Assembly (NCBI GenBank): GCA_029237695.1
Contig: CM055265.1
Span: forward strand, 107,558,773 to 107,622,772
DNA from: Conchocele bisecta
Taxonomy: Eukaryota > Mollusca > Bivalvia > Lucinida > Thyasiridae
Reading direction: 5' to 3'
DNA: 64,000 nt
In this document: positions 1 through 64,000 of the stretch, in pieces
Position numbering within the stretch: position 1 is the stretch's first letter
Layout: each line of letters opens with the position of its first letter
Program-made: the position numbers and the translations under genes
Notes under the pieces: generated by a model
Database searches by the model: none
Told to the model about the DNA's origin: nothing
The model's input: the letters and a program-made list of their open reading frames with translations, nothing else

Positions 1-240
1 GATCATTGTACATCAAAAATAATTACAGAGAATAAATAGTAATGTCCGTTCATTGTTAAGGAAACACTATTATCGCCCCTGATATCACTGAGTGTGGAAA
101 TGTATGTCTGATATAAAATGTATAATAGTGCCAATCAATACGTGGGTAATGGTGCATGAATGTTTATTGTGCAAGAAAATGTCACAGATGCTGTCTCTGA
201 TATAAATAACGGTGTGTTTCTACTGAGTAGGCACGTACCT
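1..240 (+). mobile_element. Right-hand part of a TTAA-bounded MITE-like element
   Basis: The block ends in CTACTGAGTAGGCACGTACCT followed directly by TTAA at 241-244. It matches 17260-17494, which ends the same way. The inverted form of this terminus opens the elements at 8833 and 11885. The family therefore has terminal inverted repeats starting AGGTACATGCCCACTCAG and a TTAA flank, which is typical of piggyBac-like insertions. The left end lies outside the window and no coding sequence is present. Confidence 0.6.
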
Positions 241-1223
241 TTAAAACAACACGATTGTGTGGTGCTATTTATTGCATGAGCACATCATCATTCATTAAGG
301 CTGTACTACAGTGGAACCCCTATAAACCGGACACCAAGAAAACACCTGTGATGTTAATTGTTATGAATTTCTTGGTAATTTATCTCAGGTGATAATGTCT
401 GTTCGTGATCGCATATCACACAACTATGGCTCAGAATGATCAAATGCCTGATTTACAGTGAAACTTCTCTAAACCGAACACCCTGGGGATCACCCAGGGT
501 GTCCGGTTTAGAGAGGTTTCAGTGTATCACATAATCCATTTCGGTAGCGCAAAATATGATATGAATATCAAAATGGGTGTGAAAACACGTTTATCGCATA
601 ATATAAAAGGTTTTCGCAGTATAATATAGAGTGTAAGATGCGAAAGTATTAATACACTAAAGTCTATTGTTTGTTTCACGAAACCTGCCCAAATGTTACG
701 GCCATCATATAAACAATGCAAACACAATTAATTTTTAGATAATGTTAATTTGTATCAAAATGTAAGAATCAGTCTTCTTTTTTATTTGGTCAAATATTTA
801 TTTTATTACGAATAATTCGTTTATGGGAATTTAACATGGGGGAAAAAGAGGAGGAGCTGTGGAAACAATCTGGAAAGTGACTCCGAAACCTGGCTAGATA
901 GCTTGGAAATGATAAACCTAAGAAAACAAAAGTTAAACTTTGAAAAGCGGTCCACTATTTCTGAAATTGGAAACAAATCCCCATGTTAAATTCCAATAGA
1001 CATCTTCACTCTTAACATGTGGAAATTGTTGGTTTTTTTCCGCAATAAAATCAACATTCGACCAAATTTCACGAAATAAAGAGAAGGCTCATCCTAAATC
1101 TTGATAAAATTTAACATTATCGAAAAATAATATTGTTTTTGCATTGTTTATATAGCCGTAACATTTGGACAGGTTTCGTGAATCAGACATTAGTGTAATA
1201 AATGCGTACAATAGGCGGTATTC
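219..1223. repeat. Direct segmental duplicate, copy 1 (partner 9076-10060)
   Basis: About 1 kb repeats in the same orientation at 9076-10060 with small substitutions and indels. It includes the end of the TTAA element, the pogo-like MITE, and the AT-rich stretch around 830-1180 containing AACATGGGG and CCTGGCTAGATAGC motifs. Homology stops near AGGCGGT in both copies. No coding sequence was recognised here. Confidence 0.8.
309..524. mobile_element. pogo/Tc1-like MITE with a nested 69-bp palindrome
   Basis: The left end is CAGTGGAACCCCTATAAACC and the right end reads GAGAGGTTTCAGTG. Both are flanked by TA (307-308 and 525-526), the target of Tc1/mariner/pogo elements. Positions 456-524 alone form a compact palindrome with GGTGTCCGGTTTAGAG pairing to its complement. 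Related copies lie at 5643, 9166 and 18815. Confidence 0.7.
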
Positions 1224-2566
1224 AAACTTGTTTTCTTGGACAGTCACATCCACATATTACGCACTGGGGTTGGCTACCACTAGCCCTAGTGGACAATGCT
1301 TTTCTATGCAACTCACCATAACAACCAGAGACTTATTGAATTTCTGACCAGTGTATCTCCTGATCTGGAAATTGAGTAAGAGGCTGTATGGCTTGTCGAG
1401 GCTGAGTGATGCTCAGTCTTTCCTAGGGTCCTGGCTGGATATTATGAAGTTGCATTTTGAAATTCTGTCCAAAGCAATTAAAATGATTGTTATACATTTA
1501 CGTTCCAATTCACATAAACCTGCACTATTTTTTCCATAACAAATACAATACAATAAATTAAAGGTAACAATGCTGTTTTCGCTTGTAGCATAATTAAACA
1601 CGTACTTAATATCCCCTTAAATATTATTATGAAAATGAATGATATGTATAAATTAACCGTAATGTAGCAGATGAAATTGTTCGACCTGAACGAACATTGG
1701 GTAATAATATAAATTTTAGCAGATGAAATGGATGATTGAAGGAGTTTCGTCACCATCCTTTTCAACTGCTCGTACCTCTGCTACCTCTGCTGTCATCATA
1801 TTATAGTCTAATGCACTCTATAAATATGGCGCAATCTGATTGGCTGATTGTCATACATTACAGGTGTATCATTGTTGATGAACGGTCACAAATTATTTCA
1901 ATACGTATACTAAGTTTGAGGTCGGTCAATTTACTCTGCCACATAATGACCGACCAAAACATGGGATAACTCTCATACAATGTCCCAAGTGGTATTCTGG
2001 TATTAGTGTCAAAGACACAGCTGGCTTGCATCTGAAACGTCCAGGTCCGAAACGTCCTGGTCCGACAGTTGCATGGTCCGAAGCGTACGGCGAAACATAT
2101 TGCAAATATCTCACCGTTGATCACGTTTCATATGTTTTGGCAGTAATAGATCGTTCACACAAGCAGAAAGTATGTATCATGTGTAATCTTGTATCCAAAA
2201 TGGTAGTATATCACATATGATTAGACAAGTTATCACAATATGTATCAATATCAGGAAGTTTGACAGGCAGCCGCCATTGAAATATTGTTGCTGAGAGATC
2301 CACTGGAGTGCAAAGTAGTAAATAAGGCAATTATAATTATAACGACGAATTTATTGCTTTTATTATTGAAAAATAATGAAATTAGCAACATAAAAGTATA
2401 TACATTCATGCAAAAATTGATAATATCTTGTACTTGTGTTTCAATTATGTTCTTCATAGAAAATATTATTAGTCCGGTATGACCTACTCAAACAGCTTGC
2501 AATCTGGTACGATTTTCCAACTATACTCTATAAAATGGTTGCAAAACAGTAAAGGAGTGCATTAGA
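1224..2566. other. AT-rich unannotated sequence
   Basis: I recognise no conserved protein, RNA gene or structured repeat. There is a short direct duplication of ACGTCCAGGTCCGAA-like sequence near 2037-2067. The open frames here are short and lack recognisable motifs. Confidence 0.4.
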
Positions 2567-2722
2567 AATAGGTTAACCGCATTGTAATTTTTAAATTTGC
2601 GGCATATATCAGAAAATGATATGTCGGAAAATATGTTTAATGGCTCCATTAAACAGATTTTCCGACCTATCATTTTCTGATTACGCTGACAATTTCAAAA
2701 TTACAATACAGTTAACCCTATT
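2567..2722. repeat. Foldback repeat with about 75-bp arms
   Basis: The left arm starts ATAGGTTAACCGCATTGTAA and the right arm ends TTACAATACAGTTAACCCTA. They pair through most of their length and meet at CCATTAAAC. The size and structure resemble a MITE. Boundaries are approximate. Confidence 0.65.
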
Positions 2723-2818
2723 ATTTATCTTTTCAATATGTTAAAGCTAGAATTTGTTATACATAGCTTGAATTGAATATAGTAGAAATAAAAATAGAGT
2801 TCGTGATTGCAATTAATG

Positions 2819-3120
2819 TTCACACCTTCATAGATTGTTATCAAACGTAAACACCAACTTCATCGCTAACAAAGGCAAGGTTGTTGGTAATTAACATTCA
2901 CTTAATGAAGAATAGAATAAACTGACATGTCAAGCATACAATGTCTTATCAGTTGTGTATCTGCAAATTAGAACCATTTACAATTAATCTGAATCGTTTA
3001 GTATCTACTAGTTTTCTCAGGAAACATATTGCGACCCATTCATGTGAACGAGAGAGATGAGAAGATAAGCATCAGCTAAAATTACTGTACTCATACCGTT
3101 GCCTATGTCACGGTATGAGT
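2819..3120. repeat. Outer left arm of the large inverted duplication
   Basis: Read on the complementary strand, this block matches 11305-11698. Shared landmarks include GTTCACACCTTC, TGTCAAGCAT, TCTGCAAATTA, TTTTCTCAGGAAA, CCCATTCATG and GTACTCATACCG. The inner end forms a small hairpin (GTACTCATACCG ... CGGTATGAGTAC, 3089-3124). Together with the paired RASSF-like genes it shows that the inverted duplication spans at least 2.8-11.7 kb. Confidence 0.75.
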
Positions 3121-3818
3121 ACACTAATTGTAGCTAAATAGAGTGGTAAAGGGGTATACATTGACGCAACTTTCGCCAACTCAACCATTGCTTTAGTAAA
3201 CGAATGTTCTGAGTGTATACCAATTAATTCAAGATCGTATTCGTGAAGTTACATATTAGATCTGTATTAACCATTTCCAAACATCCACTGTTGTATTCAG
3301 AGTTATTACTGATGTTTATGGTAAATACACTTTTTATTCATGTTTACCTTTATTTATTCAAACTGTATATGTGGTACATGTAACAACCATATCGATCAGC
3401 TTCCGTAATCATGTAACATGATAAAATATCTGTTGCTAGTTCGGAACCTCTCCATACCGGGCAACATTTTCAAAAATAATTATCAGACATATTTCAAAGA
3501 AAAGATAGGGGAACTCATGAAAAGTAGGTACATATAGGTTGTGTAGGTGTCCGGTCTTGAACGATTATATCGCTTCTTCGACATATCCTTATTCCCGAAG
3601 TTTTAGAAGTTATTAATTTGATGTGGGCATCGGGGCTATACACTGTAACCTCATAATCATACTAGAAACAGGAATATACGCTGCGAAGTCTCACTGTCTT
3701 GTCATAATAATGCGGAGTGCGAATATCACTTATCTGTTGGACATTTTTGTGATACATATGCACTTACATTTATTTATATTACCTGCAATATCATATTTCT
3801 ATATCAATCTCGTTACAG

Positions 3819-4193
3819 ATGGCCGATCTAACGCGTCCAAGTACCCAGAGTGTCCCGTTCGTGATTTTAGGGCTGGCCACAGTAAAGCATATTACGAAGA
3901 TAACAACTTCTGATGACGTCATGAAAACTGTACAACCAGGATCCGCACGACTATCCATGTACGTATCGGTGAATGGCGTCGAGAAAGAACTCCATGGTAG
4001 AACGAGAATACTGAAGGAATGGCAAGCGCATGGGACCACCACGGACGTATACTTTGTTGTAAAGTCAAAGGGCGAAGGACTCAACCACCGACACAAAAAG
4101 GGTAATTTTAAGGCGAGGCTGAAGGCATTTTGCCGCCGCCTGTCACGACCACGTGAACGATACAACGCCATTCAGACTACCACGGGATTAGGT
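3819..4193 (+). pseudogene. RASSF9/10-like Ras-association domain exon, copy 1
   Basis: This open block encodes a Ras-association (RA) domain of the N-terminal RASSF type. RA domains bind GTP-loaded small GTPases, and RASSF7-10 proteins act at junctions, centrosomes or polarity complexes. Visible landmarks are ITKITTSDDVMKTV early on, then EKELHGRTRILKEWQAHG and VYFVVK, which match the usual L/TRILKxWxAxG...FVxxK core. A good acceptor (a pyrimidine-rich stretch ending TTACAG) precedes 3819. A donor-like GTAAAT starts at 4194, after which this frame stops at 4197-4199. A basic tail (FCRRLSRPR) follows the domain. No coiled coil of the family is seen. Copy 2 lies inverted at 7.7-8.8 kb. The family call comes from motif matching by eye. 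The N-terminal part may lie in an unseen upstream exon. I mark it as a pseudogene because the downstream block is broken. Confidence 0.55.
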
Positions 4194-4208
4194 AAATAAA
4201 TCCCAATC

Positions 4209-5234
4209 CGTTCTCTGGACGCGTCTCTATCAAACTCCATCGTGACGAGACCACATCGGTTCTCGAATGTTGGCTTGTATAAATCAGACCAACACACCAA
4301 GCCGGACCAGACCCCACGCCGCGCCACAATCGCCACTTCAACCAGGCGCACCGTCGACACGGCGCCGTCGGAGCCCCAGCCGACCAGTTACGTGGTGGGA
4401 GACCGCCTAACGTCAACGAAACTCGGCTTGAAGAAGACACCGGCGGCCAATACAACCGGAGACACGGCCTGCTTCAACCCGACGACACGACGCCGCACAA
4501 TCTTCGACATCGACTGTGACGACTACCCCCGACACAGCACACCGGTGATTGCCGTCCCTGTCCAGGCGAGGAGACGTCTCGTGATGCAGCTACCATCAAC
4601 ACCAACGACGATGAAACTCTGCTTCAAGCAATCGCCGAATAGACACAGAGGCGCGGTCGGCGACAAAAATACGGCAAGACGCCGTACAATCGTTGACGTC
4701 GACTGTGACAACTACCCTCGACATAGCACACCGGTGATTGCCGTCCCTGTCCAGGCGAGGAGACGTCTCCTGATGCAGCTACCATCCACACCAACGATGT
4801 GGAAACTGTCGAGAAATGGCGGGAAATGAAACTTAAATGCCGGGAAGAGAGTGACCATTGGCGGAATAAAAACCCACGAGATCACGTCCAGTACCCCTAA
4901 ACATGCATCACGTGGTACATCCAGCGGCCCGATGCCATGTGACCGGATATGTGACAACGATTGCGACGATTCCTGCGCGTGTTCCAGATTGGATGAGGCA
5001 TTCTGGGAACCGGGCATGCATCGCGACTCCACAGGGCACCGCGACACAATCGAGAACGGGTTTGATTATTCGTTCGACTGTACATTTCCCTTAATGGCCG
5101 ACTGCTACCGAGGGAATGTGTATGGTTGTGGCTCTGGCGGCGGACGACGGGAGCCAGGATCAGACGATGGATCGGGATCCAGCACCGGGGCCAGTACGTC
5201 TTGTCTCAGAGAATGTTTGCAGTCATCTGTATAA
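4209..5234 (+). pseudogene. C-terminal block of the RASSF-like gene, copy 1, with one internal stop
   Basis: A GC-richer block stays in one reading frame from about 4209 to the TAA at 5232-5234, broken only by a TGA at 4827-4829. Conserved segments shared with the inverted copy are RRATIA, YVVGDR, a RRRTIFDIDCDDYPRHSTP module, SRNGGK, SCACSRLDEAF, FDYSFDCTFP and YGCG. The RRRTI...LPSTPT module is tandemly duplicated in this copy (about 4491-4603 and 4680-4795) but single in copy 2. I do not recognise this part as a known domain. It is acidic, rich in Cys and Ser, and probably disordered. The reading frame differs from that of the RA exon, so an intron or frameshift separates them. The preserved amino-acid pattern between two diverged copies argues for past selection as a protein. 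Confidence 0.5.
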
Positions 5235-5642
5235 TATGCATAACAGTCACAGTGAGATAATCGTCTGATAAAAGCTATGTGTGACGAGTTTTGTTCGTGC
5301 TAATCATTTCTAACCATTAAACATAATGGATTGATCCCAACTCGGTGTTCACTAACATTTTGAACAACGTCAGCTTGCCTAAATGGCTGCCATCGTATAC
5401 ACTGATCAGACTGCGCGGATGCACAGGCTTGTCTTGGGCTATGCCGGTCACACACATCTTAATGTATATTTTCACTGGCAGGAATAATTAATTGTAAGCG
5501 TTTTAAGTTGTGCTATTACTTGTTGTATGTACACTATTCTGTTATGAAACATTACACAAATGTAGCTACATGTACGCTGTGTGATAAATATATACGTATT
5601 CACCAAATAATAGGTATCTACTTTCTTAGTGTTTGATATATA

Positions 5643-5704
5643 CAGTGGAACCTCTTTAAACCGGACACCCTGAAATCTCCCGCCCAACATGTCCAGTTTC
5701 ACTG
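5643..5704. mobile_element. Minimal 62-bp pogo-like MITE
   Basis: It begins CAGTGGAACCTCTTTAAACC and ends GTCCAGTTTCACTG. It is flanked by TA on both sides (5641-5642 and 5705-5706). The arms are imperfect. It is one of the shortest members of the CAGTGRAAC...CCGGACACC family in this window. Confidence 0.6.
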
Positions 5705-5790
5705 TAATTCAGACATGTGAGCCCTAGAACATGTATACACGTGTGCTTTGGAATCATGAACATACGTTACAATAGTAGATACTCTGAGGA

Positions 5791-7208
5791 TTACTGGATA
5801 TCCTATTTCGAGAGATTCGGCTATATTAACTATTTGCATGCTGGCGGTGAAAATAACATGCAACACATTGGGAGTATTTTTCTTATTTGATTCTGTAAAT
5901 AGGTCTTGGAGTTTGGCCACTCTGACCACAGGTGGAAGACTCGGACCTACGACACAAAAGAAAATGCCTATTAAAAAAAATCCCATTACCCCACCCCACC
6001 CACTTGGTCTCGTACATTACCATATTCTATTTATAAAGGTGAGTATCAATATGGCTATTATAGAAAGAGCTCTCTCTCTTTTCCGATTCGCACAAACACA
6101 ATAAACATCGATTAAATGTATGACTTCTATCTCTGGCAATCGATAAAGGTATTAGGTGTGTGAATATATTCACTTCAAATAGCTGTTTCCAGCATTTATT
6201 CAGTTATTCGCATTTTGTATACCCCATCCAAAGCGAAATTTGCGTGTACGAAAGAATCTCACACAGAATCGGAGGCCGTCCGGCGTGGATTATCGGTCAT
6301 ATTTGACCAATAACTGATCGCCAGCTCAAACTAAAGTCGTGCACCATGACCATATACATTAGCAATTACAACCATACAAAGTTCGTCCAATTGTGATCGT
6401 TCACCGATCTAATAAACACATGTTTTCTACTTTCATTCATGATTCGCGTACTATCAGATTATGTCTTCCGGAATCACAGTTTAGATTTAGCCAATCAGAG
6501 ATGTTCTTTACATAGACGCTTCCGGTTGTATTATGGAAGATGGTGCATTGAACCGGTTCCAGATAATGAACGAAATTAGACAAAAAAAGAGTTGTTTTGA
6601 TCGGTGAACGATCAGAATTGGACGAACGTTGTACAGTTGGAGTTTCTAATGTATATGGTCAGGGTGGACTTCATTAGTTTGAGCTGGCGATCAGATATCG
6701 ACCAAATATGACCGATAATCCACGTCGGACGGCCTCCGATTCTGTGTGAGATTCTTTCGTACACGCAACTTTCGCTTTGGATGGGGTAATCAAAACGCGA
6801 ATAACTCAATAAATGCTTGAAACAGCGATTTGAAGTGAGTATATTCACACACCTAATACCTTTATCGATTGCCAGAGACATATTTCATACATTTAATCGA
6901 TGTTTATTGTGTTTGTGCGAATCGGAAAAGAGAGGGCTCTTTCTATAATAGCCATATTCTTACCCACCTTTCTATAAATAGAAGATGGTAGTGTACGAGA
7001 CCAAGTGGGTGGGGTAATGGGATTTTTTTAATAGGCATTTTTTTGGTGTCATAGGTCCGAGTCTTCCACCTGTGACTCTGACGGTTACTGGATATCCTAT
7101 TTAGAGAGATTCGGCTATATTAAATATTTGCATGCTGGCGGTGAAAATAAAATGCAACACATTAGGAGTATTTTTATTATTTTATTCTGTAAATATGTAT
7201 TGGAGTTT
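5791..7208. mobile_element. Foldback element flanked by 124-bp direct repeats
   Basis: Arms of about 480 bp (5927-6409 and 6599-7074) pair across a loop of about 190 bp. The left terminus reads CACAGGTGGAAGACTCGGAC and the right terminus is its complement. Outside the arms, 5791-5914 and 7085-7208 are direct repeats starting TTACTGGATATCCTATTT and ending TTGGAGTTT. The symmetry axis (about 6.5 kb) is also the axis of the RASSF-like gene pair. Direct repeats this long are far beyond a normal target-site duplication. No transposase was found. Confidence 0.75.
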
Positions 7209-7249
7209 CATTAGAATTGCGTCCTCCGGTCTCAATTCTAATGAAATTC
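7201..7249. repeat. Short hairpin
   Basis: TTTCATTAGAATTG pairs with CAATTCTAATGAAA across a GC-rich loop. It lies at the end of the right 124-bp direct repeat. Its role is unknown. Confidence 0.5.
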
Positions 7250-7720
7250 CAAAACATATTCATGATATTTATAGAGAGAAATAAAAGAAAATATAATGAA
7301 TAGTCATCTCCTGTTGTTTATATCCCACCAGTTACCCAGCATGCAAAGAGTTAAGAGCCTACATGTACAGGTTATGGTTGTCATTGCAGAAAATATACTA
7401 AGAAGGAGTGCAGGTTGGTTAGTATATACATAGGAACCTCATTAAACCGGACATCATTTGCTGACATAAAGTTGTCCAGTTATAGATTAAGTGCTTTTAT
7501 TAATACAAAGGCTACAACACATGTTTATATCCTGCACGAGTATATGTTATGTAATTATGACGGGACAAAACTGTCAGCGATAACTGAAGTCAAGCACATT
7601 ACACATTCAAGTTTGTTTGTATATCCGGGATATATTCTGTTGTACTTTTTTGTCAAAGACACTAGATCTCAGTAACACCTAAATACATGATTCCACATAT
7701 ACATTTCATTTCGTGTTTGC

Positions 7721-8801
7721 TTACAACCGTTCCCAAATGCTACAAGTAGACGTATTGCTGCCCATTGACCCCAATCCTTCGTCCGACCCCACCTCTCTCC
7801 GTGTTCCACTAGGTCCGCAACCGAACAGGTCCGCTTGATAACAGTCCACCGTTGATGGAAACGTACAGTCGAATGAATAATTAAACCCGTCCACGCGTGT
7901 TTTGCACTGCTCTGTTGGATCGACGTGAAAACTTGGATCCAAGAATGCGTCGTTCAGCTGGGAGCATCCACATGAATCGTCGCTGTCGAATGCCGAATCG
8001 TTATCACTGTCCTGGTTGCGGATACATTCTGATCCTCTGTCGCTGTTTAGTGCATCGCATGGTGTACTGGACGCCGTGCTGGTTGTTTTACTTCCGGCAG
8101 CTGGAATCGTCTTCGCGCCATTCAAATTGGATTTTCCCACCATTTCTGGACAGCGTCCTGGTCGTTGGTGTTGACGGTAACTGAACAACAACCCGTCTCT
8201 TGGCCTGGACAGGGACGGCAATCACGGTGTGCTGTGTCGGGGGTAGTCGTCACAGTCGGCGTCAAAGATTGTGCGGCGTCTTGCCGTCGGTTTGTCGCCG
8301 ACTGTGTGTCTGGTACTATTCGGTGTTTGAACTTTCTTGAAGGCGAGTTTCATCGTCGTCACTCGGTCCCCCACAACGTGTCTGGTCGGCCTGGGCTCCG
8401 ACAGCGCCGTGACGGCATTGTTGGATATAGCGGCGATAGTGGCGCGGCGTGACGTGTGTTCCACCTGGTGTAATCTGTTAGACGTAACCATGGTAACGAT
8501 GCCGGCACTTGAGAACCGATCTGTCTTCTGTGCGACGGCATGTCGTATAGACGCGTCCGTAGAGCGGCTATACGTACGGTTGGAGAGGTCGTACCACTAC
8601 GTGTGTTGTCCGTGCGTCTCGGGCGCGACAGCCGGCGGGAAAACGCCATCAATCTCGCTATCAGGCTACGTTTATTGTGCCAACGGTCCTGTCGCTCCCC
8701 CGACTGTTTTACAACGAACTGCACGTCCGAGTTTGGGCCACACGCGCGCAATTCCTTCAATATTCTAGTTCTACCGGAGAGTTCTTTCTCGACGCCATTC
8801 A
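7721..8801 (-). pseudogene. RASSF-like gene, inverted copy 2, frameshifted
   Basis: On the minus strand an AG acceptor (TTGGCAG, complement of 8802-8808) opens into NGVEKELSGRTRILKEL and SDVQFVVK, the C-terminal half of the RA domain. The N-terminal half seen in copy 1 is missing, because a TTAA-flanked MITE lies about 30 bp upstream. A frame change follows near a GTACGT donor-like site, at the position equivalent to the GTAAAT of copy 1. Downstream the conserved segments RRATIA, HVVGDR, RRRTIFDADCDDYPRHSTP, SCGCSQLNDAF, FNYSFDCTFP and FGCG recur. A single G missing after the HSTP segment creates an immediate TGA. An extra base about 110 bp later restores the frame, so roughly 35 codons are out of frame. 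The copy ends at the TAG/TAA region near 7721. It is probably dead, but the protein pattern is well preserved. Confidence 0.5.
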
Positions 8802-8832
8802 CTGCCAACGAACTAAATACATATCATGTTAA

Positions 8833-9097
8833 AGGTGCACGCCCACTCATGAGGCACACACTGTTCTTTATATGAGTATAACCCTTTTCAACCCTAAGTA
8901 ACTGGAATGGACTGTGATATGCTAATGTTCCGACCAATCCAATGGTCACAAAATGATATTCAGATTCGTCCATTTATGAAAAGGGGGTGTTTTTGTTCTA
9001 AGAAATATGAAAATTACTTGCAAAAAGTGCAGATTCTGATGAGACGGCTCGTTACGATATAAAGAACTGTGTGTGTCTACTGAGTGGGCATGTACCT
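8833..9097. mobile_element. Complete TTAA-flanked MITE, 265 bp
   Basis: The left end is AGGTGCACGCCCACTCATGA and the right end reads TCTACTGAGTGGGCATGTACCT. The inverted repeats extend about 44 bp, to a shared GTTCTTTATAT. TTAA flanks both sides (8829-8832 and 9098-9101). It is the best complete example of the family found at 1-240 and 11885-17494. A TTAA target suggests mobilisation by a piggyBac-like transposase, which is not encoded in the window. Confidence 0.75.
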
Positions 9098-10060
9098 TTA
9101 AAGCAACACGAATGTGTGGTGCTATTTATTGCATGAGCACATCATCATTCATTAAGGCTGTACTACAGTGGAACCCCTATAAACCGGACACCAAGAAAAC
9201 ACCTGTGATGTTATTTGTTATGAGTTTCTTGGTAATTTATCTCCGGTGATAATGTCTGTTTGTGATCGCATATCACACAACTATGGCTCAGAATTATCAA
9301 ATGCCTGATTTACAGTGAAACCTCTATAAACCGGACACCCTGGGGATCTGCCAGGGTGTCCGGTTTAGAGAGGATTGACTGTATCACATAATCCATTTCG
9401 GTAGCGTAAAATATGATATGAATATCAAAATGGGTGTGAAAACACGTTTATCGCATAACATAATGGGTTTCCGCAGTATAATATAGAGTGTAAGATGCGA
9501 AAGTAATACACTATTGTTTGTTTCACGAAACCTGCCCAATTGTTACGGCCATGATAAACAATGCAAACACAATTAATGTTTAGATAATGTTAAATTTTAT
9601 CAAAATGTAAGAATGAGTCTTCCTTTTTATTTGGTCAAATATTGATTTTATTACGAATAATTGATTTGTCTATAGGAATTAAACATGGGGGAAAACGAGA
9701 TGGAGGAGCTGTGGAAACAATCTGGAAAGTGACTCCGAAACCTGGCTAGATAGCTTGGAAATGATAAACCTAAGAAAACAAAAGTTAAACTTTGAAAAGT
9801 GGTCCACTATTTCTGAAATTGGAAACAAATCCCCATGTTAACTCTTAACATGTGGAAATTGTTGGGTTTTTTCCGCAATAAAATCAACATTCGACCAAAT
9901 TTCACGAAATAAAAAGAAGGCTCATTGTAAATTTTGATAAAATTTAACATTATCGAAAAATAATATTCTTTTTTGCATTGTTTATATAGCCGTAAAATTT
10001 GGACAGGTTTGTGAATCTCGACAGTAGTGTAATAAATGCGTACAAGAGGCGGTTACAGAC
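9076..10060. repeat. Direct segmental duplicate, copy 2 (partner 219-1223)
   Basis: It aligns with 219-1223 in the same orientation from the end of the TTAA element to AGGCGGT. It is inserted in the right arm of the large inverted duplication, which explains why the outer arms have a symmetry axis about 0.7 kb to the right of the inner axis. Confidence 0.8.
9166..9381. mobile_element. pogo-like MITE, duplicate of 309-524
   Basis: It starts CAGTGGAACCCCTATAAACC after TA and ends ATTGACTG before TA. The internal palindrome 9313-9381 has the stem CCGGACACCCTGG with its complement around GGATCTG. Confidence 0.7.
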
Positions 10061-10244
10061 AGTTTAGTGGTAAGTACATCTTAAATGTACATGTCTGATC
10101 CAGAAATTATGCAATAACTGTTGAATGTTTACATATTGAACATTAATCACGTTTACAGTTTTCGTAAGAAACTCGACATAGCCTCATTTCTTAAGAACTC
10201 ATGTTCTTACATTCAGGAAGAAACTTTCTATACAATAACATACT

Positions 10245-10535
10245 ACTGTCTGTTCCACGTTTTTCTGCCGACGAACTTTTGGCTATTAAGCACATTAAAT
10301 CTAAAAAATATTTAAATGTAAGTACTTTTTCATCAATAACAAAAAAGTCACCCTCCACAAAAAAATTAGTTTGATAAAATTCCATCAAGTATTGATTTTA
10401 TTGCGAAAATAATATTTTCCTATGGGAATTTAACATGGGGAGTCAATTTCCAAATTTGTTCGTTTTTTGATCCTGAAGGGTCAAAAAACGAAATAAATTG
10501 GAAATTGACTCCGAAACCTGGCGAACAGACAGTAA
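10245..10535. repeat. Foldback repeat related to 19389-19841
   Basis: It begins GTCTGTTCCACGTTTTTCTG and ends GGCGAACAGACAG. It shares GTAAGTACTTTTTCATCAAT, GTCACCCTCC and AACATGGGGAGTCAATTTCC with the larger foldback at 19.4 kb. An inner hairpin of TTCGTTTTTTGATCC type lies near 10458-10495. Confidence 0.6.
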
Positions 10536-10548
10536 TTGTAAACATACT

Positions 10549-10843
10549 CGATTATTTCTGTAGCCTATTTCACCAACATTGCAAAGTATACTTTTCTAGC
10601 AAAGTATACTTCGAGGGAGTAATCATTTATTTTCATATAGAACTAACGCATATACATGATGATTAAAAGTATGCAGAATTATTGTACTGAATTTATTACA
10701 TTATCACAGCCAGAATGTAATAAATTCAGTATAATAAAAATTAATAAATTGATCCTAAAATTGAAAATTTCTCCCTCAAAGTATACTTTGCTAGAAAAGT
10801 ATACTTTGCAATGTTGGTGAAATAGGCTACAGAAATAATCGGG
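10549..10843. repeat. Foldback repeat with about 75-bp arms
   Basis: CGATTATTTCTGTAGCCTAT opens the left arm and its complement closes the right arm. The nested motif AAAGTATACTTT occurs on both sides. A further inner pair (TAATAAATTCAGTA-type) lies around 10692-10726. It is MITE-like. Confidence 0.65.
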
Positions 10844-11304
10844 AATATATTAACATTGATTACTGAAATTATGCACATTTAGTCATTTTATTATATTATT
10901 TTGCATTACTCTGTTGTTTTTGAATGTCGGATTTGCACATTTTGGTAGCCTTTGAAACGTAAAATAAATCGAGCAAATTAGCATTGATCTCATTTTGGAG
11001 ATTCTAGCTGATGATAAATCGGAATAATCTCTTTCTTATTCGTTCACAAACGTGTACTATATATATACATGTATTATCATTTGCAGAAATGAAGAAAATA
11101 AAAATATTGAACTAAAATACTTACGGCAATAATGATCGTGGTATAGCTCCCAATACAATAGACGGCTCGATTTATAAACAATACAATATGTAGCGAATGC
11201 GTGTACTTGGTACATGCGTTTGCAGGAGCAATGATTGTTTTTGAAGAATGATGCGTCAATATATACCCACCACAAATCAATGCAAATGTGCCTATGTCAC
11301 GGTA

Positions 11305-11699
11305 TGAGTACAATAATTGGTACTGATACTTATCTACTCATGTCTCTAGTTTTCATGAATGGGCAACAATAGATTTCCTGAGAAAAGTATGACTACATGT
11401 ATTAGTACTAAAAGATTCAAATTGATTACGTTGTGATAATTTGCAGATATGTGAAGCGATAAGGCAGTACATGCTTGACAGGTCACTTAATTCTATTCTT
11501 TCTTAAGTAGAAGTTAATTTAAAACAACCTTGTTTTTGTTAGTGTTGTAATTAGTTGAAATGTTTATGTTTGATAAGGATCTCAGAAGGTGTGAACATTA
11601 ACTGCATGTTAAATTAATTTAAAACAACCTTGTTTTTTGTTAGAGTTGTAATTAGTTGAAATGTTTATGTTTGATAAGGATCTCAGAAGGTGTGAACAT
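11305..11699. repeat. Outer right arm of the large inverted duplication, with a tandem repeat
   Basis: It is the inverted homologue of 2819-3120. In this arm about 100 bp are tandemly duplicated (11512-11609 and 11610-11711, both containing AAAACAACCTTGTTTTTGTT and GGTGTGAACATTAACTGCAT). The left arm has only one unit. Confidence 0.75.
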
Positions 11700-12123
11700 T
11701 AACTGCATGTTACTTTTTCTAGACCAGTCATATGCATTCATATTCAGATAATGACATTTAAGATTGCAAACATAAGTTGCAAAGCGCTTTATTAAACTGT
11801 GTATTGTTATTAAGTTCAAATGTGTAAATCTGATTTCATAGCCGTCATCATTTGTTACCATATATCGCTTGTTTCTGCCTTTAAAGGTACATGCCCACTC
11901 AGCCTGCACAAACTGGTATTTATGGGAATTAATATATACAATCATTTAATAATATTTATTTAACTGATAGTGACTCGCGATGGTACATGTATGAGGCTAT
12001 TTTCATGTGCAAATGATATTTTGTATTTATTTGCGCTAATTAAATGCGTCACCTGAAAAAAATAATATTTTCGACAGATTATAAAGTATGATCACTGCAC
12101 ATCAAAAAATAAATGCAGATAAT

Positions 12124-12272
12124 AAATAGAGGATATTCATATTTTTGCAACGAATATGAGATATGTGTTCATCGAGTGGTGTGGAATGTCCATATTTCAC
12201 GAGTGAAATATGGACATTTCACACCACGAGATGAACATATATGTCATATTCGTTGCAAATATATGAATATTG
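12124..12272. mobile_element. Foldback MITE, about 149 bp
   Basis: GATATTCATATTTTTGCAAC pairs with GTTGCAAATATATGAATAT. The centre is TCCATATTTCACGAGTGAAA. It lies between the left TTAA end and the giant palindrome. Confidence 0.65.
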
Positions 12273-12659
12273 TAATTATTATATACCGCTCCATGTAAAT
12301 TAACAGTTTTTTAGACTTTATACGGTAATGCATGTGTATTTGCAGCCTATTTGCAGTCCGGAACTGCAGGTGCGCGTTATGAATATAGAACAGAACAAAC
12401 AGGCTCCAGTTTTGTTTGAGCAAATCCAGTTGCTCAAAATAGCGACTCCATATGCATAAGGAGGGTTATGAAAAACTTGACTATGAAAATTATCATAACA
12501 TTTCACCACATTCTAGGAACAGACATTAGGAACAGACATTCAGTATACGACATAGCATACTATCTCTGCGATCTTCTTTGCATTCAAGCGTTGTGAAATT
12601 GTTCATAAGAATTTCTCAGCAATCACCAGTGCAACCACCGCTGTGACTTCCATATTGAA

Positions 12660-13320
12660 ATCAGTATGAAAACTTTCATAACATTCCGTTCTGAGACAAA
12701 CAATTTTTCATAAAATGTACTATCGCTCTCGCATTTTCATAAACCGGACTATGAAAAATTGTCATAAAGCGTAATATACCTCTCATTATGAAAATTTTCA
12801 TAAAGCTTATTATCACTCTCACTATTAAAATGTTCATAAAATGTAATATACTTCTCACTATGAAAATTTTCATAAAGCGTAATATCACTCTCACTATTAA
12901 ATTTTTCATAAAATGTAATATACCTCTCGCTATGAAAATTTTCATAAAGCGTAATATCACTCTCACTATGAAAACTTTCATAAATGTAATATACCTCTAA
13001 CTATGAACATTTTCATAAACCGTTCTATCACTCTCACATATTGAAGTCGCTATGAAAATTACTGCTTTCAGACAAATTTTAGCAGCTATGACAATTTTCA
13101 TAAAACGTACCATCGCTCCTACATATTGTAGCCGCTATGAAAATTTTTGTTACGTTCCCGTTCTCAGATAAACATTAGTCGCTATGAAAATTTACATAAG
13201 ATTTCCGTTGTCTGACAATCATTGGTAGCTATGAAAATGTTCATAAGAGTCACTATGAAAGCAAAAAGCACATACAGTGTGCATGTAATGAGGTCAATAT
13301 GAAAAGGTTCATAATAGTAG
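12660..13320. repeat. Array of TATGAAAATTTTCATA units, left arm
   Basis: Short units of roughly 35 bp alternate the palindrome CTATGAAAATTTTCATAA with spacers such as GCGTAATATCACTCTCAC and ATGTAATATACCTCTC. Two half-units make a repeat of about 70 bp. Each unit is itself a palindrome, so the array has symmetry at two scales. Confidence 0.8.
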
Positions 13321-16079
13321 CATTTGCCACGATGAACTTGGTCATATAATGCAGTTAGGTTTACTAATTGTTCCTATTGACGGTTAATTGTCACAATGTT
13401 AATGTTCCAAAAATATGTCAAGTTAACGGACTCTCTGAATTATACAGTACTGCGGCACGTGTATTAAACATTATTGTCAAATATTAGTTAGTTGGTTAGT
13501 GATTGAAACAGCTATTGTAAGCAGAAATAGGAACATAAATGTGAATGTGACAGGCAACATTGGGTTTATGCGATTTATGTGTAGTTCCTGATCAAATATG
13601 ACACCTATTTTGGCTAATAACGATATACAATGTATGTTGCTTTAGAAACATGACGGGCCGTTTCATTCATTGAATAGCGAACGGTGTAGACCCTGATCAG
13701 ACTACACGGATGTGCATACTACGCTGGTGGCATACCCCATGAGCTCCGTTTTACCAGTCTCATCCACAAATACAGTGGTTATACGCAAACAATGAATAAG
13801 CACTAAACCTTGTATTTTCATGTGGGACATGCACAATAAAGAAGACTGTCTAAACATACATGCAAAACAGTTCAGTGAAATCGACATTAAACAGTCGGAC
13901 ATGGTGTTCTAATTCACATGTATGCACACGTGTCGTTACCAACTATCATTTGTCTTCCTTACGCATCAGGAATCAGAAAAAAACGTTCGTTCCATCAAAT
14001 AGATTAACGTATTCCTGCAGTGTCATATCCTCTGAAAATATAAACAAACGAGTTAAAAGGTGACCATACTATATACATGTATGACAAACATTACGCCACA
14101 AGTCATGATCGGAAACAGTGAAAACTAGAAAGAAAGTCCCAAATAACAAAGGAATTTCCCCTTAAATATAGAACCCATATGAAATTCATCACGCGCAAGT
14201 GACGTCCACCTTACAGGATGTATACATGTAGGTGCGATTATCATGCTACTTGTAGTTAGGGATGGCCCTAAGCAAAATTAAATAACGTATACATGCCTGT
14301 TTAAAATCCAGTGTTCCGCAGTCAAAACGGAAAGCGAGATATACCGCCGAAATTATACTGCCAGTCAGGGTCGGTTATCTAATTAATGGGTTCATACGTT
14401 CAGTCAGCCAATCAGATGTTCCATAATATTCGCGGTAAAAACGATCGGGGCGGGATTAAATGCTGCGCTGTTATTCATGTCTGGAGTCTGGATGCATGAC
14501 TAACCCTTACAATGCTGAATTCATCTTTGTCGTCTGCCTTTTAATTTTAGTTTTACACCGGTCTCGGTAGAGCCGGTGGCATATCGATATTATATTATCG
14601 TCTGCTTTTATATTTGTTAGACTTGTTTTAACAATGCACATGTTGGACAGCACATGATAATTGTCTACATTGGAGACAATTATCAGGTGCTTACAAAACA
14701 GGTTTTCATTACGTTCAATAAAATGTGGCCTGTGGGCACACGAATTCCACAGGGTGGCGGATTTATTTTCGAAACTCCGGCGAACTTGTGACGGACGTAC
14801 ACACGGACACACAGTCCAGACACGATATGCCACCGGCTCTACCGAGACCGGTGTAAAACTAAAATTAAAAGGCAGACGACAAAGAGGAATTCAGCATTGT
14901 AAGGGTTAGTCATGCATCCAGACATGAATAACCGCGCAGCATTTAATCCCGCCCCATCGTTTTTACCGCGAATATTATGGAACATCTGATTGGCTGACTG
15001 AACGTATGAACCCATTAATTAGATAACCAACCCTGACTGGCAGTATAATTTCGGCGGTATATCTCGCTTTCCGTGTTGACTGTGGAACACTGGATTTTAA
15101 ACAGGCATGTATACGTTATTTAATTTTGCTTAGGGCCAACCCTAACTACAAGTATTTTGATAATCGTACCTACATGTATACATCCTGTAAGGTGGACGTC
15201 ACTTGCGCGTGATGAATTTCATATGGGTTCTATATTTAAGGGGAAATTGTTTTTTATTTGGGACTTTCTTTCTAGTTTTCACTGTTTCCGATCATGTCTT
15301 GTGGCGTAATGTTTGTCATACATGTATATAGTATGGTCACCTTTTAACTCGTTTGTTTATATTTTCAGAGGATATGACACTGCAGGAATAAGTTAATCTA
15401 TTTGATGGAACGAACGTTTTTTCTGATTCCTGATGCGTAAGGAAGACAAATGATAGTTGGTAACGACACGTGTGCATACATGTGAATTAGAACACCATGT
15501 CCGACTGTTTGAGGTCGATTTCACTGAACTGTTTTTGCATGTATGTCTAGACAGTCTTCTTTATTGTGCATGTCCCACATGAAAATACAAGGTTTAGTGC
15601 TTATTCATTGTTTGCGTATAACCACTGTATTTGTGGATGAGACTGGAAAAACGGGGCTTATGGGGTATGTCACCAGCGTAGTATGCACATCCGTGTAGTC
15701 TGATCAGGGTCTACACCGTTCGCTATTCAATGAATGAAACGGCCCGTCATGTTTCTAAAGCAACATACATTGTATATCGTTATTAGCCAAAATAGGTGTC
15801 ATATTTGATCAGGAACTACACATAAATCGCATAAACCCAATGTTGCCTGTCACAATCACATTTATGTTCCTATTTCTGCTTACAATAGCTGTTTCAATCA
15901 CTAACCAACTAACTAATATTTTACAAGAATGTTTAATACACGTGCCGCAGTTATGGTATAATTCAGAGAGTCCGTTAACTTGACATATTTTTTGGAACAT
16001 TAACATTATGACAATTAACCGTCAATAGGAACAATAAGTAAACCTAACTGCATTTTATGACCAAGTTCATAGTGACAAA

Positions 16080-16760
16080 TGCTTGTTTCAGAACGATAAT
16101 ATTATGAACCTTTTCATATTGTCCTCATTACATGTATGTGCTTTTTGCTTTCATAGTGACTTTTATGAACATTTTCATAGCTACTAATGATTGTCAGAGA
16201 ACGGAAATCTTATGCAAATTTTCATAGCGACTAATGTTTGTCTGAGAACGGGAATGTTAGGAAAATTTTCATAGCGGCTACAATATGTGGGAGCGATGGT
16301 ACGTTGTATGAAAATTTTCATAGCTACTAAAATTTGTCTGAAAGCAGTAATTTTCATAGCGACTTCAATATGTGAGAGTGATAGAACGGTTTATGAAATT
16401 TTGCATAGTGAGAGGTATATTACATTTATGAAATTTTTAATAGTGAGAATGATATTACGCTTTATGAAAATTTTCATAGCGAGAGGTATATTACATTATA
16501 TGAACAATTTAATAGTGAGAGTGATATTACGCTTTATGAAAATTTTCATAGCGAGAGATATATTACATTTTATGAAAAATTTAATAGTGAGAGTGATATT
16601 AAGCCTTATGAAAATTTTCATAAGGAGAGGTATATTACGTACGCTTTATGACAATTTTCATAGTCCGGTTTATGAAAATGTTCATAGCGAGAGCGATAGT
16701 ACATTTCATGAAAAATTGTTTGTCTCAGAACGGAATGTTATGAAAGTTTTCATAGTGATT
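16080..16760. repeat. Array of TATGAAAATTTTCATA units, right arm
   Basis: This is the mirror of 12660-13320, with the same spacers in reverse complement (GAGAGGTATATTACATTTTA, GAGAGTGATATTACGC). The open frame running through it is a by-product of the repeat and is not taken as a gene. Confidence 0.8.
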
Positions 16761-17737
16761 TCAATATGTAAGTCACAGCAGTGGTTGCACTGGTGATTGC
16801 TGAGAAATTCTTATGAACAATTTCACAACGCTTGAAGGCAAAGGAGATCGCAGAGATAGTATGCTATGTCGTATACTGAATGTCTGTTCCTAATGTCTGT
16901 TCCTAGAATGTGGTGAAATATTATGATAATTTTCATAGTCAAGTGCAGTCTGAATTTTTCATAACCCTTCTTATGCATATGGGGTCGCTATTTTGAGCAA
17001 CTGTATTTGCTCAAACAAAACTGGAACCTGTTGAACTTCTTTATATGAATTAAATACGTGTATAATTGTGTCACTATTCCACCAGTTCTAAAAATTGCAA
17101 GTGCCCGCTATGCAGATATAATCATTTAGTAATATTTATTTTACTGATAGTGACTCGCGGTAGTTTCATATGCAAATGAGGCATGATGTTTTTTAATTAT
17201 TGTTACTAATTAAATGCGTCACATGAAACAATAATATTTTCGACAGATTATAAAGTGTGATCATTGCACATCAACAAATAAATACAGATAATAAATAGTA
17301 ATCTCCGTTACCATTTTAAGGAAATACGGTTATCGCCCCAGATATCAGTGTGGAACGTTACGTCTGATATAAAATGTATAATAATGCCAATCAATACGTG
17401 GGGTAATGGTGAATGAATGTTTGTTTTGCCAGAAAATGTCTCAAATGTATCTGATATAAAGAACATTTTGTGCCTACTGTGTGGGCATGTACCTTTAATA
17501 AATAAACCATTCATTCATATATAATGTGTGACATTTGTGGAATTTTACCAACACGATGTGTCCACCGATGCTGCATGCTGTACACTACACGTATTATCTC
17601 GTAACACAAGTACATGTGCTGTACGGCTAGTCATTCATTTGATGTTTTGTTCTACATCTCTTCGTGAAGATGTGTTCAACCGGTGATAAAACGGATATAG
17701 ATATGGTATGTAAAGCTAATACTTAATTATATATAGA

Positions 17738-17877
17738 GAATAGTAGGTTAGTGCCGTGAATGGGAAAAAATATCTGGCAAGGCTCAGGAAACGGGATGGG
17801 CGAGGCTCTGCCGAGCACATCCCGTTTCCGTGCCGCACCAGATATGTTTTGCCATTCACGGCACTAACCTACTATTC
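17738..17877. repeat. Foldback MITE with about 65-bp arms
   Basis: AATAGTAGGTTAGTGCCGTG pairs with its complement at the right end. The inner part CGGGATGGGCGAGGCTC / GAGCACATCCCG closes the hairpin. The layout resembles the hairpins at 54305 and 57469. Confidence 0.75.
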
Positions 17878-18232
17878 TATTTATCCCGTCAACACCTACA
17901 GATGGCTGTACAATTTAAAACTTGTATTGACTGGATATCAAAAATGTTTCACGGCACCGTGTTTCACGGCACATACGCACTGTGTTGACAGGATAAAAAT
18001 ATAACATATGATATTTTCACCAAAGATAATTATACAAAAGTCATATTTTTGCTATTTTGGTCCACAAATGTAAATATATTTGATGTGAATGATCTAGAAT
18101 ATTTGGCTGATTTTTATATTGTGCCGTTATATTACAAGCTAAAATATTAATTACTATTTTGCTCGGCACAATACTTTTAAAATTTCCCAGGGCCAGCGGT
18201 TATAAAATTAATATTGTTCCGTGTTCAATTTA

Positions 18233-18332
18233 CAGTGGGGTCAGCGTGTAAGTGCACACACGAACGAACACGACAGGTTGGTTCCAACCTGTCGTGTTCG
18301 TTCGTGTGTGCACTTACACGCTGACCCCATTG
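18233..18332. mobile_element. Near-perfect 100-bp palindrome flanked by TA
   Basis: CAGTGGGGTCAGCGTGTAAG starts the left arm, and the right arm is its complement almost throughout (it ends CCCCATTG). TA flanks both sides. Only the central few bases are unpaired. The same terminus ends the satellite block at 39942. Confidence 0.8.
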
Positions 18333-18814
18333 TAGAGCTGTGCGTAACTTGAACAAACATGTAATGTATACTTGTGTTTGTTAAAATTATGAGTTCTACT
18401 TTTCAGTATGCGCATATGTGTACACGTATACACGTAATAGTAAGGACCACAGCCAAACAGCATAATGTAGTCACAACGACTTTCATGCCGAACTCAGACG
18501 AGCTTGGGTCAGATGTAGTCGAGCATGGTTTTGAATTTCTGGCCCAGATTACATAAATTGGAACACGGTTTTATGACATCAAAGTTATCCATTCTAACAC
18601 AAGTTAAACATATCCAATCAACCATGATGCTGCTAATGAGTATATAATTAGATGGACGGGCAGTAACTCTTCAAAACTACCGTACCGGGAGTTTGGCAGA
18701 GTTGCTGACCGCAACTAGATGTTATACATGTATGTACATTGTATACAAAATGCAGTTAGACACCCACTGTGATCCAGAGAAATACATTTTTAGTTTGATG
18801 AATATCACTATATA

Positions 18815-18958
18815 CAGGGGAACCCCTCTAAACCGGACACCAAGAAAACAAATTAAAGTGACATTGTTTTTGATGAGTGTCTTGGTCATTTATCTCTGGT
18901 GATAAAGTATGTTCATGATCGCATAGCACACAACTATGACTCAGAATGATCAAATACA
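18815..18958. mobile_element. Truncated pogo-like MITE
   Basis: It starts CAGGGGAACCCCTCTAAACC after TA and matches 309-450, including TCTTGGTCATTTATCTC and ACTATGACTCAGAATGATC. It is cut where the next MITE begins at 18960. Confidence 0.6.
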
Positions 18959-18959
18959 T

Positions 18960-19201
18960 GGGGCCCGTTTCACTAAACTTCGTACGACTAAAATGTTCGT
19001 GGGTGCAAATTTAAGATCGTCTTGAAATGTCAATTGATGGATTTACATGTATTGAGCATAGGCTGCATATGCAGCATATGCTCAATAAATGTAAATCCAG
19101 CAATTGTTTACAAGAAAACATTGCTAATGTGATATTTATAGACTATTATAATATTGCACTTACGAACATTTTAGTCGTAAGAAGTTTAGTGAAACGGCCC
19201 C
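18960..19201. mobile_element. MITE with GGGGCCCGTTTCACTAAACTT termini
   Basis: The inverted repeats are about 40 bp (GTTTCACTAAACTTCGTACG, ACTAAAATGTTCGT). The centre contains a second palindrome around GCATATGCAGCATATGC. A half-copy of the terminus occurs at about 23385-23430. Confidence 0.75.
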
Positions 19202-19388
19202 TGATGTGCATGTATACTCCGATCGTACGAAAACTGGAAATACAAGTCGCGAAAATTATAAAGAGTTTCCTTCTATAAATATCTGGGACTTCTATTTACC
19301 CTAAATTGAAATGGACAAGAGAAAATGACGCATTAGCAGCACAAGCAGCACATAGATAATGGCCAGTGCTCCAGATAAGGAATTACAT

Positions 19389-19841
19389 GTCTGTTCCACG
19401 TTTTGCTGCCGACGAACATTTGGCCATTCACATTACATCTAAAAATTATTTAAAAGTAAGTACTTTTTCATCAATAGCAAAAAAGTCACCCTCCCCAAAA
19501 AACGATTTTCCTATGGGAATTTGACATGGGGAGTCAATTTCCAAAACCTGGCGAGATAGCTTGAAAATGATGTAATTAAGAAAACAAAGGTTAGATTTTG
19601 AAAATCGGACCACAAATAACAAAATATTTAAAAAAAAAATCTATTTTTAGCCCCCATGTTAAATTCCCATAGGAAAATCGTTTTTTCGCAATAAAATCAA
19701 TATTTGATGGAATTTCATCAAACATATTTTTTTGGGGAGGGTGACTTTTTTGTTATTGATGAAAAAGTACTTACTTTTAAATATTTTTTAGATTTAATGT
19801 GCTTAATAGTCAAAAGTTCGTCGGCACATCAACAGACAGCA
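19389..19841. repeat. Foldback element, arms about 200 bp
   Basis: TGTCTGTTCCACGTTTTGCT opens the left arm and CAACAGACA closes the right. Matched inner motifs are GTAAGTACTTTTTCATCAAT, AGTCACCCTCCCC and CCTATGGGAATTTGACATGG. Truncated relatives lie at 800-1140, 9640-10020 and 10245-10535. Confidence 0.7.
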
Positions 19842-19865
19842 ATTATTGAATAGTTTGCTTCGAAA

Positions 19866-19939
19866 TGAAAACATGTCTTGGTATTTCATTATAATTGTCT
19901 CCTTGGAGACAATTATAATGGAATACCAAGATGTGTTTT
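19866..19939. repeat. Near-perfect hairpin
   Basis: AAAACATGTCTTGGTATTTC pairs with GAATACCAAGATGTGTTTT across TTGTCTCCTTGGAGACAATT. The core is shared with the loop hairpin of the giant palindrome (14656-14684). Confidence 0.7.
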
Positions 19940-20124
19940 AATGGAAAATAAAAAAAATATGCTATATTTGTGGTCTGTTTATTGTTTTCTGTAGCGTGAT
20001 AAAGGTACCACAAATTTGTTATTGCTTTTTGATACTCGCTACTTCTGATCTCAATTGGGTTTTTGGAGCCCTGAATGGCTATACACATATACACATGTAT
20101 CAACAAAATTTCGTATATTTTGAC

Positions 20125-20733
20125 CATCAAGATGTGTTTAAACTGTTGATACCATGGTTATGCCAGTTCTTTGCTATGGGGCTGAAATATGGGACTATGA
20201 ATTAGTTGGGCAAATAGAGTCAGTACACAATATCGTTTGTAAAACTGGGAATATAGCGTACTGTAAATGATTCAATGGCGCTTTGTATCACTTATTTTTG
20301 TAAATGTATCACATATTGGTGTCGTCTGATACAAATGCCAAACAACAGATACCCTAGAAACTGCTATCGTATGCTAAAAGCATCACATGACGACATAGGC
20401 CGAAGAAATTGGACAAGTCACATTAAAACTATTTTATTTAAATACGGTTTTGGATTTGTCTGGCTCTCGCAGGACGTAGGGGACACACCTATGTTATCAG
20501 TTTAAAAAGCGCGTTCCTGATTGCTGTAAACAAACTTGGCACAGTGATATTGAATCCTCTTCCAAAGGTATTCACTGCAAACATTTCAAAACACGTTTAA
20601 ACGTGGAAAGATACATTACAGGCTCTATATCGTTCAATTTAAGAAAGGCTATGTCACAATATATGTGTTCCAATCACAAATTGAATATTGAAGAAGTTGG
20701 AAGACATGTTGGAATACAGAGAGAACTTCTGTA
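20125..20733 (+). pseudogene. 3' end of a non-LTR retrotransposon (LINE) ORF2, frameshifted
   Basis: Three reading frames in turn carry the C-terminal part of a LINE reverse-transcriptase polyprotein. From about 20137 the peptide TMVMPVLCYGAEIWDYE appears. From 20275 CITYFCKCITYWCRLIQM continues to KYGFGFVWLSQDVG. From about 20503 the frame reads TWHSDIESSSKG, YMCSNHKLNIE and GRHVGIQ, ending at TAA 20731-20733. The order matches CR1-like/Jockey-clade LINEs, as I recognise them by eye. The upstream polymerase core is absent, so this is a 5'-truncated, decayed copy. Confidence 0.7.
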
Positions 20734-21009
20734 ATTACATAATTACATTAGATATAATTTGAATTTGTACTACTATGTTTTGGGCCAGATGTCTACACCA
20801 TCAAATAAACTAGTGTATTGTATCGTATTGTGTATTGTATGTGCACTCATACTCAGCCGATCTGACATACTGGCACAGTGCGGTAAGAGAATGAACTAGC
20901 ACGGTTATATTAACCGTCTCATAACCTGCTTAATTCAAAGCACACATTTCGACTGCATTGCGACAAATACTAAATTGGGAAAGAAATAAACGGGTCAACA
21001 TGTCATTGG

Positions 21010-21098
21010 CCCGATACATTTTCCCTGGGCTCATATACCCGGGTTTGGAAGGTCTGCGAGCCCATTCCTACCCTTAAATATAAGATAACTAACTAACT
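21010..21098 (+). mobile_element. 3' tail of a short retrotransposon family
   Basis: The sequence GGTCTGCGAGCCCATTCC then ACCCTTAAATATAAG followed by a TAAC-type tail ends the copy. The same tail in reverse occurs at 40455, 51466 and 60503. The repeated 3' end with a simple tail fits a LINE or SINE family. Confidence 0.45.
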
Positions 21099-22288
21099 AC
21101 AACATATCTCTTCAGTCTCGGTTTCACAACAAACGTGCATGTTACAATGTACGATAATCATGATAATACTTAATAGTATGTTGCATTTGTTGACTCTGGG
21201 GTATTTATTTGTCTTTGGTATCCATGTACTCACACTATAAATAATGTTTGGGGCACATTTTCTCACTGGTGTCGTGTACAATTGGAAAATCTCTCACACA
21301 CCATCAAGTTATAATTTACGATGGAAAAATAATAAATCAAAGAAATATACGTACTCGTATATAATAATGTTTAATGAATTGAAACGCACATACAATTCCA
21401 TACGGTGCAACTAGTGTTGGTACATGTATGTGACATTATTGGAGTGCTACATTTCTTATAACCGTTGTTCAAGTATGCTGAAATGGAATTATAGTGAAAT
21501 AACAGTGCATCCAGCTGTCTAACTAATCTCAACTGTCGCAGCTGTTTACTAACATTTGTTACAGTATTTTGATTGCTACATATATACATTACATGTAGTT
21601 ACGATTCCTTTGTATTTCTGTGATGTCTTTAAGAGGTTACAGTTATGAATGGAACGTAAACATTCATGTTCCAATGTTCCATTTGTCTATTTGGTATATC
21701 ACACGTTTCATTATTATCAGAACATGTACATAATGTATGGTGTTAATTTGTAACTCCGTATTAGCGGCAACTAATTATCGTCATGCACACATATTTAGCA
21801 TCCGTTTATTATCAAATTTCAACTGGTTGCAGGTTTGTGTTGTCATTTATCGTTATTGTCTATGTGTTCACATGTACACATTACATTTATGCCAACGGTC
21901 CGTGTACCGTTTGTAAAGTTGTAATAACTAAAACGTTGATGGTGAGGCTCCAGCAATCCAGATCGTATTAGTTTTCGAAGAAACCTCAAACAATCAAGTG
22001 AAGGCTTGCCTTCAATAGTTTTGGTTCATCATGCTTGCTTGGAATATTTCACCAATTTCTAATAATTTACACAAAGGCATGTCTATGCCATGACCATGTA
22101 TATTGTGTTCACGTTCCAGGCATTGGGACAAGTAAAGGACACCATTAAGCTTGATGGCTTTGAGATTTCCCGGGTTACAACACAACATCACGATGCCGTA
22201 TGCAAATTTGTCTCCGAACATTTCGTCCCTGATTAACCGATTTGCGATGGCGGATGACGGATGGCGGACACAGTTGGAATTTTAAATG

Positions 22289-22602
22289 CAGAAGGAAAAA
22301 GAAGTTCAGTTTGGGAAGCGATACTCTGTAGAGGAATATGTACATTTCTTTGCTCTATCTACACGTTCAACTATGAGAGGAAATGGTATAGCGAAGCAGG
22401 GTTGCTGCTAGGCGCCTCTCTTGGGTACAAGGCAGCAGTGATAGAGGCCACATCTCTCAACACCCAACTGATGTGCAGGAAGCAAGGGTTTGATGAGCTA
22501 GCGATTTTAAACTATGATGACTACAAATTAAATGGGAGAAAAGTATTCGAAAAGATGGCACACGATCATAAATCTACAATTATATATGGAAAGCAGTTGT
22601 AG
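22289..22602 (+). pseudogene. GNAT-family N-acetyltransferase relic
   Basis: From 22289 one frame reads RYSVEEYVHFFALST and TMRGNGIAKQ, the acetyl-CoA-binding R/QxxGxG/A motif of GNAT enzymes. Near 22395 the frame changes to ASLGYKAAVIEATSLNTQ, CRKQGFDEL and NYDDYKLNGRKVF, ending KSTIIYGKQL and TAG at 22600-22602. Together they form the second half of an arylalkylamine-type or uncharacterised invertebrate acetyltransferase. The single frame change without a clear splice site suggests a pseudogene or processed fragment, although a terminal exon with an assembly error remains possible. The N-terminal half is not visible in the same orientation. Confidence 0.55.
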
Positions 22603-22799
22603 ATTTAAAATATGGATGGAAGGAGGTCGAAATTACGGCTGCCGTTTGAAATATATTAAAAGTAATGCCAGAATGTTTATAACCGCTACATAACCCGACA
22701 TCTAGTTGATTTATATATATATAAACATTATAATATAGTATGTACGTAACTATGGTAATACTAAGCACATTTCACCAGAAATATGTACCAATGTGTATG

Positions 22800-25110
22800 T
22801 AAGCATCATGAATATTAAACTCGGGGCCACATGTTTATCTAGTTGGCGGGATAATGTTGTGTTGTCGTCTTCCAAGCTGTAACACTCACACAGAACTATC
22901 CACTCCCACGAAATACGGTGGACTCCCACAATTATTACATATTAATTTCACATATTAATAGTGAATTAAAGAGCACTAGTGTTCATGAGGTTTTTCAAAA
23001 TTCACTCAAGATTGCATAATGCTATTTTTGGACTCGTCGATTGACCTCTAGCAACTTTTTATCGTCGTTTCCTTATAAGGCCCAACAAAAATTGTTCGTT
23101 TCCTATTAAGCTCAAAAAGATATTAAAGTTTTTATTTTGTAACCACTTTTTGTCTTCTATCAACATCGGATCCACGTCCAATTTAGGGTAGTAATTGTCA
23201 TGGCTAACTATTTAAGTTTATGTAGTGTAACTATGCTAAACAACTATGTTGACATGGAACATATTTAAATCAACATAACAAGATTTCTTCTTTTGACTAA
23301 CAAGTTTAAGGTCGGCGGGAAAATCTAGGTGGGATATGGATAGCCAAATGGATAGACTGTGTTTGTGTATACATACTGGGCTCTGTGTCACTAAACTTCG
23401 TAATACAAAGTCCGTATGTGCAACTTTTATTTTAGTATAACATTTACACAGAGAGCATGTGTTGGAATATCTTTAGCACATGTGTTCACCTTAACCCTTA
23501 GCATGCGGGAAACTTAAATTGTCGTCTGCTGTTATATGATAGTTTGTCTTTTTTCTCTCATTAAAAAACATCGTTTGGCAACACTTTGGAATAAGTTCCA
23601 TTGGAAATGATTCTAAAGTGCTATCATACTATGTTCTTTACCCCACCACACTAAACCATATATACAACTATTTTATATGACCAGTTCTCGGTTTATTCGC
23701 ATTGGATTATAGTTTACAAGTGAAATAAAAGCTTATTATACTTCAATAAATATTTATTACTTAAACAATTATGTATATAAATCCAAAATGGCCGCCAACA
23801 ATGACAATCTCCGTTAATTTGCCACCGTGTCACTTATATATCATCATTTAACATTTCAAAACATACTTAAGTACGATCATACGTACACAGTAAATGGCCA
23901 TGCCAATAGCAAAAAATACTTTGGCCAATAGCAAAAAATACTTGGATAACTGTTTTGTGTACCAAAATACATGTATCACGATTTATTATCAATTTACATC
24001 CTGTTATATATTTGATGGCATTAATCATTTAAAACTAGTGAACAGTATTAACTTGACACAGTAAAACATATGTAATACATACTTGGATACATGCCTAGTT
24101 TACCAAATTCTAAGATGGCCACCATAAGTTCACATTGTACCGCTGCAATGTATTAGTATGGGCTCCTAATTATTGGATAAGACGGTTACCGTAATGTTTA
24201 TTTTTCTGTTGTGACGGTTTATAATTTGGAAATTATTATAATGTACATGCGAAAGTACGGCCTTTGTATGAAACAGATATAGCCACTTTGTTACTTTGAT
24301 TTTTGCATATTTGAATTCCCAAAGCAGTGATATTACGCAGGGATGGTGAAATATTTCAAATTATAAAAGGACATGCTCTTCATATTAATATTTCTGAGCT
24401 TCAACCTATAAGTTGGGCGATATATTGGGCAGTATATTGCCTTCATTAAATCAAACAATAAATGTTGTTTTATTCCACTGACATAGAACTATTATTATAT
24501 CCGATATATATCCATTGAACATCCATATACGTCTTGTTGCTTCACGTGTGGGTCCGTGTATTGACAGGCACCACTGCCGCATATTTCATATAACAATAAA
24601 TTTCACACAACCGCGGAGGAATGTGTTACTATTTCGACATTAATTTAGATAAACCACACATATGATATATACACACTGATATCTAATGCGTATGTTTCAT
24701 ACATATTGCTTACTTATTATAAACGCTATGTGTTACCCGCCAAGAAATCAATTAATTCATGAACCACTCACTTTTTAAATAAATGAGAAAACAGCAGGGA
24801 CAACACAATAAAATACAAAAAGCTACTCACGTACAGTCCAAGGAGGCACAAAACCGTACCCTGCCGAATCGTCAGTGATCAATATAGTTCGAAGAGACAG
24901 TTAAACCTTGTTACTATGGCGTTACAATGCTCGCATGGTCTCCTTAGCTTCTTATTATGGCGCACATAGACAGTAACATAGAGGAAATATACAGCGACGA
25001 AATAAAACGGCAAATAAGGTAACACCCTGACAGTGACAAACCGCAACACCATAGTGTAATGTGCGACAATCATATAACAGGCCAACTATAAGCATGATAA
25101 GTACAATGAC
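22800..25110. other. AT-rich sequence without recognised genes
   Basis: Only scattered repeat pieces are seen: a half MITE terminus at about 23385 and AAAATGGCCGCC-type motifs at about 23785 and 24112. No RNA gene or coding pattern was recognised. Confidence 0.4.
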
Positions 25111-25335
25111 ACAAATAGTTAGGTGGCATAGTGAAATTACCGTTACCTGACTGATAAAAGCACCATATTTGGCATAAGGCTCCCTTAGGGCCTATTAATT
25201 AATGTTAGCCTAGAAGCCCTCCAGAGATTTTAATGTAAAGCACCAAAATCTAAGATGGCCGCCATATATAATAATAATCATAATAATAAAGTATTTTTGC
25301 GCCGAATATCCACCCGACTGTGCGCTCAATGTATG

Positions 25336-25645
25336 AATGCCCCCATGGCGGAATGTCAGTGGGGCAGTATGTTTTTAACCTCTCTGTCTGTGCGTGTGTG
25401 TGTCCATCCGTCCGTCCGTCACACGTTTGGTTCACCTTGTTTGAAAAGTATTTTTCTCAGCGACTGCAACACACACAGCCACCAAACTGGCACAACACAC
25501 TTGCCTAGTGGTGTGAAACAAAACTAATATGTAGTATGTGACCTTGATTTGACCGTGACCTACTTTTTCCACGTCATTGACTTAACCGTTATTCGAGAAA
25601 AATCTGCCAATGGGGGCATTGCTGTGTCTTACAGACACAATTTTG
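25336..25645. repeat. Possible nested repeat with CCATCCGTCCGTCC segment
   Basis: The block runs from GCCCCCATGGCGG to CCAATGGGGGCATTGC and contains GTGTGTCCATCCGTCCGTC, similar to the segment in the palindrome loop at 14780-14825. It lies between the TIR and the 3' end of the transposon gene. Boundaries are uncertain. Confidence 0.3.
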
Positions 25646-25934
25646 AAGATGACATTAAAGATGTCCAAGACAGTCACTTATTAGAACATCTACAGTAATT
25701 TAAATGGTACAGACAAAACTCATTTTTCAGGCAAGTAACTACTGTAATGCTTTATTAATCTGAGTATCTGGGTAGTTCTACTTGCACCTTAATATGTTAC
25801 ACCACCGAGGCTAGACCATTGCATGGTGTTGAGTTGGAATGCAATGTGTTTATAACAACAGCCATAGTTCTTACATTATTATATGTGACATTATTCTGTG
25901 ATGTCTCTTGCAGCAACACACAGTTTGCAATGTT

Positions 25935-28316
25935 CTATGGAGTACATTTGCACTTGCAAAGTGGTGAGCAGTCCAGATTTGCTTTGCCACATTTGCAGTT
26001 TGAGCAGTCCCCTTTGCAGGGGCATTTGATCAGCTCCCTGCACGATTTGGAAACCTCTGGAATGGTCAACCAAACTGGTAGCCACGACTCTGATACCTTG
26101 GTCCAGGCAAAATTATGTGGAGAAGGAACCACTAGCTGTGTTTGTGTGCTTGTCGTCCATATTCCTCTTGATACACTGCGCGTCGGCCATGCTGGAGTAG
26201 CGTATCGTTGGTGGGTGGAAGAGCTCAAAGGACTTGTTTTGTCATGCATGATAACAGTCAGTATCTCGAGCTTCTGGAAAGGGTCGTCGTGGAGATCGAG
26301 CCGCTGGAAGGGGTGACCTGCCAGAAACACACATGTCTCTGTGACGTCTTCATAGGCCTGCCAGGCCTGCCAAGCAGACTTCTTGCCCTTACCATTGAAG
26401 GCAGATGTTGTGTCACTACCTGAAAATGCGTGGAACACAGGCAATAGTAATGATTGTGGCTCCCCCAGGCTCGCACAGCTAAAGTTGATGTGGTAAAACC
26501 TATAATTCTTGCCCAAGCCAAAGGCCACCCAGATGTCGGCCGAGGGTTGAGTCGCAATCAGATCATGGAATGTGCCTGCAAGGATGACTACAACATCTGT
26601 ATCCACTGTACGCACTTGAATAATAGTTTCTTCATGCTCCAGTGCATGCAGTACATGAACCACGATCCTGGTGTCCGCCTCCTCATGATTGCAGTTTTGC
26701 ATGGGGATGCTGGTTCCAATAGATGTCACAGATTGCACTGATGTGACATATACAGCTTTGGCTGGTGGCCAGTTGAACTTTTCAACCTTGGAAGTCAAAA
26801 AGGAAAACAGCTCCTTCTTGTTGTCTGGGTCACGGAGGAAGTCCGCCCAATTGCCTGGAAGTTTTGTTTCGCCCGACACTTTCCTGCGCACGCCATTGCT
26901 TCTCTTTTCCCGGGTAGATTCCTTTAAACTGTCTGGTATGTATGTGTCCCACACTACATCCAACCTTGTGGCAGCCTGTAGCTGCTTCTCTAGGTATTGT
27001 ATGAAAACCCTGTATGTATACTCGTGGAAGGAGCTGATGCTGGTAGTGGGCAGGCTGTGGACGATCACAGCACCATCCAGGATCTTGCAGTCGTAAGTCG
27101 ATGGTGGCTCTGATTGCCTGGGCTGCTCAAGATATTGCAGCAAGTCAGACATCGTGTTTGGAAGATGAAGCTTGCCAAAGTCTGAGAGGGAAGGAGGGAA
27201 GGACTGTATCTTATGTGCAAATAACTCGGCCAAGTCACGGTTCTGCATGGATATGCATAGCTGGCCAAAGAGTGCCACATTGTTCTGAAGCACTTTGATC
27301 TTCTTCCCCTGCTAAGATGATGCCTTGTGTTGAGGTTTCCTAAAGAGTGCAAGAGAATTCCTCTTGATTGGGTCATGGATAGAGTGGCTGCGCACACCAA
27401 GCACATTCTTGACGAATTCCTGGTACTGGTTCTTGCCTATATCCTCCATGGTGCGCACTGTGGTTACCACTGATTTGTCTGTACAGGTGCGATGAGTTAC
27501 TAGATCAGGGAAATCATCCAATAATGGGTTTCCCATTCTTCTGATGGTTTCGTAGAGGCTGGTAGCCTGTCGCTGGAAGGTCTTCTGTGTCTAGAGACCC
27601 TGCTCGTGGTACTGGAAGTTCTTGGGGATTTCTGTGTCATCATTAGGAATGTATTCTTCCTCAAAATGATTCAGCAATCTGGCCATCTCTGGCCCCGAGA
27701 GCATCCACCATCGAAAGGCAACAGGGTTTTCTGTAGGCCCAACAGCACCGCCCGAACCTTTCACAATATTGTTCTCCTGCTCATGAGCCTGGTCAAATGG
27801 GATCGTAGAGAACTTGTTGGTGGTCTTGGAAAGGACCCAATGAGAACACTTTTCAAACTCATACTTGATAGTGTCGGGCAATGACTTCATATCCTTGATG
27901 TGGACAGGCACCCACCGTGAGTAATTCACATGATCCAAGGCAAACAACAGCGGTGTGAGTTCCTTCAAGACTTCCACATAGAGAGAAAAAATATTCTCTC
28001 TGTGAACCATGATGAAGATGAGAATTAGGGTTTCATATCTCATGATCAAGTCCCAGTACATGAAAGTAGAACTCCTCTTCAGCATGTCGTTTGTCCAAGC
28101 CATGACAGACTCGTTGGATCCCTCGCTCTGCACGAAAGCCTCCTTCTGGAGATTATGCAGGGTCAAGAGTGTGACTTGGTGGGCATGCCTGGTTCGAGTT
28201 AGGTGTGCCAGAAGATGCTACTGCTGCATCTGTGAGTGCCGTTGTCCAGCCGGAACCATCCAATACATCTCCCAGTGTATTCCAGAGGGTCATTTCCGTG
28301 TGTAGACCACCTAACA
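25935..28316 (-). pseudogene. Transposon protein: DDE-like C-terminal part, XPG/FEN1-like nuclease, Cys-rich C-terminus
   Basis: Reading leftward from 28316, LGGLHTEMTLWNTLGD and DGSGWTTAL appear first. After one frame change near 28215 a single frame runs from about 28200 to 25935, interrupted only by two TAG codons (27591-27593 and 27312-27314). In order it contains TRHAHQVTLLTLHNL; FALDHVNYSRWVPVHIKD; FDQAHEQENNIVKGSGG with a nearby TEN, possibly the last acidic residue of a DDE transposase; NHEEADTRIVVHVLHAL; VRTVDTDVVVILAG; and PVFHAFSGSDTTSAFNGKGK, which resembles the acidic and helical-clamp motifs of FEN1/XPG nucleases. It ends with at least 10 Cys in about 30 residues (CPCKGDCSNCKCGKANLDC), a likely zinc-binding cluster. 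The upstream catalytic region is missing. Such families are multi-copy in molluscs and cnidarians as far as I know. Confidence 0.6.
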
Positions 28317-29542
28317 TAACCACATGATTGTTGTTGTTGTTGTTCCGGAACTTCCCTTGCTTATATTCTGTGGCACTGCCCCAAATGGGATGGTGTAATT
28401 GATGTACAGTTTGTCAGAGTCTTAACTACCAATTAAAAAAAATGAACACATCGTATTATAAAGGTAACAGGGCGATATACAGCCGTCAAATTCATTCAAC
28501 TATTCGGAAAGTGTGGATAAAATTACCAAGAGCAGGGCTGAGTCAGGACTCCCTGTACCCATTCAGTGAATCCTCGACTGACCCATCATATTGGAACAGA
28601 CAGTAGACGCATGATAGGACCACAAAACTATATAAAAAGCTTTAAATGTGTATTTACAATCAGTTGTTGGTATTTTCCTTACGGAACCATGTGAATTTAC
28701 AAAGATTACAGACATCTTTTGGTGATTTTGGCGGCCATCTTGGAATTTCGTCATCATAATGGGCATGACATGTGAAAACTGAAATAGTAAAAATCTGATT
28801 CAGTATGTTCAGTGACTTAAAAATCAATATTTGGAAACCAATCTGGTCTTCTTACGACTCATATGACTGGAGAAAAGCGTTATATTCCATAGATGGCGGC
28901 CATCTTGAATTTTGGTGCTTATATTAAAATCTCCGGAGGGCTCCTAGGCTAACATTGATTAATATGCCCTAAGGAAGCCTCATGCCAAATTTGGTGCTTT
29001 TATCAGCCAGGTAACTGTAATCTCTAAATATAGCCCTAACCAACCTAACTAAAAGCAAATGCTACAAAGCAAGGGACACTATGACCAAATTGAGTAGCAT
29101 TGTAGAAGCTGTGGAGAGCTCTGCTGGACAACATCTTTTTATACCTACCATGTACTTCATAGCAAAGTTATATAACTTCAAAGTTATATCAGTAGCGCTT
29201 AAATCCTTACAATTTGATCAGATTTATTATCCTTCTTTTGACTGCTAATATTTTATTAATAAGCACATTTACAGAGATGTATATTTTGGGTGATGAACTA
29301 CATAACTGCTAAATAAGCCATACTAGTCACATTCTGCTGTGTGAATCACAACAGAATGAAATGGAATGGCCCTTGTTGACTGTTGACATGGATTGACACT
29401 TCTGTGGAGGTCACGTCACCACATTTATTGGGCCAGTCTGTGCTTGATCTTCCTTACCATGGTGTCATGCATACATATGTTGGTAGCTGAAACCTCCTCC
29501 TAAGTATTCGCATAGGTGATCACATCTCAGACGTCATAATAT

Positions 29543-30240
29543 CTCCATTATTCTAATTATTCGTTCCGTAGTGCTCACAAAGTTTCGTGACCGCCATTAT
29601 TTGACTGTCAGCTCATGCAGCCTTTCTGTTTGGCGGTCACTCATTAAATGCATATTTATCTTCATAATTTTACACTTACCTGATGTATTTTGACATGTAG
29701 AATCATCTGGACATCTGACCGTCACGATATCTTAGCTATCTACGCTGTATTTTTAGTCTAAAGCCTAAAAACGTAACTTTCAAATCCAAGATGGCGGAAA
29801 CTTGACAGTCAATGCTCTGATTTCAACCAATGAAATGGCTGACTGTCAGATTTCCTGGCCACCGATTGGCTGACTGTCAGATCCAGTGTCTATATAAGGA
29901 ATGACGCAACACAGATTCTTACGTCGGTCACAGAGAGCAGACCAACACTTAAATGCAGACTTTCACTGTCACTCAAAGTTCGTTCAGCCAGTGTTGTAGA
30001 TGTTTTCAGCCGCTAACATTTGGGCTACTACTAGTACTACAGTGTAATGCCATCATGACAAACAATCTTCATAGAAATAATAAAGAAACTGAAACTTGTA
30101 TCTTGTTTAGTCTACTCTGAACTGCCAACCAGTGCTTAGCTGCTAACCTAACAATATATAGTACAATACTAACATACTAACTACTCATACTAACTGCATT
30201 TGACAGCATCCGCCCTCAGCTCTAATTGGCGCCACTAGAA
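29543..30240 (+). promoter_or_regulatory. LTR-like or promoter-like block with CCAAT, TATA, poly(A) and primer-site-like sequence
   Basis: Two CCAAT-type boxes lie beside repeated GGCTGACTGTCAG (about 29830-29880). They are followed by CTATATAAGG at about 29890, then an AATAAAGAAACTG poly(A)-type signal at about 30078, and finally TGGCGCCACTAG at about 30228, which resembles a tRNA primer-binding site. The order promoter, poly(A) signal, primer site is that of a long terminal repeat. The 5' boundary and a partner LTR were not found, so a solo LTR plus leader is inferred. A cellular promoter is the alternative. Confidence 0.4.
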
Positions 30241-32410
30241 GTAAATGTCCTAATAATAAGTAAATGATAGCCAATTCGAACATCAGGTGAATACGCTTCA
30301 ATAATTGTCATAGGTAGAAATTGTCGTCAACTATATATCTGGCGGTGACTATCTTTTTAAGTTAGCACAATGCATTATCTTTAAAAATGGAGTGGTCTGT
30401 TGAAATACTTCCAGGACATGTTGTAGAACTCTAAATTCACACTGGTATGGAAACAGCAAGCAGCTGCGTGACTTATATGTATTCGTTGCAATATCGGATC
30501 AAATGAATGCGCTTAATTAACAGGTATTTTCATTTGTCCGATAAACTGATTGTCCGGATAACTGGTATGACCCCTGTACGGTTCTATTTGAAATGTAATC
30601 ATCTTTATGCGTTAAATACAAGTCGCAAGGATTTCAGAATGTTTTGGATTTGTATAAGTATGTATGCTCGGTGAGCATGTAGAAAGTATTGTCTGATAGA
30701 CTATACTACGAACTTTTCTGAATAAATGGATCTGTCCATGACATTTCCAACATTGGCGTGGTAAATGCTATGCCATGGAGTAAACGCATGATAAAGTTAT
30801 ATGTCGTGGAGCCAACGCAGCCGACACACACTTAGGCGTATGACAGCCACGTACAAAGATCAAACACTGCGGTTTTTGACAATATACGTGTTCAGAATCG
30901 CGAGATTTGTTCGATTTGGAATTATAAATGTACCAAATAAGAAATCGTAGGACATGCAAACTTACACGACGTCCGATTTCTCAGAGCCTGTAACATAATA
31001 CGTTAATATTGCCAACGTTTTATTCACGTATGTGTCATGTGGCTACAGTTTTCTATAAACAATCTTAAGTGTTTATTAATGGCATATAAATTTATTTGAA
31101 AGTAATATATCATTGTAATCCTAATATAATGTTGTTTATGGAATAATGAAACGTGTTTATGTAAGCAGAGACTTAATATTTTTTTCCCATGCCCAGGCTC
31201 AAATATTAGTAGTATCTATAAACATATAGGGATTTGAGAAATTATGATATTCAAACAGTTTGGCATGGGTCACAACTGGCTGACACGTTCAATGCTGTTG
31301 ACGTTGTAATAGACAAACACTCATTTATAGTGTTAACGTAATATCTAGGTGAATAAATAGTATGTGCTTATTTCGTTGTGAGTCGTACATGAGTTCTTAG
31401 AGTGTACATTGATGCACGTTGAAAAGTCTCTGCTTACATTTTCATGCTCTCCTTTAGGTATACTATTTATATTTCATATAATCTACAGGAACAACATTGA
31501 CATTGCAGCGAGGAGTATGTTGATCATTAAACGTAGCTGTCGTTCTGAAACTAGTAGCATGGCCGTGATTCACTAAACTACTATCACAGCAATATGATGT
31601 GTACACCGTGACCTTTAAATTACAATAATAAATTATACATTTGGATGTAAACAGGTGATAAATCATACTGATATTAATAGCATCGCAGATTAATCAAACA
31701 CACATGAATAACAACTTCACTTACTAGAACATAGTAAACAGTAAGCATGTACATATAAATGGTTTCGGAAATGCATGGCTTTATTCAAAATTGAAGCATA
31801 ATACACAGTGATTAATTGACCAGCGTTTCGCGCGTCAAATACACACACATCTTTGGCTGTGCCAAACCAACATTCAGATATATTTTCTTCCATACGAAAA
31901 CACACCATTTATTTCAGAAGAGACAATTTAACACACAAACTCAATATGTTAGACAAAACACAGATACATGGTGGAATACTAGATTTTATATAAGTATCAT
32001 CATTAAATATTGAAATGACAGCTGGTTTTGATAACGCTATCAAACTAATTCATTTTGCATAGTTCATCAATTTGTGATTGCCGTTAAGTACTTAAAATAT
32101 AATATCTTAGGACAAGCATGGAGTAAAGTTTTGACACTTGGCAGCCATCTTGGATTTATATATTGAATTTAGGCTATCACAATATGTGTCACTACCCGTC
32201 CAGATAATGGAACAAGGTGATGAAGTTATATACACTACCATGTATTGCAACGTAACTATAGTTTGTGCTAGCGGTGGGTTGGGATGGTGGGCTAACTTGT
32301 TATACTTTTGGCGGCCATCTTAGATTTTGGTAGCAGGTTTTGACCAAACTGCAAGTTTCATGCTCTATAAATTGCAACAATTGATTGTCATGTTCTCATA
32401 CCGTTTTACA
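30241..32410. other. No recognised gene
   Basis: AT-rich sequence. A 15-bp inverted pair (GTAAGCAGAGACTT near 31160 and AAGTCTCTGCTTAC near 31424) may mark a small foldback of about 290 bp. A GGCAGCCATCTTGGATTT motif occurs at 32140. Nothing else is supported. Confidence 0.35.
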
Positions 32411-32417
32411 ATGTGTA

Positions 32418-32734
32418 TGTCACGGTACGTAACTCACTATGGGGAGAATATGTGTATTCGTGCCCGGCTAGCTCAGTCGGTTAGAGCGATGGTACGGTAA
32501 ACCAGAGGTCCCGGGTTCGAGCCCCGGGCCGGTGCAGATTTTCTCACCCTGTGACATTTGGCGCCCAACGAGGGACCGTGACTGATATATACTACCCAAA
32601 ATGTACCAAATATATGGAATTCAGAGTCGAATTATTTATAGAATTCGGGGACGAATTCTAATTTGGCGGGGAAGTAAACCCGAGGTCCCGGGTTCGATCC
32701 CCGGGCCGGAGCACATTATTCTCACCCTGTGACA
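32418..32734 (+). mobile_element. Miniature LTR retrotransposon (TRIM-like) with a tRNA-like sequence in its LTR
   Basis: The 5' LTR (32418-32556, 139 bp) begins TGTCACGGTAC and ends CACCCTGTGACA, so it has matching TGTCAC/GTGACA ends. Two bases later comes TGGCGCCCAACGAGGGACC (32559-32577), a typical lysine-tRNA-type primer-binding site. About 100 bp of non-coding interior follow. A truncated 3' LTR (about 32670-32734) repeats the last 63 bp, including GGTCCCGGGTTCGA and CTCACCCTGTGACA. TGTA precedes the 5' LTR and follows the 3' LTR, a possible 4-bp target duplication. It carries no protein, so it would depend on another retrotransposon's enzymes. Confidence 0.65.
32462..32536 (+). tRNA. 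tRNA-like sequence inside the LTR (not a normal tRNA gene)
   Basis: It has a perfect A box (TAGCTCAGTCGG) and B box (GGTTCGAGCCC). There is a GCTC/GAGC D stem, a CCGGG/CCCGG T stem, and a weak anticodon arm (ATGGT ACGGTAA ACCAG) whose loop lacks the invariant T before the apparent GGT anticodon. Acceptor pairing is 5 of 7. I call it a tRNA-derived pol III promoter module. A second T-arm copy lies in the 3' LTR at 32679-32712. Confidence 0.55.
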
Positions 32735-33296
32735 TGTAAATGCAAATTTGCTTTGATGCTACAGGATTTTTCAAAATCACAGAAATGGTCTGGATGGGCA
32801 ACTATGATATTTGGCGACCATAGTTGATCTTTTTTAATACATTCCCAATTGCTACGTATTTATAAACATGTCTATAATGTATGTTATTCTTAGAACATAG
32901 TTCAACCATAAACGGACTTCTGTTTTGCCAATAGTTGATGTAATTCGTACATATTTAGTGTGGTGGAGGAATGTACGTGGGTTTTGGCCGCCATCTTGGA
33001 TTTTGGTTTGCATTGTTGTTACTTGAATGGTCTCAAACCTGCACTTACAGATTGCTATCATGCGGAAATAATATCTAGAGATACATACCTTTCAATTAAA
33101 TATAGTGGCAATTTGCTCCCCGCCCCCAAGTGGTAATGATAACCCCGTTTTCATGGGTCTGTCTCGCCCACTAATACTCCTGATCATGTAATGAAACAGA
33201 TTTCACCATTTCACCCCTTAATATATAACATAGTCTGTTCCGTTTTAATCATTAATCAAACGAAATGTAGTGTTGTAATCTCAAACATGACAAACA
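32735..33296. other. Short spacer with a GGCCGCCATCTTGG motif
   Basis: No gene was seen. One copy of the dispersed AAGATGGCGGCC motif (reverse strand) lies at about 32987. Confidence 0.35.
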
Positions 33297-33830
33297 CTGC
33301 AGATCCGGGTGAGACCACAGGCATTCGACGTGTTTCGGCTTTCATCGGTATAACTCTACATATATGAGCAAGGCTTCTGACTTTCGTCGCACACGACCTC
33401 GTAACATAACAAAATAACATGTTTAAAATTGTAATTTTCTATGCATTCTATGTATTTCTGCAGGATAACGATAAGTCTCAAATGATCATATGAACTTGCC
33501 ACTACAATATTGACGTTGGAGCCTGAAACACATTATTTAATTTGTTATGGTACGAGGCTGTGTCCGACCTAGCAAAATCAGCTGTCATTCGATATTCTTT
33601 GCATAATTACATTCTAACTATGCTATTTTTGCAAGATAACAATACTTCTCAAATGAAAATGTGCACTTTCTGCCAAAATATTCACATTAGCGTTAAAAAA
33701 AATCGCGCAATCTGTTATGATACGAGGTCGTGTCTAACCAAAGTTAGAAACCTTGTTCATATATATAGAGTTATATCGTTGAAAGTCGAAACACGCCGAA
33801 TGCCTGTGGATCTACAGTGTTTGGAAATGT
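33297..33830. mobile_element. Inverted-repeat element with internal direct repeats
   Basis: Outer arms of about 110 bp (33300-33415 and 33705-33825) share CAGGCATTCGACGTGTTTCG, ATAACTCTA and ACACGACCTCGTA. Inside, about 140 bp repeat directly (33430-33572 and 33600-33745; GATAACGATAAGTCTCAAATG, TTATGGTACGAGG). Confidence 0.6.
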
Positions 33831-34196
33831 TGACATTTTGGTTTGTATGTTTGAACAGGTTGTATTGGTTTAATCAATACTACTGTTGGTTTCCGATAAA
33901 TGGCAAGTGCACGTGACGTCACGGGATCAGCGGACTATGTCTATTATAGCTTTCTAGGGATGTAGCCGTTTGCAGCCATTTTAGCTGGCCGAATCGACGC
34001 CTTATCAAGAGCAATTTATAGCTTAAAAATGCATGCTCCCGATAGCTTATGAGATAATTTAAATTACCAACTGGTTGACTGGTGAAACAGGCGATTGAAA
34101 ACCACAATAAATGCCATATTTGTAAACGTAAAAGTTTTCGATAGTTTATTCATTTTGATTGCCCAGTCGTCCGCAAGCATACGCATTATTTTTTCG

Positions 34197-34275
34197 CACA
34201 GCTCAGATGGTAGAGCGCTCGGTAAATGCATTCTACATGCGTTCCCTTTGTGCGAGTTCGAGCCTCGGACAAGTT
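34197..34275 (+). tRNA. Degenerate tRNA-like sequence
   Basis: An A-box-like CAGCTCAGATGGTAGAGCG and a B-box-like GCGAGTTCGAGCCTCGG are spaced as in a tRNA-derived SINE head. The acceptor 5' half is missing and the anticodon arm is not convincing. Confidence 0.4.
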
Positions 34276-34481
34276 ATTATTTTTTTATTCATATAACAGA
34301 TTCAACGTTTTTCATAGAAACGACAATACGGGGGTGGGGGACTCTTGGGGACGTCAAATATACACATCCTCTGGGTTATTGGCCACCTAATTCCCGGCCC
34401 CTGAACAAGTTTGAATGTAAATACACCCCACACATTGAATATCCGCCTCCCCAGAGCGGGGAAAACATTGATTGCGCTGAT

Positions 34482-34577
34482 ACATTTTGTCCAGACAGAC
34501 ATATGGATATAACTAAGACGATTCAAATGACATTTTGTCCAGACAGACTTGTGGATATAACTAAGACGATTCAAATG
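34482..34577. repeat. 48-bp tandem duplication
   Basis: Two adjacent units contain ACATTTTGTCCAGACAGAC and GGATATAACTAAGACGATTC with two or three differences. Confidence 0.85.
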
Positions 34578-34939
34578 ACATTATGCAATATACGTCTTTA
34601 TCAGTTTTTGAACCAATACCAAAAATATGTTTCTGTAAGTTACATTAAATAATGTTAATAAAATAAACGTATTAACGACGGCAGATTTCTATATATATAT
34701 ATATGAAGTGAGGGACACAATTCAATAAAAACAGATAGCACAGTGATGATTTCGAACCCACAACCCTCAACGTTGATTAATTAAACAAAATAAAGAACTG
34801 TTACAACTACGCTATATGCATCATAGTGTATATTGTTATGTAGATTTGCATTTTTTTTGCTACATTTTTATAACCAATGTTTTTTTGTCATCTTTAGAGC
34901 ACGAAGAACAAAACTGGGGTTGGTTCCATTTTTTTCGAC

Positions 34940-37900
34940 AATTCTCTTGGAATTCAAAATGGCCGCCCTGAAATGCTATATTCATTATATATACACTTAT
35001 AATACAGGTAGAATATTGATTCCTTTTTTGGTGATACACATTTTTTGACCACACACAACAAAACCCGTGTTATTTTCATTTTGAACAGGGGCCATGGCGG
35101 CCATCTTAGATTTAAAAATGGCCGCCCTTAAGTATACAATATATTGTAATATTCATATCTACATTTTCAATGCAGATATAATGTTGTTACTTCAAATGAT
35201 AAAACTGGGGTAGGTTCCACTTTCTTCTGATAACTGGTATGGCGGACATTTTGTTTTCAAAATGGCCTCTATGTAAATAATATTTATTGTGTCTTCACTA
35301 CGTACTGTCTTTAGTAAAATTGTATTTATAGTTAGGTTGTTTTGACTGTTTTGCTACGTTCTTGGAACAAACGTTCTGTGTATCATCAGAGAAAACATGA
35401 GTTGTTCCTATCGTATTCTCATTTTCAAAAGGCTCCCATGAAAATCATATAATTCAGATATAAGCATGCACAAATCATTTGAACTGATTTTTACCCAGAC
35501 TATAATCTTTATTGAAAGTTAAATATATATGACTAAAGTCAATTTCAAGTCACTGTTTATGACACACATGTTATATTTCAAAATGGCCACTGTGCTTAAT
35601 GCAGGAATTTTCTTAATGATGGATACAGTGTTTTCAATCAGTTCCATCACCATCTGCATTAAAGTCTACATCTTGTTGGTGCTCCTGAAAGGCAGTGCTG
35701 GCACAATCACACTCGAAATGTGGTCAAAGGAGTTGTTTACATAAAATATGTACCCTATGCAAACTTGTACGTGGGAAAGTGTAGAAGCAATGTCGAAAAG
35801 GCAGTATTGATGTTATTAAATTGCTTTTTCGGCATTAAAACGCCATGTGCACATGTTCAGTATGTGTAGACGACATGTGTAAAATGTCAGATTGAATGCC
35901 AAAATACCGTTGGAGAGGTTGAATATACTCTATACCTAATACAGAATTGTATGCAGGAAACTATAGAAAAATGGCCACGTTGAAAAGGCAATATTTTTCC
36001 ATGGTCATTATCATTATTTACGAGTACCATATGATCTTAAGAGATCACAACTTCTGTGTCAATATAAAAGTGATGAGTGCCTTGATTGCCCAAATTACGT
36101 TTCATTTGTTGAAATTGTCATATAATGACTTGAGAAAGCCAGAGACATGTATACCTACATATAAAAACATACTAGTTACTGATACGCTAACCCACGAGCC
36201 AGTAACATATATATACTCTAATTTTATTAAGGGTATGAATGCACAGGTACATGTAGTATTCGCGAACTTACCTGTCAGTGATCACGAGTTGCAAGAAATT
36301 GCAAACTTATAGTAAGATGCACAATTGATTCTGCTAGAAAAATTAGTCTAATGGGATAACTCAATTTCAGAACGCAATGTCCGCAGAAAATAGTGGCGTT
36401 ATGGGAATACGGAGATAAGCTGAAAGGATCTAAACGATTGTGACTCCATTCGTGTCTCAGCATTCAGAAATATCGTAGACGAGCGCTAGATATTATGTTC
36501 GGGTAAAATTGTAGGAAGATTTTCAATTGAAGACTGAAATGCCAAAGATACATATACTGATATCACACTATGTACCAGACCACCCATGACAAACTGTTGC
36601 TAAAAACATTTCCACATGGAATGAAAACTGTTAACAACAACAGTCGCACAGCATGAAATCCAAAATGATCACTTGACAGCTGAAAGGGATTTACAGTAAG
36701 CATGGTATACCAAGTACACATGTGTTAGATGAAGTCTGCAAAAGGTATTGGCTGATTTTGCAAAAAAAAATATATTCCTTCATGTCACGTGCTCTATGTA
36801 GCCAATATCCAGCTGAGCGAAAAGTAATCATTGTGATATACAGTTTCTTAAAAACAAAGGATAAATGTACAGACCCATATTTGGGTATACTGGAATATCG
36901 AAACTCCCATGACCGACACGGAATGGTCACCTGCGCAGTTGTTGATGGGACAGCGGCTTCTATCCAGTTTACTGACCACTTGCGAGCAGGTATTGTCAAT
37001 AAATGATTCTATTTGTGACAAAATCAGATCCAGTCATCAACAGAGCAAGAAACGCTGTGATAAAAGCATAGTAGCTTTAAAATTAAAAGAAGTAAACATT
37101 GGCGACCAAGTTGGACTCCATAAAGACAGCAAATTGTTGAGACCAGTTACAGTCTACTTGCACAATGCCAGATCTTACATTGTACAGACTGCAGATGTTG
37201 TATCATATCCCATGACAGCAAGGGAGAATATGGGTATTACATTTGCAATGCAATATATATGTACAAGACATTAATACACACATTATTGGATACAATGGAT
37301 GATTTGCCATATTGTAATCTTCATGTGCTGTCATAAGATATAATTTGGAGAAACATAACTATAAGCCATAACAATACGTATTACATGTAAATACGTAATA
37401 CAACAATACGTAATACATGTAAGTCCTTGAAGTGGCAATGTATGTGGTACACTTATTTCCAGCGGCCATTTTGAAGATAATGGTGCCTGGTACTACAGTA
37501 CTAGTTAGCAATAATATCAACAGTTTGTGTTCATTGTATTATGAGCATAAGCGGAAGAAACATACAAAATATCACCCCTGCATTAAACATATATAATAAA
37601 TATTAGATTGTCAAGTTTACATGGCGGAATTTTAAAAATAAAATGGCAGTTATTTCAAAATATACTGAAATAATTATGCCAATATGTCTTATCCATAACA
37701 AATAATAATAAAAAACACCACATATAATGTGTTAAATATAAATTAATTTCAATGGCGGTCATTTTGAAATTCAAAATGGCGGCCATGCGGCTCTTAAGAA
37801 ATGGAACAAACTTCAGCATTGTTATGTGTTGTATATAGATATGTTTTTAAGCAAACACACACGTTCCAATCACAATATTATTTGAAAGAAGATAACAACA

Positions 37901-37990
37901 GCCACAGAAATACTAGAAGGTGTAACAAATCTTTGATGTGGGGATATACATAACACACTTATTGTCGGCGGCCATTTTGAAGATAAAGAT
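34940..37990. repeat. Cluster of AAAATGGCCGCC-type motifs
   Basis: Copies of AAAATGGCCGCC or its complement occur at about 34958, 35091, 35115, 35242, 35580, 37460, 37640, 37755, 37775 and 37970, with similar surroundings (AAACTGGGGTTGGTTCCA twice). The cluster flanks the Gypsy relic on both sides. It may be the decayed interior or subterminal part of a transposon family. Confidence 0.5.
36150..37274 (+). pseudogene. Ty3/Gypsy retrotransposon pol relic (integrase region)
   Basis: About 36170-36310 encodes NILVTDTLTHEP and FANLPVSDHELQEIA, the end of the RT/RNase H region. After a degraded stretch, KHGIPSTHVLDE (about 36698-36735) and SQYPAERKV mark the integrase core, and TDPYLGILEYRNSH follows at about 36870. 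A frame change near 36905 leads to WSPAQLLMGQRLLSSL, VNIGDQV and ARSYIVQTAD, the integrase C-terminal region, ending at 37274. Several frame changes and lost core residues show it is dead. No LTRs were located. It lies on the plus strand in the AAAATGGCCGCC cluster. Confidence 0.7.
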
Positions 37991-38104
37991 TACTCGTAGC
38001 ATACTACCAGTTATCAATGATCTAAGGAGACTGTGTTCAAAGAAATACGAGTATAACCAGAAGGAAACTACAAAATGTTACCACGACATTCAAAAATGTA
38101 CACA

Positions 38105-39910
38105 CAGTGTCGTCTAGTGTGAACACTCTATCGCTCGTGTTCCTCACTGATCTCGTGGTTATTCCACTATTTACAGCACAGTGCAGTGCCGTCTAGTGTG
38201 ACCACTCTATCGCTCGTGTTCCTCACGGATCTCGTGGTTATTTAACAATTTGCAGCACAGTATCGTCTGGTGTGAGCGCGCTATTCCTCACTGATCTCGT
38301 GGTTATTCCACTATTTACAGCACAGTGCTGTCTGGTGTGAACGCTCTATCGCTCGTGTTCATCACGCGCTATTCCTCACTGATCTCGTGGTTATTCCACT
38401 ATTTACAGTACAGTGCCGTCTGGTGTAAACGCTCTATCGCTCGTGTTCCTCACTGGTCTCGTGGTTATTCCACTATTTACAGCACAGTGCCGTCTAGTGT
38501 GAACGCTCTATCGCTCGTCCTCACGGTCCTCGTGGATTATTTCACTATTTACAGTACAGTTCGTCTGGTTGTGAACGCTCTATCGCTCGTGTTCCTCACG
38601 GTCTTGTGGTTATTCCACTATTTACAGTACAGTATCGTCTGGTGTGAACGCGCTATTCCTCATTGATCTCGTGGTTATTCCACAATTTGTAGCACAGTGT
38701 CGTCTGGTGTGAACGCTCTATCGCTCGTGTTCCTCACTGGTCTCGTGGTTATTCCACTATTTACAGCACAGTGCCGTCTAGTGTGACCACTCTATCGCTC
38801 GTGTTCCTCACGGATCTCGTGGTTATTTAACAATTTGCAGCACAGTATCGTCTGGTGTGAAAGCGCTATTCCTCACTGATCTCGTGGTTATTCCACTATT
38901 TACAGCACAGTGCTGTCTGGTGTGAACGCTCTATCGCTCGTGTTCATCACGCGCTATTCCTCACTGATCTCGTGGTTATTCCATTATTTACAGTACAGTG
39001 CCGTCTGGTGTAAACGCTCTATCGCTCGTGTTCCTCACTGGTCTCGTGGTTATTCCACTATTTACAGCACAGTGCAGTCTAGTGTGAACGCTCTATCGCT
39101 CGTGTTCCTCACGGTCTCGTGGTTATTTCACTATTTACAGTACAGTTCCGTCTGGTGTGAACGCTCTATCGCTCGTGTTCCTCACGGTCTTGTGGTTATT
39201 CCACTATTTACAGTACAGTATCGTCTGGTGTGAACGCGCTATTCCTCACTGATCTCGTGGTTATTCCACAATTTGTAGCACAGTGTCGTCTGGTGTGAAC
39301 GCTCTATCGCTCGTGTTCCTCACTGGTCTCGTGGTTATTCCACTATTTACAGCACAGTGCCGTCTAGTGTGAACGCTCTATCGCTCGTGTTCCTCACGGT
39401 CTCGTGGTTATTTCACTATTTACAGTACAGTTCCGTCTGGTGTGAACGCTCTATCGCTCGTGTTCCTCACGGTCTTGTGGTTATTCCACTATTTACAGTA
39501 CAGTATCGTCTGGTGTGAACGCGCTATTCCTCACTGATCTCGTGGTTATTCCACAATTTGTAGCACAGTGTCGTCTGGTGTGAACGCTCTATCGCTCGTG
39601 TTCCTCACGGTCTCGTGGTTATTCCACTATGTACAATACAGTGTCGTCTGGTGCGAACGCTCTATCGCTCGTGTTCCTCAAGGATCTCGTGGTTATTCCA
39701 CTATTTACATCACAGTGTCGTCTGGTGTGAAGACTATATAGCTCGTGTTCCTCACGGATCTCGTGGTTATTCCACTATTTACAGCACAGTGCCGTCTGGT
39801 GACAACGCTCTATCGCTCGTGTTCCTCACGGGTCTCGTGGTTATTCCAATATTTACAGCACAGTAACGTCTGGTGTGAACGCTCTAGTCGCTCGTGTTCC
39901 TCATTGATCT
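38105..39910. repeat. 73-bp satellite with higher-order repeat
   Basis: About 25 units read TTTACAGCACAGTGCCGTCT, GTGTGAACGCTCTATCGCTC and GTGTTCCTCACGGTCTCGTG. A block with the variant CATCACGCGCTATTCC appears at about 38360 and again at about 38945, giving a higher-order period near 585 bp. Open frames here (GYSTIYSTV repeats) are a by-product of the satellite. Confidence 0.9.
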
Positions 39911-39918
39911 CGTGTTTG

Positions 39919-39942
39919 CATTTACACGCTGACCCCACTGTA
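39919..39942. mobile_element. Terminus of the CAGTGGGGTCAGCG family
   Basis: TTTACACGCTGACCCCACTG followed by TA is the same end as in the palindrome at 18233-18332. It directly abuts the satellite, which may have arisen inside such an element. Confidence 0.6.
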
Positions 39943-40026
39943 TATTTTTGATCAGTAGCTTCACTGGTCACAAATGCCATACGCCCATTTATCCAGTCAC
40001 AGCCACATATGCCCTGTATATTTCAG

Positions 40027-40184
40027 CACTGGTATTCGGCGGTATCACTATAGGCCTGGGGTTCCTGGCACAGTATTTCGGCAGCCTGATCCTCCAAATG
40101 GCCCTCAGAATAGTTCGCATGGTCGGCGGACTGCTGCTCGGCCTGTTCGTCTGTGCCATATTTCATCCTATAATAAACTCATGG
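40027..40184 (+). CDS. Exon of an SLC5-type sodium-coupled solute transporter
   Basis: The exon encodes LVFGGITIGLGFLAQYFGS followed by ILQMALRIVRMVGGLLLGLF, ending in NSW at a GTATGT donor (40185). This matches the region of SMVT/SMCT-like SLC5 transporters usually written ...LQxALSIFGMVGGPLLGLFxLGMFFPWxNSxG. These plasma-membrane proteins couple Na+ influx to uptake of vitamins, monocarboxylates or iodide. A TATATTTCAG acceptor precedes 40027; an alternative acceptor is GTCACAG at 40002. The frame is open, but changes at usually invariant positions (RIVRM for SIFGM, CAIFHP for LGMFFP) raise the possibility of a decaying exon. No neighbouring exon was recognised in the window. Confidence 0.55.
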
Positions 40185-40454
40185 GTATGTTACTTTTTTG
40201 TTTATTTCAAATCAATATACCGACAGATGTCACTCGGCGGAATGTCATAACTTGTTTGTTTCCAATTATATATAAATACATACAAGTTGTGTTGTACATG
40301 TGTATGTGGTCTGTAGATGAAAAGAAACCTTGGTTCACACAATGTAGCAAAATATTTCACAATACCTAAAAGAACGACATAACAGTATACACTATCAGAC
40401 ATGAACTGTATGTATTGGTCACAGGTAGATATTTCATTCATTCATTCGGCTTAT

Positions 40455-40550
40455 ATTTAATGTTGGGAATTGGCTCGAACACCTTCCATACCCGGGATAT
40501 ATAGCCTAGTAAAGAAGCAGGCCGATGGTCGTCGGTCTGGTTTATATTTC
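40455..40550 (-). mobile_element. Fragment of the TTAAATATAAG-tailed retrotransposon family
   Basis: TTATATTTAATGTTGGGAATT then GGCTCGAACACCTTCCATAC and CCCGGG match 51475-51520. The tail points to the minus strand. Confidence 0.45.
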
Positions 40551-41050
40551 TGAATTTTGATAAATGTTGCATTTATTCAGGCTCCAAAAATGTGGCCAAA
40601 TATAGGAGAGTCTTTGCAGGTATAGTAACCTATAATTTGAGGCCTCCTATAGCACCCATCAGCTTATCGGTGTGTGATATAGTATGGCTGGATATCGATC
40701 AGAGATGATTGAGGGAACCCAGACCAGTTTACGTGTATTGTGCGTTTTGAGTGACATACTACAGACCGGTCAAATGAAATTAAGTGGCGAATGTACTATC
40801 TGAGTCACGAATGTCTAGCGAGTGTGCTCTACGTAATTAACCTATAATTACATTCAGTCCTAATCCTACCTAATCACCATCGAGAAGAGAAGAGAAGAGA
40901 AGAGAAGAAAAAGTGATTTCTAACGGTATGGTATTTGACGTGCCACCTTCACCCTATGTTAGTGTGCTGCATCAGAATTCTATATTAACCTATCATGATA
41001 ACCGCGATTGCTGATTTTGCCTTGCTAATTGGGTTTTATATAATATATTT
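40551..41050. other. Unannotated, with an AGAAG microsatellite
   Basis: GAGAA repeats lie at about 40880-40907. No gene was recognised. Confidence 0.5.
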
Positions 41051-42471
41051 GGGCCACGCTCTGTGAAAACCGGCCTTAATGACAAAATATTTAATTTTAG
41101 TCCAGGCTGTTGAGGTTGGACAAAATTGTTGAAAAAGGTTTCTCAACTGATATCACATCATTGATAACTATAGGTTAAGAAAAAGAAAGGTTTACCATAA
41201 TTTTCTCTGGGCAAATGTCTGAAAGTAGGTCAAATCCAAGATGGCCGCCGTCAAAATTGCCGAATATAAGAAATTGCTGTACGTATGGAACACATGATGG
41301 AAACTACACATATAATATGTCGATTTACATTAGCTCAAAGAGCTGAATTCAATAGACTACAAATACAACCAAATAGAGTCACCTAAAATTCAAAATGGCC
41401 GCCAAAAAGAGCTAAAATGAACACAATTATGACATTTATGTCCCATTAAGGTCACTAATGAAAATAAATATTGCTGAATGATTGTATAATGACAATGGGC
41501 TGGCAGATGTCATATACTAAGGATCAGTAATACACTTAGTGTGTCTCTAACTACTATTTTTCTATGGATATAGTGACATGTAATAACTTAATGCATGTGT
41601 ACAAATGGCGGCTGTGTTTCAAAACTTAACAATTAAGTACATGTTATGCATGATCTTACTATACTTAACTGATAGTGCACATACAAATCACAATATGTCA
41701 CCGTCAATCTTAGTTTGATCAAACAGTTTCACGAAACCAAGATTGGAACCAAGTTGACCAGAAAACATTTTGTCAAAGTAGATCATCAATCTGTCAGATT
41801 TTTGTCTGTTTGTAACAAGATTGACTATGACAACGACATTCAATCTGACTTACATATCTGTTTGATCAAACTAAGACTGAACGTGGCAACATGCCCCATG
41901 TCTAGGTCACCAACAATGTGTCAGTCATCACAATACACATGTATGTATGTCTACTACGAAAGCCACTGATTTGGAGAATATAAATGAGAATACCAGGCAT
42001 AATTAATCAGTTGTGTCATTTGAATCATGACTTTCTCCATTTGTACACGCTATTCCCTTACAGTGGCCACAAGCCAAAGAACACAAAAGTCCATTTTTCC
42101 TACACGAACATGTGTTTTTGTTACACTTTCCACTACAATTACAACTAATAATCTGAAGTAGAGATGTATGACCGCCAACTTGATCCATTCTATGTGGCTT
42201 CAAACTTGGCCCATGTGGTGTTGTACGGAGGTACCAACCCCATTATGGCGTATTCCTATTTTCTGCTATTTTGACGGCGGTCATCTTGGATTTGACATAC
42301 TTTCAAACAGTTGCCCAGAGAAAATTTCAGTAAACTATTTTTTTCTTAACGTATAGTTACCAAGGAGGTGATATCAGTTGAAAAACCTTTTTCAACAACT
42401 TTGTCCAACCTCGACCATTTTTCCTGCTTTAATTACCGGACTATTTTGCAGAAAACCAGCCTTAAAGGCCC
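41051..42471. mobile_element. 1.4-kb TIR element with a Cys-rich fragment
   Basis: Inverted repeats of about 175 bp (41107-41285 and 42245-42413) share GAGGTTGGACAAA, GTTGAAAAAGGTTT, CAACTGATATCAC, TTTTCTCTGGGCAA and TCAAATCCAAGATGGCCGCC. The outer ends read GGGCC on each side. The interior holds only one recognisable protein fragment (42003-42203, minus). It is probably a deletion derivative. Confidence 0.65.
42003..42203 (-). pseudogene. Cys-rich C-terminal fragment of a transposon protein
   Basis: The minus-strand peptide contains CNCSGKCNKNTCSCRKNGLL and LACGHCKGIAC, about 11 Cys in 35 residues. It has the same layout as the Cys-rich end of the transposon gene at 25.9 kb but a clearly different sequence. 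It is followed by a TAA (TCAGTTGTG context) within the TIR element. The rest of the gene is missing. Confidence 0.55.
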
Positions 42472-42479
42472 TGAACGGC

Positions 42480-43640
42480 TCAGTATTACAATTTTCCGAT
42501 TTTTTCAAACACAAAAACATGTTTGGCAAACGATTTAGTACACAAAACTAACATATACTGCCTAATAGATACATCTGAAGTCTTGAGATTTACATCTTAA
42601 TCGCAATGTGAAGACAACAAAAACTTGTTTTGTGTACCACTCAGTGCAAAATGTAAATATTGACAATTTCATTTCCGTAACCCAACGGTTTCGGCTCGGA
42701 AGCGAGTCGATAAACTCCGGATATCAGAATTCATCGGCCGCGAATCGGGGAGTTGAGGAATTGACCCGAGTGTCTATCGGAAAATCGATCGGGCTTTGAA
42801 ACACGCACCTGCTGTTTGTTTATTAACAACTATTGATATTTTCATCGACTACAAACTCATGTTTGTACCAAAATGAATGCAAACAGTTTCGATGTGTGTG
42901 TAAATAGAAACCTGTTGGATGCATGTGTGGGAAAACCCAATAGGAGGCCAAATTCGGCAACTTGAGCCGAATAGGGGCTCTAATGACAAAATGTACAATT
43001 TGCACTTTTATATTTTTTGATGCGGACACCTTTCGAAAACAATATGCTGAAAGGAAAATGCAAATATATTTCATAGTTTTTGTTTGATACTCACTTTTTG
43101 TAGCACCATGTGAATCAAGCAATAAAACAAAATAAACATCATCGAGAAAATGACGTTTGTATAATGCAACACAACAGCCTACAGTAGAAATGCGTGTTCA
43201 TAGACTCATTGACTGTGCTTGCTGTAAACTGTATTTACTGATAAGTTACACTAAATGTATCTACAAGTGTTAGTATACTATCTATACTATCAAACATTGA
43301 ACAGAATAAAACTATGATATGTACATGTAGTGAACAAATCAAACGCACCACTATCGATTTTAAATCTATAATAGCCGACCTGTGACTTCGTAATTTGCTA
43401 CTATCGCCAACTATTACAGATTATGCATATACAAGTACCGTCAGAAAGATACATTGTAATTATTTGAGAATTTAGTTCTGAATCTAAATGACGTTATTTA
43501 CGTAACAGTTAATTGTGACGTCATTTATTGATGTAGACATTACGTCACTTACCAAAGACCAAACACAAACAACTAAACGACATTCCTGATCTTTGAAATT
43601 AAACAATCTGTGATTGAAACAAGTGCATTTTTTCTGTAGA
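42480..43640. other. No recognised gene
   Basis: AT-rich sequence with no convincing coding or repeat structure. Confidence 0.35.
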
Positions 43641-43647
43641 AATGAAT

Positions 43648-44654
43648 TGTGGAAGATCGATCTCTCGAACCGGCAAAGGACTCGAATAAAAGTTCGAGTC
43701 AGGCGTAGTTGGAGGGAAATAAAATAAATACTAGTCACTAAGTCATTCCATTTAGGAATGACACCATTGATTGATGTTTGTATGGCCTCCTGGAAGAAAT
43801 ATCAAGTAAACAACTAGAAAGAACTAATTATTTTATTTCAATATGTACATGTATGCATACGTAAATAAATAAACTGTTAATTAAACTGAATATTACAAAG
43901 CGTCTCGTCTTTGTTTTTGTTTTTTTCATATCGAAACCGGAAGTTGTCGTGAGCAACATTCCCATTGTAAACGTATTTATTTTACTATGCTATAATTAAG
44001 TTTGACAACAATTTTTTTAGCGAGTGAATGTTTTTTTTATCACAAATCATTTGCATACACAAGCAGCAAAGTGTTTGCAAAAGATCGGCGTAAACTAACA
44101 TTTTACAGGTGCGAAACATCATATGCAAAGAAAGTGTCTATAAATAGCACACTGGTTTATTAAATAAACAAAATGTACAAATAAAACTTAAACGAAATTG
44201 CACAAAACGCAATCAAAATATTAAGTGAATCCCTCATAATTCACTGATGTGACAGTTAAAATTTAATTAAATATTTAAAGGCGAATTGTGTTCAAATTAA
44301 TTCATTATCGTGGTCATCTTGACGTGGAATTAACACCGTTTAATTTTTAATTTCGTGATTTAATGTCACCACCTGTCAAGCGAAACAAATCAAACAGACC
44401 GTGATATTCACACCTCGTTAGGCAAACACATTAGCTGGTGACAGACTTACCTGTTCGAGATATCAATAGCACTTTACGTTGATTGACTGACCAAGGGACC
44501 GTGACTTCGGTTCGAGAGTTCGACTTTGTCGTAGTTCGAGTTTTAGGTAGAACACTATATGATTTATATAGGGAAATTTGTCACGACCACAGGACGAGTT
44601 CGAGTTTTCCGGAGTGTTCGACAGAGACCGGTTCGAGAGATCGATCTTCCACTG
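43648..44654. mobile_element. 1-kb TIR element with GGAAGATCGATCTCTCGAAC termini
   Basis: TGTGGAAGATCGATCTCTCG at the left pairs with its complement at 44629-44654, which ends in CCACTG and TA. TTCGAG motifs recur near both ends. The interior is AT-rich and non-coding. The CAGTGGAA end and TA flank suggest a pogo/Tigger relation. Confidence 0.55.
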
Positions 44655-44659
44655 TACCT

Positions 44660-46060
44660 GAATTTGGTTAAAATTTGGATAGGCCTATGACTGCACATAT
44701 AAATGACTTCAGCGCTCGATGGTGTCTAGAGGGTAGTCCGAACCCCCGGGGAGTTTTAAACAAATAAAAAATCGACTGTCCATACCCGACTCTCGGAATT
44801 AAATTTACATCTCAGAAAGCGTGAGGAACGTGTTCCTGTGTAGCGGACGGTCTTATGTACATGTACCCCGTGCCAGCAGGTATGAGGTCTATGGGTTAAT
44901 CCTGCGCTGACCCCTACTCCGAGAGGGCAGATATTGTTAGGTGTGTCCGCTTAAAAATGTTATTGTGTGGGCTGTTATTGCGCAGTAATCCACTAATATA
45001 CGATCCAAAGTATGTATGTGTGACCAGTGTAGATGCTGTTCCGCCTTCATATCCAACTTTCGCGGTCATCGTACCTGGACAAAATCCATAGTGACCACAT
45101 GGTCAATTTCAGCTGATCAATACGTGATGGTCAGTCGGCAATTTCCGTGATGTCGGCTTCTTCCGTAATCTCTCTGAAATCTACAGGTGTCACGTGATGT
45201 ACGTAATTGTATCGATATGTAAATCGATAATCCATGTACATGTAGTGTCAGCAAAGAGCCGGTATAACAGAAAATTCTTCAGCTCAGTAAAGGTTTCAGT
45301 CCGCGCATGCGCAGACGGAACAATAACAATCGGGGACAAGGCTGTGTAAAGTTTAAGTCATCGATTATATTTCAAGATTTAATGAGATTAACGTACGTTT
45401 AAGCATAAGAATGGTCCCAAATGTAAAATTTAGATATTTTCCCGTCCGGGGATGTTATGAATGTGTATTTTCGAGCTCCGTGTCGCACTTTAGTGGCCAT
45501 TCTATTCTGCTGATAAATCGAGATGCTATCGGACACCTGTTTGGCGACTAAAGGGAGACTAATGTGATCGAGACACATTTATTATGTCTCAGTTGTCTAA
45601 TTTTAAGTTGCCATCGATCATGATTTCATATGGCACATATAATAGTCCAACTGTGTAAGTAACCGGTCACCTCCATAGTATTGCAATATTTATTTCGCCG
45701 AGTAATTATATGCCAACATCTTTTCGAAATAGTTAAAAACAAAGTATAATGCATTGAATGAATGTTTTTATTAGCACAAATGACTTCTGGGCATAGTTTA
45801 GTTATTGCAATTTAATTTACGGGGTTGCTATATATATATATATAAATATTCTTAATATTCATCTACAATAACAATAATAAACGATCTTGTATTAAGAACA
45901 TTGATGAAAATGAACCATAATATGCATGCAATATATATATTTTTAAGTTTGTGTATGGTTTGTATATCTTATCAAATAGCTTGAATGTTTTTCACACCTC
46001 TATGTAGACAAAGCCCAATATTATATTGTATTGACCAGAACACAGTGTATTTCAGTGGGG
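44660..46060. other. No recognised gene
   Basis: No conserved coding pattern. A TA run lies at about 45829-45843. Confidence 0.35.
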
Positions 46061-46069
46061 TAGCTCGTT

Positions 46070-46440
46070 ATATATAGTCGATTATGTACAATATGGGAAA
46101 CTGTGTAGATCCTGATTAGATTGTGAATGCATATTTCCCCTACAGGTATAGCCTCAACAAGTGGTTATGCATAAAATGGGTAACCGGGTAGACCCTGATC
46201 AGACTGTGATTGCAAATTTCCCCTAGAATGTATAGCCTCAACAAGTGATTGTTTATAAGGTGGCTACACGTCCTGGCGGGCGCACGCGCAGGCTGCTTCT
46301 TGTATATGGTATACAGTGAGTATGTACAAGATGGAAAACAGTGTAGACCCTGATCAGACTGTGATTGCAAATTTCCCTAGAGGTATAGCCTCAACAAGTG
46401 ATTATGTACAAGATGGCTACACGTCCTGGCGGGCGAAAAC
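46070..46440. repeat. Three tandem-like copies of a GTAGACCCTGATCAGACTG repeat
   Basis: Copies start near 46100, 46188 and 46340, each with CTGATCAGACTGTG and TATAGCCTCAACAAGTG. The last two also share GGCTACACGTCCTGGCGGGC. The motif also occurs singly at about 5400, 13690, 15710, 50400, 58290 and 60370. Confidence 0.75.
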
Positions 46441-46996
46441 GGCCAGTATACGGTCGACACATTCACACTACTGTCTCCTTGTATGTCAACATTAGAGAGG
46501 TTCTACAGTTTTGTATTTGTATTTCAATTAAAAATAATCATTCCCATTTAGCATGTTTAGCCATTATAAAGTGGATTATCTTCCTTCGCTTCCTAGTATT
46601 AAGTTTATCGCGGTACTCTCCCTTTATTTCATATACAAATATTTCCATTTTGCATCAAAACATTAAAATGGGCCCTGGTATGAGCAAATTAATGACATAC
46701 ATTATGAAAGTACAGTCCAAACATCGTTAGTAAGCTGTGTATAGCTTATTTGTATTGACACATATAGTAATTATATGAAGATTTGGGTAGATTTGGGTAA
46801 ATCGTGCCACCCTTTTTTTCTTACTATTTTCCGTATAAAACCCATTTATATAATGAGATATTTTGGGTTCTGGTCAAAACGTACCCGGGTCAAAACAAAA
46901 GGGTGAAAACGTACCACACTGGGATGTGAAATAGTGAAATTTATCGTTGTGTATGATTTACTCATGATGTGATTTTGCTATACGAAAGAATTTAAC

Positions 46997-47190
46997 TTAA
47001 CGGACCTAGGTATATAAATACATTAAATATGCATAAGATATACCTAAAAAATCATCCATAAGTGGGGAAAAAAATGGCCACCAAATATTTCATTAAAATA
47101 TGTAAGATAATGTGGCCATTTTTGTTCACTTATGAATTATTTTAGGCATATCTAATGTATATTTAATGTGTTTATATGCCTAGGTCCGTT
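46997..47190. mobile_element. Foldback MITE with ACGGACCTAGG ends
   Basis: ACGGACCTAGGTATATAAAT pairs with TTTATATGCCTAGGTCCGT. The inner AATGGCCACC / GTGGCCATTT also pairs. The arms are about 85 bp. Confidence 0.75.
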
Positions 47191-47647
47191 CGTTGTGGGG
47201 ATCGGGTTGTAAACCTTCCATACCCAGACATGTCGCCGAAGCCTAGATCACATTTTTACATAGGGTACATGTGTATCCGTATGTATTGCGATCGAGCGGG
47301 ATCATTTGGCCCGCCCACGACCCCCCGTGGTGCGGACGCCTGTGATTGACAGCACAAATCGTGCGGTCATCGCTAAATTTAGTAACAGAGTTAACTCCCC
47401 TCCGAATACTCTCCGAAACAAGCGACGCGTTTAACACACAAACTACATCAAGTTTTACCTTCCGACAGCCTATTTTTAAACTCACCCGACACCTGTGCGA
47501 AACAAAACTCGCACGTGTAGGTCTAACTGATGTTTAATCCTCATTCTCTCTCTCTATCGATGGATTTACAGTGGATTTTAGTGACATTCCCGAATTCGGC
47601 CTGATTGACATTTGTCTATGGTGGCCAATACACGCCAACATGAGTGT

Positions 47648-48147
47648 NNNNNNNNNNNNNNNNNNNNNNNNNNNNNNNNNNNNNNNNNNNNNNNNNNNNN
47701 NNNNNNNNNNNNNNNNNNNNNNNNNNNNNNNNNNNNNNNNNNNNNNNNNNNNNNNNNNNNNNNNNNNNNNNNNNNNNNNNNNNNNNNNNNNNNNNNNNNN
47801 NNNNNNNNNNNNNNNNNNNNNNNNNNNNNNNNNNNNNNNNNNNNNNNNNNNNNNNNNNNNNNNNNNNNNNNNNNNNNNNNNNNNNNNNNNNNNNNNNNNN
47901 NNNNNNNNNNNNNNNNNNNNNNNNNNNNNNNNNNNNNNNNNNNNNNNNNNNNNNNNNNNNNNNNNNNNNNNNNNNNNNNNNNNNNNNNNNNNNNNNNNNN
48001 NNNNNNNNNNNNNNNNNNNNNNNNNNNNNNNNNNNNNNNNNNNNNNNNNNNNNNNNNNNNNNNNNNNNNNNNNNNNNNNNNNNNNNNNNNNNNNNNNNNN
48101 NNNNNNNNNNNNNNNNNNNNNNNNNNNNNNNNNNNNNNNNNNNNNNN
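47648..48147. other. Assembly gap, 500 N
   Basis: Exactly 500 undetermined bases, the conventional size for a scaffold gap of unknown length. Open frames across it are meaningless. Confidence 0.99.
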
Positions 48148-48394
48148 AATTGGAATCTTCGAGATTCGATATGGAACTTTCAAATTAACATGTGGTGTAT
48201 GGGAAAATTCTAACCTGAAGCGCCTTCAACATGCTGCTTATATGTGCATACAATGCGGTCGTGGACGACTGTCGTTCTAGTTAAATATATGCAGCTCGGA
48301 ATAATTGACGGTGAAGCTTGTGGTCGGAGATTACTATCGGCTTTCCTCACGGTTCACTTCTATATAGCACGCCGTTTTATTATTTATTCTGAGT

Positions 48395-49330
48395 ACAAGA
48401 TATCTCTTTGAGTCAATAAGATATCTCTTTCAATCACTAATCAACAAGATATCTCTTTCAGACAACATATCGTCAGTCATAAGGATAGTGCATGAAAAGA
48501 TATCTCTAAGTAACAGATATATCGTATTGAACCAAATAAATATCTTATTGACGGAAGAAGATATCTTATTGAACTAAATATATATCTTATTGAACCAAAA
48601 ATATATCTTATTGACGATTAAGATATATTATTGACGGAAGAAGATATCTTACATACTATATACATTTGTATCTACTTCTCTGAAAGAGATATCTGTTTGA
48701 CAATACTAGAAGAGATATCTATTTGGCTTATTAAGATATCTCACTGAAGGAAAGGGATATCTTTCATTGTCAAGTAGATATCTAGTATTTCAAAAGAGAT
48801 ATCCATCTAAGAATTTAATAAGGATATCACTTTGACTCAACATGATATCTATTTGACACTTCAAGATATCTCTTTGGTTCAATACTCTTTCACAAGTATG
48901 ATAGAAAATCAAACAGATATCTTTTTGGGTGAATAAGATATCTTATCGAACCAAATAGATATGTTGTTCAATGAAACAGATATCTTGTATTGTTAAAGAG
49001 ATATCTCTTTTGCTCAGTAAGATATCTTCTTCCGTCAATCTAGTTTATGTAAATATTGAGCTCTAATTTTGGGAATTTCCTTCATTTTTTACAGATTGAA
49101 TATGGGATAGTCCATCATGTTGGCCCGGCCTTACATGACCCTGGCTGTTGATAGGCCATTAAACACCAATAAGATATCTGTTTGAGTCAATAAGCTATCT
49201 AGTTGAGTCAATAATATATCTCTTTGAGTCAATAAGATATCCATTTGGTTCAATAAGATATCTCTTTGGAATTGGTTCAATAAGATATCTGTTTCATAAT
49301 TCTAGATATCTTATTCATTCAAACAGATAA
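48395..49330. repeat. Irregular array of AGATATCT palindromes
   Basis: Around 45 copies of AAGATATCT or close variants are separated by 8-25 bases of phrases such as TTTGAGTCAAT, ATTGAACCAAAT and TTGACGGAAG. The strand sense of the spacer phrases alternates. The array is interrupted at about 49035-49165 by unrelated sequence. The next gap edge is only 250 bp away. Confidence 0.8.
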
Positions 49331-49429
49331 TAGTAAAATGGCGTGCCATGCTTATAGGCCCCCTCTTGAGTGGTGGTTGGGAGTACGCGAAGAGTAAATC
49401 AACAATCAGCGTTCATCCTTATTCGGAAT

Positions 49430-49925
49430 GCCGACCTCGTGTACCGTGTGCACACCTTCTCATTATGACAAACATTTGTGCCAAGCCATTTGGTAATCCA
49501 TGCATCGGTTTTGAAGATATAGAGCGGAAGGGATTTTCAATTGGTTTGACCCTTGACCTTCAACTGTGACCTTGACCTTGGGCGTAGGCCCCGTGGTTAT
49601 GTATCGCGACACACATTCTCATCATGATAAACATTTATGCCAAGCCATTTGATAATTCATACATCGGTTCAGAAGATATAGAGCGGAAGGGAATTTCAAT
49701 AGGTTTGACCTTTGACCTTCAACTGTGACCTTGACCTTGGACCGTGGTTATTGATCACGACACACCTTCTCATCATGATAAACATTTATGCCAAGCCATT
49801 TGATAATCCATGCATCGGTTCAGAAGATATAAAGCGAAGGGAATTTCCAACAGACCGACCGAACGACCGACAAGCTGACTCCTATATACCCCTCAAACTT
49901 TGTTTGTGTGGGTATAATTATAGCA
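49430..49925. repeat. Tandem repeat with GACCTTGACCTTGG and AAGCCATTTGATAATCC
   Basis: About three units of roughly 145 bp start near 49450, 49605 and 49755. The last unit runs into GACCGACCGAACGACCGAC and CTGACTCCTATATACCCC, a possible 3' end of an interspersed element. Confidence 0.7.
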
Positions 49926-50789
49926 GCCAGGAAAAACTTGGTCATATTTACTGAATATCTATAAGTTAATGACCTTGACCTTGGGGAAGGGCGCGGGTGA
50001 AGCATCTCATACAGGACTTATCATGATGATGATAAAAACACATCAGCCAAATATGAACAGATTCCATGAGGACAAACAGAAGTTACAGAGAAACATGGTC
50101 ATATTTACTTAATATCGTACGTACGGACATGACTAATGCTATATGCCCCAGTACCATTTGGTATGGGGGGTATAAAAATGCCTAAAATGGCGGCCATATT
50201 GGATTTCGGCGTCAAATTGATGGATAAATATCCAGCTGTGTGTCATGTATTATATGGCCGACGTTGCGGTATTTGCAAGTCTAAAATTCCTTCCACAATA
50301 CTGTATGTACCCAAACATCTATCACCTTTTGGTGGTACTGATGGGTCAAATTTCAGGTGCTAAATCATACACTATGGCTTTTTGACTAGCATGCACATGC
50401 TCGCAGTCTGATCAGGATCTACACTGTGCTATTAAACCAGTAATTCTTTTCCACTATTTTTTAGACAGCGGCCATCTTGGATTTACGATCGACATCATCT
50501 TAACACCTTTGTTTTCACCGACCTATGTACCATACCTGTGAAGTTTGGTCACCATAGGTCGAGTGGTTGCAGACGAGAGGATGTTTGAACATTTTAATGG
50601 ACTAAAAGCAAAAGCCGAGCTAAATATACAAATAGATCATATATATGTACATGTAACAAACAAGCTAAAACAATAAATATTTTGAATGAAAAAAAATAAT
50701 AAAAAATTATTTAATTTTTTTTTATATATTTTTTTGTAGTCAATTATTTCTTTGGTGTTTTTTTAACATTAAAAACTTGAACGCATTTG

Positions 50790-51260
50790 TCGTGACCTTG
50801 ACCTTGGGCGTAAGAACCCGGGTACATGTGTGACGCTCAATCATGTTCAGGTAAACACTGTAGCCAAATATTATTGAAATCCATGCAATAGTTCCAAAGA
50901 TATGACTTAAACACATTTCCTAAACGCAGATGCTAAACGCAGATTCTAAGTACAATTTGGTGACCTTGACCTTGAGCGCAAGAAGCCATGTGTGACGCTC
51001 AATCATGTTCAGGTAAACACTGTAGCCAAATATTATTGAAATCCATGCAGTAGTTCCAAAGATATGACTTAAACACATTTGCTAAACGCAGATGCTAAGC
51101 GCAGATTCTAAGTACAAGTTGGTGACCTTGACCTTTGGCGTATGAACCCGGGTACATGTGTGACGCTCAATCATGTTCAGGTAACACTGTAGCCAAATAT
51201 TATTGAAATCCATGCAGTAGTTCCAAATATATCACTTAAACATATTTGCTAAACGCAAAT
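50790..51260. repeat. Tandem repeat, three units of about 165 bp
   Basis: Units at about 50790, 50960 and 51122 share GTGACCTTGACCTT, GTGACGCTCAATCATGTTCA, CTGTAGCCAAATATTATTGA and CTAAACGCAGA. They share the GACCTTGACCTT motif with the previous array. Confidence 0.85.
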
Positions 51261-51465
51261 GCTAAACGCAGAAAGCTATTGCGAGGGGATAATAAAAAGT
51301 ACGGATTAACTGGAGCACTGGAACAGGTGTTATATTTCCCTTATTGCACGGATACGGCGAAATCCTTTGATCTCCGCAGTGTGCTAACTGCCGGAAATCA
51401 CTGTCTGGACCTGTCTGGACCTGTCTGTCCCACTTCCCCCGTGTGTTAATTAACGAAGATACACT

Positions 51466-52416
51466 TGTATTCTTATATTTAAGGGTGGGAAATGGCTCGA
51501 AGACCTTCCATACCCGGGCATGTGCCCGTAAATGATCAGGCCAATGGCCGTTGGCCCATTTGTTTCCGAATTTACTAATATATGCGATACAGTCGAAATA
51601 TGTGCATTAAATGAAGGAGACGATGTGGCGGTGAGTTTAACCTAATTATTTCATTCTCCTATTGCACAATGCCGATATGTCAGACCGTGAAGAGGGCCGA
51701 GTGTGCGTGCACATGATATATGGATACTCAGCCGTTACATTGTTATATTACCTGCTAATGCTATTAGAGGGTTGGACGAGGCAAGACAGACCAAGCAGAG
51801 ACGGATCCACGTGATATGGGCAAACCCAACGCCCACAGAGGAGCAACAGCGCAGGCCGAGCCGGAGCAGCCGAGCCACCGACAGCAGACCGGGACACCGC
51901 AGTCAGTGACAACCGGAGGCTCCGCACCGCAACCGCCACCCGCAGCGACGAGGAGACAGGCAAGCCATGCCCAAGCCACCCACAAGGCCGCCACTGGCAA
52001 CACCCAGGCAGCTCATTCCGCCACAGATCCCAAGGCGCATACAGCATGACACTGCCCAGTATGCAACACAGAGGAAACGACCCGATGTCGGGTCCACAGA
52101 GCCTAGGCCACCTCCCACTGAGTGGGTGGTAGACACGAGCGAGGCCTTGTCCCCGAGGAGGGGGGGACTAAGTTTGTTTTATTTCGTTCTGATCTTCTCT
52201 TTGTTGGTGTCGTAGGCGTCTGGCTACACCGCGAGGACCGCATCTGGTTTGTGTTTGAGTGAGCTGTGTGCATGAAAATCACAGATGCCCTTATCTGGAT
52301 TGTGTATGTATATGTTGTGGGTGCGTGCCTATCTAAGTGTGTCTGTCAGGGTTATGTCCAATGTCATATTGACTTGGCTCATCTACTGCCCTAAGGGCGA
52401 AATAGCTGGTCACGGA
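51466..52416 (-). mobile_element. 951-bp retrotransposon-like insertion with target-site duplication
   Basis: AGATACACT occurs on both sides (51457-51465 and 52417-52425) and once at the empty site in copy B (about 56831-56838). The minus-strand 3' end reads GAGCCATTTCCCACCC then TTAAATATAAG, the tail shared with 21070, 40455 and 60503. The interior is GC-rich, with open frames rich in Pro, Ala, Gln and Thr that I do not recognise. It could be a truncated LINE or a long SINE. Confidence 0.65.
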
Positions 52417-52538
52417 GATACACTGTCTAGCGTGTGTTATATGCTTGAGATTAACGCCTATTCTACATGTCAGGATAACCTGCGCATGCGCAAATATCAG
52501 CAATCAATTAAGTAGAGCAATATCGGTGCGTCACCTTT

Positions 52539-53776
52539 CATTCATTCATTCATTCATACATTCATTCATTCACTTCTTGTTTGAACACCGAGCTGTCAGG
52601 ATGTCGCTAATTAGCACTCTTGACGCCGTGTTCGCAGTTTTGAAGCCACTGATGCCGGAGGGGGTAAATGCGAAGCCGTTGTATCGCATACACAATGGAC
52701 ATAAAACATTTACCCTAGAGGTCAATTGGAGTTTAAAACCACAGCAGCCTACCATAACTGCTGTGGTGAAGAAACCCAAACGATCTCGTCGCTCGAGGAA
52801 GGTAACTGGGATTGAGAAGGCTCCTACACACCACCGTCGAGCCAGCACCCATGATGCCACCGACGCCGACCACGACGACCACAACGACCACGACGACCAC
52901 GCCGACCACACCGACCACTCCTCCACGACGGGAGGAACAGAGTCCGGAGGCGAGCCCCTCGGGGAGCGCCAGCATAATCCCGGACGAGCTAAACTCGTCC
53001 CGGGAAATGCAACCGGACTCGGACAGCGACGACGAGTGGCACGATACGTCACCCGTCGTCCCACAGCCGCCGCGACGAACACCAGCTACTACAACAACAC
53101 TCGCATCCAACGACAGATTCGCATACGGCCAGGACTACAACGGACCCGAGATCGCGAAAATTGAGCTGCCACCATCTCCTGCCAGAAAACAACACTTCAT
53201 CTTCGGAAACGCGCCGGCGGTACGTGCCGTCGTACATCCAACAACCGCCACGGATGTCAACGGATATCTCCACAAGGGATATCTGTCCTGCTCATTCCGT
53301 GACGGAAATCTACAGGGAGAGCGCGTCTACGAGCACCACATCACCTACAAGAATGTCAGAGCAGTCCGACGAAACATCAACTACACGAGGAAACACCACC
53401 CCGACGCATCGGCAGAATTCACGTCTGTGATGCGTAAACCTGGACAGAAGAAGGGTGGCTTAGATCTCGGGGCCAGAATTACCATGGAACGACCGCCCAT
53501 AACAGCGGTGTTCTAGGCGGCAGATTGCAAGCAGCAATCATCTCATAAGGCGGCTGTGCTCCGGATTACTGCGCGAAAATAGGTGGCCGCCAGCAGTAAT
53601 CCAATTCGCACATTTGTCTCTGGAGCCCTAAGCCCGCGAACTGGTTCTACCCAGATTGCACAATTTCAAAAATTCAAAATTCCCATTCGGCCCAAGTTTT
53701 TATTCCGCCTTTTGCGGACGGCGTGCAAGTCCATAGAGACAGTGCGGCCGTTAAACGTAAGCAAGCAAGCAAGCAA
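52539..53776 (+). mobile_element. 1238-bp retrotransposon-like insertion with 11-bp target-site duplication
   Basis: GCGTCACCTTT flanks both ends (52528-52538 and 53777-53787) and occurs once at the empty site 56942-56952. The 5' end is a CATT microsatellite. The 3' end is GCGGCCGTTAAACGTAAGC followed by an AAGC tail, typical of non-LTR retrotransposons with simple-repeat tails. It carries one interrupted coding region. Confidence 0.8.
52601..53516 (+). pseudogene. Unrecognised protein of the 52539-53776 insertion, frameshifted
   Basis: ATG at 52601 opens MSLISTLDAVFAVLKPLMPE and LYRIHNGHKTFTLEVNW, followed by a basic stretch (KKPKRSRRSRK). Between about 52800 and 52870 the sensible frame changes to a Thr/Pro run, an acidic stretch (PDSDSDDEW), then QHFIFGNAP, GYLHKGYLSCSF, YEHHITYKNVRAVRR and ARITMERPPITAVF, ending TAG 53514-53516. 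I do not recognise a family. The position upstream of a LINE-like tail suggests an ORF1-type protein or a captured host gene. The frame change may be a lesion or a short intron (AAGGTAACT lies at the switch). Confidence 0.45.
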
Positions 53777-54304
53777 GCGTCACCTTTAACCAGTCATGCC
53801 CTGATAACATGACCCATTCATGATTGACAGGCTACAAGTGACTGGGCGACAATCGGATCGATACCCCGAATATGAAGTTTCATGGCGTTGTGTTACGAAA
53901 ATACAAAAATACTATTAATTAGTGCTATGAAAATTCCAATAACACTAACAGCTCGTGAAGTGATATAATTGTTATAGAACCACGAACACCGTAGTCACTG
54001 ATAAAGCAGCGCAGGTGTGCATGCTGTGTTGGTTATACACTGATTGCATGCAAACGTAGTAATCCAGCTTCGGTAAGATTGCGAACCAGATAACAGACTC
54101 CTGCTATATTTTTGTCACTTTTAACTGGTCACGTGACCGCAGGGTATTGAGGACATGTATTGCGGAAATGTAAACAAAAGTGGGGTACCCAAGAGGAATG
54201 GCTGGAATTAAATTATATAATTATAGTATTTGTATTAAACTTACAATAAATTCGACAAAATATATAATTTTATCTCAGGCTTTCGACGTATCCGTGCAAT
54301 AAAT

Positions 54305-54470
54305 TAGTTAGATAATGTCGTCTCGTTGAATATGGTTAGTTAACAGCGCGTGGGGGAATTTAAGGCGGCCGAAATACGTCTCGCCTAGCGGCTCGACGAT
54401 TTCCGGCCCCATAAATTTCCCCCATGCGCTGTTAACTAACCATATTCGACTCGAACACATTATCTAACTT
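54305..54470. mobile_element. Hairpin element with GC-rich loop, copy A
   Basis: AGTTAGATAATGTCGTCTCG pairs imperfectly with the right arm ending ACACATTATCTAACTT. Inner ATGGTTAGTTAACAGCGCGT pairs with ATGCGCTGTTAACTAACCAT, and the loop is near CGTCTCGCCTAGCGGCTCGA. The same hairpin is at 57469-57634, with a half copy at 60460-60600. Confidence 0.75.
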
Positions 54471-54546
54471 ATACAAATCTGACAGCAGCTGCATGCTTGT
54501 GTATTATCGATTTTAATACACTCGTATAAGAGGCACTGTGTAAGTC

Positions 54547-56770
54547 ATGGACTGGATTATTGGACTGGATTATTGGTCATGGAATATAACATGTTGTAGG
54601 GATTTTGAGGAGCAGGGTGGGGTGGGGGTGGGGGTCCTCAAAACATGTTTAGTTAGCAAAGTAAAATCTTCTCCACTTGAGACGATTCTCATGTGCTGTG
54701 AAATGTTCTCTTTTTTTTCAAGAATTATTTAAACAGAAGAAATGAACAGCAGACAACACAATTTTATTTACAAGTCATTTGTCAGAATTGCGTGGGAGCA
54801 GGGTACCCCTTGGGTGATTAAGAAAACTTGATTCAACATGTTGAGTGACCAAATATTTGGACCCTGGGAGTAAAGACCACATGTGAACAAAGGCCAGCTC
54901 AGGCTCTTCCAACTCGATTCTCGATAATTTTAACTCGATTCTCGATAATTTCAACTCGATTCTCGATAATTTTAACTCGATTCTCGATAAGTTCAACTCG
55001 ATTATCGATAATTTTAACTCGATTCTCGATAATTTCAACTCGATTCTCGATAAGTTCAACTCGATTCTCGATAATTTCAACTCGATTCTCGATAATTCCA
55101 ACTCGATTCTCGATAAATTCAACTGGATTCTCGATAATTTTAACTCGATTCTCGATAAGTTCAACTCGATTCTCGATAATTTCAACTCGATTCTCGATAA
55201 TTTTATCTCGATTCTCGATAATTTCAACTCGATTCTCGATAATTCCAACTCGATTCTCGATAAATTCAACACGATTCTCGATAATTTTAACTCGATTCTC
55301 GATAATTTCAACACGATTTTTGATAATTATTGGACTGGATTAGTGGTCATGGAATTTAACATGTTGTAGGGATTTTGAGGAGCAAGATGGGGGTGGGGGG
55401 GTCATTAAAACATGTTTAGTTAGCAAAGTAAAATCTTCTCCACTTGAGACGATTCTCATGTGCTGTGAAATGTTTTTTTCTTCTTCAAGAATTATTTAAA
55501 CAGAAGAATGAACAGCAGAAAACAACAATGTTTCATTTACAAGTCATTTGTCTGAATTGCGTGGGAGAAGGGTACTCCTCGGGTGATTAAGAAAACTTGA
55601 TTCAACATGTTGAGTGACCAAATATTTGGACCCTGGGAGTAAAGACCACCTGTGAACAAAGGCTCTTCCAACTCGATTATCGATAATTTCACAATTTCAT
55701 TTACAAGTCATTTGTCTGAATTGCGTGGAGCAGGGTACTCCTTGGGTGATTAAGAAAACTGATTCAACATGTTGAGTGACCAAATATTTGGACCCTGGAG
55801 TAAAGACCAACATGTGAACAAAGGCCAGCTCAGGCTCTTTCCAACTCGATTCTCGATAATTTTAACTCGATTCTCGATAATTTCAACTCGATTCTCGATA
55901 ATTTTAAACTCGATTCTCGATAATTCCAACTCGATTCTCGATAAATTCAACTCGATTTCTCGATAATTTTAACTCGATTCTCGATAATTTCAACATCGAT
56001 CTCGATAATTTTAACTCGATTCTCGATAATTTCAACTCGATTCTCGATAATTTTAACTCGATTCTCGATAATTTCAACTCGTTTTTATGATAATTATTGG
56101 ACTGGATTAGTGGTCATGGAATTTAACATGTTGTAGGGATTTTGAGGAGCAAGATGGGGGGGGGGGTCATTAAAACATGTTTAGTTAGCAAAGTAAAATC
56201 TTCTCCACTTGAGACGATTCTCATGTGCTGTGAAATGTTGTTTTTTTTTTCTTCAAGAATTATTTAAACAGAAGAAATGAACAGCAGACAACACAATTTC
56301 ATTTACAAGTCATTTGTCTGAATTGCGTGGGAGAAGGGTACTCCTCGGGTGATTAAGAAAACTTGATTCCACATGTTGAGTGACCAAATATTTGGACCCT
56401 GGGAGTAAAGACCACCGGTGAACAAAGGCTCTTCCAACTCGATTATCGATAATTTCAACTCGATTCTCGATAATTTCAACTCGATTCTCGATAATTTAAA
56501 CTCGATTCTCGATAATTTTAACTCGATTCTCGATAATTCCAACTCGATTCTCGATAATCTCAACTCGATTCTCGATAATTTCAACTCGATTCTCGATAAT
56601 CTCAACTCGATTCTCGATAATTTCAACTCGATTCTCGATAATCTCAACTCGATTCTCGATAATTCCAACTCGATTCTCGATAATTTCAACTCGATTCTCG
56701 GTAATTCCAACTCAATTCTCGATAATTACACTCGATTCTCGAAGATTCTAACTCGAAACTCGATGCTCGA
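54547..56770. repeat. Composite satellite: 21-bp CTCGATTCTCGATAATTTCAA arrays in about 770-bp units
   Basis: Three arrays of the 21-bp unit AACTCGATTCTCGATAATTTC (about 54905-55330, 55845-56095, 56430-56770) alternate with a conserved segment of about 500 bp (ACTGGATTAGTGGTCATGG, ATTTTGAGGAGCAAGATGG, CAAATATTTGGACCCTGG). A partial fourth unit lies near 55660-55740. Since 21 is a multiple of three, every frame stays open and the minus strand spells LSRIELK repeats. I treat this as a by-product. Confidence 0.9.
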
Positions 56771-56784
56771 AGATTAGAAATCCT

Positions 56785-57640
56785 CGTCTGGACCTGTCTG
56801 GCCCACTTCCCCCGTGTGTTAATTCATGGAGATACACTGTCTAGCGTGTGTTATATGCTTGAGATTAACGCCTATTCTACATGTCAGGATAACCTGCGCA
56901 TGCGCAAATATCAGCAATCAATTAAGTAGAGCAATATCGGTGCGTCACCTTTAACCAGTCATGCCCTGATAACATGACCCATTCATGATTGACAGGCCAC
57001 AAGTGACTGGGCGACAATCGGATCGATACCCCGAATATGAAGTTTCATGGCGTTGTGTTACGAAAATACAAAAATACTATTAATAAGTGCTATGAAAATT
57101 CCAATAACACTAACAGCTCGTGGAGTGATATAATTGTTATAGAACCACGAACACCGTAGTCACTGATAAAGCAGCGCAGGTGTGCATGCTGTGATGGTTA
57201 TACACTGATTGCATGCAAACGTAGTAATCCAGCTTCGGTAAGATTGTGAACCAGATAACAGACGCCTGCTATATTGTTGTCACTTTTAACTGGACACGTG
57301 ACCGCAGGGTATTGAGGACATGTCTGCGGAAATGTAAACAAAAGTGGGGTACCCAAGAGGAATTGCTGGAATTAAATTGTGTAATTATAGTATTTGTATT
57401 AAACTTACAATAAATTCGACAAAATATATAATTTTATCTCAGGCTTTAGACGTATCCGTGCAATAAATTAGTTAGATAATGTCGTCTCGTTGAATATGGT
57501 TAGTTAACAGCGCGTGGGGGAATTTAAGGCGGCCGAAATACGTCTCGCCTAGCGGCTCGACGATTTCCGGCCCCCTAAATTCCCCCCATGCGCTGTTAAC
57601 TAACCATATTCGACTCGAACACATTATCTAACTTATACAT
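56785..57640. repeat. Segmental duplicate B, with empty insertion sites
   Basis: It is homologous to 51409-54480 but lacks both insertions, so it records the pre-insertion sequence at about 56831 and 56942. It ends with the hairpin at 57469-57634. Confidence 0.85.
57469..57634. mobile_element. Hairpin element with GC-rich loop, copy B
   Basis: Same structure and loop as 54305-54470, with a few substitutions (CCCCCTAAATTCCCCCC in the right arm). Confidence 0.75.
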
Positions 57641-57819
57641 ATTTTACGGTCACTTTGATCTTAATTGTTTGAATCATTGATTTATTGATGCTATTGTGGT
57701 TTCTTGATTATTCAACTGATGATACTCGACACCTGATTTGTTATTTATTATATAGAGTTCATTCGTCAATCATGTTAAAATACAGGATTTACATAATCAC
57801 TCTCGCATATTTACACATT

Positions 57820-58040
57820 TTTTTGCGGACGGGGGATTATGTCCTAGGCCGCATTTCCACGGGGGGGGGGGGGGGGGTGATTATGTCCTACCTGTAATTT
57901 TGGACGGGGGGGGGGATTATGTCCTACCTGCATATTAGACGGGGGGGATTTTGTGCCTATACTAGCATTTTAGACGGGGGGGGGGGATTTTCTTTTTGTC
58001 CTCCTGTGTCAAAAAACATGGGGGGGGGGTGGGTTATGTC
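57820..58040. repeat. G-run tandem repeat
   Basis: Five or six units of about 40 bp consist of a G run of 6-17 bases followed by ATTATGTCCTACCTG and TTTTRGAC. The longest G run is at 57860-57877. Several G runs lie close enough for a G-quadruplex. Run lengths may be assembly-sensitive. Confidence 0.8.
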
Positions 58041-58539
58041 CTACACTCAGACAAAAGTCTATACTGAAATTACAAATTCTGTTTAGTTTGCAGAAAATAA
58101 TTCTACCCTGGTTGTACAAATAAAGTTCAAGGAAGCTTAGTTTGCAGTAATAATCGTTAAATCGCGTAAATAATTACAGATGACCGATGTACTCGTTATA
58201 TATATTCTCAGACTGGCGAACTTTTTTTAACTTAATATTTCGGGCAATATACATGTAACCTAATGCAAAACAGCGATTGAAACCAGTGTATACCCAGATC
58301 AAGCTGCGCATCCGCACATTCTGAACGGGGTCTACCCTGGTTGTACAAATATAATTCAATGAGGTTTAATTTAGTTTGCAGTAAATAATTTGCGATGATT
58401 CTGCTTAATTCCCTGGAAATAAAAACAATACATTTCCATTTATTGACAATTTTATAATTTGTGACACTTTAACCAATACTAGTTTCGATAATCGGTCGAA
58501 ATCTGGTTAATATTGCCGTGAAATCAAGAGAAAACCTGC

Positions 58540-58990
58540 AACGATACAAATAGTTAAAACCAGCGTAAGTAATCATAGTTTGTAAACTAACGTAGTCTGA
58601 TCTAAGATTTATAATTCCGGTGTATGTAAAAAGGGAATTACGTTAATTATTTCTAGCCATATGAAATAAAGATGAAATTATATTAAGTATTGCAAGTTGC
58701 ATTTGTGTCAAGGATAATCAAATGAGACAAAGTCTATGCTGAAATTACAAATCAGTAGAATATGTTTGCCGTACTGCAAATTTAAGAGAAACACTTTTTA
58801 TTAGGGTCTCATAATTTAACGCACAAATCTGGTAATAAAACAGAGCATATAGGCCAGCTCAGCTTTATCAACCAGCGTTAGTACATTTGTAAACTAACGT
58901 AGTCTGACCAAGATTTATAATTCCCGTGGACGTAAAAAGGGAATTACGTTAATTATTTCTAACCATATCAAATAAAGATGAACTTATATT
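58540..58990. repeat. Direct repeats about 310 bp apart
   Basis: 58560-58690 and 58862-58995 share GTAAACTAACGTAGTCTGA and AAAGGGAATTACGTTAATTA. A weaker third copy lies near 59955-60060. Confidence 0.65.
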
Positions 58991-59673
58991 AAGTACAGTT
59001 GAAAATTTACCTCTCGAACAGGTCTCAAACCTCGACTGAGAATATATATTTGTATTTTAATCTTGTTCTCACAATTATATAATTGTTATCAAAATAGCTA
59101 TCAACTGATAGACACTTTATACCAACAATAAAACTGTGCGTATTTTTTATAATACATGTATATACTGGAGAAACGGGACTTCTAAGAAGCGTTATTAGAC
59201 TACAGAATCGTGCTATTAGGTCAGGATCTACAATGGTCACACATACCATAAGCCCCATTTTCCCAGTAACATGACACATAAGTATACCAAGCAAGTTAAT
59301 TTGACTTCCAAAAGTTGTTTTTGTTTACCAGTCAAAACAACAAGTAGCGCATGCACATGAAAACCAACATGGTTGGCATGTTGACTTCCTCACCCATCAG
59401 TTAACTAATACTGGTCAGTGTTTGAAATGTTTCAATTTCATCAACATGTATATGGATAAATGACTAACAACATCGATGGTATCCCAAGGATTTTAATTTT
59501 AACGTTGAAATAAAACATTATTAGGTAAACATATTTTATGTGGGATTTGCAAACAGGGTATGTTTTCTCGTGCCCATTTGGGGAAGCGTAATATTGATTT
59601 TTGTTAGCTGACAATATACAAGGCTGTACACAGGCCAACAATTGGACGCTGATGTGTAAGTGTGATTTACCTG

Positions 59674-59806
59674 AAGATAAACTGGATTAGTTTTTACTGA
59701 TATGCATGCGCAATCGAGAGAACTTAATGTTCTCTCGATTGCGCATGCTATTAAGTTCTCTCGATTGCGCATGAATATCAGTAAACACTAATCCAGTTTA
59801 TCTTGA
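59674..59806. repeat. Hairpin with a triplicated core
   Basis: AAGATAAACTGGATTAGTTT pairs with its complement at the right end. The core GTTCTCTCGATTGCGCATG occurs three times, once inverted and twice direct. Confidence 0.75.
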
Positions 59807-60502
59807 GGTTTATCTTGCGGTATAACATTTAAAATATACAAATATTATTTAAAGGAGTACCGATATGATATATTTAAATCCCGTTAATATTGCCCTGAAT
59901 TTAGTAATAAAATAATATAGGATAGTTTATCAAGAGAAACGAGCGATATACAGATTTTCAACCAGCATAGATAATTTCATACTGCTTAGTTGACCAACAT
60001 TTATAACGTAGACAAAAAAAGTAAATTATAATCACCATGTTACCGATAATTATTTATAGCTGTATACTGAACACAGAATAACTTGAACAAGTGAAAATTT
60101 ACCGCTAACCAGAATTTTCTGTTTGTGCAAAACATTCGGGTTACTTTACCACCTACCAATAATGACTATAATTTCCGTCGTGTTTAAAAATAAATATGAG
60201 TACATGTATTCTGTTATTTTTTAATCTAAATCAGAAAATAATGACTGGTCGATGCCGAGTTGAGCTGTGTTCAGCCTCGGCACACACGACACAATACGAA
60301 TTTGGAGAATGCGGTCAGAAAAATGAATAATCCCGCGCCCAGATGGCTCTATATCTAACACCGAATACTGTATACACTTATCAGACTGCGCATATGTGCA
60401 GGCCGGTTGGTTAAGCCGTGACTGCAAGCGGAGTAATACGGTTCTGTCATGTCATCCCCCCCTAAATTTCCCCCATGCACTGTTAACTAACCATATTCGA
60501 CT

Positions 60503-60565
60503 TTTTTTCTTTTTTGTTTAGCTTATATTTAACGGCGGCACTGGCTCTAGGACCTTGCATGCCGT
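60503..60565 (-). mobile_element. 63-bp 5'-truncated retrotransposon insertion with 13-bp target duplication
   Basis: ACCATATTCGACT occurs on both sides (60490-60502 and 60566-60578). The insert, read on the minus strand, is GGTCCTAGAGCCAGTGCC then GTTAAATATAAGC and an A-rich tail. It interrupts a half copy of the 54305-type hairpin. Confidence 0.75.
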
Positions 60566-61102
60566 ACCATATTCGACTCGAATACATCATCTAACTTATA
60601 CTTAACCCCCAGCAGCATAGGCTATAGAACCACCTCGAATTAAATGCTACATCGTCATGCTAATATCAGTTTTGCATTTTTAACACACATACTTTACCTA
60701 TTATGGTTCAATAATGTATCTCCTGTGACCTTTTCCCTTGGCACTTTATCTGAAATCAACAGTAGTATTTATTTTAAGAGAGGTATTTAAACAGAAAACT
60801 GTACTCTGTGTACCTGAATATGACAGATTTTTTGTAACTGTTTCATTGTCGATGGAGAATGTTTTTGCGATATAAAACAGTAGCATACATTTGTAGTATG
60901 AATCACCATGTTCATAATACATGCATTCAATATTGAAACGTGATTAGAAAAACGTTTACTCTTATGTGAATGTGAACGGATTAATTGTAGGTATGTATGG
61001 TATTCTTTAACCATATGGGCCACCAGAAAATGATATGTTACAATATATGGAAAATCAAGATTCTAGTTGAATTAAATTGAATCAAATCAAATTAAATTAG
61101 TT

Positions 61103-61172
61103 GCGAACAGTAACTCTCGCAATCTATTCCCGTACCGTCCGTAGCCAAACTACGGACGGTACGGGAGTAGAT
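61103..61172. repeat. Hairpin with 32-bp arms
   Basis: CGTACCGTCCGTAG pairs exactly with CTACGGACGGTACG across CCAAA, and the flanking CTCGCAATCTA pairs with TAGATTGCAAG. Confidence 0.8.
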
Positions 61173-61179
61173 TGCAAGT

Positions 61180-61394
61180 GTTAATGAAATATGGCGCATC
61201 AAACGCGTCTTCTTAAGCTGCATTTGGTGGTCTCGATACTTTGGCCCAAACATCTGTCGTTTTTGCGAAGAATCGAGTTCCGTGTTTGCTGTCAATTCTG
61301 ACACGGAAATCGGTTCTTCTGAAAAATGGCATAAGTATGTGCCGAAGTCCCGAGACCACCAAATGCAGATTATGAAGACGCGTTTGCTGCGCCA
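61180..61394. mobile_element. MITE with about 50-bp inverted ends
   Basis: GAAATATGGCGCATCAAACG at the left matches the complement of CGTTTGCTGCGCCATATTTC at the right. CTGCATTTGGTGGTCTCG is also mirrored. Confidence 0.75.
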
Positions 61395-61399
61395 TATTT

Positions 61400-64000
61400 C
61401 ATCACATTGTTGTTGTTGTGGTAACCACTTGATCATGCACCTGGGATAAAAAGCTAGATTGTTTTCTACTGATCAACTTCACCATAGTCTGTGCATATCT
61501 GAGTCACAGTGCCTTTAAGCTGTTTTACTCAGACCGGGTTTTCACCGGGTGTACATATTGTGTGCACATCAATAAGTCATTACGAATATTAAATAATTAA
61601 TTACACCATATACAACATCGTAATTGCGTTACTGTTAAGTATATTTACAATGATGCATGGGGTGCGGTGACATATAAATAAACGCCACGTGGATATATTT
61701 CAGCTTACTAGATTATTAGACCTTGAGCCAGCAATAACCCCCCTCCCCCATGTGGGAGCTTTCGTGCGTATGGTTTTCCGATTCAGTAGCATATTGTCTA
61801 TCAAACCTGCTGCTGGATGAACAAATGGCGGCCATTTTTCAAGATGGCTCCCGAACATTATTATAGTGTTTTATTAAGGACTATTAACTTACAGTCTGAT
61901 CAATATTAACCGGGTAAATTGTTACAATTAAGTCACACTTTGAATGTAAAACGATTTTGAATACATCTTACATTTAATTACATCAGCAAATGGCAATATA
62001 TTGCAAAATGGCTGCCGAAATAGGCTGTTTTACAACATTTTTTCTGCGAAATGTGCTGTTACAGACATTCATATGTTAAAACACATAACATTGCTTTGCC
62101 TCACAAATAAATGGAAAATACAGGAGATGGTGATGCAATATCCTTCAACAATTGTTAGAAAAATGTCAAAATGGCCGCCAAAATGTTCTTGTTTTGTTCT
62201 ATTCTTTACTGTATGGAGTTATTATAAACGGCATAACATGTACATATTACATGTATCCATACCAGTTCGATATAATACAAATCAAATTATTTGATAAAAT
62301 ATACATATCGAGGTATACAATGTTATATTTATATTTTCAAAATGGCCGCAAAAATTATCAGATGTGAAATAATATTGACGATGAAGCTGCAGTTTTCAGT
62401 AATTAAACACCACTAACATTGTTATGTATAGAGTGTGATATTCTGTTTATGTTCAAAGACAAATACGGATGTATGTCAATCATTTTCAGTATAGAAGAAT
62501 GTTTCAAAGTGTTTCAAAAATGGATTGACTGTTGAAAAGGAATATAATGTTATTATTGGGCTATCTAGAATTAATGTGATTGGTAACGAGCGGACTTCTC
62601 ACAATTAAGCGAGCATGATGATTATTGGCCAAGACAATATGTAATATATTATGATTAATGGCATGGGTATACTTACCGCAAATATGCATGGCTTTCTCCC
62701 ACATTAAGCGTCCCACATATGTCTTCATATGTGCCAATACTTTAAATTAACCCTTGTTTGTGAGTTGCAAACATTGGAAAATAAATACAATACATGGTAA
62801 CGATATATAATACATGCAGTCACTGGTGTAATCTGTTATACATTAACATTAACACTACATGTGCTGGATTTATTTTTCTAATTAAACATTATTTAAACTA
62901 ATACACCCCAAAGTTAATCATAGACAGTGTCACCATGACGTTGTCAGTTTGAAAATGACCACCAACATGGCCGATTTTGCAATTAGGATGTGATATTTAC
63001 GGATCTATATATACACTTTTAATACAGCTTAAATTTCGTAACATAGTTGATAATACCCTTATCCTCAGGAAGTCCCGCATCTTGCGATTACACCAAAATG
63101 TGCTAGCCCATGACATTAACTCGAATACATGTCTCTGATTGCTATAGTAATGGAATGTGATTGTCCATCAGGGGTGTACTAAATTTGAAAGACAACAATA
63201 GGGATTGTTATGTGGATTCAATGCCACATAGGGGCATATGTATGTGCATGTATGTCGCATGTCCTATTGCATTTGTAGATCATTACCTGTTCAGGGTATG
63301 GGATCACAAGGGTCTTTGTAGAGCAACTTGAATCGGACCAAGTTTGAACAACGTTTGATTCCATCCGATTAAAATTTTTCTTCAGAATGTTCAGACTAAC
63401 TACATAAGTAATGCTGCTAATTTTGGTATTGGCGGACTTGTAGTGTTAACGACTGGAACATGGTCATCATTAAAAGGCCGTAACCGCAGTCGTATTCATG
63501 AAAAAATAAGATTTACTTGAGACATTATGGGCGCTGCCATTACGCCAGACGAAACAATAGACCACGTGATCCCATACCCTGCTGTTGTCAAATATATAAA
63601 TTTGTATTCCGACGACACCAAAGAGCCAGCAAAATACACAACCTGTGGTACAATGTGGCAGAAAACGCCTTCCACACACCTAATCCTGCGTAAATAGTTA
63701 GAATGCCATGGAGACATTAGTTCAATTGCATAGTAAAATCCAAATTTAATGTGTCTTGATAGAGGCTATGTGCTATTGTTTAGATAAATATTTTGATACA
63801 TTGCATAATATGTTGTGGATATACTTTTTTCATTTAAGGGGATTTAAACGCACATTGATAGTCCTATGAGTGTGTATGGCTACACTTGGTAACACAGGAG
63901 CTTGTGTAATACAAATCATTTGACTACTGTAAATTGATAAAGTCTGGGATTTTGTGAAAATGGGCACATCCTTTATGTAATAGTATTGTCCTACTGATGT
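61400..64000. other. No recognised gene; cluster of AAAATGGCCGCC motifs at 61825-62345
   Basis: Motif copies at about 61825, 61845, 62008, 62170 and 62340 have a spacing close to 165 bp, suggesting a decayed tandem array. From 62400 to the end I see no protein motif, RNA gene or structured repeat. The open frames near 63500 on the minus strand carry nothing recognisable. Confidence 0.4.

What the first reader, a model, noticed from the sequence alone, without database searches (positions are those of the whole stretch)
32418..32734. Miniature LTR retrotransposon whose LTR carries a tRNA-like pol III promoter
Seen directly: matched TGTCAC/GTGACA LTR ends, an adjacent TGGCGCCCAACGAGGGACC primer site, a repeated 3' LTR end, TGTA on both sides, and a full A box and B box inside the LTR. 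Known: TRIMs are non-coding LTR elements, and Cassandra TRIMs carry a 5S rRNA-derived segment in their LTRs. Inference: this is a tRNA-based counterpart that could be transcribed by pol III and mobilised in trans.
Basis: partly seen in the sequence, partly recalled or inferred. Interest (0 to 1): 0.8.

Follow-up and report, generated by a model that had tools for sequence, protein, structure and literature searches.

The report
Decayed Helenus-type miniature LTR retrotransposon
This is a small, decayed copy of a parasitic jumping element whose end repeats contain a tRNA-derived start signal; it fits a kind of element (Helenus) already described in 2024, so it is real but mostly ordinary.

Summary
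At 32418-32734 there is a 139-nt 5' LTR (TGTCAC...GTGACA) holding a complete tRNA-like segment with A and B boxes, a tRNA-Lys-type primer site 2 nt downstream, a 117-nt interior ending in a short purine-rich tract, a 61-nt remnant of the 3' LTR, and TGTA on both sides. One correction: the 3' LTR is truncated. It keeps LTR positions 79-139 (57 of 62 columns identical) and lacks the LTR start and A box, so this copy is probably old and immobile. Bivalve Helenus include tRNA-Lys primer sites, and animal Helenus make 4-bp duplications, as here. Copy number is untested: the genome search did not answer in 8 tries, and five viral-contig pattern scans and one prokaryote scan gave no relative. Host and named family are unknown. 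Open point: the only TTTT within the element lies in the 5' LTR, upstream of the primer site, so a full-length pol III template would need read-through.

The parts
32414..32417 (+). left target-site duplication TGTA
   Evidence: identical to 32735-32738
32418..32556 (+). 5' LTR, 139 nt, TGTCAC...GTGACA
   Evidence: its positions 79-139 recur at 32674-32734
32462..32535 (+). tRNA-like segment (ARAGORN: tRNA-Thr, anticodon ggt), probably derived from tRNA-Lys
   Evidence: first 19 nt identical to a tRNA-Lys-CTT typed from recall
32469..32480 (+). A box TAGCTCAGTCGG
32514..32524 (+). B box GGTTCGAGCCC
32539..32542 (+). TTTT, the only run of four or more T on the + strand within the element; possible pol III terminator inside the 5' LTR
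32557..32673 (+). 117-nt interior, no ORF of 90 aa or more
   Evidence: sequence; none of the 86 listed ORFs of 90 aa or more overlaps 32418-32734 (the interior alone could hold at most 39 codons)
32559..32576 (+). primer-binding site, 16 of 18 complementary to the 3' end plus CCA of a tRNA-Lys-CTT typed from recall
   Evidence: next best place in the window, both strands, has 14 of 18. Other tRNA isotypes were not compared
32665..32673 (+). GGCGGGGAA, probable polypurine tract
   Evidence: assignment inferred, one pyrimidine, no relatives to confirm it
32674..32734 (+). truncated 3' LTR = LTR positions 79-139; keeps a B box (32691-32701), lacks LTR start and A box
   Evidence: 57 of 62 alignment columns identical (4 substitutions, 1 indel)
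32735..32738 (+). right target-site duplication TGTA

Best explanation
It is an old, 3'-truncated copy of a Helenus-type TRIM (TRIMp3), a non-coding LTR retrotransposon whose LTR carries a tRNA-derived type-2 pol III promoter. Shown here: LTR ends, tRNA-like segment with both boxes, tRNA-Lys-type primer site, purine-rich tract, truncated second LTR, 4-bp flanking repeat. Inferred: intact relatives were transcribed by pol III from about LTR position 45, primed by tRNA-Lys, reverse-transcribed and integrated by the enzymes of an autonomous Gypsy-type element acting in trans. This copy lost LTR positions 1-78 from its 3' LTR after or during insertion; since new U3 sequence is copied from the 3' LTR, its RNA could not rebuild complete LTRs, so it should be a dead end.
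For: Structure. tRNA-like promoter; shuffles. Primer site 16 of 18 to tRNA-Lys (recalled sequence), next best in the window 14 of 18. [quoted passage not shown] ARAGORN's Thr call here rests on the anticodon only, so this is a weaker match. Promoter rather than gene: the 19 nt of 5' acceptor strand plus A box and a 13-nt T-loop/B-box block agree exactly with the recalled tRNA-Lys, whereas the anticodon loop, part of the T stem and the 3' acceptor strand differ; the minimum-energy fold is not a cloverleaf (z -0.77, 39 of 200 shuffles fold at least as well).
Against: One copy only; no second copy in the window, and none found in five pattern scans of viral contigs, a collection where an animal element is hardly expected. 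The 3' LTR is incomplete. The only TTTT of the element is upstream of the primer site, which is awkward for a full-length pol III transcript. ARAGORN and Rfam both fit a cloverleaf with few flaws, and I folded no true tRNA as a control, so the fold is weak evidence against a tRNA. No autonomous partner and no transcription data. The tRNA-Lys used for comparison was typed from recall.
Confidence: 0.9

Rival explanations
1. A tRNA-derived SINE (SINE2) with chance LTR-like ends, moved by a LINE.
For: A tRNA-like head of 74 nt with A and B boxes is the usual SINE head; short, without long ORF.
Against: The tRNA-like part is internal to a repeat whose 3' part recurs downstream with the same end GTGACA; a tRNA-Lys-type primer site sits 2 nt after the first repeat; the flanking repeat is 4 bp, and no simple-repeat or A-rich tail is seen at the right border.
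Confidence: 0.04
2. A SINE inserted into the LTR of an ordinary TRIM in this one copy, so that the tRNA-like part is not a property of the family.
For: Kojima proposes SINE insertion into an LTR as the origin of the class.
Against: The remnant of the 3' LTR carries the same tRNA 3' half at the same place, so the insertion should predate at least one round of reverse transcription.
Confidence: 0.03
3. A genuine or recently lost tRNA gene flanked by chance repeats.
For: ARAGORN and Rfam both call it a tRNA.
Against: Anticodon ggt on a body that resembles recalled tRNA-Lys looks like an isotype disagreement (no isotype model was run); an extra base in the acceptor stem in the Rfam alignment; LTR, primer site and duplicated 3' half are unexplained by a gene.
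Confidence: 0.02

Closest known systems
Helenus (TRIMp3), animal and above all bivalve families, Kojima 2024, PMC10886601
   Same: Short element with a tRNA-like sequence holding A and B boxes in the LTR; primer site and purine tract; 4-bp duplications in animals; tRNA-Lys among the primers of bivalve families.
   Different: This copy has a truncated 3' LTR.
Cassandra (TRIM with 5S rRNA sequence in the LTR), plants; passages of PMC7215508
   Same: Miniature non-coding LTR element with a pol III promoter from a small RNA gene in its LTR.
   Different: 5S-derived promoter (type 1, recalled), plant hosts, primer site TGGTATCAGAGC (Met type is recalled).
PbTRIM, harvester ant; passages of PMC3532108
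   Same: Animal TRIM with 4-bp duplications.
   Different: Leu-type primer site; the six passages found by my terms describe no tRNA-like sequence in its LTR.
tRNA-derived SINEs (SINE2)
   Same: tRNA-derived pol III promoter.
   Different: No LTRs and no primer site; moved by non-LTR retrotransposons (as described).

Membership tests
Helenus (Kojima 2024) | tRNA-derived sequence inside the LTR | tested here: met
Helenus (Kojima 2024) | Box A with TRGCY and YGG, box B with GGTTC | tested here: met
   TAGCT...CGG and GGTTC; feature as stated, where it holds for most families
Helenus (Kojima 2024) | Primer-binding site just after the 5' LTR | tested here: met
   16 of 18 to a recalled tRNA-Lys-CTT, 2 nt after the LTR
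Helenus (Kojima 2024) | Polypurine tract before the 3' LTR | tested here: inconclusive
   GGCGGGGAA ends at 32673, directly before the truncated LTR; one pyrimidine, and the true LTR border is lost
Helenus (Kojima 2024) | Two LTRs | tested here: inconclusive
   5' LTR 139 nt; 3' LTR reduced to 61 nt
Helenus (Kojima 2024) | 4-bp target-site duplication (animals) | tested here: met
   TGTA / TGTA; short, so weak on its own; that the host is an animal is itself inferred
Helenus (Kojima 2024) | Short (screened under 1000 bp) and non-coding | tested here: met
   317 nt; none of the 86 ORFs of 90 aa or more overlaps it
Helenus (Kojima 2024) | Multicopy family in the host genome | not tested
   The genome search did not answer in 8 tries
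Helenus (Kojima 2024) | Match to a published consensus | not testable with these tools
SINE2 | tRNA head with LINE-related tail, no LTRs | tested here: not met
   LTR end, primer site and repeated LTR 3' part present; no comparison with LINE tails was made
Cassandra | 5S rRNA sequence in the LTR | tested here: not met
   Rfam scan of 30000-35000 at E up to 1 gives one match, tRNA

The most novel reading that the evidence does not exclude
Promoter and primer may have the same source. The tRNA-like segment looks tRNA-Lys-derived and the primer site is tRNA-Lys-type (against a recalled tRNA), so the promoter could have been captured by template switching onto the primer tRNA packaged with the element, and not by a SINE insertion as proposed in print. 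In addition, the TTTT in the 5' LTR would make pol III release a short tRNA-like RNA most of the time and the full template only by read-through. Against it: in print, Helenus LTRs show no complementarity to their own primer sites, and within groups aligned with one tRNA the primers vary (fish: tRNA-Val-CAC against His, Leu or Lys primers).
Probability: 0.07. Interest if true: 0.6.

Novelty: new member of a known kind. Interest (0 to 1): 0.27.

Why it matters
It is a sighting of the Helenus anatomy read from raw sequence by eye, which supports that such elements can be found by anatomy. It also shows a practical trap: the tRNA-like LTR is called as a tRNA-Thr gene by ARAGORN. The place of the TTTT raises a testable question for this kind of element: how pol III makes a template that passes a terminator in the first LTR. 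That this copy is new, in the sense of absent from Repbase, was not tested.

Tried and rejected
Genome copies: the genome search 'own' was tried eight times with the same request and never answered.

Relatives elsewhere: five pattern scans of viral contigs. LTR end plus primer site: 0 loci; B-box block: 0; recalled tRNA-Lys 5' part: 0; A box, B box and primer site with gaps: 0; the 16-nt LTR end: 7 loci. BLASTN of the element against these 7 (E up to 1) gave alignments of 16-26 nt at 91-100% identity around the LTR end, and in 2 of 7 a 13-nt match in or at the edge of the interior; none covers the tRNA-like promoter. I read them as chance; best E was 1.5e-04 in L005, but the loci had been picked for the 16-mer. 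One scan of prokaryote genomes with a B-box block gave 3 Saprospiraceae loci, matching the tRNA-like part (78% over 69 nt) and its 3' repeat (26 nt) only; read as bacterial tRNA genes without further test.

Empty site: the element lies among stretches that share a GGCGGCCATCTTGG-like motif. I joined the flanks and aligned them with five neighbouring stretches; apart from the shared motif they do not align usefully, so this gives no empty-site evidence for or against.

Host: a 458-aa ORF at 25935-27311 has 910 homologues at E 0.001, of which I saw the best 120; those named with an organism are from corals, echinoderms and arthropods. This mobile-element-like spread does not name the host. An ORF piece at 39960-40250 had no hit at E 0.001. 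Pfam gave nothing at E 0.001 for 10 ORFs, and at E 5 only sub-threshold matches for 2 of 8 ORFs. A bivalve host is suggested only by resemblance to the published bivalve families.

Sea-urchin SURF1, which I recalled as a pol III-transcribed retroposon, was a search term; it appeared once in one listed review (PMC3747384), which I did not open. It remains an unfollowed lead for an older precedent.

Rejected readings: SINE, SINE insertion in one copy, plain tRNA gene (see rivals).

Full report
What is there. The sequence at 32418-32734 has, in order, a 139-nt LTR beginning TGTCAC and ending GTGACA (32418-32556), two bases, a primer-binding site (32559-32576), the rest of a 117-nt interior ending in GGCGGGGAA (32665-32673), and a 61-nt stretch (32674-32734) that repeats LTR positions 79-139 and ends in the same GTGACA. 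TGTA stands on both sides. The two LTR parts agree in 57 of 62 columns, with 4 substitutions and 1 indel. If the LTRs were identical at insertion, this copy is old.

Chance. ARAGORN finds one tRNA-like gene in the 64-kb window (500 bases are N), inside the LTR, and none in 1000 dinucleotide shuffles of the element. Rfam tRNA: 44.8 bits, gathering score 29. The internal repeat scores 95, against at most 25 in 1000 shuffles. The B-box pattern GGTTCGANNCC occurs twice in the window, both in this element; the A-box pattern TRGCNNANNNGG occurs four times on the two strands, one of them here. The primer site matches a recalled tRNA-Lys-CTT 3' end in 16 of 18 positions; the next best place on either strand of the window has 14. 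Other isotypes were not compared.

The tRNA-like part. ARAGORN names it tRNA-Thr with anticodon ggt. Against a tRNA-Lys-CTT typed from recall, the first 19 nt (5' acceptor strand and A box) are identical and a 13-nt T-loop/B-box block occurs in both, while the anticodon loop, part of the T stem and the 3' acceptor strand differ. The Rfam alignment has an extra base in the acceptor stem. The minimum-energy fold is not a cloverleaf; z -0.77, 39 of 200 shuffles fold at least as well. I folded no true tRNA as a control, and both ARAGORN and Rfam can fit a cloverleaf. On balance this fits a sequence kept as a promoter and not as a tRNA, an inference from one copy.

Mechanism. By the established LTR-retrotransposon cycle, the RNA would start near LTR position 45, be primed by tRNA-Lys at the primer site, and be copied and integrated by enzymes supplied by another element. 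For this copy the cycle should fail: new U3 sequence comes from the 3' LTR, and here that LTR lacks positions 1-78, including its TG end and the A box. A further difficulty may concern the family. The only run of four or more T on the + strand within the element is at 32539-32542, in the 5' LTR and upstream of the primer site; the corresponding place of the 3' LTR reads TTATT. If TTTT stops pol III, a full-length template needs read-through, or a pol II transcript. With one copy I cannot tell which state is ancestral.

Literature. A search on tRNA-like, LTR, sea urchin, SURF1 and retroposon (at least three of five) listed 20 of 46 papers, among them Kojima 2024 (PMC10886601; also listed). I read its abstract and outline, parts 1 to 4 of 6 of the text, the figures-and-tables section and the conclusions; the reference list was not read and supplements were not available. 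[quoted passage not shown] Animal families make 4-bp duplications and are thought to depend on Gypsy elements; bivalve families use tRNA-Lys, His, Ile, Pro, Glu or Ser primers, and seven can encode a tRNA-Thr; lengths are 311-1263 bp. The paper states that a functional pol III promoter in Helenus is not experimentally validated. A search for Helenus with retrotransposon found that paper and a 2026 meeting report citing it (passages).

What could not be tested. The genome search did not answer in eight tries, so copy number, consensus, intact 3' LTRs and the partner element are open. Five pattern scans of viral contigs and one of prokaryote genomes gave no relative. The host was not identified; the resemblance to bivalve Helenus is suggestive only.

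Bold reading. Promoter and primer site both point to tRNA-Lys, so the promoter might have been captured from the packaged primer tRNA. Print speaks partly against it: no complementarity between tRNA-like part and primer site was found across Helenus, and primers vary within groups whose tRNA-like parts were aligned with one tRNA. I give it 0.07.

Verdict. A real, decayed copy that fits a class known since 2024. The remaining interest lies in the terminator question and in the possible common tRNA-Lys source of promoter and primer, both of which can be tested on existing family sets.

Noticed in passing
34199-34290: A second, more degenerate tRNA-like stretch (AGCTCAGATGGTAGAGCGCT ... GCGAGTTCGAGCCTCGG) followed by a T run, about 1.5 kb downstream; probably a SINE or tRNA relic, not called by ARAGORN.
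   Followed up: partly
12514-16905: Tandem arrays at 12748-13248 and 16163-16664 (36/72-nt and 47-nt units) look like mirror images, with TAGGAACAGACAT and AATGTCTGTTCCT repeats outside them, as in a large inverted-repeat element (judged by eye).
   Followed up: no
25935-27311, - strand: A 458-aa ORF with 910 homologues at E 0.001 (best 120 seen; those named with an organism are from corals, echinoderms and arthropods) and no Pfam match; looks like a widespread mobile-element gene.
   Followed up: partly
36677-37274: ORFs that look by eye like the end of a Gypsy integrase (SPAQLLMGQRL...); no Pfam match for 36852-37274 even at E 5. Possible relic of an LTR element, not linked to this one.
   Followed up: partly
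28728, 28893, 32138, 32308, 32984 and others: A motif like TTGGCGGCCATCTTGGATTTTGG occurs 15 times on the two strands with up to 6 of 23 mismatches, in places 165-170 bp apart; the element lies between two of them.
   Followed up: partly
54910-56764: Three arrays of a 21-nt unit CAACTCGATTCTCGATAATTT.
   Followed up: no
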